Assembly (NCBI GenBank): GCA_905221615.1
Contig: CAJNDT010003824.1
Coordinates: 137,001-201,000 of the forward strand
DNA: 64,000 bases
Direction of reading: 5' to 3'
Source of the DNA: Symbiodinium sp. CCMP2592
Taxonomy: Eukaryota > Sar > Dinophyceae > Suessiales > Symbiodiniaceae
Within the stretch, counting starts at the first letter, position 1. Each line of letters opens with the position of its first letter. Under the pieces are notes generated by a model, which saw only the letters and a list, made by a program, of their open reading frames with translations, was not told the origin of the DNA and did no database searches. Shown here one piece after another: positions 1-64,000 of this stretch. The translations under genes were made by a program, and so were the position numbers.

Positions 1-330
1 CTTAGGGCTTTGGGTTTGGGGTTTAGTTATTTTTTGGGGCATGGCTGTATGGAGTCGCGGCAGCTGCGGGCTCTCATCTCTCCAGTTGCGAAGTTGTCTG
101 AGAACTCCTTGCCGTAGCTGCGCAATGCGTGCCCCGGCTCAGGCTTTCTTCCCCGGACCCTAAACCCTAAACCCTAAGATGGGGGAGGGCCGTCTTCCCC
201 GGGCATTGATTCGTCAGGAGCTACTTCTGAAACCCTGGAGTAGAGGTCTACAGTACCAGTTGGTATAGGGTTTCAATGATTTCTCTTGCCTGCTTTTGAA
301 CATACCTCCTGGCTGCTGTTGAATTAAGAC
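1..330. repeat. Telomere-like repeats and a diverged copy of a dispersed repeat (P2)
   Basis: The stretch opens with degenerate TTTAGGG-type repeats and has another cluster near 160-177. Between about 50 and 310 it resembles, at low identity, sequence also found at about 8,270-8,600, 12,250-12,740, 17,805-18,277 and 35,300-35,755. Shared landmarks are a 'tgcgcaatgc' block and a 'gatttctct' block. No convincing coding exon was seen. Confidence 0.5.
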
Positions 331-630
331 TTGCTCACCAGATTAAGAGAGGAACTGCTACCGCTTGCAGAGCTTCTATCGGGATTCGACAGCCGTTCAA
401 GACACGAGCAGCGTTCCATATTTCGTACAATCGGCCCCGAAACCCCATTCCTGTTAGTTTGGCTCCTCGTGGATCCTAAACTTCAAAATTCTAGGTGGCT
501 GGGCTGGTTTTGCTGGCTGCGCTGGCCTTTGCGGATGGCAGCCGGGCTGGCTCCCCGGAAACACACCAGGGGAGAGTTGGAGTTGTTTTGGTCCTCTTTG
601 CTTCCGCGACATCATCCGACACATCCAGCT

Positions 631-733
631 GTTGGAGGTTCATGGGTAGCCAAAAGTGGAGTTACAAGTAGGATAACTACGACATGTGAGGGGACTTATA
701 ATCCCCACTTGTATCTACACATGAACCTCCATG
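631..733. mobile_element. MITE-A, diverged copy
   Basis: The ends are inverted repeats (TTGGAGGTTCATGGGTAG at the left, with its imperfect complement ending in CATGAACCTCCATG at the right). They match the termini of the better preserved copies at 29,241-29,352 and 34,061-34,152. There is no coding capacity. It is a non-autonomous inverted-repeat element of unknown superfamily. Confidence 0.6.
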
Positions 734-1330
734 TGGGGGCTCCGTGTGTCTGGGTAATTCTCTAAATCTCTAATTAAGGGTTCCTTATAGGGTCCTTTTT
801 GTAAGGATGCCATACTATACTGCGGATCTAAAACGGGGACCCTAATTTGGAGAACTGCGCATTTGAACTCGTGACTTCGGAAAACCCCGCTGCGTTTGCC
901 GCGAGCTGAACTATGTGACATAGAAGAAGTTCTCAACAGAATTGAGCTAAAGAAACGGTTCAAGCTCCAGGGCTCTGGGTTGTGCTTTGACCGCAGTGGA
1001 AGAAACTTCTTGTGTCTCGAGAGGTCCACAGGACGAAACCCCTTGTGGGTGGACTGCTCACGGTTTGGAACAGGGGGAGGCGCAGTGAAAGAACCGATGA
1101 CATGCCCCGATTCCTCAAGCCGAAGAGCATTGGCTCGTGGGATCCACAACATTTCGCTACCCCAACCCAAAGCATTGCAAGCCAGAGCCGAAACAAAGAC
1201 ACAAAAGCGATCTTGATGCCTGCTGAAAGTTTTTTGGAGGTTCTTTTTCACGATGGGCTCCTTGCGATTAGATTAGGAATTGGGATGCTTCCGAAGCTTC
1301 AGCGCTGCATCGAATCGCATTGGATCCACG
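734..1330. other. Spacer before the RCC1-like gene
   Basis: The spacer contains 'ggttccttatagggtcc'-type sequence resembling the GGGGCCT inverted-repeat family seen elsewhere in the window. Overlapping open frames on both strands have no protein-like pattern. No promoter motif is recognisable. Confidence 0.35.
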
Positions 1331-2635
1331 ATGACATGGCGCTGCTTAGAGCCGTGTGGCCCTGTTTGGACCACGGAACGAGCCTTCTTGGTGCAACTGG
1401 ACACCGGGGAATGCGTGGCATGGGGAGACTCAAACTGTGGCGGCGAGCTCTCAGCTGAGAACAAGGCCAAGCTCGAGAAAGGCACCAAGTCCGTTTGGAG
1501 CACGGAGCAGGCTTTCCTGGCGCAGCTGCACACCGGGGAATGTCTGGCATGGGGTGACCCAAATTATGGCGGCGAGCTCCCAGCTGAGCACAAAGTCGAG
1601 CTCGAGAAAGGCATCAAGTCCGTTTGGAGCACGCGCCGAGCTTTCCTGGCGCAGCTGCACACCGGGGAATGTCTGGCATGGGGTGACGAAACTTTTGGGG
1701 GCCGTCTGTCAGACGAGCACAAAGCCAAGCTGGCAAAGGGCACCAAGTCCGTCTGGAGCAATGGCTATGCCTTCCTGGCACAACTGGACACCGGGGAATG
1801 TCTGGCATGGGGTCCGGCAAGGATAGGCGGCCGTCTCCCAAATAAGCACAAATCCCAGCTGGAGAAAGGCATCGAGTCCGTTTGGAGCACGGGGCAGGCT
1901 TTCCTGGCACAGCTGCACAACGGGGAATGTCTGGCATGGAGTGACCCAAATTATGGCGGCGAGCTCTCAGATGAGAACAAAGCCAAGCTCGACAAAGGCA
2001 TCAAGTCCGTTTGGAGCACGCGCCGGGCTTTCCTGGCGCAGCTGCACACCGGGGAATGTCTGGCATGGGGTGACGAAACTTTTGGGGGCCGTCTGTCAGA
2101 CGAGCACAAAGCCAAGCTAGCAAAGGGCATCAAGGCTGTCTGGAGCAATGGCTATGCCTTCCTGGCACAACTGGACACCGGGGAATGTCTGGCATGGGGT
2201 CATCCAAAGAATGGCGGCGAGCTTTCAGATGAGCACAAAGCCAAGCTGGAGAAGGGCATCCAGTCGGTCTGGAACACGGCAGCTGCCTTCCTGGTGCAAC
2301 TGAAAACGGGTGAGTGTCTAGCCTGGGGTGTGACAGCTGGATTCGGAGAACACGTTCAGCGAGCCCTGCTGGAGAAGGGCATCAAGGCCGTCTGGAGGAC
2401 GGCAGGAGCTTTCCTGGCGCAGCTGGGCACTGGGGAGTGCTTGGCATTTGGTTCGGACGACTCTGGTGGCTCTCTCCCGGAGGAGAAGAGGGCTCTGCTG
2501 GCGAAGCCCGGGCTCCGAGCTTCGCCGGTGGCCTCCGGCTCTCCGCTGGCGGCGGTGAAGTGCCTCCGCCGGGACTTCGACATGTCGCCGAAGCTGAACG
2601 ACGCCGAGGCAGAATTGTCTACTTTTGCTGCATAA
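1331..2635 (+). CDS. RCC1-like tandem repeat protein (nine 43-residue repeats)
   Basis: The protein is built almost wholly of nine tandem repeats of about 43 residues with a core of VWST..AFLAQL.TGECLAWG followed by .GG.L...HKA.LEKGIKS. They start near nucleotides 1364, 1493, 1622, 1751, 1880, 2009, 2138, 2267 and 2390; the eighth is two residues short. The AWG and .GG positions recall RCC1-like beta-propeller repeats, which are expanded in dinoflagellates, so a propeller or protein-interaction scaffold is likely; a substrate cannot be inferred. I chose the ATG at 1331; the open frame extends upstream only through a TTG. About 20 residues precede the first repeat and a short tail ends in STFAA. 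Further exons on either side are possible. No signal peptide or membrane segment is evident. Confidence 0.7.
   Translation: MTWRCLEPCGPVWTTERAFLVQLDTGECVAWGDSNCGGELSAENKAKLEKGTKSVWSTEQAFLAQLHTGECLAWGDPNYGGELPAEHKVELEKGIKSVWSTRRAFLAQLHTGECLAWGDETFGGRLSDEHKAKLAKGTKSVWSNGYAFLAQLDTGECLAWGPARIGGRLPNKHKSQLEKGIESVWSTGQAFLAQLHNGECLAWSDPNYGGELSDENKAKLDKGIKSVWSTRRAFLAQLHTGECLAWGDETFGGRLSDEHKAKLAKGIKAVWSNGYAFLAQLDTGECLAWGHPKNGGELSDEHKAKLEKGIQSVWNTAAAFLVQLKTGECLAWGVTAGFGEHVQRALLEKGIKAVWRTAGAFLAQLGTGECLAFGSDDSGGSLPEEKRALLAKPGLRASPVASGSPLAAVKCLRRDFDMSPKLNDAEAELSTFAA
1622..2266 (+). repeat. Recent internal duplication within the RCC1-like array
   Basis: Repeat units 3-4 (from 1622) and 6-7 (from 2009) are nearly identical at nucleotide level, while other units differ more. 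The offset of 387 bp equals three 129-bp units, so the array appears to have grown by a three-unit duplication, probably by unequal exchange. Confidence 0.7.
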
Positions 2636-2900
2636 GCGGCCTCGGGGCTTTCAAGAGGCGGATAGAGGCAGAATTGCTCGTATAAGCAAGGGGATTGGTG
2701 CCAGCCAGAGTCAAGACCGCTCGACTAGCCGAGGACTCATAGACTCGCAATAAAGACACGAACACTGTGTCATAATGCTAGTAATACGAATGGTAGATGG
2801 ATTTACCAGGGGGATGCCTATCGCTGCCTTGTACTCAAGACTCCACCGCCACCCTACACCCTAAACCCGAAGACCCTAAACCCTCACCCAAACCCTAAAC
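2636..2900. other. Spacer with telomere-like repeats
   Basis: This short interval follows the RCC1-like stop codon. It has CCCTAAA-type repeats near 2855-2900 directly before the first exon-like stretch of the next gene. Nothing else is recognisable. Confidence 0.4.
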
Positions 2901-2911
2901 GCTCAAGTCTT

Positions 2912-3605
2912 AGCCTTCGACCCTCCTGAAGGAGGCTTCGGCGCAAGACCCAGCTGACCGACCCTCCTTCGAAACGCTCCACGAGAAGCTCTCGCAGCCG
3001 AGCATCCCCAAGCAGTTGCCCAAGGAAGTGCCGAGCTATTGGTCGGGACAAGACTTGGACCAAGGCACCGTCAGCACATTGTTTTTGCGGCTTCCGGGGT
3101 TTGGGTTTGAGTTTAAAGTACTTGAACTGCCTGAACAGTTTGTGGGAGAGAGGTTGAAACGGAGAGGGGTTGGCCAGTGCCTTACTTCCGACTCTAGGTG
3201 CTTGCGCTTCTTTCCAGGGGCTCAGAACTGCTACGCTGGATTTGTGAGATTTCTCTGGAGTTTGAGCACAGGTAGGGACCAGAACCGGATGCTTCCGGTA
3301 TCTGGTAAGGACTCCACACCTTGTTGTATGTATCTATATAACTGTAACTCAGAAGACTGACACTCTCTCTCTCTCTCTCTCTCTCTCTCGCTCTCTGCCT
3401 AAGCTTCAGCCTTTGACTGGCTGCTGCGAGGGGTCTTAGTTGCATGCATGCAGGCGTATGCATAAATCGTTTCATACGTGCATCCTATGCGATGCATTGC
3501 AGGCTGGATCGCTGTCCCAGTGGCTGAAGAGACCTTTCAGAAGCTCTCAGCCCTTTTCGTCGTCACGCAGCCACGGGAGCTGGGGACCGGTCGCGATGCG
3601 GCATC
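2912..3605 (+). CDS. Probable upstream exons of the PARP gene, including a kinase-tail-like motif
   Basis: Two exon-like stretches lie here. The first (about 2,912-3,085) reads DPADRPSFETLHEKL and then LPKEVPSYWSGQDLDQG. The RPSF motif is typical of the last subdomain (XI) of protein kinases. The second starts after a pyrimidine/AG acceptor at about 3,503 and reads EETFQKLSALFVVTQPRELG then TGRDA, ending near 3,600 at a possible GC donor. Both keep one protein-like frame and stop being protein-like at their edges. They share orientation with the PARP exons downstream, so I infer one gene. The rest of a kinase domain is not visible upstream, so either it was lost, lies elsewhere, or the motif is coincidental. 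Exon borders are approximate. Confidence 0.45.
3363..3398. repeat. (CT)n microsatellite
   Basis: A run of CT dinucleotides lies in what is probably an intron of the PARP gene. Confidence 0.9.
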
Positions 3606-3699
3606 CTATTCTCGGGCTTACAGCAACTTGAAGCAGCTTGGTCCGAGCATGAGACACGAATCTGTTAGTTGTGGCCTTCCACCGCTGACCATGGGATTG

Positions 3700-3985
3700 T
3701 GGTTGAGATGGTTTCTGTTGCTGTTGATGCTACTGTGGTGGCTGCTGCTCGTGTCGTGGTGGCAGTGGCGATTGGTGGCGCCAGTGAGGTTGTACGTGGC
3801 TCTGACTGCTGATGCTGGTGGTTCTGCTGCTGTTGATGATGACGGAAACGGCAGTGAGGGTGGTGATGATGAGGATGATGATCTCCATGATGATAACAAT
3901 GGAGAGGATGCGGATGGTGATGATGGTGCGGATTGTGATGACCATCGTGATGGTGATGATGACAAACTGCTGATGATGTTGTTCA
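3700..3985. repeat. Degenerate TGG/GAT trinucleotide region
   Basis: Imperfect GGTG, GTGGT and GATGAT triplets produce an open frame rich in Asp or Val that is a by-product of the repeat. It lies in the inferred intron between the exon ending near 3,600 and the exon starting near 4,512. Confidence 0.6.
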
Positions 3986-4511
3986 TGGTGATACGGCTGA
4001 TATGGTATTTGGCGAATGTCGTGCCGGTAGCGCTGGTGGTTTGTTGTTTTACACGCCGCTAAGGAGGTCCTAGCTGTGCGACAGGATAGATAGGTCAGGC
4101 TTTAAGCCCGGTCGCATAGCGACGCATCGAAGGTTGATGCACCATCCTGAGAAGCAGAGTTCAGTGCCCCGCCCCGTGGGGCCCGTTAAGCACTGAAGGT
4201 GGACAGCGTTCCAGAACGTAAAGACATCGGATTGTGCATACGAGTACGAAGCATACAGAAAGAAAACATCGCGACATTCATACAGTAGAGAGTGGTACTG
4301 ACCCGTAGCCAGTCGCACACAAGCTACACTCAACATGCCGCTCACATCCGCTCACAGCTCAATCCTTCACACCACGCTCAGCTCAGCTCAGACCAGTGGG
4401 TGCGCTCGGAATGAAGCTAGCGCTGGTGGTGGCGGTGGCGGCGGCGGTGGCGGTGGTGGGTACTGGTGGTGGTTGCGATGATGGTGACGATGCACTGTTC
4501 TGGGGCCCGAG

Positions 4512-7500
4512 GTTGTGGTGTGCGTGGCGCGTTGAGCACCAAAGTCTTTGGGACAAGTATGTCGCGGAGAGGAACGACGTCGCCCGGCACCTGCGCCAGC
4601 TGGAACGGAGTTCCATCGAAACTCCCCAGTGGAGGAGCAGATCTGATTTGCAACCTCAACCTGGAGCAAACTTGGATAACGAACTTTCCGCAGCCCCAAG
4701 CTCAGCCCACAACTGCATCACACGCGAGGAGCAAGCTGGAGGACGCCACGGTGGGAATGCCAGACGAGCTCTGTGCCCCCATTGGTCAGTCGGCTCAACC
4801 TGGTTTTTGCGATGCTCAAGGCGAAGGGTTCAGCGAATGTCCCCTGAGCCCTAAACCCCAAAGCCGCTGATTTGCATAGACGGAGAGAGCCACCAGCTTG
4901 ATCATTGAGGCCGTCCTAGCAGGTTTTTTCAGGGTTCAAGTGTTACTGGGCGTTTGGCGTTCAGGGTTTAGCGGTTGATCCAACGCAACCGACCTTGTTG
5001 GTAGGGTCCCTCTACTTTTTATGGGGACCTCGCCAACAGGTACGTTTCAGAAGATCCAATGCCTCGGACTACGGTAAATCTTTTCTGGCAAACCCTAAAA
5101 CACTCAACCCCGACCCCTTCGCCCTAAGCCCTAAACTGAAAGCCCTGAATGTGAGCACCTGAGAGACTGTCGCCCAGGCGAGAGATACCTGCTCCACGGC
5201 ACGAAGCCAGAGGTGCTGCTCGCCAGGGTTGTTTAGTTCGTGGAAAGCAGCCAGGGGTGCTTCTCAGGTTCTGCTTATCCCGAAAATCTAAACCCTATTT
5301 AGGTTTTAGGGCTTCAAAGGGTCGAAGCCACAGGTGCTTCTGGACATTCTACATCAGGGCTTCAATGACAAGCTCGCGAGTCTGAGAGGAATGCCCCTTG
5401 GTCCAGCAACTAGAATCCGCAAACCCTAACCGCAGTTAACGCTGGAATCCCTGCAAGCCCAGCTCCAAAGTCGGAAGCGACGGAAGCCCTTTGTGTAACG
5501 CTTTGGCAGCCCGTCGCAGACGATTCCATTCAATCTCGACGGCCCCGCACCGTTCATTCAAGACGCCGTCATGCGCTTTCCCAGGTTTGGCGCCGGAGCC
5601 TACTTTGCCGAAGATCCGGACATTTGACTGATCACGCATTCTGGTTGGCAGGTAGGGGTCCGCTGTCCTGGCGCAGCGGATGTTGTGACCGATTACACAA
5701 ACAGCGGTTCAGAAGGGGTTTTCGAGTGACAGAAATCAGTTTTCACACCGAGACCCATATTAAGCCATATTGTGGTACAATAACATACCATCATCTAGCT
5801 ATGTTCTGATATACCATAATACACCATGATAACACCACAACATACCGTAATACACCGTAGTATACCATAATATACCCGGCCTTAAGGATTTAGAGCCCAG
5901 GAGAAGATCGACCAATATACGCGGGAAGATCCGGGCCACGAGACCCCTGGCCTGGAGACCTTGCACTCGCGGCTTTACCGCGCAGGTGGCCACCAGCATC
6001 CAGGACCATACCGAGGGATTCGGGTTTAGGGTTTAGGGCTTGGGGTTTAGGGTTTAGGGTTGAGGGCTTTAGGGCTTTTAGGGTTTAGGAGTTTAGGGTT
6101 TAGGGTTTTGGGGTGTGGTGCGGGGAGCCAGCTTGGTTCACGCTTGAAGCACTCTCTTGCCCCCATCTGCCTCCAACCGCCTTCTCCGCACTTCTGATCT
6201 AGATTGATTGCAAAACTGTCGCTTGCACCTTGACGGCCTGACACGTTTCTTCCGACGTAACGCCTCGTAAAACACTGTCAGACATTAGGGAACTCCGTTA
6301 CAGGACCCTAAATAGCAGGATCCTTGTTATCACGAGCTCTGAATCAGGTACGCTTGCTTTGAAAAGACTCCCACACCCTGAACCTGAAAAGGAATCCCGA
6401 CACACTATTCTGATTATTGACAAATATGGGCCGTTATACTAAAGCCCTTATCAACTCCTAGAAGCCCGATAGATGGCTTAAACTGTCATGGATGGGACCC
6501 CACTCCCATCTTTCAGGGCTCTGTATTGCAAGCTTCAGAGCTTCATACTAAGCCCTAAACCTTTAGGCTTGGCTCGCAGGTCTAAAACCCGTTTAAAGCA
6601 TCCCTGTAATTCAGTGAGGAACGCCTCTTAAGAAAGTCTTTTGGGAGGAGATCACATCTTCTACTGCTTCGTGGTTCGGGTGACGTGTGGCGCGTGCTTC
6701 CTGAGCCGAGGCTTCAAAGATTCGCTGCTGGGCTCGGATCTTAACGTGCTTAATGTTTTAGTTTTCAGTTGCCATGGCATGGTGATGACTAGTAGATTTC
6801 ATGCTGTAGAAAGGGCATGTAAAACTCTCGTAACACCCTTAGAAACCACGGAAAATCCAAAGCCTTGAATAACACTCTACAAGAAACGTTAGTCAAAAAG
6901 CTACAGAACCCCTCAAATCCCTTTTGCAACCAACCCCGAGACCCCAAAGCCTGTTTCCGTTGAAGAAGAGCCCAGGCTCCGCGACCACGACAGCGACTTC
7001 CAAGTCTTCGTCAACGAAGACCGCCGGGTGACCCGGCAGAGAGCGGAGCCCAAAAGCCTGGCTGCTTTCCCTCGCCTTCCCTCTCTCGCTATCCCTCTCT
7101 CTTGCTTTCCTTTTCTCACTCTCGCTACGTCGCACCCCGTCTCCGTCTCCCTCTCCCTCTCGTGCCCCGCTCTCTCGCTTTCTCTTTGTCTCGCTTTCCT
7201 TGTCTTTCGCTTTCCCTTGCTCTAATTGTGGCTTGGGGTTTAGGGCCTTAAGGGTTTTTGGGGTTTAGGGCTTTACTCGACGGTGGGTTCGTAAAGGGTT
7301 GTAGGTGGTTTGTAGGGCCGTTAGGGTTCTTAGTGTACAAGGATTTGAGGGTTTTTGATGGGCATTTCTAGGGTTTATACGAAGTGTATGCTCACCGAAA
7401 AACAAAACCAATCGGCTTCCGCGGTGTTTTGAAGCTGTCTCGATCCGAAACTGAGGAGCTTTCGGCTGTGCCCGGATCAGACCCTCGAATTCCCTACCAC

Positions 7501-7910
7501 ACCTTGGTGGTGCAAACGGGGAAGGAGGCCAAGAAGAGAATCGCATCCTGGCCCAGCAAGGGTTTGAGTTTCGGGTTGTCATGCTACCCTTGCTGCTCTT
7601 TCTGCATGCTGCTACTTTTGCCACCACTGCGGCGACGACGACGACGATGTTGCGGCTTCAACTCTACCTGCCACTGCGACTGCGACTGCTAGTATTACCG
7701 CTACCTCTGCCATCACCAGCAGCTTTGTCAGCGTTGTCAATAACAATAACTATCCTCAAGGAGCCATTGTCGTCAGCCTGCTTTTGGCGCGTCTTGCCAT
7801 AGTTTCATTGGTGCTCTCGCGTTTCCTCCAAGGAGCGCTTTCGAGAAGTCATCTCCTTCAGTGCCAACCGCGCCTATCCGGAGTACCTGCTGGCATACCA
7901 AAGGGTATAG
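4512..7910 (+). CDS. Poly(ADP-ribose) polymerase catalytic domain gene, multi-exon
   Basis: This PARP-family ADP-ribosyltransferase would transfer ADP-ribose from NAD+ to proteins. Inferred exons: about 4,512-4,632 (AWRVEHQSLWDKYVAER); one uncertain near 4,650-4,800; 5178-5227 (ERYLLHGTKPEVLLAR); 5358-5392 (GFNDKLASLRG); 5585-5618 (FGAGAYFAEDP); 5901-6003 (EKIDQYTREDPG and LHSRLYRAGGHQHPG); 6648-about 6,735 (GDHIFYCFVVRVTCG); about 6,941-7,027 (FQVFVNEDRR); 7456-about 7,559 (ELSAVPGSDP, IPYHTLVVQTG); 7833-7910 (ERFREVISFSANR, AYPEYLLAYQRV, stop). The H-Y-E triad is complete: His 5195-5197, Tyr 5601-5603, Glu 7845-7847. The exons join in frame across GT, GC or GA donors and AG acceptors, giving RGMFGAGAYFAEDP over one junction. 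The closing exon resembles the tankyrase C-terminus. Introns hold simple repeats and telomere-like motifs. Recognition of the family is strong; exact borders and the N-terminus are not settled. Confidence 0.85.
5755..5878. repeat. ATACCATAATAC-type AT-rich minisatellite
   Basis: Irregular tandem copies of about 12-15 bp built on ATACCATAATACACC lie inside the inferred PARP intron 5619-5900. Confidence 0.7.
6008..6115. repeat. Interstitial telomere-type repeats in a PARP intron
   Basis: Degenerate TTTAGGG/GTTTAGGG copies lie inside the inferred intron 6004-6647. The motif matches the Arabidopsis-type telomere repeat also used by dinoflagellates. Confidence 0.75.
7060..7224. repeat. Polypyrimidine tract
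   Basis: A C/T-rich tract of about 160 nt on the plus strand, with CTCTCG and CTTTC motifs, lies within the inferred PARP intron 7028-7455. It is immediately followed by telomere-like repeats (7,225-7,275). Confidence 0.8.
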
Positions 7911-9263
7911 CCGGCATGTCTGATTTCTTCTAAGGAATATACCTAGAAGTTTCAGGGAGTTAATATTGTGATGTAAGGTATATTCCTTAATCAAGGGGTA
8001 TTGGGCTCTCTGGGTCCTCCGCAGGGCCTGAAAAAGGACAAAAATCTGCGGTTTCGCGTCTTGGTGCCGGCTTCAGCTCCGTTTCCAGCAATCCAGGATG
8101 CATGATGAAAGTCTAAACCCGGAACCGTACAAATTCCCTAAACCTCAAACCCTAGACCCGATTAAACACCGTACCCAAACCTAGAAAACAAAAAACCAAT
8201 TCAAAAAAGCCTTTCAGCCCTAGATAAACCCTCAGAGTTTTGGAGCGTCGAGAACGCCGAAGGGTCCTGAAGTGTAGCCATGCGTATCTGTCGCTTCCCA
8301 GCAGCATTTAGCTCTCATTGCAAGTTTGTCTGGCAACTCCAAGCTTTACCTGCGCAATGCCTGCCGCGGGCTGAGATTCCGGCGTGTCTGGTCCTTCAGA
8401 AGCACGTTCTGAAAAGCCCTTCACGGCCGGAAGACAGTTGAAGTGACCACAGTACGAAGGCATGCTTGTTTTCTTTTATTTAAGCGAAACCATGCATTTT
8501 CTCCCTTCATTCTTTCTCTTGGTCACCATTCCATTATCATTTGGTTTATAGGGTCTCAAAGGATTTCTCTTGCTTGCTCTTGAAGTAGGCTTTCTGGACA
8601 TGTCGACCATGCTGCGGTGAGGTTTGCAGGTCTTTTCACTCTTGAAGTCAGGGTTATGGCAGGCCTCCGGGCTCTTCAACTAACACTTGGGTAGTTCTTA
8701 AAGCTGAGTCTCCTTTTCGGGTCCGTTTGATAACTAAAGTTGGGTCCCCTTTTCGGGCCCTTTTGCTAATGCTCCGTACTATTTTGGGGAGGGAGAAAGG
8801 GCGCTATCTTGGAGAAGTGCCCACTTGCAGATTGAGAAGACTGAAGAGGAAGGGGGAATGCCAATGAACCAAAGCCCTAAAGCTATCATGTCCGAAGCTC
8901 CACCTTTCCCCGGCTTGTGCGCCTCCTGCCTCAAATGCGACTTTGGCAAGGACTGCTCCTTAGGGTTCTTTTTTTCGTATAGACCCCACACCCTTTTCCA
9001 ATTAGTAAGGCTCCTCTTGGACCCGAAAATCCAACCTTCAAGGGGGCTGGGCTGGTTTTGCTGGCCGCGCTGGCCCTTGCGGATAGCAACCGGGCTGGGT
9101 TCTCAGCACTGGGCCTCAAGTGCTTCAATCTGCCTTTCTCTGGGGCCGACAGGACGGTAGACTGTAGGATCTGGGATTTCGTTCAATCCGAACTAACTAT
9201 GGGTTGAGGGCTTAGGGTTTAGGGACATTCTTCAAACCGCTCTAGGAGACCTTTTCCGACCAA
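7911..9263. other. Gene-poor spacer with repeat relics
   Basis: The first 100 bases (about 7,930-8,012) are a relic of the MITE-C family ending in the CTCTCTGGG terminus. About 8,270-8,600 is a diverged copy of dispersed repeat P2. About 8,985-9,110 is similar to about 430-560 (shared 'ggctgggctggttttgctgg'), another dispersed pair. Telomere-like motifs occur near 8,120-8,160 and 9,205-9,225. No confident gene. Confidence 0.5.
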
Positions 9264-9405
9264 GGTGTCTACGCCCGGGAACTTGGCCACGCGCTGAGCA
9301 AGGGCTTCACCTTGGAAGCTGAAGCGGGAAAAACCAGCAGCCAGGCTGACTCGTCTTCCATGGCGGAGCAGCGAAAGCTCTTCCGGAGCTTGCTGAAGGC
9401 ACCTG
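9264..9405 (+). CDS. Exon-like stretch, coiled-coil-like, upstream of ankyrin fragment 0
   Basis: One frame reads YARELGHALSKGFTLEAEA and then SSMAEQRKLFRSLLKAPG. The end LFRSLLKAP is matched by LFRTLLQAP at about 29,180-29,215, which also lies upstream of an ankyrin copy. The recurrence suggests a genuine exon of the ankyrin gene family. Borders are approximate and the function is unknown. Confidence 0.45.
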
Positions 9406-9500
9406 GGGGGGGGGCTTTCGTAGGTGTCCTCGGGTCAAAATTAGAAAGTGACGAAGGGCCTGAAATCACGAAGTCCTTAACCTCACCATCCGCAAGCCTT

Positions 9501-9597
9501 CTTGTTAAGGGACTTAAGTTAAGTTACCATAATACGGAAACCGTATTATTCACTATAGATCCCTATTATGGTAACTTAAATTAAGTCCGGTAGCAAG
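9501..9597. mobile_element. MITE-D, 97 bp with long terminal inverted repeats
   Basis: The left end CTTGTTAAGGGACTTAAGT is mirrored by the right end as an imperfect inverted repeat. The inner part AAGTTACCATAATA is exactly complementary between the arms. There is no coding capacity. The CTTG terminus resembles that of MITE-B. No target duplication could be assigned. Confidence 0.75.
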
Positions 9598-10082
9598 AAC
9601 TCAGAAGCAGACCGCCCTTGGTGGGCCACCAAGGCGAATGACGTCAGCATCCGCTGGCACTGCTCGAGTCGTGATGAGACCGAAGAGCGCTCATGAGCTT
9701 TAGGGCTTAGGGTCCGGTCCGGAGGTTTAGGGTTTAGGGTTAGGGTCTTAGAACCTGCAATCCGGCGGAAAGTCGAAAGCATGTCCTGGTTTCTCAGCAG
9801 CCGATTCGGCACGGCTTCCAAGACAGTTCCATGCCCGTGGTACTGGAAGGAGCCAGGCAACCGATTCCTCACAAGGTGTCTACGGGTCAGCTGCCGGGTG
9901 AGCTCCGGGGAGGCTTCGCGACACCTGTCCGCTAGACCCACGAAGCTCCGAGAAGCTCAGCCCCGTCAGCCACAACGCGCGCGCTGATTTGCCTTCCCTA
10001 CTGTGCCAAGCCTGCCTGAGGGCAGCGAAGTCGCAGGGCCGAGATCAGCTGTTTTTGAGGTTGCTCTCGCAGTAGCAGACCA
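9598..10082. other. Spacer with telomere-like repeats
   Basis: Telomere-type motifs lie at 9,700-9,745. The remainder has no supported gene. Confidence 0.35.
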
Positions 10083-10140
10083 GTGGTGATTTCTTCCGGA
10101 AGGGCTGCGAGGGTGCTGTGTTTGGAAGTCCTTGTCCTTG

Positions 10141-10620
10141 ATGACCGCGGCCACCACTACCATCAGCGCGACGAGGCTTCGTCCATCTCCTGGGAACAGG
10201 CTGCTAAGGATGGCAACGTGGCGGCCCTCGCAGCGCACCTTCAGGCCCAGCTTTCTTTTGAGGTTGCTCTCGCGGAAACAGGCAAGTGGTGGTTCTGTCG
10301 GGAGGGCCGCGAGGGTGCTGAGTGACAGTCCTTCGAGCGGGCGTGCACGTGCCCAGGCCGGGAACGATTTGAATGCCAGAACGCCCTGGCAACGATGGAC
10401 AGCGGCGCACTTTGCCGCAGCAAAAGGCCGCGTCGCGGCGCTGAAGTTCCTCCACAATGCGCGTCTCTGAGCTGCTCCGCTTCAACGCCTGGGTAGTCCT
10501 CTCCGGTGCAGCGCTGCGCAGGCCCGCGTGAACCTCAACGCCAAAACCGTGGAAGGATATACACCGGCCGACATAGCTGCCCAGCACGGCCGTCAAGAGG
10601 CTCTGAAGCTTCTCCTCAAG
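10141..10620 (+). pseudogene. Ankyrin repeat gene fragment (copy 0)
   Basis: Three exon-like pieces match the larger ankyrin copies. A first-exon end reads WEQAAKDGNVAALAAHLQ and stops at about 10,243. A 102-nt exon at 10357-10458 reads AGNDLNART and WTAAHFAAAKGRVAALKFLH. A 99-nt exon at 10522-10620 reads VNLNAKTVEGYTPADIAAQH and QEALKLLLK. Acceptors are AG and the donors are GC, GC and GT. The initiating MCSxGAES sequence is missing and only two full repeats remain, so it is probably a truncated copy. Confidence 0.65.
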
Positions 10621-10640
10621 GTCAGGGAGGGAAAATGCCA

Positions 10641-11485
10641 AAATTGCCAAAGCCTAAAACCATCCTAAAACCCAAACCTTCCATTGCCACCCACTCCCTG
10701 CGTGCCAGGCCGGCGCGGCCAGAACTTTGTCGTGACACCCACCGTCGCGGCTCGGTGGATGTAGAAAACGGAGATTACTGCGATAATTACGAATATTACC
10801 AGTTTACCTGCTCGTATTGCACGATCATATTGCTGTTGTTAGCGCCATGGCTGTTGTCAGGCTGTTGTCATCATGCCTTATGATCTTTATTATTGTTCTT
10901 ATTATTATCAGTACCATTATTGTTATTATTGTTATTACCATTGACTGTTCCCCCGAGAGCGCTGCAATGCCACAGAATCTTTTACTACAGGGGATTAAAT
11001 AATATAACACTCACCATAAGCCTATGTACGGAATACCAAATAGACCTTAAAGGTCCATGCCACATAAGCCTGTACTATTTTGGGGGTCCCTTATTCTAAT
11101 GAAAGTGTAAAAGGGGCCCTAGAACCCTATTCTAATTATTAAGGCACCATATATCCCTTATAGAGCCCTTTAAAGAACCCCTTTAAAGGAACCCTACAAC
11201 CCTATCTTAATTATTGAGGCCAAATTAGGAGCACCTTATTTTGGGTTCCTTCTGATAAGGATCCTACTATTCAGGGTACTCTTGTTAGGGTCCCCTATTT
11301 TCGGAAACTCCCGTTTCGTAGACTGGCTCTTTGGAAGGGCGATTTGGGTGTAGAGGTATGTACATAGAGACTACAACAGCCCTAAGGGCGAGCCTAGTCA
11401 CGATTCCTACTGGCTGGCTGTCTGTATGGATGTATGTGCACGTGTGCATATAGATAACTAACTACATAAATAGATAAATAAATAA

Positions 11486-11523
<38 letters not shown>

Positions 11524-11600
11524 ACACAGACATACATGTATACATGCATGTATGTACATACTTACGTAGGTATGTAGCTTGCGCATTAGGCCAATATTTC
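10641..11600. other. AT-rich triplet and GGGGCCT-type inverted-repeat relics
   Basis: About 10,880-10,950 is degenerate ATT/GTT triplet sequence. About 11,080-11,330 contains several partial copies of the 'aggggcc...ctattctaattattaaggc' inverted-repeat family. No gene is supported. Confidence 0.45.
11463..11525. repeat. (TAAA)n/(TA)n microsatellite
   Basis: AAATAAATAAAT followed by a long TA run; followed by a CATACATGTA-rich stretch. Confidence 0.9.
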
Positions 11601-11839
11601 GGTTTCCGGAGGTTTGGGTGCCAAGGCTTTGCAAAGGTTGGAGGCGGAACCTTCCAAAATGAGATTACAGAATCTAGATTGGCTCTTGCAAGTTCGAAGT
11701 CCAAGGTCAAGATTGGAGGAAAGGCCGTGGGATCCTCTCCCAGCCAGTCGGCTCAGAGCCTTCAGATTGGCTCTGAGCTTCGCTCGTCAGTGCGACGCTT
11801 GCGCCCTCCTAGGGTCCAACCCAGGGTTTAGGGTTTTTC

Positions 11840-13500
11840 CTCAAGCGCCGCGAGGGCCGTAGGATGTTCGATGCCTGCTTGGCATGAGAGCCTCAGACAG
11901 AAATCGGAGTCGTGCAGGGATTCCGGATTTCACGGTTTCGAGTTTTACGGCTCTGGGGCGTTTAAGACGCGCGTGCGCGGGTGGCAAGGCTGTTTTGATT
12001 TGTCGTGGCTCCGCCATCCAACACGGCTCAGTCTTGCTCTGTTGGCATATCTTAAGACTTCTTCGCCCATCCCGGTCGTGTGTGCCTATGTGTGTGAGAA
12101 CCCTAGTTAAACCCAAAACCCTGGACCCGAATCCCTCAACCCTAAACGGTGTTCCATTGTCCGAAAAGCCGCCCTCTGCAGAGCATCCGTAGCGGCTGAG
12201 GGTTTAAGGTTTAGGGGTTTATTGTTTAGGGTTAAGGGTTCGGGTTCGGCGTTTTGGGGAATGGGAGAAGACCTCGGAAAGGAAAGAAGCCCTGCTACGC
12301 AGGATCCTTCTCAAGCCTCAGCTTTCAACTCTCGCTCCAGAATTCCCAGCGGCCCTGTCGCCATGCGTACCCGCTTCCCAACAGCTTTGGGCTCGAATTT
12401 CTTTTATTGCAACTTTGTCTGTCAACTCCAACCCCTTACCTGCGCGATGCATGCTGCGGGCTGAGATTCGGTTTGGGGGCATCTTCGCTGGACAATTGAG
12501 GGATCCAGGAACAGTTTCTGAAACCCTCGACTGCCGGAGACGGTCGAAATGAAGCATGTCTATGATGCGTGCTTTAGGGCTTTAGGGTTTAGGCTGTCTC
12601 GGATTTCTCTCGCCGGCTTTTGGGCATGGTTTCGTGACATTCGGCCATGAGTCGGGTTTGCGTGTGGCTCTGTGAATCCGGAGACCAGGGTTTGACGATA
12701 ATAACTGAACATATGATATGTAATGCACTACCGTGTAGTATAGTACGTATAACACCCTAAACCCTAATGACCCTAAACCCCTAGACCCCAAACCCGAAAC
12801 ACAAAACGCCTAGACCCGATTTGAGTTAGCCCGTCGTTCGAGCAACGATGGCTTGGTTGCTCCTGGGACCTGCCCCTTCAAGCCTAAGCGCGAAGCTCCT
12901 AATCCCTAACTTCTAAGCCACAAACCCTAAGACCCTCAAAGCCCTAAACCCTCAAAGCCCTTAACCCTGTGAGGTGGTAGGGCTGCTCGTGCTGGTGCTG
13001 GGCGTCGCGGAGTCTACGAGAGCTCGGTTCTTAGCACGGGGGAGTCTCGGGCTGGCGCAACTATTGGGGTTCGCAGAGTTTAATCTGGGCGCCGATGCTC
13101 CGCAGATCAGCAGTGCAGCTAGGGTGATTAAGAGGGGCCCCTGTTACTTTCGGCAACATGATGCAGTTTGGAGCTCAGAGTGTCTGGGCTGTTGACTCGG
13201 TGGGATGGGATGTCTTTCGAGCGTTCGAGGATCATCGAAAGGCAAGGTTTCGAGCATGTTCGAGCCAAGCCCACTCTCTCCACTCACGGCGCCAGGTGTA
13301 CACAGAGGGGAGCTTGGCCAGAGCTCAGGCGGCTGGGGACCAGGCACCTGCGGTGTGGTTTAAGCTTTTGGCAATATCTCGTGGTGCTGCATGGCACACT
13401 CTCATTCGCCACTCGCTGGGTCTGTTGAGAGCATCGTTCTGTGATCTACGCGCCGCTGCCAGGAGCGTCTGCTCAAAGTCGCGTGCGTGAATGCCGAACG
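11840..13500. repeat. Upstream part of ankyrin segmental unit 1 (blocks P1-P4)
   Basis: These blocks recur in the same order in units 2 and 3. P1 (about 11,850-12,200) matches 17,230-17,620 and 34,820-35,200. P2 (about 12,250-12,760) matches 17,805-18,277 and 35,300-35,770. P3 (about 12,830-12,900) matches 25,365-25,450 and 35,845-35,930. P4 (about 12,970-13,490) matches 25,500-26,020 and 35,970-36,490. P4 holds overlapping open frames on both strands. They are conserved because the units are recent duplicates and are not evidence of coding. An intact 'empty' version of the DIRS insertion point lies at 12,736/12,737. Confidence 0.7.
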
Positions 13501-13880
13501 AATGTTTTTAGGGGTCTGCGGGTCAGCTGCAGCCTGCTCCCCGGAGTTATTCTGTTCGAAAGAGAAGGAAGGAGAGTCGAAGAAACACCCGAAGCATCGG
13601 ATGCATGCAAAGAACTGTGAACCATGTGCTCCTCTGGAGCTGGAGATATCCCGTGATCAGAACCTGGGGAGCCGCCCACTCTGGCAAGCCTGCCGGAGGG
13701 AAAGCTTTCTTTCCTGTCTCCAGCAGGCAAAGTGTCGGCACAGTTTCCAAGGAACACATGCAAAATGCTCGATGCGCTGGTTGTGGGTCCAGGATCATAG
13801 CCCGGCTAACTTGCTGCCCTTTCCTCCGCCGCTCGTGGGTTGTTTGCTCATTGCCCTCAATCGTTGTAAAGGTCAGAACC

Positions 13881-15074
13881 ATGTGCTCGTCTGGAGCCGA
13901 AAGCACCATGCACCGGCAGGACGAGAAGGCAGAAGTGACTGAGAAACCCATCGCGGAGACGAGCGTGCCGCCTACTACGACCACCACCTCCATCACCACC
14001 ACGAGGGGGCGGCCTCCGGCCATCTCCTTGGCAGACGCTGCCAGAAATGGCGACGTGGCGGCCCTCAAGAAGCACCTCCAGGCCCGGTTAATTGCTCTCG
14101 CAGTAGAAGGCCTGTGGCGATTCTTTCAAGAGGGCCGTGGGGCCGTGCGGAAGGCTTTGATAAATAGTCGAATGAGCTCGGTGCCGAGGCCGGGACCGAT
14201 GTGAATGCCAAACTGGCCGGCGGATGGACCGCGGCGCACTATGCCGCGACGTACGGCCACGTGGCGGCGCTGAAGTTCCTCCACGAGGCGAGGCGCCTTG
14301 TGGAGTTCTTCGGGCGCCGTAGTCAGAACCAGGTCTGAAAGCAAAAGCACCGTTTGGAAATTCCACAAAGTGCAGTGCCGGGGAGAGTGTGAGAGGGCCA
14401 AGTATGGGAGCTCCCCTCCCGAGGCTGGTTCCGATTTGAATGCGGCGGACTCTCTGGATGCGGGATGGACCGCGGCGCACTATGCCGCGTTTTACGGCCA
14501 CCCGGCGGCGCTGAAGTTCCTCCACCAGGCGCCTAGTGGAGTTCTGCGCCGAAGCCGCTGAAGCCGTAGAGTTTTCCCTGTGAGGCGGGCGCCAACCTGA
14601 AAGCGACACAAAAAGCGGGTAGCACGCCGGCCTACTTGGCAGCCTGGCAGGGGAAGGCAGAGGCGCTGGAGGCACTCGCCAAGGCCAGGGCTGCAGCTTT
14701 GCAGAGTCTTCCTATAAGTTGCAGGGGTTAGGACACGACTCGGAGAGGCTTTTCCGCCAACGTCTTCGAATCCTCTGAAAGTGCAAAAAAGGAGGTTCCC
14801 TTGGCGGTTTCCACTCTGAGGCGGGGGCCGACCTGCAGAAGGCGAACCTACAGGGACGGACCCCTGCACACGGTGCAGCTTACGCCGGCCACGTGGACGC
14901 CCTGCGGGTCCTCATCCAGGCTGTGCTCTTCTCTCACTCGGTCTTAGGCCGGTGCAGCAGCCCCCCGCTTCGCAGGCCGGTGTCGACCTCAACGTCCAAG
15001 ACTCTGACGGAAACACGCCGGCCGACGCTGCTGCCAAGCAGGACCATCCAGAGGAGCTGAAGCTTCTCCTCGAG
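13881..15074 (+). CDS. Ankyrin repeat protein, copy 1 (six exons, one repeat per exon)
   Basis: Inferred exons: 13881-14081 (201 nt), 14189-14287 (99), 14424-14528 (105), 14585-14683 (99), 14821-14919 (99), 14976-15074 (99). The first encodes MCSSGAES, a Thr-rich stretch (PTTTTTSITTTRG) and the helix pair ADAARNGDVAALKKHLQ. Every later exon encodes one ankyrin repeat beginning AG.D(L/V)N, such as WTAAHYAAFYGHPAALKFL. The five introns between them are phase 0, start with GC, end with AG, and have AG|GC at both borders. The 99-nt exons equal the 33 residues of one ankyrin repeat. I start at ATG 13881 because the frame upstream of it is not conserved in copy 3. Ankyrin domains bind proteins; no partner can be inferred. 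The 3' end after 15,074 is unresolved and is interrupted by MITE-B. Confidence 0.75.
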
Positions 15075-15121
15075 GCCAGCGAGGGAACTAGAGGAAGCCT
15101 CAACCCTAAGGGGAATCATTA

Positions 15122-15212
15122 CTTACCTTTGGTTAGTAAGGAATGGAAGAATGGTAGTAATAGTAGTTATAATTGTACCTCATTCCTCCATTCCCTACTA
15201 ACCAAAGGCAAG
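15122..15212. mobile_element. MITE-B copy 1 with 4-bp target duplication
   Basis: A 91-bp element beginning CTTACCTTTGGTTAGTA and ending in the imperfect complement CTAACCAAAGGCAAG. It is flanked by ATTA at 15118-15121 and 15213-15216. The paralogous site near 30,700 lacks the element. No coding capacity. Confidence 0.85.
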
Positions 15213-15352
15213 ATTATGGGGTGTCGGGTTTGGTGCAGAGCTTTCGCTTCAATTCACGGGTGGTGCCGCCGCTCGCCTGCCAGGCCGGGGGCAAACGCAA
15301 CAAAGCCTGAGGCCGGACGCCAGCCTTGCTGCGATTATTTACTACTACCGAT

Positions 15353-16079
<727 letters not shown>

Positions 16080-16419
16080 GGTCGCGATGATGACGAGCAT
16101 GATGATGGTTATCGTTATCCTTGTCATAATGGCAGCAATGCAATGATAAGAGTTACATGCAGAATCTGTCAGCAAACTCTCTCGAAGTCAATCTCTAGCC
16201 TCGGCCTGGAAGCCATACTTGTGGGGTTGAGGGCTATATTCATGGAGGCTGTTCCAGGAGGCCATTGTTACAAATTATAGATTTTTGTTCATTCCTCTGA
16301 GTATGCCCTACCAGTACTAGTTCCCCACCAACAGTCCGAAACTCGGCGACAAACCTTAGACCCTCAGAGCCCTTTCCAAACAAAGTCGTTTAACCAAACC
16401 CGTGCAGCCTATCCTGAAC
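16080..16419. other. Unit-1 sequence after the array
   Basis: This stretch matches 31,840-32,178 in unit 2 (shared 'ctctcgaagtcaatctctag'), confirming that the array is internal to the duplicated unit. No gene is supported. Confidence 0.55.
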
Positions 16420-16511
16420 CTTGCCTTTGGTTAGTAGGGAATGGAGGAATGAGGTACAATTATAACTACTACAAACTACCATTCTTCCATTCCTTACTAA
16501 CCAAAGGTAAG
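16420..16511. mobile_element. MITE-B copy 2, inverted relative to copy 1
   Basis: A 92-bp element flanked by GAAC at 16416-16419 and 16512-16515. It is nearly the reverse complement of the copy at 15122-15212. The unit-2 paralog at 32,175-32,178 has a single GAAC and no element, which is a clean empty site. Confidence 0.9.
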
Positions 16512-18277
16512 GAACACAGGTAGAGCTTGCAGAAACAACAATGCTGTGAACCCCCCCCCGTAACCCCTAAGTTCCTCAGGCCCTACACCGTTTTAAACCC
16601 CACAATTACTACTATGACTATGTTAACTATCATGATGATGACTATTATTAAGACTATTGCTATTCTGATTACTAATATTAAAACTATTATTTTTGTTGTT
16701 GCCGTTTTAAGTCCCAAAATTACTACGATGACCATTATTATTGTGATTATGATTATGACTATTCTGACCATGATGATGATTATTATTGACACTGTGATTA
16801 TTATGATTCCTATTATTCTGGTTCATACCAAAGCGTTAAACCCCAGAAGGGGCCCTAATAATTACCAATGCTATGTTGGGGGTTCCTTATTGTAGTTATC
16901 GTGGGCCCCCAAACCCTATTCTAACTATTCAGGCCCTCATATGAAGCTTCCTTCGGAGGCCCTTCAGCCTCGAGCTTTGAAGCTCTGCCCGACGGCTTTC
17001 GAATGACTTCAGCACGCCAGGAGTCCCCCCACCCTAGGCCTTCGAGAATCTTTAAGCGCCAGGTTGAGGTGCACAATATCACAGAAACTAGCTTGGCTCT
17101 TAGAAGTTAAAGTTCAGGGAGGAAGGGGCAGATCCTCTCCCAGCCAGTCGGCTCCCATCCTTCAGATTAGCTCTTAGCTCTGCTTAGGCTTTAGGGTTTA
17201 GAGGTTTCGTTGTATTTGGGTTTAGGGCCTCCAACCAGGCTGCAGCCGGCGTCCGCCGCTTCATGCGCCGCGACCAGAGGGCCGCAGGATGTTCGATGCC
17301 TGCATGGCATGGAAGCCTCATGCAGACAGAAATCGGAGTCGTCGTGCAGGGATTCAGGATTTGACGGTTTTCGGGTTTTACCGCTTTGGGGCGTTTAAGA
17401 TGCGCGGGCGCGGGTGGCAATCCTGCTCTGCCATCCGACACGGCTCAGTCTTGCTCTGATGGCATAACTTACGACTTCTTCGCCCATCCCGGTCCTGTGT
17501 CTATGTGTGTGAGAACCCTAAACCCTGTACCCTGAACCCTGAACCCGAATCCCTAAACCCTGAACTGGGCTCCCATGTCCGAAAAGCCGCCCTCTGCAGA
17601 GCATCCGTAGCGGCTGAGGGTTTAGGGTTATTTGAGCGTTTAGGGTTGTGGGTTTAGGGCTTTATTGTTTTGGGTTTAGGAGTTCAGGGGTTTAGACGTT
17701 TAGGTTTTAGGGTTTTTTTTGTTTAAGGTTCAGGGGTTTATTGCTTAGGGTTTAGGGAATTTAGGGTTTTATTGTTTAGGGTTTCGGGTTCGGGTTCGGC
17801 CTTTTGGGGAATGGGAGAAGACCTCGGAAAGCAAAGAAGCCCTGCTACGGAGGATCCTTGTGGAGCCTCAGCTTTCAACTCTTCCTCCAGAGTACCCAGC
17901 GGCCCTGCAGCCATGCGTACACGCTTCGCAGCAGCTTTGGGCTCGAATTTCTTTGGGCAACTTTGTCATTGTCTGTCAACTCCAAGCCCTTACCTGCGCG
18001 ATGCATGCCGCGGGCTGAGATTCGGTTTGGGGGCATCTTCGCTGGACATTGAGTGATCCAGGAGCAGTTTCTGAAACCTTCGACTGCCGGAAACGATCGA
18101 AATGAAGCATGTCTATGATTTGTGCTTTAGGGCTTTAGGGTTTAGGTTTTCTAGGATTTCTCCTGCCGCTTTTCGACATGGTTTCTTGACATGCGGCCAT
18201 CAGTCGGGTTTGCTTGTGGCTCCGTGGCTCTGGAGGCCAGGGTTTGACTCTAGTAACTGACCAATGCACTACAGGGT
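16512..18277. repeat. Start of segmental unit 2 (AT-rich triplets, P1, telomere repeats, P2)
   Basis: 16,600-16,830 is degenerate ATT/ACT triplet sequence paralogous to 32,270-32,430. 16,850-16,945 is a GGGGCCT-type inverted-repeat relic. 17,230-17,620 is P1 and 17,805-18,277 is P2. A dense run of telomere-type motifs lies at 17,620-17,800. The P2 copy is cut at 18,277 by the DIRS-like pair and resumes at 25,267. Confidence 0.6.
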
Positions 18278-18460
18278 TTGTAGAGGAATCTGTGCTTGCA
18301 CTGATCAACTCGCATGTCATAGGGCCAAGCCAACAGCCTTTCTTCAGCATCCTGCTCGGGCCGGCTGCCATTTTGGGTCAGACTCACGACGGGTCTCGGT
18401 GACGCGGGGTTGTTGTTCCCGTGGTGACTTTTTCTTGTTGATTGTTTTCTGTTTCTGGTC

Positions 18461-19222
18461 ATGTCGACTCCTCCGCGTGCCTCGCACGACGATTTGCCTG
18501 TGCAGATCAGACAGAACCTTGCTGTGCAGCGAATGCAGCAGAACCTCTTTGAGATTGACGAATTTGCTTCCCGTGTGGAATCGCAAGAGGGTGCTGCAGC
18601 AGCAGTTGCCCCTATCCCGACCAGGGCAGCACCTGCTGGTTCTGCCGATGACATGGTCATTGAAGATGTGACGGCTCTGCTCGCCCAGGTCACCAAGCAA
18701 TCTGAAGACGAGGTGAAGAGAGCAGGTGTGGTCGAAACACTGCGAGCCGCCAACACGGTGGGTCTCCTCAAGGGACAGCCCATCCTTCAGCGTTTGTTTC
18801 TGGACATGTACGACGAGACCAAGCGCAATCGGCTGATGACTTCCAGCCGCGCCTCCTCTACTATGGGTAAGCCTCCTGTGGTAGCGGACGCGGTTGCCTC
18901 AGGTGCCGATCGTCCCTCCCAGGAGGTGTCACCTGAGGCAGTTGATGTCGAGATGGTGGAGTCGGTGGATCTGGCTTCTGGCGACGACTTTTGCATGGTT
19001 GAAGTGCCCCCTGGGGAGGGGAGCGCGGTTGCCTCAGGTGCCGATCCTCCCTCGAGGAGGGCCACGCCGCCTTCCATGGAGGTGGTCACGGCGCTGGAGA
19101 AGTTGGCCGGGACCCTCCCACGGAGGGTTTTCCGGATGGCTACGCGGCCTCGTTCTTCAGGTTTTGCATCGGGGCCTCGGCTAGGTTCTCCGATACGGTC
19201 CATACCAGGCCTGACTCCATGA
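18461..19222 (+). CDS. ORF1 of DIRS-like copy 1 (unknown function)
   Basis: A 253-residue frame from ATG 18461 opens MSTPPRASHDDLPVQIRQN. An N-terminal helical region is followed by a Ser/Pro/Val-rich part holding two copies of VASGAD.PS. It lies just after the shared 5' terminal region, where a gag-like product would be expected, but no zinc finger or other named domain is visible. It shares no obvious sequence with the gag-like frame of copy 2. Function unknown; structural or DNA-binding roles are possible. Confidence 0.5.
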   Translation: MSTPPRASHDDLPVQIRQNLAVQRMQQNLFEIDEFASRVESQEGAAAAVAPIPTRAAPAGSADDMVIEDVTALLAQVTKQSEDEVKRAGVVETLRAANTVGLLKGQPILQRLFLDMYDETKRNRLMTSSRASSTMGKPPVVADAVASGADRPSQEVSPEAVDVEMVESVDLASGDDFCMVEVPPGEGSAVASGADPPSRRATPPSMEVVTALEKLAGTLPRRVFRMATRPRSSGFASGPRLGSPIRSIPGLTP

Positions 19223-19417
19223 AGCTCAGGGGACAACGATCGCCCCAGCCGCTCATCGCGCCTCTGCTCTCCTTCTCCCAGCTGTGGTGGGGACCTATGA
19301 TCGCCTTCAGTAAGAGGCGGAACAGCCTGGCCACGCCTTGAGGACGATTACCTCCTTCCGGTCCCAGACCGCGACCGCCTGGACTTCACGAGGGCCCCCC
19401 GAGATAATTCCCGGGGA

Positions 19418-19808
19418 TTGCGGTGGCTCAGGGCCCTTCTCTCTTTGAAGGGGGCCCGAATTTCGGAGGAGGAGGTCAAGATGATGGGTCTTCATGCCGA
19501 ACCTGGCCTTCCAGATGGGAGTCCCCCGGGAGCAGCGACGCTACTTGGGACGGTGGCAGGGGGACAGCATGGCGGATGTTTACACGAGGGAACACCGCTC
19601 TGTGGTCTTGTCCATATGGAAGGAAGTCTTGTCCAAGCCCCAGCCGAAGGCGGAGGATGGGGTCCGTTTTGTTCCGGAAGACCTGGATGCCCCTTATTAC
19701 AAGTTGGCTGAAGAGCCTTTGATGGAGGCCGACGCTGCGCAGCTCCCCCTGCCCAGAGACTCTAAGGAATATTCCTTAAATCATATTAGGGATCCTCTTA
19801 TAATTTAA
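19418..19808 (+). pseudogene. Tyrosine recombinase C-terminal fragment, frameshifted
   Basis: One frame reads ISEEEVKMMGLH. A second frame then reads MPNLAFQMGVPREQRRYLG and RWQGDSMADVYTREHR. LGRW and the Tyr of VYTREH fit the last catalytic boxes of DIRS-type tyrosine recombinases. The expected H-x-x-R box would fall exactly where the frame changes (about 19,488-19,494): the His is present and the Arg is absent, so a small deletion probably removed it. The C-terminal tail is then interrupted by MITE-C, which supplies the stop. Probably inactive. Confidence 0.65.
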
Positions 19809-19846
19809 GGTATATTCCTTAATTAAGGGATATTGGAGTCTCTGGG
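19752..19846. mobile_element. MITE-C copy inserted in the DIRS-like element
   Basis: The ends are perfect inverted repeats CCCAGAGACTC and GAGTCTCTGGG; inside are TAAGGAATATTCC/TATTCCTTAA inverted motifs. Related sequences lie at about 7,930-8,012, 32,736-32,811 and 34,747-34,775. It has no coding capacity. Confidence 0.8.
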
Positions 19847-20537
19847 TGCTTTCGTCTGCTAAGGATCCTCCGGAGGAGAAGCGGGCGGATGGCCCCGTCT
19901 TTATGGCAACCAACTCCCGGAAGACAGGGTCTCCTCCGGACTGCTTCCTGCTCGATGTTGTGACCAAGGACTCCTCCAACGGGGACCCCTCGGATGGCTC
20001 GGGTTCGGCGAGTTCCTTGGAATGGGACTCTTGCTCGTCCCCCCACGAGCAGCCTCCTCCTCCGCCAGCCCCTGGCCTGGTGACCGGGAGTCCTGGCGAC
20101 CCCTCCTCTCTCCAGCCACAGGTGCCGATCCCCTGGCCAGGGTGTTTCCACGTGGTAAGTCCGGCCCAAGGGAGTTGGCAGGCATTAGCCCTGCGGACTT
20201 GGCGTATCTGAGCTATGCCTGCCCCGGGTCCCTCGGAGTTTTGATCTGATCTGCCACTTCCTCGGACCTCGTCGGATTCGGGGAAAAAGTGCGTGTGCCT
20301 AACCTAGGGCTTGTGGCTGCACTGTGACTTGTAGAGGAATCTGTGCTTGCACTGATCAACTCGCATGTCATAGGGCCAAGCCAACAGCCTTTTTTCAGCA
20401 TCCTGCTCGGGCCATTTTGGGTCAGACTCACGACGGGTCTCGGTGACGCGGGGTTGTTGTTCCCGTGGTGACTTTTTCTTGCCCTCCCGCCCTCTTCTGG
20501 TTTCTGGTTCAAGCCTGGCATCCTGCCGCCTGGACCG

Positions 20538-21850
20538 ATGGACAGACCTCGTGCCGAAATCGACGCTAAGCAGACCCTGACACGGCCCCCGGAGCTGTGC
20601 CCGGACCCCTACAAGGACGAGGTCCGCCTGGTCCTTGCCCGGCATCAAGTCCCGTGGCTAGTCCTCTTTGTCATGGGGAAACAGGGATTTGTCACGGCCC
20701 AGGACTGGGCAGGCCGCTGGGATGAAAAGGAACTCCCAAGCTGGGCTTCTCACCAGGCCAGAATGGCTATGCTGAGCACACTTGCGTCCTCACAGCGATC
20801 CGCCTGGAGAACGCGGTCGAACAGTTCAAGCTCCTCAAGAAAATGAAGCTTGCCGAGGTGGACATTCACTCGGCTGAGGACTACAAAGCGATGATTGGCA
20901 GAGGGGACCGCCAGGAAATGAGGGCAGCCTACCTGTCCAAGTTCGGATCATATGCTCGGGGTCATGAAGAGGGTCTTGTACCGGGGGGAGTTCCTATCGG
21001 GCTCCCAGCTGGATCTCAACAAGGTTGTGGCAGACCACCCCAAGGATGGTGAACTGAAGTTCCAGAAGCGTCAAAGCAAGGAGGACGAGGAGTGGATCCA
21101 TGAGGAATCCAACCGTGTCCAGTCGGAGAAACAGTGGAAACGGGTCCTCATGATCTGGCGGACGTCCCTCCTCATGGTTGTGGCGACCTGCACGGGTCCC
21201 TCCTGCATTCACCTGACTAAGGCGACTTCTACAACTTCCTCTTCGGGGACACCATCATGAACCGGGAGCCCGCCCCTTCATTGGGGGTTTTAATGACAGC
21301 TGAAAGGAAGGTCTGGCGTCAGGTGGCCCTGAGCATGGCCAAGGATGAGACTCTGACCATCTCGGCTGCCCCCAAGGAAATCCAGAATAACTCGCGGTTG
21401 TGGTCGATGGAGATCGACGAGTTCTGCCTTCGTCGCCACCACTCCTTCCAGCCCAAAGGCCCCAAGAAAGGCAAGGGCAAGGGCAAGGACAAGGACAAGG
21501 GCAAGGTCTTCCAGCAGTGGGACTACTGGAAAGGGAAAGGCAAGAGGCCTGGAAAAGGCAAGGGCGACTCGTTCAAGTACCAGGGCAAGTCGAAGAAGGA
21601 AGATTGGCGTTGGGCCGCGCGCCCGGAGGAGGCGGCCGAGCAACCCCCTCCACCGCCGGCTACATCCTTTCGCGCCAAGGCATCGCACCATGAGTGGGCG
21701 CCCAAAGGGTCGGACGGCAAGGAGTTCTGCAAGAAGTACCATGCCTTCAACCGGTGCCCGGCAAATTGCGGTCGCTCCCACAACTGCCCGGTTATCCTCC
21801 CTGATGGCAAGATCTGTGAGAAGAACCACAGGGCGGTGGACCGCTCGTGA
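20538..21850 (+). pseudogene. gag-like region of DIRS-like copy 2
   Basis: The region opens at ATG 20538 (MDRPRAEIDAKQTLT). It shifts frame near 20,780 to VLTAIRLENAVEQFKLLKK and KLAEVDIHSAEDYKAM, shifts again, and ends in a frame (21257-21850) with a long Lys/Gly-rich stretch (about 21,460-21,590). A Cys/His cluster CKKYHAFNRCPANCGRSHNC precedes the stop at 21,850. Basic and Cys/His segments suggest a nucleic-acid-binding capsid-type protein. At least two frameshifts make it non-functional as it stands. Confidence 0.6.
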
Positions 21851-22165
21851 GAAACCGGCCCCTCCCCTCCGAGGGTTGTGGAGGGGCGAGGGGCCGTCTC
21901 TTTCCTCCCACCCAGTGGCGTGGTGGCAAGCTCGGGCCCTCGATTCCCTACGGCCACCGGACGGGTCCGATGTTCCTCGGGATTCTCGGAAATCACTGTT
22001 GGAGGTACTACAGGGACGGTTTTTGCGGGGGCTGTCGCCCAGGCGCCCGCCTCGGACAAGAGGGCTTTGGGCGAATCTGCACAGAATGGGGACCGTTGAA
22101 ATCGAGACCGTTGGTACCATGCTTTACCAACCCTGCCAGGCTTTAGAGGCCTCCCCCAGAGGCTC

Positions 22166-23138
22166 TTGGATAGGCTTCTTCCAAGGGTTTCTTCCTGGCC
22201 GGTTCCGGAAAAATCGTATCAGCCCAAAGTGCTGATTCTCTACGCCGGGAAGGATGACTCTTGGAGCACCAAGGCCGCGATCACACAAGTGGCCCCGTTC
22301 CTGGGGGACTTGGTTCGGGAATTGGATGTTTGTAGTGGCATCTCGGCAACCTCATGGCAATTGCTGGAGGGCCTAATTGCAGGACTTGGTCGATTCTTCG
22401 ACACAAACCTAGAGTTGGCTGTCCTGGCCCAGTCAGAGGCAGAAAGGGTCAAGCAGCCTGGGGCCTCGAGGACCTTCCGGAGATGGAATGACTCACTGGT
22501 TTTGCTCAGGATGTTGCTCCTCCACCACCTTGCAATGGCGTCGGCCCCCAGCCTTCCTCCTGGAACAATTGGAGGATCCTGCCAACCAAGGTACCTCGGA
22601 GGCTCAGCAGAGTTGTTCTTCGTGGTGGGCAACTGCCCAGTGTAGAGACTTCGCGGGCCTGTCGCGGATGAAGGTACACCGCTTTGACCAGTGTATGCTG
22701 GGGCACGGAGCGAGGAAACCCACGGCGGTCCTCAGTAATCTGTCCTTGGACTGGGATGGCCTCAGGTGCACGCATCCGAACCACCCCGTCTGGTGGTCCA
22801 GCTCAGATCTGGCCCGTTGGGGGTGGCAAAGCAACCTGGAATTGGCCACGGCCCTGTTGTCTTTCTTTTCCACATCCGGGGACACGGATGGAGACCGCAC
22901 CGTTGCTTCGGCGTTGGCTCCTTTAGAGGCCACTACCCTGATTGTCAGGTTGGGACACCGTTCTCGCCCATTCAGGGATGGTGGTGGAAAGCCATTCCCT
23001 GCGAGACTCAAGCCTGAAGATAGGGGCAAATGTAAGCTGGCCTGGCTGGGCCGGTGGATCGAGGAGACACTCACCTCGGGGACGGTTGCCACAGGTGCCG
23101 ATTCCCCTATGGTCTCTCCGATGACGTCCTTTCGGTAA
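22166..23138 (+). pseudogene. Possible methyltransferase-like region of DIRS-like copy 2
   Basis: Two frames carry protein-like sequence: 22,166-about 22,480 (PKVLILYAGKDD, VCSGISATSWQLLEG) and then 22,488-23,138 (LEQLEDPANQG, FDQCMLGHGARKPTAVLSNL, ending after TVATGADSP). VLILYAG could be the nucleotide-binding motif of a Rossmann methyltransferase, and EDPA/KPT recall motifs of DNA methyltransferase-like domains. Some DIRS elements are known to carry methyltransferase domains, usually after RNase H; here it would precede the reverse transcriptase. Tentative. Confidence 0.35.
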
Positions 23139-23184
23139 TCGCTCAGCACCCAGGCGCGGGGCTGCCTCTGGGCAGACCAGTGGG

Positions 23185-24916
23185 TTGAAGGCCTCCGCCA
23201 AGAACTGGCCAAACGCCTTTCTTCCCGGCTCCAACGACCCGTTTCAGCCGAGGTGCCTCCTGGGCAGCCGTTTGCGTTGGACATCCTTCCAGGCTTTGGT
23301 GAACTGGCGGAGGACCCGGACCGGGACTTCCTCCATCACCTGCATGAAGGCGTACCTCTCGGAGTTGACAGCCCAACGCTTCCGGACCCGAACATATGGC
23401 CATCCAAGCAGTGCAGAGGTCTTCGAGGACACCATCGAGAAAACTTTCATGGAAGAGAAACTCCTCGACATGGTGGCTGGGCCCTTGTCGGAACAGGAGG
23501 CCGCGGACCTCTGTGCCTGTGTCGTGGCAGATTTGTGTGTCGGGGCCATGGCGGGCATTCAGGAACTGGACAAGGTCAGGACCATCTTCGACGCCTCGGT
23601 CATCGGCGTCAATGACAACATTAGGGCGAACACGGACAAGAAGACCACGGCCCCGACACTCTACGACTTGCTCTTCGCTTGGCTCCATCTGGCGTCGAAG
23701 GACCTGACTCTCTTCAAGTCCGATGTGAGCAAGGCTCACCGGAGAATCAAGGTTCTCAAGAATCATTGGAAGTACATGGTGGCCAAGATCAAGAAGAAGT
23801 TCTGGGTCAACAAGGTCGGCACCTATGGTGTGGCCTCGGCGCAACTCTATTGGGGCCGGTTGGCAAGCATCCTCACCCGCCTCTCCTACCAGATTTCGGA
23901 GGTGTTCCTGTGGATCCTTGTCTTCGTTGACGACTTCATGGCTGTCATGAAGGAGAACCTTGGCGAACTGGGGGCTGCCACCCTCATGCTCTTCCTCACA
24001 CTTCTGGGCTGTCCTATCTCGTGGCACAAGAATGCCCTTGGGAAGGTTAACCGTTGGTTGGGTTACATGGTTGACATCTCAGAAGGCTCCGTGGCTCGCG
24101 GAAGAGAAGATGACCGTCCTCCGCCCGGCCCTGTCGAGATTGGAATCAGGGGAACTACACACCAGGAAGGAAATCACCTCGTTACTGGGCAAGTTGCAGT
24201 GGGTGGCTAAAGCCTACCCTCAGGTGAGCTCCCACCTCCAGCCGCTCTATGCATGGGAACAGAAACTGGAACGGAAGTGCAAGCCGGGAGACCTTGTACG
24301 TTTCCTGGCAACTCTGCTCATCTCCATCCTGGATGCTGGTCCCTGTGTTCCTCTCCGTCTACAGCGCAACACTCCATGCTATGGGAGTAGTGATGCCGGT
24401 GAGGACGATGGCCGGGTGGCAATTGGTGGCTGGTTCTCGCCCTCTCTGAACCCGACTAAGGCGGAGGTCCTGTGGTTCTCCATGGACGTCCTTACTACAC
24501 CATGGGTGCAGCCCTTCCTGGCGCACACTTCTCCTAAGCGCCGGATTGGGGCCCTTGAACTCCTGGGTACCCTCATTCTTTTCCTTTTGGCTGCGGAGTC
24601 CTTGGGACCCAGCATGGTTGATGCGCACCTTCCTCTTACTACAGACAATGAGGGTAATGCCTTTTCTGCCAGCAAGAGATCTTCAAAGAAGTGGCCTTGC
24701 TCGGCGCTTTTGATGGAGCTCTCAGCACAGGAGTTCCACAAGGGTGTCTTTGCCCAGGTCACCCATGTTAAGCGGAGCTCAAACACGTGGGCAGATCAGC
24801 TCACACACTTTGATTTCGAAGGATTCTCCCCCGAAAAGAGGAGGGAAGTTTCTTTTTCTTGGTCTCCGAGCTGGATGATCCTGGATAAGCTCCTTGCCTT
24901 TAAATCGGATCAATAG
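23185..24916 (+). pseudogene. Reverse transcriptase and RNase H of DIRS-like copy 2, one frameshift
   Basis: The first frame (23185 to about 24,095) contains RTIFDASVIGVNDN, FKSDVSKAHRRI, the catalytic FVDDF (23,923-23,937), and GCPISWHKNALGKVNRWLGY. The second frame (about 24,095-24916) continues LAEEKMTVLRPALSRLESG, then KEITSLLGKLQWVAKAYP and an RNase H region with YGSSDAGEDDGRVAIGGW, ALELLGTLILFLL and SNTWADQLTH. A one-base shift near 24,095 joins them. The D..KA.R and F.DDF motifs and the RNase H order fit DIRS-type retroelements. Confidence 0.8.
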
Positions 24917-25266
24917 CTGCTGGGCTCCTCTTCTGGCCCTGATTTTAAACACGATACGAATGCCAGGTACGGTTGCCTCAGGTGCCGATTACCTGTGCTT
25001 TGTGACTGTACGTCTCTGCGGGACCTTTTCACTCTCGGGCTCCCGGGTCAGCTGTTTTCTCTCGGATCGGATTGGTTGGTTGTGAAACCCCTCGTTTGAT
25101 CAAGCCGAGGAGGGGTGGCGTATTTCCGACCGGTCTTCGGACCTGTCTGAGCTATGCCTGCCCCGGGTCCCTCGGAGTTTTGATCTGATCTGCCACTTCT
25201 CGGACCTCGTCGGATTCGGGGAAAAAGTGCGTGTGCCTAACCTAGGGCTTGTGGCTGCACTGTGAC

Positions 25267-26062
25267 AGTATAGTACATATAAAACCCTTAATCCTAATCA
25301 CCCTAAACCCCTAGACCCAAAACCCGAAACCCTAAACCCCTAGACCCGATTTGAGTTGGCCCATTTGTTCGAGCAACGATGCCTTGGTTGCTCCTGGGAC
25401 CTGCTACTTGCAGGATGCAACCCCTTCAAGCCTGAGCGCTAAGCTCCTAATCCCGAACTTCTACGCCACAAACCCGAAGACCCTCAAAGCCCTAAACCCT
25501 GTGAGGTGGTAGGGCTGCTCGTGCTGGCGCTGGGCGTCGCGGAGTCTGCGCGAGCTCGGTTCTTGGCACGGGGGAGTTTCGGGCTGGTTCGTAGAGTGGA
25601 ATCTGGGCGCCGATGCTCCACAGATCAGCAGTGGAACTAGGGTGATTAAGAGGGATCCATGTTACTTTCGGCAACATGATGCAGTTTGGAGCTCCGAGCG
25701 TCTGGGGTGTTGGCTCGGCGGGATGGGATGTCTTTCGAGCGTTCGAGGATAATCGAAAGGCAAGGTTTCGAGCATGTTCGAGCCAAGCCCACTCTCTCCA
25801 CTCACGGCGCCAGGTGTACACAGAGGGGAGCTTGGCCAGAGCTCAGGCGGCTGGGGACCAGGCACCTGCGGTGTGGTTTAAGCTTTTGGCAATATCTCGT
25901 GGTGCTGCATGGCACACTCTCATTCGCCACTCGCTGGGTCTGTTGAGAGCATGGTTCTGTGATCCACGCGCCGCTTCCAGGAGCGTCTGCTCGAGGTCGC
26001 GTGCGTGCTTGCCGAACGCATGTCGGCGGACGCACTCCGGGACTTCTTGAAAAGCCTCCAAG
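25267..26062. repeat. Unit 2 resumes after the DIRS insertion (rest of P2, P3, P4)
   Basis: The sequence from AGTATAGTACATATAAAAC onward continues the P2 block exactly where it stopped at 18,277. P3 and P4 follow, as in units 1 and 3. Its last part (25,981-26,062) is an exon-like stretch reading ERLLEVACVLAERMSADA and LRDFLKSLQ after an AG acceptor and before a GC donor. Confidence 0.65.
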
Positions 26063-26170
26063 GCTGGTCGGCAGGCTTTTTCGCATTATGATTATGGTAT
26101 AATACTACACCCCAATACCCATTCTAATGATTCAGGCCCCTACATTATTACAGTGTGGTAATTCCTCTGC

Positions 26171-27062
26171 ATGGGAGGCCACCGCTTCCAAGAGGAGCAG
26201 TTTCAGGCCAGCGGGAGCGACGCAGAAATGCTTGAGGACTTGCTTCGCTTCTTCCGACAGGCCATGCTACAGAAAGTTCCTGCTGATCGCCGGGCGCCCG
26301 GCTTGGATGTTACTGCTGGGTGCCCTTAAGCCCCTGCAACCAGCAATGCAATCTGCAAGAAGCTGCTGTGCGTATGTGTGGTGGATCTAGGCCCTAAGCT
26401 GGAAGCCCCAACAGACGCCGTGAATCCTGGGCAGCCCGCACCCCTCCGCAGCAAGAGTCGGACCTTCTGGGGCTTATAACACTACAAAAGCACAGAAGCT
26501 GGTTGGTTTGGGGAGCCCTCAGATAAATGCAATACTAATACCTAATACGACAAAAAATAGTATTATTAGCTATAATGTTATATTAATGCAAGACTTAATA
26601 ATAATACTGTTGAAGGCATTGAGACTTCAGCATCGATGGAGGTGACGGCATGTTGAACTGCAGCTCCGTGGTAAGTCACCTTCGCGATCGAGCGAGCCAA
26701 GAGGAGGCCCACACAGGGCGCCGTTTCACGCGGACGGGCGGTTTAGGTTTAGCGCCAAAGAAGGGTTTAGGGGCTTGTGTCAAAGGTTTGGGGGTTCAGA
26801 GTTTAGGGTTAGGCGTGTGGAGCTTAGGGTTTCGAGCTTGGCTTCTTTGCATCTAAACCTCAAAACCCCTGTGAGCCCTAAACCCCTATAAAGCCCTCAA
26901 CCCCTAAACCCCTTTGAACCCTTGTAAGCCTTAAACCCCGATAAAGCCCTAAACTCCGAAAGGGGCCTGGCCAGGCCCAGCGGAAGGAGCGCATCGAGGA
27001 GATGGAGACGGCCCTGTCGTCCATGGCTTCGCTGCAGGAGGGCGCAGATCCGGTGCGACGAT
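26171..27062 (+). CDS. Exon-like stretches with coiled-coil character (unit 2 only)
   Basis: Two further protein-like stretches follow the exon ending near 26,062: 26171-26329 (GGHRFQEEQFQASGSD, MLEDLLRFFRQAMLQKV) and about 26,960-27,062 (AQRKERIEEMETALSSMASL and QEGADPV). With the LFRTLLQAP stretch near 29,110-29,220 they look like exons of one gene upstream of the ankyrin exons. Units 1 and 3 lack this section. Exon borders are not resolved, and the intervening DNA has AT-rich and telomere-type repeats (26,820-26,955). Confidence 0.4.
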
Positions 27063-27433
27063 CTTGTATGACAGAGCAGAGTCTAATATCATAAAGTATA
27101 ATGTGGCGGTCGGTTTACGGGTAGGGTACCCCCCCCCCCCGACCAAAAAGTTTTGGTCTCTTTAATTTGGAACCGGTAACCCCGGACACTGAGTGGCAGG
27201 GAATTGGGAGGTGCCGGGGTTTGGGGGGTTGGCTTGGGTGCAGGGTCTGCGGTTCTGCGCGAATGCGCTGTCGGGGGTCGGGGGGGTCTGGGGATCACCA
27301 AATGCTGGAAACCAAGCCCCGATCACTCCAAGACTACTACCAAAACTAAAAGCCCTTCATTTTGAACACTTTTGCCTCCGTAACCTACACTCACACACTC
27401 CCACCCACAATCGACCACGTCTGAAGCTTTGTG

Positions 27434-28096
27434 CGGTACAATAATACTACAGTAGTACAATAGTAGTACAGTAGAAATAAAACAGTGGTAGTACAATAGT
27501 AGTACAATAATAGTGCAGTAGTACAATAGTAATACAACAGTAGTACAGAGGTATTACAATAGAAGTACAGTAGTAGTACAATAATAGTAGAGTAGTACAA
27601 TAGTAGCACAATAGTAGTACAGTAGTAGTACAGTAGTAGTACGATAATAGTACAGTAATACAATAGTAGTACAGTAGTAGTACAGTAGTAGTACAATAAT
27701 AGTGCAGTAGTACAATAGTAACACAACAGTAGTACAGTGGTAGTACAATAGTAGTACAGTAGTAGTACAATAATAGTAGAGTAGTACAATAGAAGCACAA
27801 TAGTAGTACAGTAGTAGTACCGTAGTAGTACCATTATAGTACCGTAGTACAATAGTAGTACAGTAGTAGTACACTAGTAGTGCAGTAGTACAATAGTAAT
27901 ACAACAGTAGCACAGTGGTAGTACAATAGTAGTACAGTAGTAATACGATAGTAGTACAGTAGTACAATAGTAGTACAGTAACAGTACAGTGGTAGTACAA
28001 TAGTAGTACAGTAGCACACTAGTAGTACAGTGGTAGTACAACAGTAGTACAGGAGTACAGTAGTAATACAGTAATAGTACAGAAATAATACCAATA
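27434..28096. repeat. GTACAATAGTA-type minisatellite
   Basis: About 660 bp of irregular GTACAATAGTAGTACAGTAGT copies. All frames on the minus strand are open as Tyr/Cys/Thr/Val/Leu repeats because the units lack stops there; this is a repeat artefact. A smaller fragment lies at 28,393-28,443, after an intervening telomere-type block. Confidence 0.9.
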
Positions 28097-28154
28097 AGCA
28101 AAGCATAAAGCCAGTGAGCACATTCCCCCAATAAGCAAAGCATAAAGCCAGCGC

Positions 28155-28255
28155 CTGAACCCTAAACCCTGAACCCTAAACCCTAAAAAACCTTAAACCC
28201 TAACGAACCCTAAACTCCTAAACCCTAACAAACCCTAAACCCTAAGCCCTAAACC
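28155..28255. repeat. CCCTAAA telomere-type array
   Basis: One of the densest runs of CCCTAAAC(CCTAA) units in the window, directly after the GTACAAT array. Confidence 0.85.
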
Positions 28256-29100
28256 CTTCCCAAAGGGGGGTCGGTCCAGATTGGACCCAAAATTGAATTT
28301 TTTATACAAACTTTAGTACTGGAGAGGCCTCTTTTGAGCTAGGGTCGAATCCCCGATTCGGCGGTTCACCCTAGCAGCCCCCCCCAATAAGCAAGGCATA
28401 CAGTAGCAGTACAATAGTACAATAGTAGTACAGTAGTAGTACAGAGTCCCATTCCTGACGCCCCAATAAGCGAAACAATTCTGCAAGAGATTTTAGGTCT
28501 TCAGGGCCAGGGTTTTAGGGTTGGGTGGGGGTTTGGGTGGGGGTTTAGGTCGTGGCTGCCTTAAGATTGACCATCAGCAAACAGCACAGCCCCGCCCCCC
28601 AAAAATCCCACCAGCCCAAAAAAAACGCATTGATTAAGACCGCCCAAATTTTTGGTACCGGTCGGAATTAGCCCCCGAGCCGACGCATGAAAGGAGCCCA
28701 TGTTCCTAAACCGACCGGCACATTAGTATAGTATAGCATAGTATAGTATAGTATCGCACTATATTGTAGTATAGTATGGCATAATATAGTATAGTATAGT
28801 ACACTCTAGTATAGTATCGTGTGACATTGTGTTTTTCGTAGAGGGTTGGACAAAGTAGTATAAAACAGCAGAATGATGGAGTATGGTATCATGTTATGGG
28901 CCGTGGTCATCATAGGGGCTGGCCCGTTTTTGTTCAGCTTCCTAGGTTGAGAGGGCATCTCATCTTGCCCCTGCGGTAGATATGGGTGCTTTCGTTGCAT
29001 GTGATTTGTTCGTGGTGCTTTAGCTCTGGGGCTGGAAGGGTGATGTTTCGAAGGTCACACCCTAAACCCTAAACCCTACTAAACCCCTAAACCCTAGATT
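28256..29100. other. Spacer with TAGTA tandem array
   Basis: A TATAG/TAGTATAG array lies at about 28,725-28,815. The rest holds telomere-like motifs (28,500-28,560; 29,060-29,095) and no supported gene. Confidence 0.5.
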
Positions 29101-29109
29101 CAAAGGAAG

Positions 29110-29220
29110 CCAAAGGCATGAGTGGAGGTTTGGTGCTTTGGACGGCTTCCCGGCAGGCGCAGCAGGAGGCGCAGCTCGCCAAAGCGAAGCAGCTCTTCCG
29201 GACCCTGCTCCAGGCGCCAT
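29110..29220 (+). CDS. Exon-like stretch (LFRTLLQAP) upstream of ankyrin copy 2
   Basis: One frame reads SRQAQQEAQLAKAKQLFRTL and LQAP. It ends like the stretch at 9,264-9,405 (LFRSLLKAP), and both lie upstream of ankyrin exons. Probably an exon of the N-terminal part of the ankyrin gene; its continuation is cut by MITE-A at 29,241. Confidence 0.45.
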
Positions 29221-29240
29221 GGAGCGGTTCTACAAGCTTT

Positions 29241-29352
29241 ACTTGGAGGTTCATGGGTAGTTATAAGTGGAGTTATCAGTAGGGTAACTATAAGTAGAAC
29301 CCATATTAGGGGACTTAGAACGCCAGTTATAACTACCCATGAACCTCCAAGT
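29241..29352. mobile_element. MITE-A copy, 112 bp
   Basis: The terminal inverted repeats ACTTGGAGGTTCATGGGTAG and CTACCCATGAACCTCCAAGT are perfect over at least 20 bp, and extend further with TTATAA. It is very similar at both ends to 34,061-34,152. No coding capacity. Confidence 0.9.
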
Positions 29353-29712
29353 GGTTCCCCAAGTCTCAGTTCACTTACCGGTTTGGGGTCGGCAGGATGT
29401 GCTCCGGCCAGTAACCTCTGAACTTGACATGAGCAAACAGGTCGCCCGAGCACCGATTCATTCCGACGTTTCTAGGGGTCTGTGGGTCAGCTGTAGCCTG
29501 CTCACCGGAGTTACTCTGCTCTGAAGAGAAGGAAGGAGAGTCGAAGAAACACCCAAAGCATCGGACCGATGCGCTGGTTGTGGGTCCAGGATCATGGCCC
29601 GGCCAACTCGGTGGAGCTGTGGTTCCCCACAAGAGAAAAGTTGCACCGGGCGCCAGGCACCGACATCAACCCAAGCTGCCCTTTCCTCCGCCGCTCGTAG
29701 GTTGTTTGAACC

Positions 29713-30658
29713 ATGTGCTCGTGTGGAGCCGAAAGCACCATGCGCCGGCAGGACGACGAGGCAGAATTGACTGAGAAACCCATCGCGGAGACGAGCGTGC
29801 CGCCTACTACGACCACCACCTCCATCACCACCACGAGGGGGCGGCCTCCAGCCATTTCTTTGAAGGAGGCTGCCATCAACGGCGACATTCTGGCCCTCAT
29901 GCAGCACCTCCAGGCCCGGTGGGCCGTAGGGCCGTGCGGAAGGCTTTGATAAGTTTCATAACGCGCAGTAGGCGAGGCGACAGTCGAATGAGCGGAGCTC
30001 GGTGCCGAGGCCGGGACCGACTTGAATCTGGCCTGCAGCTTCGGCGGATGGACTGCAGCGCACTTTGCCGTGGCTCGTCGCGGCCACGTGGCGGCGCTGA
30101 AGTTCCTCCACGAGGCGGGGAGCCTTTTGGAGTTCCCGAAAGCCGCTGAAGCCGTAGACTTTTCCCTGTGAGGCGGGTGTCAACCTCAACGCGACTGACG
30201 ACATTGGTAGCACGCCGGCCTACGTTGCAGCCCGGGAGGGGAGCGAGGATGCGCTGGAGTTCTTGGCCAAGGCCAGGGCTGCAGCTTTGCAGAGCCTTCC
30301 TATAAGTTGCCGGGGTTAGGACCCATCCTCTTCAAATCCTCTGAAAGTGCCAAAAGGAGGTTCCCTTGGCGGTTTCCACTCTGAGGCGGGGGCCGACCTG
30401 CAGAAGGCGAACCAAAGAGCACGGACCCCTGCGCACGCTGCCGCTTGGAGCGGCCAAGTGTATGCCCTGCGGTTCCTCATCCAGGCCGCGATGCGCTTCT
30501 CCCGGTCGCGCGAGTCTCCCACTCGGTCTTAGGCCGGTGCAGCAGCCCCCGCTTCGCAGGCCGGTGTCGACCTGAATGCCGAAGACTCTAACGGAAACAC
30601 TCCGGCCGACGATGCTGCCGAGCGGAACTATCCAGAGGCGCTGAAGCTTCTCCTCGAG
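29713..30658 (+). CDS. Ankyrin repeat protein, copy 2 (five exons)
   Basis: Inferred exons: 29713-29913 (201 nt), 30010-30114 (105), 30173-30271 (99), 30386-30484 (99), 30560-30658 (99). It starts MCSCGAES with the same Thr run and KEAAINGDILALMQHLQ. The repeats read AGTDLNLA and WTAAHFAVARRGHVAALKFL, AGVNLNATDD, AGADLQKAN and AGVDLNAED. One repeat exon present in copy 1 (14424-14528) has no counterpart. The introns are phase 0 with GC donors and AG acceptors; the last exon is followed by GT. All exons are open. Expression is unknown. Confidence 0.7.
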
Positions 30659-30938
30659 GTCAGCGAGGGAACTAGAGGAAGCCTCAACCCTACGGGGAAT
30701 CATTTTGTGGGGCCCCCTTGTGGGGTGTCGGGTTTGGCGCAGAGCTTTCACTTCAATTCACGCGTGGTTCCGCTCGCCTGCCAGGCCGGGGGCAAACGCA
30801 ACAAAGCCTGAGGCCGGACGCCAGTCTTGCTACGATTTTTTACTACTAGCGATATACTATCATTGCAGATTAGATGATGATGACTATTGCCAGTATAATT
30901 TGTAGTGTTTGAAACTATTGCTGTTACCATTATTGTTG

Positions 30939-31842
<904 letters not shown>

Positions 31843-32735
31843 GATGAGCATGACAATGGTTATCGTTAACCTTGCCATACTGGCAGCAATGATAAAAGTT
31901 ACACGCAGAATCTGTCGGCAAACTCTCTCGAAGTCAATCTCTAGCCTCGGCCTGAAAGCCATACTTGTAGAGTTGAGGGCTTAATTTCATAGAGGCTGTT
32001 CTAGGAGGCCCTTGTTACAAATTATAGCTTTTATGTGTTCATTCCTCTGAATATGCTCTACCAGTACTAGACAGGAAGCTATTTCCCCACCAACAGTCCG
32101 AAACTCGGAGCCCCAAACCTTAGACCCTCAGAGCCCTTTCCAAAGTCGTTTAACCAAACCCGTGCAGCCTGGCCTGAACACAGGTAGAGCTTGCAGCCAC
32201 AACAATCCCGAAACCCCGTTAAACCCCCCTAACCCCTAAACTTCTCAGCCCCTACACCGTTTTAAATCCCAAAATTACTACTATGACTATTCTTTAGTAG
32301 CATGATGATGATTATTATTGAGACTTATGGTTACGAATATTAAACGCTATTATTGTTGTTGTTACCCTTTTCCTTCCCAAATTACTACCATGACTTTATT
32401 GATCTGCCATTTTTATGATTACTATTATTTTGGTTCATACCAAAGCATTGAACCCCAGAAGGGGCCTTAAAAATTACCAATACTATGTTGTGGGTTCCAT
32501 TATTTATAATGGCCCCCAAACCCTATTCTAATGATTGAGGCCCTCATATGAAGCTTTCTTCGGAGGCCCTTCAGCCTCGAGCTTTGAAGCTTTGCCCGAC
32601 GGCTTTCGAAAGACTTCAGCACGCCAGGAGTCCCCCCACCCTAGGCCTTCGAGAATCTTTAAGCGCCAGGTTGAGGTGCACAAGAACACAGAAAGTAGCT
32701 TGGCTCTTAGAAGTCAAAGTCCCAGCCAGTCGGTA
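31843..32735. other. End of segmental unit 2
   Basis: Paralogous to 16,080-17,110. It includes the empty site for MITE-B copy 2 at 32,175-32,178, AT-rich triplets at 32,270-32,430 and a GGGGCCT-type relic at about 32,458-32,546. No gene is supported. Confidence 0.55.
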
Positions 32736-32811
32736 CCCAGAGACTCCAATATCCCTTGAATAAGGAATATAGCTTAAATCATATAAGGGATCCTACCTGA
32801 GGTTTTCGAAT
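32736..32811. mobile_element. MITE-C partial copy
   Basis: It begins CCCAGAGACTCCAATATCCC, the MITE-C terminus, and continues with TAAGGAATATAGC and ATATAAGGGATCC motifs. The second terminus is not evident. Confidence 0.6.
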
Positions 32812-34060
32812 ACTCATATAACAACTCGAGAACGACCCCTATAAGATAAGACGCCGTGGCACCCATACTGGAGACCCCCGTATAGAACTCTTTTGGAAAC
32901 CTCGATAAAGCACTAGCAGAACCCCGTAAAGCCCTATAGAACCCTGAAAGCCCTAAATTAGCAGTTTCTAGGGACCTAAACAAAACTGAACGGTACCTTC
33001 AAAAGAATCCTTGTAAGATCCTCAAAGAAGCTTGTATACTGCCCCTATTTCGGGCATGCATCGTAGTCCCCTGGGAACGCCGTCTTCGTTCGCGGGTGCA
33101 GGCGACGCGCAAAGGCCTCTTGACCTGCTGGGAGACACCTGGCCTTTTCAGGGTTTGGAGGGTTTAAGGGTTCAGGGAACCCTAAACCCCTAAACCCTAA
33201 GCCCTAAAAGGGCGTTTGTGCTGTGGGTTTTAGTCTTGCCTGTTTGCTTTTATGGGTTGCCTGTGTTGTTTTGTTTCAACGGTTTGGGCCGCTGAAGTCT
33301 TCTGGGTTTATTTATTTATCAGCAAATTTTGGATGGAGGTCTTCGCGGGCTGTAGAATGTTCGTTATATGTCATTTGTCCGGCTTATATTGCGTTTGGAT
33401 AAGAGGTATGATCCACTGTTCAGAATCAGAATCGGGGGTTGAGGATTTGTTTAGGATGCAACCCTGTGGGCTTAGCGCTCAAGACTCAGATGTAAAGGCG
33501 GTTGAGCCACAGCAGCAAATTTTGGGCTTAGGTATTTTAGTGTGGAATTGTGATAAGCAGAACCCTCTCTTGCTCTGAATTATGTTGGGATCCCTGGTAC
33601 AATCTTTACTGAACCAGAGGGTTTATTGAGGGGTCTACATTATGTGAGTGCATGCGCTTCGAGTTGACGAGATTTGGGCTCAAGGTCTCCCGGCTTTCGG
33701 ATTGAAGTTCATAGGTCCGGGTTGCCGGACAATATAGGGGCCTGAATTTAACTACCTATACTATTTTGGGGGGCTCCTTGTTGCAAGTATATAGTAGCAT
33801 GGGACCCGAAACCCTACTCTAACAACTAGGGCCCCTGTAGCATATGTGGAGGTATTTAGGAGTGTGGGGATTGAGATTTGTCGGGTCATTGCGGTTTGGG
33901 CTTGCACTTAGCTCATGTGTGTGATGATTAACCTTACAGTCCACAGCCTCGAGCAGCATCTAGAATCGCGTAGGGCCGTGGAGTCCTAAACATCTAAAGC
34001 CCTTCGCTGCAAGACCCCAAAGCCACAAACCCAACCCTAAACTCCAAAACACCCACACCT
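32812..34060. other. Spacer without a supported gene
   Basis: Contains telomere-type motifs (33,150-33,210) and an inverted-repeat relic at about 33,738-33,836 (GGGGCCTGAATTTAAC facing CTAACAACTAGGGCCCC). An open frame at 33,252-33,578 has no recognisable domain and sits in AT-rich DNA. Confidence 0.4.
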
Positions 34061-34152
34061 ACTTGGAGGTTCATGGGTCGTTATAAGTAGGTTATAAGTC
34101 CCCGAATATGGGATTCACAACCCCACTTATAACTACCCATGAACCTCCAAGT
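34061..34152. mobile_element. MITE-A copy, 92 bp
   Basis: Terminal inverted repeats ACTTGGAGGTTCATGGGT and CCATGAACCTCCAAGT; the interior is shorter than in the 29,241 copy. If the element is taken as CTTGG...CCAAG, it is flanked by TA on both sides. Confidence 0.88.
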
Positions 34153-34815
34153 AGTAGAAGCCTAAATCCGAAACGCCCAGACCTATCCCTAAACCCTAAA
34201 GCCCGAAAGCCCGAAAAGTAGAAGCCTAAACCTACAATTGGCAGCCAGGGTCTTAAAGCAAGGATGTCTCCAGCAATCTGATCGGGGTTTAGGGTTAAGG
34301 GTTTCAGGGTTTCAGGGTTTTAGGGGTTTAGGGGTTTAGAGGGTAGGGTCTGGGTTTGGGGTTTAGGGTTTATGATTCAGGGTGTAGGGTTTAGGGTTCA
34401 GGCCCAGTTCAGGCCCCCCATGCAAGCCTCATCCCAAGCGGTAGGTGTTGGGTTCCAAATACTTGGCTCTGAACGGTTTCGCAGCGAAATCAGACTGAAC
34501 CGGTTCGTTTCACGAAGGGTTGACATCAGGGTTTGGGTTTAGGGAAAGAAGGTTAAAATTCGTGTAGAACTTACTATAACAAAAAACGTATATATATGTA
34601 TATGTATACATATATATATATATACACACACATATATATTCATACATACATATACGACGGTTGGTCTTTCTGGAGTTAGGGGCTTGGAGTCTGGAACGTG
34701 GGGCCTAGCAACGGAGTGAGGACAGGCGCTAAGAGGCTGCGATTGCACTCCAATATCCCTTATTTAAGGAATCAGAGCTAGGGGAGGGTTTACGGGTTTA
34801 GGAGTTTCGGGCTTT
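34153..34815. repeat. Telomere-type repeats and (TA)n tract
   Basis: Telomere-type motifs are dense at 34,280-34,400. A TATATGTA/TATACATA tract lies at about 34,588-34,650. A MITE-C-like fragment (ACTCCAATATCCCTTATTTA) lies at 34,747-34,775. Confidence 0.6.
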
Positions 34816-36490
34816 TTTGGGTTCAGGGCCTCCAGCCAGGCTGCAGCCGGCGTCCGCCGCTTCAAGCGCTGCGACCATAGGGCCGTAGGATGTTCGATGC
34901 TTGCTTGGCATGGAAGCCTCAGACAGAAATCGGATTCACGCAGGGAGACAGGATTTCATGGTTTTGGGGTTTTGCTATTTTGGGGCGTTTAAGATGCGCG
35001 GGCGCGGGTGGCAATCCTGCTCTGCCATCCGACACGGCTCAGTCTTGCTCTGGTGGCATACATAACTTAAGAATTCTTCACCCATCCCGCTCGTGTGTCT
35101 ATGTGTGTGAGAACCCTACTCCCTAAATCCTGGACCCGAATCCCTAAACCCTAAACTGTGCTCCCGTGTCCGAAAAGCCGCAAAGCATCCATAGCGGCTT
35201 GGGGTTTAGGGTTTTAGGGTTTTAGGGTTTTAGGGGTTTTAGGGGTTTAGGGGTTTAGGGGTTTCGGGTTTAGGGTTTACAGGTTTCGGGTTTCGGGTTC
35301 GGCCTTTGGGGAATGGGAGAAGACCTCGGAAAGCAAAGAAGCCCAGCCGCGGAGGATCCTTACCCAGCGGCCCTGTAGCCATGCGTACCCGCTTCCCAAC
35401 AGCTTTGGGCTCCAATTTCTTTTATTGCAACTTTGTCTGTCAACTCCAAGCCCTGCCCTGCGCGATGCATGCCGCGGGCTGAGATTCGGTTTGGGGGCAT
35501 CCTCGCTGGACATTGAGGGATCCAGGAGCAGTTTCTGAAGCCCTCGACTGCCGGACACGATCGTAATGAAGCATTTCTATGACATGTGCTTTAGGGCTTT
35601 AGGGTTTAGGTTTTATCGGATTTCTCTCGCCGGCTTTTCGACATGGTTTCTTGACATTCGGCCATCAGTCGGGTTTGCATGTGGCTCTGTGGCTCCGGAG
35701 ACCAGGGTTTGATTATAATACCTGGTCATGTTATATGTAATGCACTTCCGTGTAGTATAGTACGTATAAAACCCTAAACCCTAAGTACCCTAAACCCCTA
35801 GACCCCAAACCCGAAACCCAACACTTCGAGACCCGATTTGAGTTAGCCCATCGGTTCCAGCAACGATGGCTTGGTTGCTCCTGGGACCTGCCCCTTCAAG
35901 CCCTGCCCCTTCAAGCCTAAGCGCTACGCTCCTAATCCCTAACTTCTAAGCCCTATAAGCCCTAAACCCTGCAAGGTGGTAGGGCTGCTCGTGCTGGCGC
36001 TGGGCGTCGCGGAGTCTGCGCGAGCTCGGTTCTCGGCACGGGGGAGTCTCGGGCTGGTTCGTAGAGTCGAATCCGGGCACCGATGCTCCACAGATCAGCA
36101 GGGGAACTAGGGTGACTAAGAGGGCCCTTGTTACTTTCGGCAACATTATGCAGTTTGGAGCTCAGAGCGTCTGGGGTGTTGGTTCGGCGGGATGGGATGT
36201 CTTTCGAGCGTTCGAGGATCATCGAAAGGCAAGGTTTCGAGCATGTTCGAGCCAAGCCCCCCACTCTCTCCACTCACGGCGCCAGGTGTACACAGAGGGG
36301 AGCTTGGCCACAGCTCAGGCGGCTGGGGACCAGGCACCTGCGGTGTGGTTTAAGCTTTTGGCAATATCTCGTGGTGCTGCATGTCACACTCTCATTCGCC
36401 ACTCGCTGGGTCTGTTGAGAGCATGGTTCTGTGATCTACGCCAATCTACGCGCTGCTGCCAGGAGCGTCTGCTCGAGGTCGCGTGCGTGA
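34816..36490. repeat. Upstream part of ankyrin segmental unit 3 (blocks P1-P4)
   Basis: Same order as in unit 1: P1 about 34,820-35,200, telomere-type repeats 35,200-35,295, P2 about 35,300-35,770, P3 about 35,845-35,930, P4 about 35,970-36,490. A second empty version of the DIRS insertion point lies at 35,753/35,754. Confidence 0.65.
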
Positions 36491-36854
36491 TTGCTGAACT
36501 CACCGGAGTTATTCTGTTCAAAAGAGAAGGAAGGAGAGTCGAAGAAACACCCGAAGCATCGGATGCATGCAAAGAACTGTGAACCATGTGCTCCTCTGGA
36601 GCTGGAGATATCCCGTGATCACCCTTGGGAACCTGGGCGGAGCCGCCCACTCTGGCAAGCCTGCCGCAGGGAAAGCTTTTTGTCCTGCCTCCAGCATGCA
36701 AAGTGTCCGCACAGTTTCCAAGCACCGAACACGGGCAAAATGCTCGATGCGCTGGTTGTGGGTCCAGGATCATAGCCCGGCTAACTTGCTGCCCTTTCCT
36801 CCGCCGCTCGTGGTTGTTTGCTCATTGCCCTCAGGCTTTGTAAAGGTCAGAACC

Positions 36855-37848
36855 ATGTGCTCGCCTGGAGCCGAAAGCACCATGCACCGGCAGGACGAGA
36901 AGGCAGAAGTGACTGAGAAACCCATCGCGGAGACGAGCGTGCCGCCTACTACGACCACCACCTCCATCACCACCACGAGGGGGCGGCCTCCGGCCATCTC
37001 CTTGCGAGAAGCTGCCTATGAAGGCGACGTGGCGGCCCTCACGCAGCACCTCCAGGCCCAGTTGCTCTCGCAGTAGCGGGCAAGTGGCGATTCTTTCAGG
37101 AGGGCTGTGCGGCCGTGCTGTGTTTGGAAGTCCTTGACAAATTTCACAATAGGAGTTGGAAAGCTCCTGCTCCGCGCCGAGGCTGGGTCCGATTTGAATG
37201 CGGCGGACTCTGACGGATGGACCGCAGCGCACGTGGCCGCGTATCACGGCCGCGTCGAGGTGCTGAAGTTCCTCCACCAGGCGCCTTTTGAAGTCTAAGG
37301 CGCCGTCGAAGCCGCTGAAGCCGTAGACTGTTCCCCCGGTGAGGCAGGCGCCAACCTGAACGTGATGACCAACTATGGTGCCACGCCGGCCTTTATGGCA
37401 GCCAATGAGTGGAAAGCAGAAGCGCTGGAGGCACTCGCCAAGGCCAGGGCTGCGGCTTTGCAGAGTCTTCCTGTAAGTTGCAGGGGTTAGGACACGACTC
37501 ACTCGCCGGGACAAGGGCGGGAGAGGCTTTTCCCCAACGTCTTCAAATCCTCTAGCTGAAAGTACAAACAGGAGGTTCCCTTGGCGGTTTCCACTCTGAG
37601 GCGGGGGCCGACCTGCAGAAGGCGAACCGAGATGGACGGACCCCGACGCACGCTGCCGCTTGGAACGGCCGCGTGGACGCCCTGCGGGTCCTCATCCAGG
37701 CTGTGCTCTTCTCTCACTCGGTCTCGGTGCAGCAGCCCCCGCTCCGCAGGCCGGTGTCGACCTCAACGTCCAAGACAATCACGGAAACACGCCGGCCGAC
37801 GATGCTGCCAAGCAGGACCATCCAGAGGCACTGAAGCTTCTCCTCGAG
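36855..37848 (+). CDS. Ankyrin repeat protein, copy 3 (five exons)
   Basis: Inferred exons: 36855-37055 (201 nt), 37182-37280 (99), 37344-37442 (99), 37601-37699 (99), 37750-37848 (99). It starts MCSPGAES and has the Thr run and REAAYEGDVAALTQHLQ. The repeats begin AGSDLNAAD, AGANLNVMT, AGADLQKAN and AGVDLNVQD. All four repeat exons are exactly 33 codons, phase 0, after AG and, between exons, before GC donors. The frame upstream of ATG 36855 differs from that of copy 1 by small indels, which supports this start. It lacks one of the repeats of copy 1. Confidence 0.72.
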
Positions 37849-38837
37849 GTCAGCGAGGGAACTACAGGAAGCCTCAACCCTAAGTGCAGAGCTTTCCCTT
37901 CAGTTCACGGGTGGTGCCGCCGCTCGCCTGCCAGGCCGGGGGCAAACGCAACAAAGCCTGAGGCCACCGTGGCGGCTCGCTACGTGCACGTGACCATTTG
38001 TCTTTGCTACGACGTTTATTTTCTACTATCATATACTCTCATTATGTATTCTATGATGATGATCATGGTTCTCAGTATTGTTTTGTATTGCTTGAATTCA
38101 TTGCTGATACTAGTACTAGTACTACTACTATTATTATTAATGATGTTGTTTTCCTTTTGCGATAACTGTCATCTGTATTAGTAGTAGTCGTCGTCATCTT
38201 CATGGTGGTGGTGGTGGTGGTGGTGGTGGTGGTGGTGGTGCTAATGCTAAAGGTAGTGGTAAAGGTAGTGGCAATGGTAGTGGTAGTGGTAGTGGCAGTG
38301 GTAGCGATAGTAGTAGTGGTGGTAGTAGTAGTAGGAGGAGGAGGAGGAGGAGGACGTTACGATGATGAGCATGGTCATGGTCATCGGTATCGTCGAAAAT
38401 ACTAACCATAATAATCACAGTAATACTGTTATAACCAATAAAGATTTTAGCATTATTCTTATTCTCACAGGGTTTGGGTCGTGGCAAGCTTAGGTTCGCG
38501 CTTTCGGCACCTGGCCTGAGGCGTGCTCTGGAAAACAGGACCTTCAGGGATTCGGTGTTGCTCAAAAGCCGGACACTATTGGAGGGTCAAGGGTTATAGG
38601 ATTAAGGTAATCCCAAGTAACCTACCGTTTTAAGGACTGTTATAAAGAAATCATATTAGGGAACCCTAAAGGTAGGTTCCTTAGGGTCCAGGTAGGTATC
38701 AGATGATCGCTACACACCCCAAAAACCTTAAAGCTGACCGCCCCAAAGCCCGAAAGCCGTAGACCGCAAAGCCCAAAAAGCTTGAGCCCGGAACAAAAGG
38801 CAGCACAGCCAAAGCCAAGCCCTCAATCCCTTCGCAA
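37849..38837. repeat. Unit 3 downstream region with short triplet arms
   Basis: A short ACT arm (about 38,107-38,135), a spacer with 'atgatgttgttttcc', and GTG/GGTAGT repeats (38,200-38,350) mirror the layout of unit 2 at reduced size. The rest is spacer with a possible degraded inverted-repeat element at about 38,595-38,690. Confidence 0.6.
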
Positions 38838-39316
<479 letters not shown>

Positions 39317-39318
<2 letters not shown>

Positions 39319-41033
39319 GCCACCCCCCCTCTACCAACCTCCTGGCGCCACAACCCGTCATCCGTCATGATCATCATCAGCGTCATCATCACAAAAAAAT
39401 ATAATGTCAATTGCAGAAGATGCATTGGCTCAGGCTCCCTATCCGTGACAGCTGCAGAAGTTGCCGAGGCTCACTTGCCTTAATTGTCACAGTCGGAAGT
39501 TGCAGAGGTTCAGGCCCCAAAACTGCGACAGCAGCTGGAGATGCAAACTCGCAGGTGGTCGGATAGTACGAAAGTACCGTGCAAAACGCAGGAGCTGCCA
39601 AGACCCTTGAAACACTCCTGAAACGTGAATCGCAACATCTTCTTAACATCAAAAGCAAAGAAAGATGCCAGAAGTACGCGGGAGTGGTTCGCCAACACCC
39701 CTAAATCCCAGACCTGGGCGTAGGAGGGTTTGCTTTTGAAGTGGTGTGTGGTGCGCGCGCTAGGGTCCGCGAAGGAGTGTCGTGATCATCCCCTAAAAAG
39801 CTTCCCCCCAACCAACTTCGAGTTTTTGCCGAAAGCCTCCGATGTCCCAAAGTAAGGGTCGCAAAGTCAAGACGTAGGTTTGGTGACTTGACTATATAGA
39901 ATATGTCCGTGGAGATATTGCTCGGGGTGTTTGAGCGATGTCGTCATCATCCCCCCTCGCCCCCGCCCCACCTGAAAAGCAAGTCCAAAATCTGAAGCTC
40001 GAGTTAGCAAACTCGACAAGTCGATTTTGAGGCTTCATAAGATGTTCCTACATAACGAAACTATAGTGTAAATACCGAGTAAAAAGGATATGTTCGGGAA
40101 GAGTATTTAGGAGGGTTGGTTGGTTGGGGGCGCCGACTACTACTAATGGCTACGAATGATACTAGCAATTGTATGCGTGCTAGCTAAGAACAACAATAAT
40201 TGATATGTTATTTGCTTATCATCGTGATGATTTTTGTTGTTACTAGTATTGACCCTGTTCGTGACTCTTGCTATTTCTAGCCTTTTCATCTTCAATCCCT
40301 GCGCCGCACGTAAGTCCCGAAGCATTCGGTGCCACAATAAAGCAGGCGTTGGAGAAGCCCCTGAACCTTTTGGGGTGTATGATTGTCGTGCAGACCCCGA
40401 ATTTATCAAGCCCGATCCTCTAACTAGGACTATTTTGGAACTCTCAACAGTAAACTTTGCAGAGTGTGGTCCACCGCGCACCCTGAATTAACAACCCACT
40501 TTGACTGGTCCCACATACCCCTAAACTTTCAATCCTCGTAAAACCTCAACGTCCTCGGAGACCGGAAGCCCCATATTTTGAAGTTCCATATCATAGTGCA
40601 ATCCTCATAATGAAAGCTCGTCCAACCCAATGTGCACAAGCCACAAACCCAAAGCCTTTTCAAAACTATGGCAACAAGCCCACATCGGGCCTACAACCCT
40701 AGACCCTAAACCCATCAAGCAAAAGCCTACACAAGCCATGGGGCATAGAACCCTCATAGTGACCTAGTTATTCAGGCCCCCACATTATTATTATTATAGT
40801 TATTATTGTTATAGTTATTATTATAGTAACTTCATTATTGCAAGCCATGGGGCCTTCCTCCTGGCAGCTCGCCTTGGCTGCCGCGCGCGGGAGGGCGAGC
40901 GCCCGACGCCGCTCGGCTTTCAGCACAAAGAGAATCTAATTTAGGGGCCTGAATGATTAGACTAGGGTTCCTTTGAAAGGCATGCCTTGAAGGGGTCTAC
41001 AAGGGATCTACAACATAGGGGCCTTAACAATTA
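39317..41033. other. Spacer without a supported gene
   Basis: Imperfect direct repeats of 'gacagctgcagaagttgc' type occur at 39,448-39,540. CCCTAAA motifs end near 40,700. ATT triplets lie at 40,780-40,835. A GGGGCCT-type inverted-repeat element begins near 40,943 and is interrupted by the copia LTR at 41,039. Confidence 0.45.
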
Positions 41034-41038
41034 GTTAG
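41034..41038. other. Target-site duplication GTTAG, left
   Basis: GTTAG precedes the left LTR and is repeated at 49722-49726 directly after the right LTR. Confidence 0.9.
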
Positions 41039-41245
41039 TCTAAGACTACGGCAGCAAGGGATGGCTGTTTTCCCCTGTGCTTCGGCAAAAGCTCATGAGC
41101 CTGAGTCGTCGAGGAGCGAAGCAATGCCATATGCACTGGAACATCCCCCTCGAGGAGCGAAGCAATGCGATATGCACCGGAACACCTGCGTAGAACGGCC
41201 TGAAAGAAACTGTGCAAAGGCCTAGCAGCGATCTTCAGATTTACA
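41039..41245 (-). repeat. 3' LTR of element A
   Basis: On the minus strand it reads TGTAAATCTGAAG to GTAGTCTTAGA. It contains two tandem copies of a GAGGAGCGAAGCAATGC-based unit. The polyprotein stop codon lies a few codons inside this LTR. It differs from the 5' LTR at one base (CCCCCTCGAGG against CCCCCTTGAGG on the plus strand). Confidence 0.93.
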
Positions 41246-44200
41246 CTGCTTCAAAACAACGTTTCCCTCCTTCAAAGGGAGACTCAGTCGCCCTGAAAGA
41301 GGCCACCAGTCACTAGCCAGTTTGGGCTTCGTCAGTATGTCGGCTCGTTGAAGATGAGTCGGTACCCAAACCAAAGGTGCCCGGGCATCATCGTGGTCGG
41401 CGGTCTCCTCCGTCAGCGTCTGTCGTAGGCAAGCAATATCTATCGCGAGGCGACGGTCGGAGGGAGTTCTTGGGAGTCCATCACGGTGCATGTGATCATA
41501 AAGGGAACGGCAATCGGTGACTCCCAGGATTGGAATCCCTTTTCCTGAATCCCTGGTGATCTTGCCGGAGAGGAAGGAGTCGATCATGGCCCTCACGTAC
41601 TGCCCGAGCTCGAAACCCTCAATGCACCCCATGGTTTCCGCACCAAACGTAGATCTACACACCCTGTCGCAAGCATGGGATCGCCATTCCAGAATGCTGG
41701 CCGGTGAGCCCGCGGAAGTGACTCCGTCTTTGCCGCAAACCATCACCAAAGTTCCGAGTTGTGATGCCACACTCGAGTTCCTTTTCTTCGTCTTGCGGGC
41801 CTTGTTCACCCACGGTCCTTCGGTGATCCTGCCGTTGCGCTCATCCTCCTCGTAGAGAAAGTAGACGGGGTCCGCGTTGGAGTCCGGCGCGTTGCTCCAC
41901 CCTGCATCATGAAACACAGTCACCACCATCTCGTCGAGGGGAACCTTCGCCAGGAGGATGCCCTCGTCCTTGTGCAGTAGTGCCCGCTTCGCCATGGTGT
42001 TGGTAAAACGGATGTCCTCGATCGTTGGTCGGGCCTGTAATTGTTGGCACATCGATACTCCACAGGCCAAATCTGGCCTTGACTGCGATGCCAACCATGA
42101 TAGGGCACCAACCAAGGAACGGTTGTCCGCAACTTGTTCAGGGTCAGCGAGTGCATCGGCGGGTGCCTTGGGGTCCACGTAGATCTCGAAGAGTCGGTTG
42201 GTGGCATAGGAGGACTGAGAGACGAAGATGCCATCATGTCGGGTCTCGATGTGGGAACCGATGAAATCGAACACGTCCTCTTCCCATTCGTCAACCGGAA
42301 AACATTTGGAAAGTTGTTCCTGAACAGATGCACGTAGGGCTCGAGGTCCAACCAGAAGGATATCATCAACATGAACCGCTGCGTAGCAAAGGGGCGGTCC
42401 TGTGCCACGCTTGCCCTCGGCATCAAGCTCAACCAGTTGGAACACGCATGGGTCCAACGGGGAAGCGAAGAACTTGCCCTTCTTGTTGTCGGGAAGGTCG
42501 ATGGTCAAGTTCTGGATATCCTTCTTGAACTTTTTCCACCACTTCCGGGGACTGTCAATCAATCCGAACACCCCCTTCTCGATCTTAATAAGTTGGTCTG
42601 GGTGAAGGCCCGGAAGTCCATGTTTGGGTTGTCGTAGATAAAGTTCACGATCCAGCTTCTCGCCGTTGAGAAACGCTGCGGTCACGTCGCCTGCGGCGAT
42701 GCCCCAATTGGAATCCAGCTGGGAGGCGGCCAACTGGAGGAGCGTCATGACGGCAGTGCGAGACACTGTTGGCGAGTCGGTCCGAAGGGCACCGGAGATG
42801 ATGTCCGGGTCGGTGTGTCCGGACACCACCAGCCTTGACTTGGCCTTCCATTCGACCGAGGGATCGGTCCGTCTTCGGGCCAAGTTCTTGTCGCGGTACG
42901 CAAACCGCGAGGAGAGCACCCGTCCTGACTTCATCTTTTCTGCGCTCTCGGTCACATCCAGTGGGCGGAGAGCCCCCAAGCGGAGATGTTCTTCCCATTG
43001 CTTGTGTTCCGCATCGATGAACAGCTGCCTTTTCTCTTCTGGAATCATATTCCAAGGGATCTCCTTCTCAAGCTGTTTGTCCCTGCCCCGTTTGGTAGTC
43101 GCTCTCTTCAGCATATGGGCCTCGTTGACGTTCTCCTTCTCCTTCGGGTTCTCGTAGGGCTCTGGTCTCTTCGTGGAGAATCTCTTGCGGACGGCGCGGG
43201 GGAGATCTTCGCGAGGAGGTCCAGGTGGCCTTTCATCGGGTAGGTCGCCGTTATCAAGTTCCATGTCTCCTGTCTCGTTCTCGCCTTCTTCGCCTTCGGG
43301 TTCGGAGAGATCCATGATCGCATCGAAGAGGTCCTTGTCCCCGATCTCGGCATCGTCCTCACCCGGGAAGACCGCAGAGTCGTCGTAGTTCCTCTCGACC
43401 AAGCGAAGTAGATCGTCCTTTGTAGCACGGAGCGCAAACATTCCGCCCAGCTCCTCGGGAAGAGCCTTGCGCAGGTGCTCTGGGGCGCAAAGGTAGCACC
43501 GTCCACTGTGTGATACCCAGTAGTTATTGTCCTGGCGTCCGATGATGGTGCCAGGCCCCTTCCACAGACCGGTCTTCTTGTTCGCGGGCTTTCTCCAGAA
43601 AAGGACCATGGCACCATTGTCGAGGTCTCTAGGCTTCACCCGGGCCCTCTGGGACATTCCCCGCCGAATCTTGTCTTCGGTGCGGGATCTGAAGAAGGAG
43701 AGCTTGGCGGCGTTCCGGATCATCTCACGGCGTTGCTGTGCGGAGTCTGGGGTCCTGAGCAGTTCTCCTCCGCCTTCTTCTACTTCAAAACGTAGATCAT
43801 CGTCACCGCGGGGGTTCTTTCCAAAGACGATCTGGCATGGGGCCCACCCACAACGGCGCCGTAGTTCATTTTTTGCGGTGGACGTCGCCGCGATGGCTTC
43901 CTCGACTTCGTCGCCACGCACCGTCTGGTCCTGCACGACCCTCGCAAAGATCTCTTTCCACCACTTGCCGTGCCTTTCTGTGAACCCGGACTGCCAATGA
44001 GCCTGCCCCGCGCTGGTACGAAGGTCGATGTGAAACCAATCAGCAAGGCGGCCGAAAGCATCCTGGATTCCTCTCTCCAAGTCGAGCGTGATCACCTTTG
44101 GGGCCCCAAACACCTGGATCCAGTGCTTCACGAAGGCTTTCTCGAGCACCGTCCCGGTTTGTTGGGGCACTTGTACCACCACTTGGTAGGAAGAGGCATG

Positions 44201-47200
44201 GTCCACGATGGAAAACAGCTTGATCTTCTTGCCGTCGATGTCGTAGTCATACATCATGTCGACGCCAACCACGTCTCCAAATTCCAACAGCTTCGGTTCT
44301 GCTGCAGGGCGGGCGCTCTTTGGACCTTTAGTCCTCGCACAGGTAGAACACGAAAGGCTCTTTGCTGCTTTGATCACGTCCTTGTCGGCCCCGGCAAGGT
44401 GCAGATGGCGGACCAGGTCCTCACGGGCAGGATGTCCGAGGTTCTGGTGTAGACGACGGAGAGCGGCTGCAGTGTCCTTGGGAACCTTTTTGTCGAACGT
44501 AATTCCAGCAGCACCTTCGCGGAGAGGGCGCTCGTCCTGATCATCTCGAGCATCTCCTTCTGCCATGTGGTTGGAGACGGTCTCTATAGCTGTAGCCCTG
44601 AAACATTGCTTGTTGTCGAGGAAGACTGTGCTGACTGACCCAAAAGTGGCGAGTTGGCGAAGCACTCTCTGTTGGGACTGCTCTGGTAGAGGATCGGTGG
44701 GGATCACAACTGAGCCGTAGCGCTGTACCTGCCATCGTCCACATACATCCACAACTTCGAAGAACTTCGCCTCATCAAACGCCCTGTTCGGAGGGGCTGG
44801 ATTGATCCACAACATAGAAGGCCTGGACTGGTCGAGCATAGTGATCAAGTAGTTCCCGGAATCAACCTGCGGGACGTCGTTCCAAGGGACCGGTTCCGCG
44901 ACGTAGCATCCGAAATCATTCGTCGCCTGCAGGGTCTGCTCGATCCCACCAATCTCAAGCAGGGCCACCGCCGGAGCAGGAAGAGGTTCCTGGGTCGGAG
45001 AGGCCAAAGCAAGAGATAACGAAGACAAAGACCAGGTGAGGAAAGCACTGGCTCTGGAAGCATTCCTCCACAAACTTTTCCTCATGCTCTTCTTGGGCCT
45101 CGAAGTCGTTGTTGAGGTAGAAGGGAAAGTAGTGGTGTCGGTGCCTTCGCCTCCTGGAGGCGGCGTCGCCCTCTGTGAAGGGAGGTGATTGACGATCTGT
45201 TTGCGGTCACGGGAGAGGTGGCGTAGATCATGTAGTGGGAATCCCCAGAAACGGAGTTGTCGGCGTTCTCCTTGTGTACTTCCGGCAAATCCCCTGGTGG
45301 AAAAAGCCGTCACGGACCACCTGTCACCGGCAGTCCATTGTTGGGCCGAGTGGAAGCGCTCCGGCACAAAGGACACCACGGTCCCGGAAGTAGGCTGCAC
45401 CTTCCCCTTGATCTCGCGCCCCTTGGGGTCCAACACGATGTCGTCACCCTTGGCATGCCCATTCTCCTGCCACAAGCCTCCTCCACCAGTGAAGTCGCCG
45501 GCGCAGGTGATGTAGTTCAAGGTGCCTCTGAGGTTGTTGAAGTCGGCGTGAACTCGTGGAGAACAATTGTACGCAATCGAGAGGGATGACCACCTTGCAT
45601 CGGGTTGTTTTGCGAGGATGTAGTTCTTGAGGTAGATGCAAAGGGACGCGTACTTCGAGGTATTGGCACAGATCCCCCTCATGTTCCCGTAGGTGTAGTA
45701 GCCAAGGGAAATCCTGCAGGAGCCGGTGTCACCTTCCCCCATAGCCTTTTTCCTAGCCCGAGCACCTCGATTGGGAAAGTCTTCTCCGTTCTTGCCGAAG
45801 GTGGCCTCCAAGACCGAAGCAAGGGTCTCCGCAGAGTAGTCCTCCTTGAGGATGGCCTCCGAGAGGAAGTTCTCGACATTCTCAGAAAGCAACACAAAGG
45901 AGTCCTGGTCCTCGCCGACGAGTTCCTCCCATATCTCCTCGTTATCTTCGTCGCCCTCGTGGTAGGAGAACACGGCGTCCTCGGTCTCCCCGGAGATTTC
46001 GCACAGGTCCTGTTCCTCGCGGAATCCGGAGTAGGCTCCGCTCACTGGGGGCCCACCTGGTCCTTCAGCACCGCAAGGCGTTGTTCCAATGCCCTGATCT
46101 CTTCCAGGACCTGCTCCGGCGGGTCCACATGCATCCGCTCCTTGGTGGCGTTCTTCTCCGCGCCGCGCTTCGTAGGAGACGCCTTCGGAGGGGTCTGGGC
46201 CGTGAAGCTCGAAGGAGTCAGGGGCTTCTGGTCCTTGTCCGCCTGGCTCATCGCTGACACCTCCTCCCAAGACCGGGACGACGCGGACCCTGGATAGGGG
46301 ATCTTGGCATAGCGCTCGGGCTCCTCCATCATCTCGCGGCGGGACGGTCCCGCCTTCACTTCCTTCTCCTCCGACGTCCGGCGGTACCACAGAACAAAGC
46401 GCTTGAGGTCCGGACTCATGTTGATCCCGTTCTCCCGTTCTTCGCGCGAGGCCCACTCCGCATACTGTCGAGGAATCTGGAAGTAAGCACTTCCTTTGTA
46501 GCGCCCGATCGTCATGATGGTGTTGTCCGGCGTCTCGTGGTAGTCCCTGATGTGGCGCATCAGCGTTCCCCTCGTCACCTTGGAGTCGTAGGCCACTCCG
46601 ATGCGATCTGCCTCCATCTTCAGATCGGCGAGCTTCATCCCCGACATCCCTTTCGGGACACCCTTCTCCTCCTTGTCGATCGCTTTGGACTCGGTGATCG
46701 CGCTGCGCAGCTCCTCCACGGTCCATGTTGACATCGGGTTCAGGTTGAGGCGGGTCGCTTCGGAGAGGAGCTCGCTCTTGGTCATCTGCCATGTTGGGCG
46801 AGACGACATTACCAGAGAGGCCGGGAGGAGTTCGAATTGGGGCAATCGGTCTACGATTGAACACTGTTCGGCCGATCCAGAGGCATTGGTGGCAGTTCGT
46901 GGCATCGGCAGGCATCGCATTCCAGAAGTCAACTGCAAGAGGAAGACCGCGCTGAGAACGACAACTGATGCTGAAAGTTTCCCTGACGCTACCGAGCACC
47001 TTCAGGAGATTGTCTCGTAGCAATGACTGTTGTGTATTCCAATTCACAGGACTGAACAGGGATTTCCGAGGAGTGACATGGATGCGTATCAGAGAATATT
47101 GTGTCTCTATCCAAAAGTCTGATGAAATACGGGTCCCGTTCCACCATTTCACGAAGTTCTCGACAGACAGGGTCTCACTGATAAGGATGTTCTTCACTTC

Positions 47201-49486
47201 GGGAGGGATCTTCTTGGCATAAAATATCTGAGGAAACTGTGCTTGAGGTGGTCGGCTTTCGGGGAGAGCGTTAACTGCTACAAAGGCTTCGTAAGGTCCC
47301 GTTCCCCCACTGCAGTCCGCCATGTATGCTGCCGAGTCGAGAAGGATCTGTACCTCTCCGCGGACGCACTTATTGGCGTCCCACATCTTGGGCTGTGCTT
47401 CCAGCGGGATGCCCTGGCCTCCGGGATGAACGCTTATTGCCGGATGCCCGGTGGGGGTCGAAAGCAGAGGATGGCCGCTGACACGCACAGCTTCGAAGTC
47501 CGCCTTGTGCTCCTTCAGGTTATAGACCATTCCGAGTTCGGCTAAAACAGAGCGGCTCAGTAGTAGTGGTAAGTCTCCATGGATGATAGCCACCTTCACG
47601 AGCACCCACGAAGAACCCACCTTGAAAGAAACCACGATGGCATAGTTCGAGGAATAGATCCTAGAAGCTCCGAACCTGAAGTTGTCTGACTCACCCAGCA
47701 AAGGAACCTCGATGTTGAAGGCCTTGAGGACCTCCACATAGCGCTGCAGCCACGAAGTTCCTGCTACCGATTTGGTACACGCACTGTCGGTAATCGCAAG
47801 GAGGTTCTCGCTCAAAGGACCACTCGTCATGAAAACCTCGTTGGAGATGTTGGCGGTCTGGGGCTTGTTAGGTTCAGGGCTTCCTTTGGGCTTACCGTTG
47901 GGAGGTCCAGGGCATTCAGGATCTTTGTACCAGTGGCCGCGCTGTTTGCAGACACTGCAAAAGGAGCGCTGTTTGGCGCTCAGGATCTTGTTCTCGATGG
48001 CTTTCTTCACTTCATCTGGCTCCAAGTTGCGCCCTTTTACTGCATCACGGTACTGGGCCTTCGCAGTCATAAACGCCTCGTAGAGCTCGGCCTCCTCCGG
48101 GTTGAGGGGGTCCTCGGCGTCGAGGTCCTCGTCGGCCTCCTCAGGGATGGGCTCCGCGTTGTTGGCGGAGTTCACCTTCAGGTTGTTCTTAGCTCGTTCC
48201 CAAGGCTTTGGGTGGTCCTTGTCCCAGGGGCGTCGAAGACTCTTCTCATGAAGAACTGCAGCACGCTGAAGCTTGGTACACACGAACTCGTTGTTCACGC
48301 TCCCAAGGATGGCCAATTCCTCGGAGTGGGACAAAGACAGCGCGCTCAGATAAGCCCAAGCGCGAGCGGTCTCCGGAAGCTTGCACTCGATCTCAACCAG
48401 CCTGGCATAAGCACGATCGAAGGTAGCATTGAACTCGCGCACCGATTGGGTCGGGCCCCGCCGGAGCTTCCTGAAGAAACCATTGAGAGCCTCCGCTATC
48501 TTTCCCACTTCGATCTCCTGGTAGCGCTCAGCAATCCATGCCTTAAAACGTTCTACACCGTCAGGAACGCAAAGCTCGGCAACCTCGAGCTCCTCAGCCT
48601 CAATCCACGCGCGCCCCTTGAGGTTCTGGTACAGGAGGAGGGCCTGTTGGGCGCAAGGAGTCCGAGTGACCCGGACCCACGCCTCGATCTGGCGGATGTA
48701 GCTGCGTGCCGATTGTCCGAGCTCGTCTCCACTGTTTTCTGCTGAGAAGGTGGGCACAGACATCCTCTCGCTGAAAGTGCCTCGGCGCTCGCCATCATCC
48801 GACGAAGGAGCACGAGACTGGTTCCCATCAAAGGACTGCTGGTGGGACTGCCACTCTCCTCCAGGAATGGCATTGCGATGCCACTCCGTCTCCCAGGGAT
48901 TATTCGAAGTGTTCGCCGAAGTCGATCGAGTCCACTCGGTCTCCCAAGGTCCAGTCGAATTGTTCGCCGAGTGAGAATTGGACCACTCGGCTTCCCAGGG
49001 TGAGGTAGTCGCCGAAGAAGATCGAGTCCAGGAGGCCTCCCAGGCGCCGCCGTCACCAGGCGAGTGCCCGCGATTCCCAGACCAGGAATGCCCCTGGTTG
49101 TATCCCGAGTTCCAGCCTGAAGACCACGTAGAAGCCCACGATGACTGCTCCGGCCAGGAGCCATTCCACACATGCTTCGTAGGGTCGTAGGACTGCCAAG
49201 GAGAGTTCTCGTTCCAGTCGTGTCTCTCCTCGGGCTGCTTGCCAGAGGGTTGAGGCTCATCGTTGTCCCTGTCAACGGCAGGGTCCCCCTTAGCATTCTC
49301 GGCGTCATCGCCCGAATGCTTCCCCTTTCGCCAAGCACGGCGGGAACCACCGCCGTCATCACCGTGTCCATCGGGAGGATCAACTTCGCCGGGAGGATGA
49401 GCGGCCCGGGCGGCATCAGCCCAGGGATCTAAGGGCGCTGCGGCGCCGTCATCGTCACAAGGTCCATCGCCTAGCAAAGAAGTCAT
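41222..49486 (-). CDS. Copia-type polyprotein with embedded TET/JBP-like dioxygenase domain (2,754 aa)
   Basis: Domains in order: Trp-rich N-terminus with WE(T/A)EW repeats (about residues 144-205); gag with zinc knuckle C510, C513, H518, C525; aspartic protease DSAC (D567); a stretch of biased composition (about 893-1148) that overlaps another frame; an Fe(II)/2OG dioxygenase-like domain (about 1230-1400: H1313-x-D1315, GGGGLW, H1379, R1389); integrase with H1680, H1685, C1713, C1716 and catalytic D1743, D1802, E1837; reverse transcriptase with VHVDD (D2374, D2375); RNase H starting FHDAGW (D2527) and ending near LVWVPTHLQRADILTK. The ATG is 14 bases from the primer-binding site. All catalytic residues named are present and there is no stop or frameshift, so it may be active. 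The dioxygenase assignment is mine, from motif pattern. Confidence 0.9.
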   Translation of the reverse strand: MTSLLGDGPCDDDGAAAPLDPWADAARAAHPPGEVDPPDGHGDDGGGSRRAWRKGKHSGDDAENAKGDPAVDRDNDEPQPSGKQPEERHDWNENSPWQSYDPTKHVWNGSWPEQSSWASTWSSGWNSGYNQGHSWSGNRGHSPGDGGAWEASWTRSSSATTSPWEAEWSNSHSANNSTGPWETEWTRSTSANTSNNPWETEWHRNAIPGGEWQSHQQSFDGNQSRAPSSDDGERRGTFSERMSVPTFSAENSGDELGQSARSYIRQIEAWVRVTRTPCAQQALLLYQNLKGRAWIEAEELEVAELCVPDGVERFKAWIAERYQEIEVGKIAEALNGFFRKLRRGPTQSVREFNATFDRAYARLVEIECKLPETARAWAYLSALSLSHSEELAILGSVNNEFVCTKLQRAAVLHEKSLRRPWDKDHPKPWERAKNNLKVNSANNAEPIPEEADEDLDAEDPLNPEEAELYEAFMTAKAQYRDAVKGRNLEPDEVKKAIENKILSAKQRSFCSVCKQRGHWYKDPECPGPPNGKPKGSPEPNKPQTANISNEVFMTSGPLSENLLAITDSACTKSVAGTSWLQRYVEVLKAFNIEVPLLGESDNFRFGASRIYSSNYAIVVSFKVGSSWVLVKVAIIHGDLPLLLSRSVLAELGMVYNLKEHKADFEAVRVSGHPLLSTPTGHPAISVHPGGQGIPLEAQPKMWDANKCVRGEVQILLDSAAYMADCSGGTGPYEAFVAVNALPESRPPQAQFPQIFYAKKIPPEVKNILISETLSVENFVKWWNGTRISSDFWIETQYSLIRIHVTPRKSLFSPVNWNTQQSLLRDNLLKVLGSVRETFSISCRSQRGLPLAVDFWNAMPADATNCHQCLWIGRTVFNRRPIAPIRTPPGLSGNVVSPNMADDQERAPLRSDPPQPEPDVNMDRGGAAQRDHRVQSDRQGGEGCPERDVGDEARRSEDGGRSHRSGLRLQGDEGNADAPHQGLPRDAGQHHHDDRALQRKCLLPDSSTVCGVGLARRTGERDQHESGPQALCSVVPPDVGGEGSEGGTVPPRDDGGARALCQDPLSRVRVVPVLGGGVSDEPGGQGPEAPDSFELHGPDPSEGVSYEARRGEERHQGADACGPAGAGPGRDQGIGTTPCGAEGPGGPPVSGAYSGFREEQDLCEISGETEDAVFSYHEGDEDNEEIWEELVGEDQDSFVLLSENVENFLSEAILKEDYSAETLASVLEATFGKNGEDFPNRGARARKKAMGEGDTGSCRISLGYYTYGNMRGICANTSKYASLCIYLKNYILAKQPDARWSSLSIAYNCSPRVHADFNNLRGTLNYITCAGDFTGGGGLWQENGHAKGDDIVLDPKGREIKGKVQPTSGTVVSFVPERFHSAQQWTAGDRWSVTAFSTRGFAGSTQGERRQLRFWGFPLHDLRHLSRDRKQIVNHLPSQRATPPPGGEGTDTTTFPSTSTTTSRPKKSMRKSLWRNASRASAFLTWSLSSLSLALASPTQEPLPAPAVALLEIGGIEQTLQATNDFGCYVAEPVPWNDVPQVDSGNYLITMLDQSRPSMLWINPAPPNRAFDEAKFFEVVDVCGRWQVQRYGSVVIPTDPLPEQSQQRVLRQLATFGSVSTVFLDNKQCFRATAIETVSNHMAEGDARDDQDERPLREGAAGITFDKKVPKDTAAALRRLHQNLGHPAREDLVRHLHLAGADKDVIKAAKSLSCSTCARTKGPKSARPAAEPKLLEFGDVVGVDMMYDYDIDGKKIKLFSIVDHASSYQVVVQVPQQTGTVLEKAFVKHWIQVFGAPKVITLDLERGIQDAFGRLADWFHIDLRTSAGQAHWQSGFTERHGKWWKEIFARVVQDQTVRGDEVEEAIAATSTAKNELRRRCGWAPCQIVFGKNPRGDDDLRFEVEEGGGELLRTPDSAQQRREMIRNAAKLSFFRSRTEDKIRRGMSQRARVKPRDLDNGAMVLFWRKPANKKTGLWKGPGTIIGRQDNNYWVSHSGRCYLCAPEHLRKALPEELGGMFALRATKDDLLRLVERNYDDSAVFPGEDDAEIGDKDLFDAIMDLSEPEGEEGENETGDMELDNGDLPDERPPGPPREDLPRAVRKRFSTKRPEPYENPKEKENVNEAHMLKRATTKRGRDKQLEKEIPWNMIPEEKRQLFIDAEHKQWEEHLRLGALRPLDVTESAEKMKSGRVLSSRFAYRDKNLARRRTDPSVEWKAKSRLVVSGHTDPDIISGALRTDSPTVSRTAVMTLLQLAASQLDSNWGIAAGDVTAAFLNGEKLDRELYLRQPKHGLPGLHPDQLIKIEKGVFGLIDSPRKWWKKFKKDIQNLTIDLPDNKKGKFFASPLDPCVFQLVELDAEGKRGTGPPLCYAAVHVDDILLVGPRALRASVQEQLSKCFPVDEWEEDVFDFIGSHIETRHDGIFVSQSSYATNRLFEIYVDPKAPADALADPEQVADNRSLVGALSWLASQSRPDLACGVSMCQQLQARPTIEDIRFTNTMAKRALLHKDEGILLAKVPLDEMVVTVFHDAGWSNAPDSNADPVYFLYEEDERNGRITEGPWVNKARKTKKRNSSVASQLGTLVMVCGKDGVTSAGSPASILEWRSHACDRVCRSTFGAETMGCIEGFELGQYVRAMIDSFLSGKITRDSGKGIPILGVTDCRSLYDHMHRDGLPRTPSDRRLAIDIACLRQTLTEETADHDDARAPLVWVPTHLQRADILTKPKLASDWWPLSGRLSLPLKEGNVVLKQCKSEDRC
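46042..46809 (-). CDS. Overlapping reading frame with SAP-like motif inside element A
   Basis: A 255-residue frame from ATG 46809 runs in a different frame from the polyprotein. It reads MTKSELLSEATRLNLNP, WTVEELRSAITES, GRYKGSAYFQIP and ends LEQRLAVLKDQVGPQ. Its composition is protein-like and the start resembles a SAP-type helix-loop-helix, whereas the polyprotein frame across the same bases is Gly/Arg/Asp-rich. It probably represents the true product of this segment, reached by frameshifting, splicing or separate initiation. Confidence 0.6.
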   Translation of the reverse strand: MSSRPTWQMTKSELLSEATRLNLNPMSTWTVEELRSAITESKAIDKEEKGVPKGMSGMKLADLKMEADRIGVAYDSKVTRGTLMRHIRDYHETPDNTIMTIGRYKGSAYFQIPRQYAEWASREERENGINMSPDLKRFVLWYRRTSEEKEVKAGPSRREMMEEPERYAKIPYPGSASSRSWEEVSAMSQADKDQKPLTPSSFTAQTPPKASPTKRGAEKNATKERMHVDPPEQVLEEIRALEQRLAVLKDQVGPQ

Positions 49487-49490
49487 CTAG

Positions 49491-49514
49491 GAGCCCTAAG
49501 GGCTCCGCTACCAA
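49491..49514 (-). promoter_or_regulatory. Primer-binding site with overlapping hairpin
   Basis: On the minus strand TTGGTAGCGGAGCC directly follows the 5' LTR. TGGTA...GAGC matches the usual copia primer site complementary to a tRNA 3' end (of initiator-Met type in many copia elements). It overlaps a perfect inverted repeat GAGCCC-TAA-GGGCTC (49491-49505). Confidence 0.7.
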
Positions 49515-49721
49515 TCTAAGACTACGGCAGCAAGGGATGGCTGTTTTCCCCTGTGCTTCGGCAAAAGCTCATGAGCCTGAGTCGTCGAGGAGCGAAGCAA
49601 TGCCATATGCACTGGAACATCCCCCTTGAGGAGCGAAGCAATGCGATATGCACCGGAACACCTGCGTAGAACGGCCTGAAAGAAACTGTGCAAAGGCCTA
49701 GCAGCGATCTTCAGATTTACA
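49515..49721 (-). repeat. 5' LTR of element A
   Basis: 207 bp, identical to the other LTR except for one base. It is followed by GTTAG at 49722-49726, the second copy of the target duplication. Promoter and polyadenylation signals could not be picked out. Confidence 0.93.
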
Positions 49722-49726
49722 GTTAG

Positions 49727-50238
49727 AATAGGGTTTTGGGGTTCACTATACTACAATTAAAATAAAGAACCCCCCAAATAGTATTGTGTTGTTGATCATC
49801 TTCGGGTTGAGGACTCTGAGGTGAATGAAACGCAGACATCCAGTTTTAAAGAAGGGGTCACAGCAAACGGACCATGCAAAAGCGATCGGCCTTATGTTTT
49901 CACGCGAAGCCAGAAAGTAACATGTTTGATCTATGCAGAGCGTCTAAGCTGTGACGTGTCAAGCGGCTTTACATGCTTGTGATCACAACGAGCACTGCTG
50001 TCAGCCAAAGCTTCATACTCCAGCCACCAGGTCTTCACTCAACAGACCACATGACTGAACAGGCTTCAACACTCCTCCTTGGCATTATCCCTTCGGGTGT
50101 ATGCCACATGTCATTTGTAAATTCACAAGCATCACTTCGAAGCTCGAGCATGCAAAGTCACCTCCCTTCTGTACCAGTGTGGTTTCCAGTAGCCGCGGGT
50201 CTCAGTGACCTTTTCGAGAAAGGCCATCATTGGGATGA
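49727..50238. other. Remainder of the interrupted inverted-repeat element and spacer
   Basis: AATAGGGTTTTGGGGTTC (from 49727) continues the inverted-repeat element cut at 41,033-41,038 by element A. The rest, up to the stop of element B, has no recognisable LTR and no gene. Confidence 0.45.
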
Positions 50239-53157
50239 TCAACCCAGTCGTCTTGATGATGATGAACCCCTCTCTCTCCTTATATAAAGTGGAACCTGCC
50301 CTTCGCACCAATCACAGAACCCGTAGGACTTTACACGATGCGATGCCAAGCGAAAGCCATGACAATCTTGACGAACATGCACATTCTTCCCGTGCTCCGT
50401 CATGTAGAATGGCCCTTCAAACCTGAAATACTCTGCTTGCGGCTCCACGACCTCATGACGCCACTCAGCCTGTGTTCCCGCGTCTCGCAAGATTCCCGGT
50501 CTACTGCTTGATCGTTGGGGACTCTGACGTAGCATTGGAGCTGTGTCCAGCGCCCTTGTCATCGCTCCCTGCATTGCTCCTTCCACTCTCGCTTGAGGTG
50601 TTTGTCCTCCGACATCATGTGACTCATCCCAGGCGCGATCCAGCTCCGTTTCCACCGCGGCCTTGGCTAGGTCCCTCATGCGTTGAAGTCTTTGTGCCTT
50701 CTTTCCTTTTATTGCACGATTCCACATGCAATGACCACACCACTTTACCATCTCCCAGATGGCAACAGCTCCAAGACAACAGACTGCTACTACCAACACC
50801 AGCTCATCAACTCCTGCCAGATTCAACGGCTCCTTTTCTGCCGCCTCTGCAACAGGAACTGACTTTAGCGCCAACGTCAGCAAACACAGCATGATTGTCT
50901 TCACAAGCTTTGATTGGGTGGCCTCGTCAGGTAGACACTCAAAACCCCACATCTCCAGAAGTTCCCAAAGCCGTACTTTAGGGTGCGCCTTAGTTCCCAG
51001 ATCCGCCAGCTGCTTGCGTCCCTCCACAAATTCAATCTGTAGAAGTCCCAGCTCAACCTGTTGTAGAACATAGGCGCTTCGCACTCGTAAGTGCCGGGTC
51101 CTCCATGAGCCCGGCCCTCCCTCCAGCATCGCCGTAGCTGCTGCATTGTCTACTCGAAGTACTCGGTCCACTCGTCTGCCACAGAACTCATCAATCAAGC
51201 AAGCGATTCCTTCCGCAAGAACAGCAGTTTGGGTTGCTTCCAGCAGCTCTGACTCCATTGTTGATAACGTAACCATGCCTTGGCGAGTCGCCTTCCAAGC
51301 AATGGGGCTGTCATTTAGCGTCACCAGCGCCGCTCCGTTGGATCGGGAACCGGTGGGAGCAAAGCTAGCGTCCGAATAGGCTATAACCCTTAACCAATTG
51401 AACCCAGTATCACCTGTGTACGTGTTGTCTGTGCGCGCGGTGTGTGGTGGGTTGCTTGTGGTTGTGCTGCTGCTTGCCGATGCTTCCTTCTTGTAGTCGC
51501 CGATCACGAGCTTCATCTGCACCGTTGCCGACAAGTAGGATAACACTCTTTTGGCGATGCGGGTCACTCTTTTCGGATGCTTTGAAACCCACTGTGACAT
51601 ATGTGCCACGACAAACTGTAGATCAGGTCTGCTCCGCATCGTCAACCATAGTAGTTCGCCTACCATTCTCTGGCCCATTCGTAAATCATCTTCATTGAAC
51701 TCTTCGACATAGCCATCCACATCCTCGGCGACCCATTCCTTTGGACATGGCAACTGCGTTGGGGTGGCCTCTGTCATTTCATGCGACCCCAGCAGATCCC
51801 GAATGTAACCCGACTGTCGTAGTTCAAAAGCTCCCGTGGATGTTTGTGTCACCTCGGTTCCAAGATATCGTGTGCCCTCTGGTGCATCTGCCCATTGAAG
51901 TGTTGAGCAAGGCCATTTTTCACGCACCCAGCTGTCCAGTGCCTGAACCACCTTCGTAGATCCCAAAAAGAAGAGGTCATCGACGTAGGTAACCAACAGG
52001 GCCACCAAAGACTTCTTCTCCTTTTCAACATGATAGACCATCCAAACTTCCTTGTCCACATCTGAGGCCTTCATCTCCAAGTGTCCTTCTTTGTAGGGGA
52101 TCTTCGCTGAAGTCAATCTCCGGGTTCTGCAAGCTGACCATATCGACGGAGATTCCCTCAGACCATATAGTGGTCTCTGCACTAGCCAAACCTCTGTTGG
52201 CGAAGCGTAGCCTCTTTCCACCAAAAACCTTGGCGGTTGAACTGCATACTGAGACAAACCTTCTGGCCACTCAGCCAAAAGAAAGGCCGATGATATGTCA
52301 CTGGATGCTCCTCTCCAGCGCCTTGCAGCTCCATAGCATAGGGCCGCTCTGAAGGTTTCAATAGATGCCCCGCCCGCGTACAACGAACCATATCCTTCTT
52401 CACGTACTGCATGGTTGCCACAAAGAACCAAGCGATAGCGCCTTCGAAGCCGGTTTCCTGCAACATCGGGAGGTTTCAAAGTATGCACCCCTTTGGTCGG
52501 CACAAGTCTCAACTTCCCTTGTCGTTGTAGGTCCGCTGCCTCTTGACTCGAGAGCCTTCGCAAAGTTCCTGAGCCAAACAAACTGTCCAGCTCCTTTTTT
52601 ATTGCAGCATCCCAACGCTCAGCAACAGGACGTACTTGTTCCAGGGGTACTGTGTGAACAACTTGTAAATCACCTTGTAGGTTGTCGATCACAGCCTCAT
52701 AGTCAGGCTCCTGGTTCACAGCAGCCGCCTTCAAACAAGCTTCCATGTTCTTCTTGTCCAAGCCTTCCAACTCCTTGCTCGTACCATGGATCATGTTGTG
52801 GATGGTCTCGGCAATCCTTTTGGCTTCGTCTACCACATGATCACTTGCTTCTTGTAGATCATCAGCCAACGCCTGCTCCTCCTCAAGAAGCAACCTTAGA
52901 GCGGCTGCCCGCTCTTCCATGTCCTCGAGCAACTGTTGGTGAGCTTCATTCAAGCTAGTCAAGGAATTTTGCAACTTCTCTTCATCATTCCCAGACTTGT
53001 GGCTGAGCAACGCAATCTCTTTCTTTTCTGCCACACCCGCCACCAACGGAAAACCCATCTCCTGTAGCTTGATCGCGTTGCCATAGCGAAGGTTGGTAGC
53101 TCTTGGATGGTATGTGACCAACACAACCCGATCTCCTTCATGAGGCTGTAGTTCATG
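50239..53157 (-). pseudogene. Reverse transcriptase and RNase H region of element B
   Basis: A frame open from just after the TGA at 53158-53160 gives about 970 residues. It begins HELQPHEGDRVVLVTYHPRA (the end of the dioxygenase-like domain), followed by a coiled-coil-like region (ERAAALRLLLEEEQALADDL). Then come reverse transcriptase motifs (YRLVLCGNHA, SDISSAFLLAEWPEG, YVDDLFFLG at about 51,965-51,989) and RNase H motifs (AYSDASFAPTGSRSNGAALV at 51,364-51,400, TMESELLEATQTAVLAEG, RVDNAAATAML, EGRKQLADLGTKAHP). The C-terminus has two hydrophobic stretches and a Cys-containing tail (GFCDWCEGQVPLY). Confidence 0.8.
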
Positions 53158-54141
53158 TCATAGTCGCGGTGAAAAGTGCACAGCCCTGCTTTCTTCGAAG
53201 TTTTGTACCACACGTTGCTTCCACACACCAGGCTTCACTTGCTTGTTCACAACAACCTCATGCTCCTTGGCCTCCCCTTGCACCCATATACCACCGTCCT
53301 TGAACTCACTGAGAGGGTACACAGCATTGGTAGTGTGAGGATGGTTGTGTAGATCACGATGACAACCGAGTCCTGAGTTCTTCACAATTCCTACTGCACC
53401 AAACTCCCTGATGCCCGCCACCTTCTGTGCAAACGTCGCCAGGTACTTTGTAACTGCTGGCATTCTCAAGGCCCCATCCCGCAGGCCACAAACTCCACCA
53501 TGAGTAAACAGTCCCGTAATCCACGACGTAGTCTTCGGTGAAGGTTTCCTTCCATGAGACTTTGAGAACAATTGCTTGGCCTTCTCCAAGTACACATACA
53601 GGCTCAACACGTCATCCTTTGTGAACTTGTTGTTCCCCAAGAGCTTCTCAGCTAGGTATTCTGCCATCTGCTCTGGTTCTGACAAAGGCCTAAGCGCCCT
53701 AAGTCCTGTCTTTGAAGTCAAACGTCTTGACGGGACACCAGACGGCACAGATGCTTCACCTTCGGGGACACCAGACGGCACAGATGCTTCTTTATTTTCT
53801 AAAAGACCAGGTGGAACTTGATGTGGACCGGAATCTTCTGCTGGTAGATCGTGCTGAAAATCTACTTCTACAGGTCCATCTTTCCAATCCATAGCAAGCT
53901 CTGGAAACAGCTCGTCGCCTTCAAATGCCCCATACGCCCCATACGCCCCAGGTGGAACTTGATGTGGATCGGAATCTTCTGCAGGTAGATTGTGCTCACC
54001 CTCTGCTTCCTTCTGCTCCTCCTCTTGCCTTGCCAGAGGAAACTTTGTTGAGTGCCTTTTGGTAGGCGAGGGCAATGTCATCTCCACTTCATCCAGCACT
54101 ATCTCTCGGTCCATATCCACAACCCCACTCTTGAGATGCAT
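53158..54141 (-). pseudogene. TET/JBP-like dioxygenase region of element B, ended by in-frame TGA
   Basis: An acidic linker with DLPAEDSxPHQVPPG repeats is followed by THGGVCGLRDGALRMP, FGAVGIVKNSGLGCHRDLHN and GGIWVQG, ending HFSPRL then TGA at 53158-53160. HxD lies at 53353-53361. The next codon after TGA is the His expected as the third metal ligand (HELQPHEGDR). The pattern matches the domain of element A; here it sits between integrase and reverse transcriptase. The TGA may replace a Trp codon. Confidence 0.65.
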
Positions 54142-56215
54142 AACTGCTCACATAGCGTCCTTCAGGAAAGCGTACGGTATGGCCACCCTTGATGTCAGGT
54201 GCTGGTCCCACGTAGACACCCTCCTTCCACATGTTGTCCAGGTCAAACTTGTGGCCCGTTCCAAACACCTTGTTCTTCACATGCACGGGTGACGCAAAAG
54301 ACAACAAAGAGCTGCCTCTTCCCAACGCCATTTCTCTCTGTTGGAAAGCTGAGTAGGTCATAGCCCACGGCCAACACGCCCGGGGAAGTCCCGATGCCAT
54401 AAGCAACGCTTTGGTCCTTCTTTTGGCTCTTTTCACCGCTGCCTCTGCCCTTCCATTGGTCTGCGGCACTTGACTTTCTCCGCACGTTGGAAGAACATCT
54501 CGCGAGATCAGCCAGGATCTCAATGCACTCCCTCGCAGCTCTCTTGCCCGATCACTGTGCACTCTGGTAACTGGAAGTCCTTCAGCTCGCAATTGTAGGT
54601 ACAAAGACTTCACCGCCGTATCCACTTCTGATGCCAGCCTCGTCTTCAGCGGGATCGCATAGTTGAGAACTTGGTATTCTGGTAGTTCCCCAACACCACT
54701 GAGCAACTTGCTGTACTTCTCCTTCGACTCCTTTAGGTCCTTCTCATCCGCCGGGTCGAGGGGTTCTTCTGGGTGTCCAACTTCGTCCATCAAGTCGTCC
54801 TCTTCGAACGCCTCCTCCTCTTCCGGGGTATACTCCGGGATTTTCTCATCCTTGGCACCACTAAGCTTCGGCATCACGTAAGCTCCGATCAAGGCGTACT
54901 TGTAATCCTTTGAGCCCGCGTACTCGCCCCGCACTCTGAACGGCCCACAAAGGTCCAGTGACAAAACATAGCACGACGGAGCCACTACACGCCGATGGGC
55001 TCGTCCCGTGGCGCACGTTTCGATGCAGGTTCTGCACCGTTTCTCAAACGGCAGGTGGCCGTTCTTTATGTGCCGAATCCACCTTTTCTTCTCTGCCTCT
55101 TTCATCTCGCTCAACGGAACATCATATTTCTTGAGCATCCAGTGGTGGAACGACTGCCTCCAATCTTGGATGGCTTGAATCACCTGGTGGCACACAGAGT
55201 CAGGCCACGCTTGACTGAACGGCGCCCCCTGCGATGTACCCCCGAGGTTGTTCTCAAGGTTGAGGTTCGTCACCATCAAGTAGTTGTTGCCCGTCTCCTT
55301 TGCCACGGTGCACACAATTCGAAGTTCATATTCATGCTGAATCATCTTCCACTGTTCGCTCTTGCCGAAGTGTTCCAAAGACTTCCCGCCCAAGGCCAAG
55401 TAGGGAGCCCGTTGTCCGACATTGTTGTTGGCGTGCGATGCCAGCATCCATATCCACAACAACTTGCTTCTCAGCTCTTCGGAGTGGTTGGTGGGGGCTG
55501 TACCATAGAGTCCTTCCAGTTGACCCCTTAGTGCCGCCCACATCAAAGCCTTGTACATCACACTGTCGCCCTTCAAGGAGAATAGCTTGCTTTTGTCCAC
55601 ATTGACATCCACAAACACGGCTTCAGCAGTATTCAACACCTTGAAGTCCACACCATCATCTCTGGTAAAGCAGCGCACCGACCACATCTTATCCATCAGA
55701 GCCTTCCGGGTCGCACGCTTGATGGGAAGGGCCTTCAAGTACTTCCAGCCACTCTTGTTGTCAAGGTTCATGGACGGAGCCATCATAGCCGGTAGCCCTT
55801 CTGAAAGTCCCCCAAGTGGTGAGGTGCCAAACATCAAAGCTTCCAAAGCATGGGCTCGTTGTCCTGTTTGCGCATACCTTGCCAACGAAACATCCCATAG
55901 TGCAACTTCTTCAGTGTTCATCAGGTTCACCGCGGTAGTGAGCACGTTGGACTCTAGCTCCTTAAGCTTGGCATCTTCAAGCTGCACAATGATTTCAAGA
56001 GCTTGGGTCTCTCCCAACATCGGGTGGTTCCCCTTCACAAAGGTCTTCAGTTCCCCAAACTGGGGATGTATCACACGGAGCCCTCCAGCCCTTGTCCATC
56101 TCAGCTCACAGCCTAACTGTTGCACCATTGCTCCAAGAGGAAGTATGGTGGGAACCGGATCTGCATCAGGCGCGTCCTTGGCCGCCAAGAGGGTTCCTCC
56201 ACGGTTCTGTTTAAC
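54089..56215 (-). pseudogene. Integrase region of element B
   Basis: The frame starts without an ATG; it continues the gag/protease frame through a one-base shift near 56,215 (before RGGTLLAAKDAPDADPVP). It contains the zinc-binding HIKNGHLPFEKRCRTC, the first catalytic Asp in LSLDLCGPF (54953-54955), the second in RVHSDRARELRG (54551-54553), and QTNGRAEAAVKRAKRR with the likely Glu. Its end (FPEGRYVSSYASQ) passes into the next region by another shift near 54,140. Confidence 0.75.
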
Positions 56216-57198
56216 AGAGTGATGTACTGGCCTCCGGCCAATTCTACCCTCACCGGAGCCGAAACCCGCTCCTCCACATCATCCAAGGCCGCCCGGAACG
56301 AATGCGATGCTCCGGAATCTAGTAGGGCTGCTCTTTCTTCGTCCTTGCGCTCCACCCTCTCAATGCCAGCCGAAATCTCCTTCAAGTCCGGGCAAACTTT
56401 CATGGTGGCCAACTTAGTCAACTTGCTCAGCATAGCATTCGCTTCCTCCAACAAAGCCTTCACGTCCTGGGCCCGCGGGTCTTCTGCTGCAGTTTCCCGG
56501 CCAGTTGTGGTGGTAGTAGAGTTAATAGAGGAAGTTCCGGCAGCTTGCTGAATCGACTCCAACAAAGCTTGCTGCGACGCCACTGGCGCCGGTGGTTGCG
56601 ATGCCGCCAAAGCCGCCAAGCTGGTTGCCGTAGTCGCCGCTGTCGTGGTAGGCCCATTTCCATCCTTAGAGCTACGTCCTCCCTTTCCATTCTTTGCCGC
56701 GACTGGACAGTCAGTCCTTCTGTGTGACGTAGCGCCACACTCCCAACACTTCTGCTTCTTGGCTTCCTTCGATTCGAAGGTGTGATCGTACTTGCATCCA
56801 CTGCTGCCTCGTTTGCATCCAGCATCTCCCTGAAAGAACTTACATGGCGTCTTCGCTCCCGTCTTCCGAGTGGGCGACGAACCCGGCGACAATGACTCTC
56901 CCGTTCCCGCTGTGGTTGTCGTCACCGCCTTCAACCTCAGGGATTCCGTCGTAGAAGCCGTGGCCGCCGTTGACGAAGGAGAGCTTCTGGGCCTCGCCGG
57001 AGCCGCTTGCTGCATTTCCGCCAGGGCATGGCTGTGGTACTTTATCACACTTTCCAAAGTAGGCCGACTGAACAGCTGAAGGTCATTCTTCACCAAGGAC
57101 AACCTGAAGCGGATGTCCCCGTTGCCTTCCATCACTTTCGCCGTGATGAGCTCCACGCTTTTGAGAAGTATCGACGCATCTGGGATGGCTACTCCCAT
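56216..57198 (-). pseudogene. gag and protease region of element B, 5'-truncated
   Basis: From ATG 57198 it reads MGVAIPDASILLKSVELITA, then Ala/Thr/Ser-rich sequence, a CCCH-like CKFFQGDAGCKRGSSGCKYD, a zinc knuckle CWECGATSHRRTDC, and a protease motif ALLDSGASHSF. The gag head is shorter than in element A, and the frame is open a little upstream of the ATG to about 57,236, so the start was probably lost. Two zinc motifs are present where most copia gags have one. Confidence 0.7.
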
Positions 57199-57236
57199 TT
57201 CTTCCGCTCGTTGTAGATACCGACGCCTATAAGTGA

Positions 57237-57740
57237 TTCATCTAGGCCCGGGGGCCGGGACGCGCAAGGGGGTTCAGGGCATTTGGAGCATGGGTTCCAA
57301 GCCCTGGACTTGAAAATGATTTGTTGTAGTAGGGTTTGATTATTTTTCCATCAATCAGTCAGCACAAGAACAACAGCCTCTCCAAACAAGTACCGTCCCT
57401 TCCCAAGAAAACGCGGCACGTTTTGGAACAAAATCGTCGTGAAAGCTACAAACCTACAACTTGTGATGTAGCCAACCCAAACTGCAAACCGCAAGCAAGC
57501 ATATCTTCCTGACTTTGTCGGCTGTTTTATGAACTCGAATTCCGCGATTTCTCAGCCGCCGGGCCGAAACTCGATTGGGAATTGGGAATCCGAATCGCAG
57601 CACAGTTCAGGCTCATGACTCACGTGACAGTGACAGCTTGACAACTTATCATCCAATCTTGCAAGAGGGCGTAGGCAGTAGGCATAGCCTAGCTTGCTTG
57701 AGGTGTTACATTGGTTTTCGTTGTGTAGTGTCATAGTGCT
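57237..57740. other. Spacer before the large single-exon gene
   Basis: No repeat, coding exon or recognisable promoter element was found. Telomere-type motifs are absent. Confidence 0.4.
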
Positions 57741-60700
57741 ATGGCAGAGCCTGCCATCTTTAGGCTTCCAGATCCTGGGGACGGTGAGCTTGAGGACAGA
57801 GAGTCCGAGTCAGAGGCCGAGGAAGCTCCCACGTCTGCAGGTGCCCTGCGGAATCGTCGATATAGGGCCAAATGTCGAAATGCTTCCCGTGCAGAGGTTT
57901 TGTTTCTGTATGTGAAAACCTGTGGCGACGAATCAGAATCTCTGGGCACCGCTGCTGCAGGGAATTATTTGTTGTGTGTTGCTGAGCTTGGGGAAAAATG
58001 CATCAAGCCGCTGGGTGCCCAAGAGCACTTGCAGCAGCAAGATACTTGGCGAGCTCGGCATCAGAAACGTCGCGATCGAGATTTCGCCGCTAAGCAGATG
58101 TCCCTCCAGAACCAGACAACCCGAAACCAGATGTTCAAGTGCTGTTTGAAGTCTCTTTTTCGTTTCAGGGCAGCTGTCCAGTTGGGGCCTGCCCAGGCTG
58201 CAGTGGCAGGTGCCTGGTGCCGGGCACCTGCAGCTGCTAACCAGGGTGCGGTGACTCCTGTTCCTGCGATGCCCGCCTTGGCTGGCAGGTTGGCGGTTTT
58301 GCCTGCAGGGCAAGCGCAATGGGTTTTTCAAGCTGCTGCGCCAAGCGTCATCTTCGAAGCCGTTGCAGATCGCCAGGGCCTTTACACTTGCTTTGCAGAC
58401 GGACAGGCGGCGGAGCCTGAAGTAGGCACTGCGAGGCGTTACCTAGGGCGTCCTTTCTGGATGGTTCGCTTGCCACCAACTGTCATGAAGCATTTGATGG
58501 AGATAGGCAAGGAGTTCGTGGTTCCTGGTGGGCTTGTGACTTCTTTGGGGCACCAGTTGCCCGGAACCGTTCCTGCTGCGGCAGAAGGAAGCCCCAGTGA
58601 TGGTGCCGACAGTGGTTCCTCTTCCTCCTGCGAGATGAAGAAAGTGCGCAGGCCGGCCATGCAAGAAATCCTGTTGGGAAAGCTCGCTTACAAGCTCAGC
58701 TCAACAGTAGGCATTCAAGATGTGGTTCGCACCGTCCTTCGAATGTTAGTGCCAGATAGTTTAGGTCTGGCAGACAACATGAAAGTGTCGCATGGGCATG
58801 TGCGGAATATCTTGCTAAAGCTTGATGCCTTGCATTCCTTGTCTCGCCGGTTCCTTGCCCCACCAGGTGGTGGGGCAGACAAGTCGCTGCGAATTGTCAG
58901 GTACATCAGTCCTGACAGTTCCCCGCAAGCGAATTATGATTATTTTTGTGCGACAGAAGAGTTGCTGCTCTATCGTTCCGACGAGCTTCCAAGGGATGCG
59001 GGTGGAAATGTAGCTCCTTTCAAAGGGTTTGAACACCAGAGGCGTTCGATGTTGTGTACAACAATTGCGAGAGGACAAGGAAGCACAGCTTCGAAGGCAA
59101 GCAAGATGGTACATATGATTGCCGTTGAGAGTGGTGCGTCTCTCTTTGAGACGTATCGTTCGGAAGTTCGGGGCTTCTTAAGCGATCAAGGAACGGAGCG
59201 AGGCATAGCATCGTTTCCAGTCCGCAGTTGCTCTGAGGTCCAGAGTATTGTGGGCGCTCAAGCTTTGGCGAGCGAGGCAATACAGGAGGATTTTCGTGAA
59301 TTGCCGCTCTTTCATTCCGCTCTACACATACCGGGAACACTACACATAGTGTTTAACGCACTGGAATTCAGCTTGAAGCAGCTTGAAACCTGGCAAAAAT
59401 TCGAGAAACAGTTGAACAGCATCACCCGTGTGTGCAAAGAAAAGAGTTACTCAGAAGTAATTCTTGTGAGAATGATGAAGCATGCGAGCCCCGAGGAGAG
59501 ACGGTTGTTGCATCGGATGGATGACCTCTTAGACTGGAGGTGGGATTCGCTCGCAAGAGTGCTGAAGGTTTGGGTTCCTCTATATCCCACCTTCAAGAAA
59601 TATTGGAACCCAGCTGTTTTTGGTGGGGACAGCTCGTCAGTCACAATTCGAGCTGTGACGGAAGCGTTGGCAGACGAGTGCCATTTCGACATGGCAGTGT
59701 GGACGCATCAGTTCTCTGCCGAGGCCACCAGGCTGGCCCACTTTTTCGAGGGTTGTCACTGCCATCAGGAGCAGCTGACAGACCCAGAAAACCGGGAAAA
59801 GATAAACTGTTGTTGGAAAGGCAGGCGCTTGCCTTGGCTTGCGGTTGGTAATCTCCAGGGAGCTTTGCAAGATGCCATGACAAACAACGAGATTAGTGTT
59901 CTTGCGCATCTCTTGTCTCGTTCTAGTGAAACTGCAAGTCGGATGGCGCACATGGCGGACACGTGCAACAAAGTATTTGTTGCCGTTATCCAGCAAAAGC
60001 TTGCGTATGCTCAGCAAGTACCATGGGTGTTTGCCGCAGCGTTTGCGGGGTATATGGGCGAGACTTGGGGCCGAGTGAAAAAGGTTCTTCGGCCACATCT
60101 TCAGAACGTTGACAACATGATCTCCAGTGGCCAAGTCGGCGCTCTAGACTCTGTTACACATGCTTTGTTTGGACCAACCGACACAGGCCGCATGCTCCGA
60201 GAGTTTCTGAACTCGGAGGATGACGTGCCCCTTGATCGATGGCCAGCGTTGTTTTGGAGAGTACAGGAATATGCCTTTGTTTCTTTGTCCGAGCGACACA
60301 CGGAGAGAGAGCATGTCGGTGTCAAGGTTGCAGCAAACCGTGGTCTCACAAAGGCTGGGCCTGCAGTTGTCTGCAGCCGCAAGCGCAGAGATCAAGTGTT
60401 GGAGATGCTGGAAGATGAGAAACAGCTCGCTTTCTTGGTCAACAATTGGCGCAGCAGGCGCCTTTGGAGTAGCCTGCTGGAGCACATGCTCACTCACGAA
60501 GAGGTTCGACTTATGGAGACGCCAAAGAGGCTTTCCCGCTTGTACGGGTATAGCGAGGAAGACCACTTCAAAGATTGCGAGGACTCTGTTCGTGCTGATG
60601 CCGTTTACCGCCAAACTTTGAGAGATCAGACTTTGTTACTGGCCGGAAGCTTCAAGCTTCCGAGTGCTTCCTACCAGGTAGTGAACTGGCTGAAAGGCCA

Positions 60701-62396
60701 TTTGGCGACGGGCGTGTTTTTCAGTGTGTCCACGCATGTCTTTGAGCTACTTGTCGACAGGGGTCGGAGATGTGAAGACCCAGCCGCATCCTTCAGAACC
60801 GACGTGCTGCTGTCTATTCTGCGAGCCGACGTCCACCCTCGGGTAAGTGATCGTGCTTCGGTTTTCTGCTCGGTGCTGGATGCCAGGCCAGAAGCAAGAA
60901 CGGATGCTCGTGTTTCGCGACCTGCTGCACACATCACAGACCCGAAGCTAGGCCGCCGCAGCTGTGTGGTTGTGCAGCGTTTCCACGACGTGGATGTTTC
61001 CCAGGGCGTGCACGGCCTTGGTGGAGATGTGCGGGTGGCGTGCACGAATGTGCGGATCGAGGTTCTCGACTTGGCACGGGTGTGCACAGCAGAGAACTTG
61101 AAAGCCTTTTGTGCAAACTGTTTGCTCTGGCGTGCTATGCCTGCGGAACTGGCCTTGGCTCTGGGAGACGAGTCCACGCAGCCAGGTTTGCTGCAGGAGC
61201 CGCAAGTGCAGAAACTTCCAGAGATTGTCTTAGACAGCGATCCTGCCTGCTTGTTGAGTCGACCGCCTCCGGATCCGCATGTGGAAGATGCCCTCGACAT
61301 CCTGCACCCCCCTGCCCATGTCGTGCAGAATGCGGACGACTCTGCGGTGCTGCAGGTCTACGGTGCTCCGTGTAGCGACCGAGAAATGCAAGCTATCAAA
61401 GAGTTGCTGCGAGCAAGGGCCATCGGCATTGAATCTGCTGTGTATGCCACAGACCTTGAACACTTCGATGCTGTTGCACTGGAAGGCTTGCGTGACCGAG
61501 GTCTTGTCATCTGCGAGACTGATATGTTCTCAGATGTATCCGTCGCCTTGACGGGCAAGTTGACCTACAGTGCAAGCTTGGTGCTGGCACGGCCATTGTT
61601 GCTTTGGGAGCTTGACCAAACGACTTTGACTCGAGGCCAGATGCCAGGCCGATCAAAGTTGGAGTTAATTCGTTTGTTGTTTGTCTTGGGCTGGGAGCCA
61701 GGGCTGGGCCGGGAAGCGTGGCATCGCAAGCAGGGAGAGAAACGTCTTCCAGATGACGTTCTAGTTTGCAGCCTCCCCTTCCTCAGAGCTTTGATGCTGA
61801 GTCGGCTTATATGGGAAAAGCCCGGCAACTTGTCGGGCATTTACTTGAAAGGCCCCCAGCAGTATTATGAGTTCTTGGTGGATCAGGACGATCTCAGCAG
61901 CTTGCGGGATGCTTCTGCAGAGGAAATCAATGCTCGGTTCGCGCAGAAGAAAAAAAGACCTGCTGGCCGCAGCTTGACAAGAGATGCGGCTACAGGTCTG
62001 GAGCTTGACCCAGAGGCTGATGATGCCGAGTTAGAAGAGCTTGTGCAAGAGCTGCCTGAAAAGCTCATGCAAGCAGAAGAGCCGCAGCCAAGCATGGCCA
62101 GCGGTGGTAGACGTGTCGCTCCTCTAGAAATCGACTTGGGAGGCGGTAGGACACAGGTAGTGCATTTTGACAATTTCACACACTCCAGCGGTCAGCTCCG
62201 AGCATTCGTTGCTTGCGAGACACACAGCGGCTGCCGCTTGTACACGTTTGTACGGCATCATGGCAGCCGCAGGCGGGCTGCTGCCTTTTTGCTTGCTTGG
62301 CAAATGCGAGCAGCTCACCACCGCAGAGCTGAAGCTCACATTGCGGACAAGCCAAGTGAAGAGCAGGTGGATGCCATGATGCTCCGGATCGCTTGA
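57741..62396 (+). CDS. Large single-exon protein of unknown function (1,551 aa)
   Basis: ATG 57741 opens MAEPAIFRLPDPGDGELEDR with an acidic, Ser-rich N-terminus and a basic helix (about 35-50). The central part has GFLSDQGTERGI (D482), HIPGTLHIVFNALE (H535), DWRWDSL (599-603) and a Cys/His cluster: C672-x-C674-H675 and C690-C691 followed by KGRR. The C-terminal end reads VVHFDNFTHSSGQLRAFVAC, FVRHHGSRRRAAAFLLAW and MMLRIA. There is no signal peptide, membrane span or named catalytic domain. The D...H pattern with a later zinc-like cluster and the lack of introns recall transposase-derived proteins, but I cannot name a family; terminal repeats were not found. The frame is intact. It could equally be a host protein from a retrocopied gene. 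Confidence 0.75.
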   Translation: MAEPAIFRLPDPGDGELEDRESESEAEEAPTSAGALRNRRYRAKCRNASRAEVLFLYVKTCGDESESLGTAAAGNYLLCVAELGEKCIKPLGAQEHLQQQDTWRARHQKRRDRDFAAKQMSLQNQTTRNQMFKCCLKSLFRFRAAVQLGPAQAAVAGAWCRAPAAANQGAVTPVPAMPALAGRLAVLPAGQAQWVFQAAAPSVIFEAVADRQGLYTCFADGQAAEPEVGTARRYLGRPFWMVRLPPTVMKHLMEIGKEFVVPGGLVTSLGHQLPGTVPAAAEGSPSDGADSGSSSSCEMKKVRRPAMQEILLGKLAYKLSSTVGIQDVVRTVLRMLVPDSLGLADNMKVSHGHVRNILLKLDALHSLSRRFLAPPGGGADKSLRIVRYISPDSSPQANYDYFCATEELLLYRSDELPRDAGGNVAPFKGFEHQRRSMLCTTIARGQGSTASKASKMVHMIAVESGASLFETYRSEVRGFLSDQGTERGIASFPVRSCSEVQSIVGAQALASEAIQEDFRELPLFHSALHIPGTLHIVFNALEFSLKQLETWQKFEKQLNSITRVCKEKSYSEVILVRMMKHASPEERRLLHRMDDLLDWRWDSLARVLKVWVPLYPTFKKYWNPAVFGGDSSSVTIRAVTEALADECHFDMAVWTHQFSAEATRLAHFFEGCHCHQEQLTDPENREKINCCWKGRRLPWLAVGNLQGALQDAMTNNEISVLAHLLSRSSETASRMAHMADTCNKVFVAVIQQKLAYAQQVPWVFAAAFAGYMGETWGRVKKVLRPHLQNVDNMISSGQVGALDSVTHALFGPTDTGRMLREFLNSEDDVPLDRWPALFWRVQEYAFVSLSERHTEREHVGVKVAANRGLTKAGPAVVCSRKRRDQVLEMLEDEKQLAFLVNNWRSRRLWSSLLEHMLTHEEVRLMETPKRLSRLYGYSEEDHFKDCEDSVRADAVYRQTLRDQTLLLAGSFKLPSASYQVVNWLKGHLATGVFFSVSTHVFELLVDRGRRCEDPAASFRTDVLLSILRADVHPRVSDRASVFCSVLDARPEARTDARVSRPAAHITDPKLGRRSCVVVQRFHDVDVSQGVHGLGGDVRVACTNVRIEVLDLARVCTAENLKAFCANCLLWRAMPAELALALGDESTQPGLLQEPQVQKLPEIVLDSDPACLLSRPPPDPHVEDALDILHPPAHVVQNADDSAVLQVYGAPCSDREMQAIKELLRARAIGIESAVYATDLEHFDAVALEGLRDRGLVICETDMFSDVSVALTGKLTYSASLVLARPLLLWELDQTTLTRGQMPGRSKLELIRLLFVLGWEPGLGREAWHRKQGEKRLPDDVLVCSLPFLRALMLSRLIWEKPGNLSGIYLKGPQQYYEFLVDQDDLSSLRDASAEEINARFAQKKKRPAGRSLTRDAATGLELDPEADDAELEELVQELPEKLMQAEEPQPSMASGGRRVAPLEIDLGGGRTQVVHFDNFTHSSGQLRAFVACETHSGCRLYTFVRHHGSRRRAAAFLLAWQMRAAHHRRAEAHIADKPSEEQVDAMMLRIA

Positions 62397-63012
62397 TGCA
62401 ACACACGGCAGTCAGAGTGAACGTTTGAGGGTTTTTTTTTAGTTTGTTGCATTGTTTGGATGCAGGACACGTGTTGGCTGACTGTGCTGCTTCCGTTTGC
62501 TGCAAGAGTACCTCGGTCACTGTGGGCATGTGTGACTGCCCGTGCATGTGTGACTGCCCGCAGCCCCTTTCGGCTCCTTTGGGCTGTGCAGGGGCCAATG
62601 CATTGGCATTTCTCCCACTACGGAAGGCCGGCAGGGAGAAGTGTAGTCGAGTCTCGAAAGCTTTGCGGTGAGAAACCTGTAAAGTTACAAAGCTTTGAAA
62701 CCCAGGCAGTCCTTAAGCCCCTAGAGTAAGAAGCTTGCTAACTCACAGAGCCAGATGCGGCCACCGTGTGCTCACCTGGGTTTCGGGCTGCGTTTTCGAC
62801 GCTAACCCATTTCCCAGGCTGCACTTTGGATCGGCACGCTACCTGGTCTGTGGGCTGCACGAAGCTACCCTGGAGCTACAGGATGCACAGTAGTCAGTTT
62901 AGCGTCCCCGCTATAGGTGTAGCAGCAAGCCAGGTTGCAGGTGTCTGTTGGAACAGATTAGCCTCTCAAAATCAAAGCAAAACCCCCAACACCTTAAAAA
63001 AAATTGCTCGCA
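62397..63012. other. Spacer and probable intron upstream of the last gene
   Basis: Contains a short tandem motif (gtgcatgtgtgactgcccg, near 62,527-62,560). The end 'aattgctcgcag' just before 63,013 looks like a splice acceptor. An open frame from 62,766 is not protein-like until it enters the exon. Confidence 0.45.
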
Positions 63013-64000
63013 GGTGGGTGCCGGTGGTCTACAACCAGTGGGGCGAGGCGCAGCTCCCACACCGGCCGCCTGTGCTGTTGCCGCCGCATCCGCCGGCGGC
63101 GGCGGCCACTTTTGCTGGCACGGGTGCAGCCCACGGTGCAGCCACAGGTGGCGGTGTTGCTGCTAACCCCTCGGGGGCTGCAGCAATGCCGGCGCCGAAA
63201 AAAAATCCTGGCCAGGTGGACCTAAGCAGCGAGGATGACGACGAGGAGTCTGAGGAGGAGGAGGCGGCTAAGAAAGGAGCCGGACTCCCAGTCGCGGAAG
63301 GATGATATCGTGGTGGTGGACCACGACCAGGAGAAGAAGAAAGAAGAAAAGGGTGGCAAAAAGGAGGAGGCTGCTCAGAAGCGCAAGAAGAAGAAGGAGA
63401 GCAGCTCTTCCAGCGGAGGCAACAGTGAGTCCTCCAGCAAGAAAGAAAAGCCCCGTGCAGCCCCCGCTGCCAAGGAGGCCAAGCAGGCACACGAGGCCCA
63501 GGCCGACGAGAACGAGAGCGGCAAGGCCAAGGAGCCCAAGGAAGACAAGGAGGCGGAGGCGGCGGAGGGCGAGCCTGCAGCGCGGCCTGCGAGGAAGAAC
63601 CGCAGCCGGCACTCAGCGGACGAGGCAGATGTCGTTCGCTGCGAGCACTGCTGGATGTGTGTGAAGAAAGAAGGCCTGCAGAAGAAGCAGCCATCAAAGG
63701 AGGACCGGGCGGCTAGCATGAGCCAGCACAGGCCGCCGGTTCAGCTGCGGAGCAGGGGGCGTGTGGAGGAGCCGCCGCACAGACGTGGCCCGCGGCGTGA
63801 AGAGAGCCGAGATGATGATGGCAGCCGTGGGCGCCGGAGAAGCCGTGGTGAGAGCCGCCAGAGCCGTGGCCAGGCAAGCTCTCGAGGCGGCGGCCAGGCA
63901 AGCTCTCGGGGGAGCCGCAAAGGCGGCGGCCAGGCAAGCTCTCGAGGGAGCCGCAAGAGCTCCCGCGGCAGCGAGCACATGGACCGACGCTTCTCGGGCC
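63013..64000 (+). CDS. Acidic/Lys-rich and SR-like protein, partial, with apparent frameshift
   Basis: After the acceptor it reads VPVVYNQWGEAQLPHRPPV, then Pro/Ala/Gly-rich sequence, PAPKKNPGQVDLSSEDDDEE and EEEEAAKK. At about 63,273-63,277 the frame must shift by one base (AAGAAA-G-GAGCCG) to continue EPDSQSRKDDIVVVDHDQE, KKEEKGGKKEEAAQKRKKKK, a Ser-rich stretch, VVRCEHCWMCVKKEG, and an Arg/Ser/Gly repeat region (SRGQASSRGG, QASSRGSRK) to the window edge. Mixed acidic, Lys-rich and RS-like segments suggest a nuclear or RNA-related protein. RCEHCWMC could bind a metal. The first exon lies upstream and is not identified. Confidence 0.55.

What the first reader, a model, noticed from the sequence alone, without database searches (positions are those of the whole stretch)
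45290..45800. TET/JBP-like Fe(II)/2OG dioxygenase domain inside an intact copia polyprotein
Between protease and integrase of element A the protein has, in order, IAYNCSPRVHADFNN (H1313-x-D1315), GDFTGGGGLW, FVPERFHSAQQW (H1379) and AGDRWSV (R1389). N-x(5)-H-x-D, a G.F.GG block and a distal H...R are the pattern of the TET/JBP branch of 2-oxoglutarate dioxygenases, which hydroxylate thymine or methylcytosine in DNA. All ligand and 2OG-binding positions are present in a young, uninterrupted element. Dinoflagellate DNA is known to contain 5-hydroxymethyluracil, so an element carrying its own base-modifying enzyme would be notable. I know of no description of it in copia elements. Sequence pattern is observed; family membership and function are inferred.
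Basis: partly seen in the sequence, partly recalled or inferred. Interest (0 to 1): 0.88.

Follow-up and report, generated by a model that had tools for sequence, protein, structure and literature searches.

The report
TET-like oxygenase inside dinoflagellate retrotransposons
A family of jumping genes in a coral-symbiont alga carries, inside its own protein, a conserved iron-dependent enzyme domain that looks like those that oxidise DNA bases, in an organism group whose DNA is known for exactly that kind of modified base.

Summary
Observation confirmed. The window is Symbiodinium sp. CCMP2592. Element A (41039-49721, minus strand) is a complete young copia element: 207-nt LTRs with one mismatch, CTAAC target duplication, open 2754-aa polyprotein. 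Residues about 1258-1420 form a 2-oxoglutarate/Fe(II) oxygenase domain. A 23-sequence alignment gives a confident jelly-roll model (pLDDT 91.8); all 42 Foldseek PDB hits at E<=0.001 are base-modifying oxygenases (15 TET, 11 AlkB, 16 FTO), NgTET1 first, but AlkB ties in a second aligner. In the own genome 150 of 150 scored copies (best of 4160 candidates) keep H, D, Asn(D+3) and distal H; 142 keep the 2OG arginine. Median dN/dS is 0.07 among 12 close copies. It sits in 42 of 42 related polyproteins with integrase, before it (16) or after it (26). Tet_JBP is the most frequent Pfam match (17 of 39 representatives, best 1.5e-5), probably below cut-off. So TET/JBP-like; membership and substrate unproven. 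Leading reading: a pyrimidine C5-methyl oxidase acting on element DNA. My searches found no TET-like domain described in a retrotransposon; one 2025 fungal survey reports none. The 2024 paper on the dinoflagellate 5hmU enzyme could not be read.

The parts
41039..49721 (-). Element A: complete copia-type LTR retrotransposon, 8683 bp
   Evidence: paired LTRs, TSD, single polyprotein
49515..49721 (-). 5' LTR (207 nt)
   Evidence: direct repeat, one mismatch to the other copy
41039..41245 (-). 3' LTR (207 nt); the ORF stop lies inside it
49722..49726 (-). target-site duplication CTAAC, 5' side
41034..41038 (-). target-site duplication CTAAC, 3' side
41222..49486 (-). gag-pol polyprotein ORF, 2754 aa (P0001)
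47912..47959 (-). Cys/His knuckle CSVCKQRGHWYKDPEC (gag end, residues 510-525)
   Evidence: position; role recalled, no Pfam match
47774..47794 (-). ITDSACT, aspartic protease motif (residues 565-571)
   Evidence: position; role recalled, no Pfam match
46042..46938 (-). overlapping ORF2 in the +1 frame, 298 aa from TTG (open frame of 319 codons reaches 46998): SAP-like and PF12843-like motif; protein-level selection is in this frame here
   Evidence: weak SAP match (0.18) in relative P0014
45227..45715 (-). 2OG/Fe(II) oxygenase domain, residues 1258-1420, TET/JBP-like
45542..45550 (-). H1313-A-D1315, Fe(II) ligands
   Evidence: 150 of 150 copies; 41 and 42 of 42 proteins; codons
45533..45535 (-). 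N1318, D+3 position; TET2 N1387, NgTET1 D234 and CMD1 D350 contact the flipped base
   Evidence: 150 of 150; role of the TET residues from passages of PMC7854593; that they lie at D+3 is recalled
45470..45499 (-). GDFTGGGGLW block, residues 1330-1339
   Evidence: G1336 and W1339 150 of 150
45350..45352 (-). H1379, third Fe(II) ligand
   Evidence: 150 of 150
45320..45322 (-). R1389, 2OG C5-carboxylate arginine
   Evidence: 142 of 150
45302..45304 (-). F1395 (R+6), position of the base-stacking aromatic in TETs
   Evidence: F/Y in 149 of 150 and 42 of 42; TET residues
44327..44449 (-). integrase zinc-binding segment, residues 1680-1720
   Evidence: motif positions; role recalled
44015..44263 (-). 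integrase core (rve), residues 1742-1824
   Evidence: PF00665 E 0.0058, below its cut-off
42200..42874 (-). reverse transcriptase RVT_2, residues 2205-2429
   Evidence: PF07727 E 9.9e-14, above its cut-off

Best explanation
Element A is a recently inserted copia retrotransposon of a large dinoflagellate lineage that has captured and long maintained a 2-oxoglutarate/Fe(II) oxygenase module of the nucleic-acid-oxidising (TET/JBP-like) type. Shown: complete element, open frame, conserved Fe and 2OG ligands, jelly-roll model closest to TET/AlkB/FTO, purifying selection, presence in many subfamilies at two places (before integrase, or between integrase and RT). Inferred: the protease frees it, alone or joined to the integrase region; it travels with the element's RNA, cDNA and integrase; and it oxidises the C5-methyl group of pyrimidines (T to 5-hydroxymethyluracil and/or 5mC to 5hmC) in the new cDNA or in integrated copies. 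That would either give incoming DNA the host's own 5hmU mark or remove methyl marks that silence it.
Confidence: 0.5

Rival explanations
1. RNA (or single-strand) demethylase of AlkB type: the domain removes methyl groups such as m6A from the element's RNA, as shown in vitro for an AlkB-like protein of orchid Gypsy elements.
For: AlkB and FTO chains are 27 of the 42 Foldseek hits at E<=0.001 and AlkB ties with NgTET1 in VIA-align. Precedent in an LTR retrotransposon (abstract, Results section 12 and Discussion of PMC9289625).
Against: No AlkB-type Pfam model among the matches of 11, 23 or 39 members. The 2OG arginine is 9-10 residues after the distal His, whereas AlkB has a longer spacing and a second arginine (recalled). 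NgTET1 ranks first in Foldseek for both models.
Confidence: 0.2
2. Protein hydroxylase of prolyl-4-hydroxylase/PHD or Asp/Arg-hydroxylase type, modifying Gag, integrase or a host protein.
For: 2OG-FeII_Oxy_3 matches 4 of 39 (best 5.8e-6) and is the only match of the window's own domain (2.6e-4); Asp_Arg_Hydrox matches 10 of 23 (best 3.2e-5). H-x9/10-R spacing and the HEVQP...R...Y segment of one clade resemble PHD2 (recalled).
Against: With the better model no P4H, PHD or AspH chain is among the 50 rows listed by Foldseek or VIA-align, although an unclassified bacterial 2OG oxygenase (6n1f) is; a missing row does not exclude the family. Asp_Arg_Hydrox falls to 2 of 39 when the clades are balanced.
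Confidence: 0.17
3. A fossil or purely structural jelly roll without catalysis.
For: Eight of 150 copies have Met for the 2OG arginine, one of 42 proteins (P0040) has lost both ligand His and one (P0042) has Gln for the Arg, so apparently inactive versions exist.
Against: All four ligands intact in 142 of 150 copies (83 of 89 distinct sequences) and dN/dS 0.07.
Confidence: 0.05

Closest known systems
TET/JBP dioxygenases encoded by fungal DNA transposons (Kojima 2025, PMC12730594; abstract and passages seen)
   Same: A transposon-borne 2OG/Fe(II) oxygenase with HxD (or HxE)...H; closest solved structures overlap (CcTET, NgTET, TET2).
   Different: DNA transposons including Helitrons only; [quoted passage not shown] Here it lies inside a copia polyprotein of a dinoflagellate, with weaker similarity to Tet_JBP.
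AlkB-like 2-ODD in orchid Ty3/Gypsy elements (PMC9289625; abstract, section 12 and Discussion read)
   Same: LTR retrotransposon carrying a 2OG/Fe(II) oxygenase; there with shown RNA demethylase activity in vitro.
   Different: Gypsy not copia, a separate ORF, AlkB/ALKBH5-like, angiosperm; that screen saw no domain gain in plant Copia elements.
DNA methyltransferases in Symbiodinium LINE and DIRS retrotransposons (de Mendoza et al. 2018, PMC5890265; passages seen)
   Same: Same group of algae; retrotransposons that carry a DNA base-modifying enzyme.
   Different: Writers of 5mC in LINE and DIRS elements; the paper says Copia elements lack DNMTs. Words beginning 'TET', 'dioxygenase' and 'hydroxymethyl' do not occur in its main text.
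Naegleria NgTET1, Coprinopsis CcTet, human TET2, Chlamydomonas CMD1
   Same: Jelly roll, HxD...H, 2OG arginine, D/N base-contact position, aromatic at R+6.
   Different: 16-19% identity to NgTET1, 9-18% to CcTet and TET2; no His at R+8; substrate unknown here.

Membership tests
2OG/Fe(II) oxygenase superfamily | double-stranded beta-helix core | tested here: met
   AlphaFold model pLDDT 91.8, pTM 0.88; the 42 PDB hits at E<=0.001 are 2OG oxygenases
2OG/Fe(II) oxygenase superfamily | HxD...H facial triad and a distal Arg/Lys for 2OG | tested here: met
   HDH 150 of 150, R 142 of 150; HDHR set in 38 of 42 proteins. Of the four exceptions, P0009 and P0012 leave the alignment after H1379; contigs of the same lengths (C5203, C895) hold copies L005 and L011 with HDHR, so gene-model splicing is likely
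TET/JBP | Asn or Asp at the base-contact position downstream of HxD | tested here: met
   N1318 150 of 150; TET2 N1387, NgTET1 D234, CMD1 D350. Not exclusive: PHD2 also has Asn there (recalled)
TET/JBP | aromatic stacking residue at 2OG-Arg +6 | tested here: met
   F/Y 149 of 150, 42 of 42; F295 NgTET1, Y1902 TET2, F416 CMD1. Not exclusive (PHD2 Trp, recalled)
TET/JBP | His (or Arg in CMD1) at 2OG-Arg +8 | tested here: inconclusive
   mostly Pro/Thr/Ser at +8; conserved Arg at +9 in 137 of 150
TET/JBP | Pfam Tet_JBP PF12851 above its cut-off (34.9 bits) | tested here: not met
   scores printed are at most 17.7 bits; in the 39-member scan 17 match, best E 1.5e-5, bits of that row not printed, by scaling about 25
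TET/JBP | closest solved structures are TET enzymes | tested here: inconclusive
   NgTET1 first in Foldseek and VIA-align, but AlkB within one Z unit
TET/JBP | oxidises 5mC or T in DNA | not testable with these tools
   needs an enzyme assay
AlkB | AlkB-type Pfam model match | tested here: inconclusive
   none among 11, 23 and 39 members, but fold tie
Prolyl-4-hydroxylase / PHD (PF13640) | Pfam match above cut-off | tested here: not met
   window domain 22.3 bits against 27; 4 of 39 match, best 5.8e-6, bits of that row not printed, so another copy may reach it
Ty1/copia LTR retrotransposon | RVT_2, integrase, paired LTRs, 5-bp TSD | tested here: met
   PF07727 9.9e-14 above cut-off, rve 0.0058 below cut-off; LTRs and TSD
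Ty1/copia LTR retrotransposon | gag-PR-IN-RT order | tested here: met
   motif positions and Pfam; in another clade the oxygenase sits between IN and RT

The most novel reading that the evidence does not exclude
These are the first retrotransposons known to encode a TET/JBP-type DNA base oxidase, they have done so since before the main Symbiodinium copia lineages split, and they (not only a host gene) write 5-hydroxymethyluracil into dinoflagellate DNA, or are the source from which the host's 5hmU writer was domesticated.
Probability: 0.25. Interest if true: 0.92.

Novelty: new variant of a known kind. Interest (0 to 1): 0.76.

Why it matters
Dinoflagellates replace 12-68% of thymine by 5hmU, with unknown function (passage of PMC11071213), and copia is called the most abundant retrotransposon type of Symbiodinium (passage of PMC5890265). 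A conserved, selected, apparently competent TET-like oxygenase inside those elements would tie the two together: elements may mark their own DNA as host-like, strip silencing methylation, or be a source of the modification itself. It also extends transposon-borne epigenetic enzymes from DNA transposons, Gypsy, LINE and DIRS elements to copia, and supplies a compact domain of about 165 residues whose activity can be tested directly.

Tried and rejected
Chance motif: rejected by conservation, selection and model confidence. Broken polyprotein: the stretch of about 290 codons before the domain looked out of frame, and 8 of the 15 database relatives match it in the other frame; in 9 of 9 full-length copies both frames are open there, so in the window this is an overlap and not a break. 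Three of the 12 close copies were dropped from that count for lack of a full-length ungapped match: L003 (contig end), L004 and L006 (stops in all three frames upstream); and in two of the nine (L009, L011) the open frame is out of phase with the oxygenase, so broken copies do exist.

Relatives outside this type of protein: a profile search for short proteins gave 9 hits, seven from the source ena, one from Symbiodinium sp. CCMP2456 and one from the source lgn; their contexts were not seen. Three scans of viral contigs and one of phages (one hit at E 1; a search for Tet_JBP in that record found none) gave no relative. No metagenome scan was allowed. A search of the own genome with PF12851, for host TET/JBP genes, did not complete. 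PHROGs gave only weak matches (best 0.0083). Profile A2 found nothing relevant in PDB sequences.

Short-ORF copies L032-L039 were looked at as possible host genes: no match to four reference polyproteins outside the domain at 1e-6 in 9.9 kb around them and Met for the 2OG Arg in all eight; nature unresolved. CpG observed/expected (element A 0.89, median of 30 loci 0.89, rest of window 0.73, ORF B 0.72) would fit less methylation decay, but coding bias and age are uncontrolled, so it is not used as evidence.

Papers not held: PMC11572971 (Li et al. 2024 PNAS; only its title was seen, in the reference list of PMC12344493; a preprint title by the same first author in the list of PMC12014239), 10.1038/ismej.2017.179, PMC3763556, PMC3918813, PMC2995806.

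Full report
Observation. The ORF 41222-49486 on the minus strand is 2754 aa long. The best database match over the domain is a protein of Symbiodinium sp. CCMP2592 at 100% identity on a contig of 680,881 bases (P0002), the same length as the contig that holds the window in a 1.098-Gb assembly.

The element. A 207-nt direct repeat lies at 41039-41245 and 49515-49721; the two copies differ at one base and are flanked by CTAAC on both sides. RT (PF07727, 9.9e-14) and a weak integrase match (PF00665, 0.0058, below cut-off) follow the oxygenase in the polyprotein; gag-knuckle, protease and integrase zinc motifs are in the expected order (roles of the motifs recalled). The element is therefore complete and young.

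The domain. Residues 1258-1420 hit only 2OG-FeII_Oxy_3 in Pfam, below its cut-off. A search with residues 1230-1440 gave 15 proteins at E<=0.01, and one with a distant hit (P0015) gave 27, P0015 among them; with the window's own protein that makes 42. The alignment of all 42 keeps H1313 in 41, D1315 in 42, N1318 in 41, W1339 in 42, H1379 in 41 and R1389 in 39. Of the three without R, P0042 has Gln, and P0009 and P0012 leave the alignment after H1379; contigs of the same lengths hold genomic copies with the full set (L005, L011), so splicing in the gene models is the likely cause. P0040 has lost both ligand histidines. In the own genome the domain query gave 4160 first-look candidates, of which 150 were scored, with E-values of 5.2e-19 or lower and none with an internal stop. 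I obtained all 150: H, D, N1318, G1336, W1339 and H1379 are kept in 150 of 150, R1389 in 142 (Met in eight), the aromatic at R+6 in 149; there are 89 distinct protein sequences. The set was picked by similarity, so it over-represents intact copies. Among the 12 close copies (78-100% identical, the window's included) the median dN/dS is 0.07 in the domain (61 of 66 pairs usable; median dS 1.27, near saturation), 0.20 in the linker before it (residues 1195-1257, 55 pairs) and 0.11 in residues 1440-1700 (46 pairs).

Sequence family. Scans of single members are weak and depend on sampling. Of 11 members 2OG-FeII_Oxy_3 matches 3 and Tet_JBP 1. Of 23, Asp_Arg_Hydrox matches 10, Tet_JBP 7 and 2OG-FeII_Oxy_3 2. 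In a set balanced across clades (39 of the 42 representatives chosen below 55% identity, some trimmed at the ends; P0027, P0028 and P0042 were left out when I made the alignment) Tet_JBP matches 17 (best 1.5e-5), 2OG-FeII_Oxy_3 4 (best 5.8e-6) and Asp_Arg_Hydrox 2. The only relevant PDB sequence found by profile is CcTet (E 1.1 and 0.7; nothing relevant with the 23-sequence profile). Residues that hold the flipped base in TETs, taken from passages of the CMD1 paper (PMC7854593), are matched at the D/N position and at the R+6 aromatic, but not at the R+8 histidine. From memory, HIF prolyl hydroxylases share the first two, so these positions do not decide. I call the domain TET/JBP-like and do not file it as a proven member.

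Distribution and history. Integrase was found in all 42 polyproteins and RT in 39, by BLAST with reference segments that I cut. In 16 the oxygenase precedes the integrase, as in the window; in 26 it follows it (Pfam positions for seven examples). A domain tree of 40 of the 42 (P0009 and P0012 dropped) separates the two arrangements by one branch with support 97/97, found in 98% of 200 bootstrap trees; long branches (P0042, P0016, P0041) make the deep order unsure. So the module was either captured twice or moved once, long ago, and has kept its place in each clade. No viral contig relative was found.

Overlapping ORF. Between protease and oxygenase the polyprotein frame overlaps an open frame of 298-319 codons in the +1 frame (46042-46998). 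In nine full copies this second frame has pN/pS 0.17 and most variable sites at its third codon position (46, 45, 141 of 861 columns), whereas the polyprotein frame there has pN/pS 1.58 but no stop in 9 of 9 copies, although random synonymous choice in the second frame would give 2.6-6.9 stops on average (fraction with none 0.0003-0.054); the reverse resampling gives 2.5-4.0 stops in the second frame (fraction with none 0.006-0.063). Copies share ancestry, so these fractions cannot be multiplied. L004 and L006 are broken here, L003 is cut off, and in L009 and L011 the open frame is out of phase with the oxygenase. In the intact copies the sense frame seems to be kept open without protein-level selection: an overlapping gene, or a region crossed by frameshifts. 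It encodes SAP-like helices and a weak PF12843-type motif.

How it may work. The most economical reading is an oxidase of pyrimidine C5-methyl groups that acts on the element's own cDNA or integrated DNA. 5hmU replaces 12% of T in S. microadriaticum and, in Breviolum, 5hmU pull-down is about twofold enriched for multimapping, repeat-derived reads (passages of PMC11071213). Other Symbiodinium retrotransposons carry DNA methyltransferases (passages of PMC5890265). Catalysis, substrate, release by the protease and the benefit to the element are all inferred.

Literature. Kojima 2025 (PMC12730594; [quoted passage not shown] The orchid Gypsy AlkB (PMC9289625; abstract, section 12 and Discussion) is the nearest retrotransposon precedent. 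Passages of PMC8889193, PMC11453091, PMC12014239, PMC11065753 and PMC12344493 gave no report of such a domain in copia. Li et al. 2024 on the dinoflagellate 5hmU enzyme was seen by title only and may bear on novelty.

Verdict. A real, conserved and selected oxygenase domain inside a young copia element; TET/JBP-like is the best assignment; function is open but directly testable.

Noticed in passing
window 46042-46998 (-): Conserved overlapping ORF (298-319 codons, SAP-like) in the +1 frame of the polyprotein; protein selection is in this frame while the polyprotein frame is stop-free in 9 of 9 full-length copies. 8 of 15 public relatives match it in this frame.
   Followed up: partly
L032-L039 (own genome, eight loci): Short ORFs (206-323 aa) with the same domain but Met for the 2OG arginine; no match to reference copia proteins outside the domain within 9.9 kb at 1e-6; possibly a different carrier or an exon.
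   Followed up: partly
database proteins P0015, P0017-P0040, P0042 against P0001-P0014, P0016, P0041: The oxygenase sits after integrase in one large clade and before it in the other, a rearranged pol order.
   Followed up: partly
P0040: A copia polyprotein in which both Fe-ligand histidines are replaced by Arg while most of the domain is kept.
   Followed up: no
P0042, P0045, P0047, P0049: A further clade with HxD and distal His kept but Gln in place of the 2OG arginine (P0042 by alignment; the others read by eye).
   Followed up: no
P0016: A copia-type polyprotein that also carries a RING finger (PF13639, 2.2e-8) upstream of the oxygenase.
   Followed up: no
window 50239-53124 (-): A second copia-type pol ORF (RVT_2 8.3e-18) next to element A; no oxygenase family matched in it.
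   Followed up: no
window, e.g. 6014-6112, 28154-28257, 35201-35299: Many scattered degenerate TTTAGGG-type (telomere-like) arrays inside the window.
   Followed up: no
window 15496-16059, 30944-31528, 38843-39317: Long microsatellites (units of 3 or 6) of 475-585 bp.
   Followed up: no
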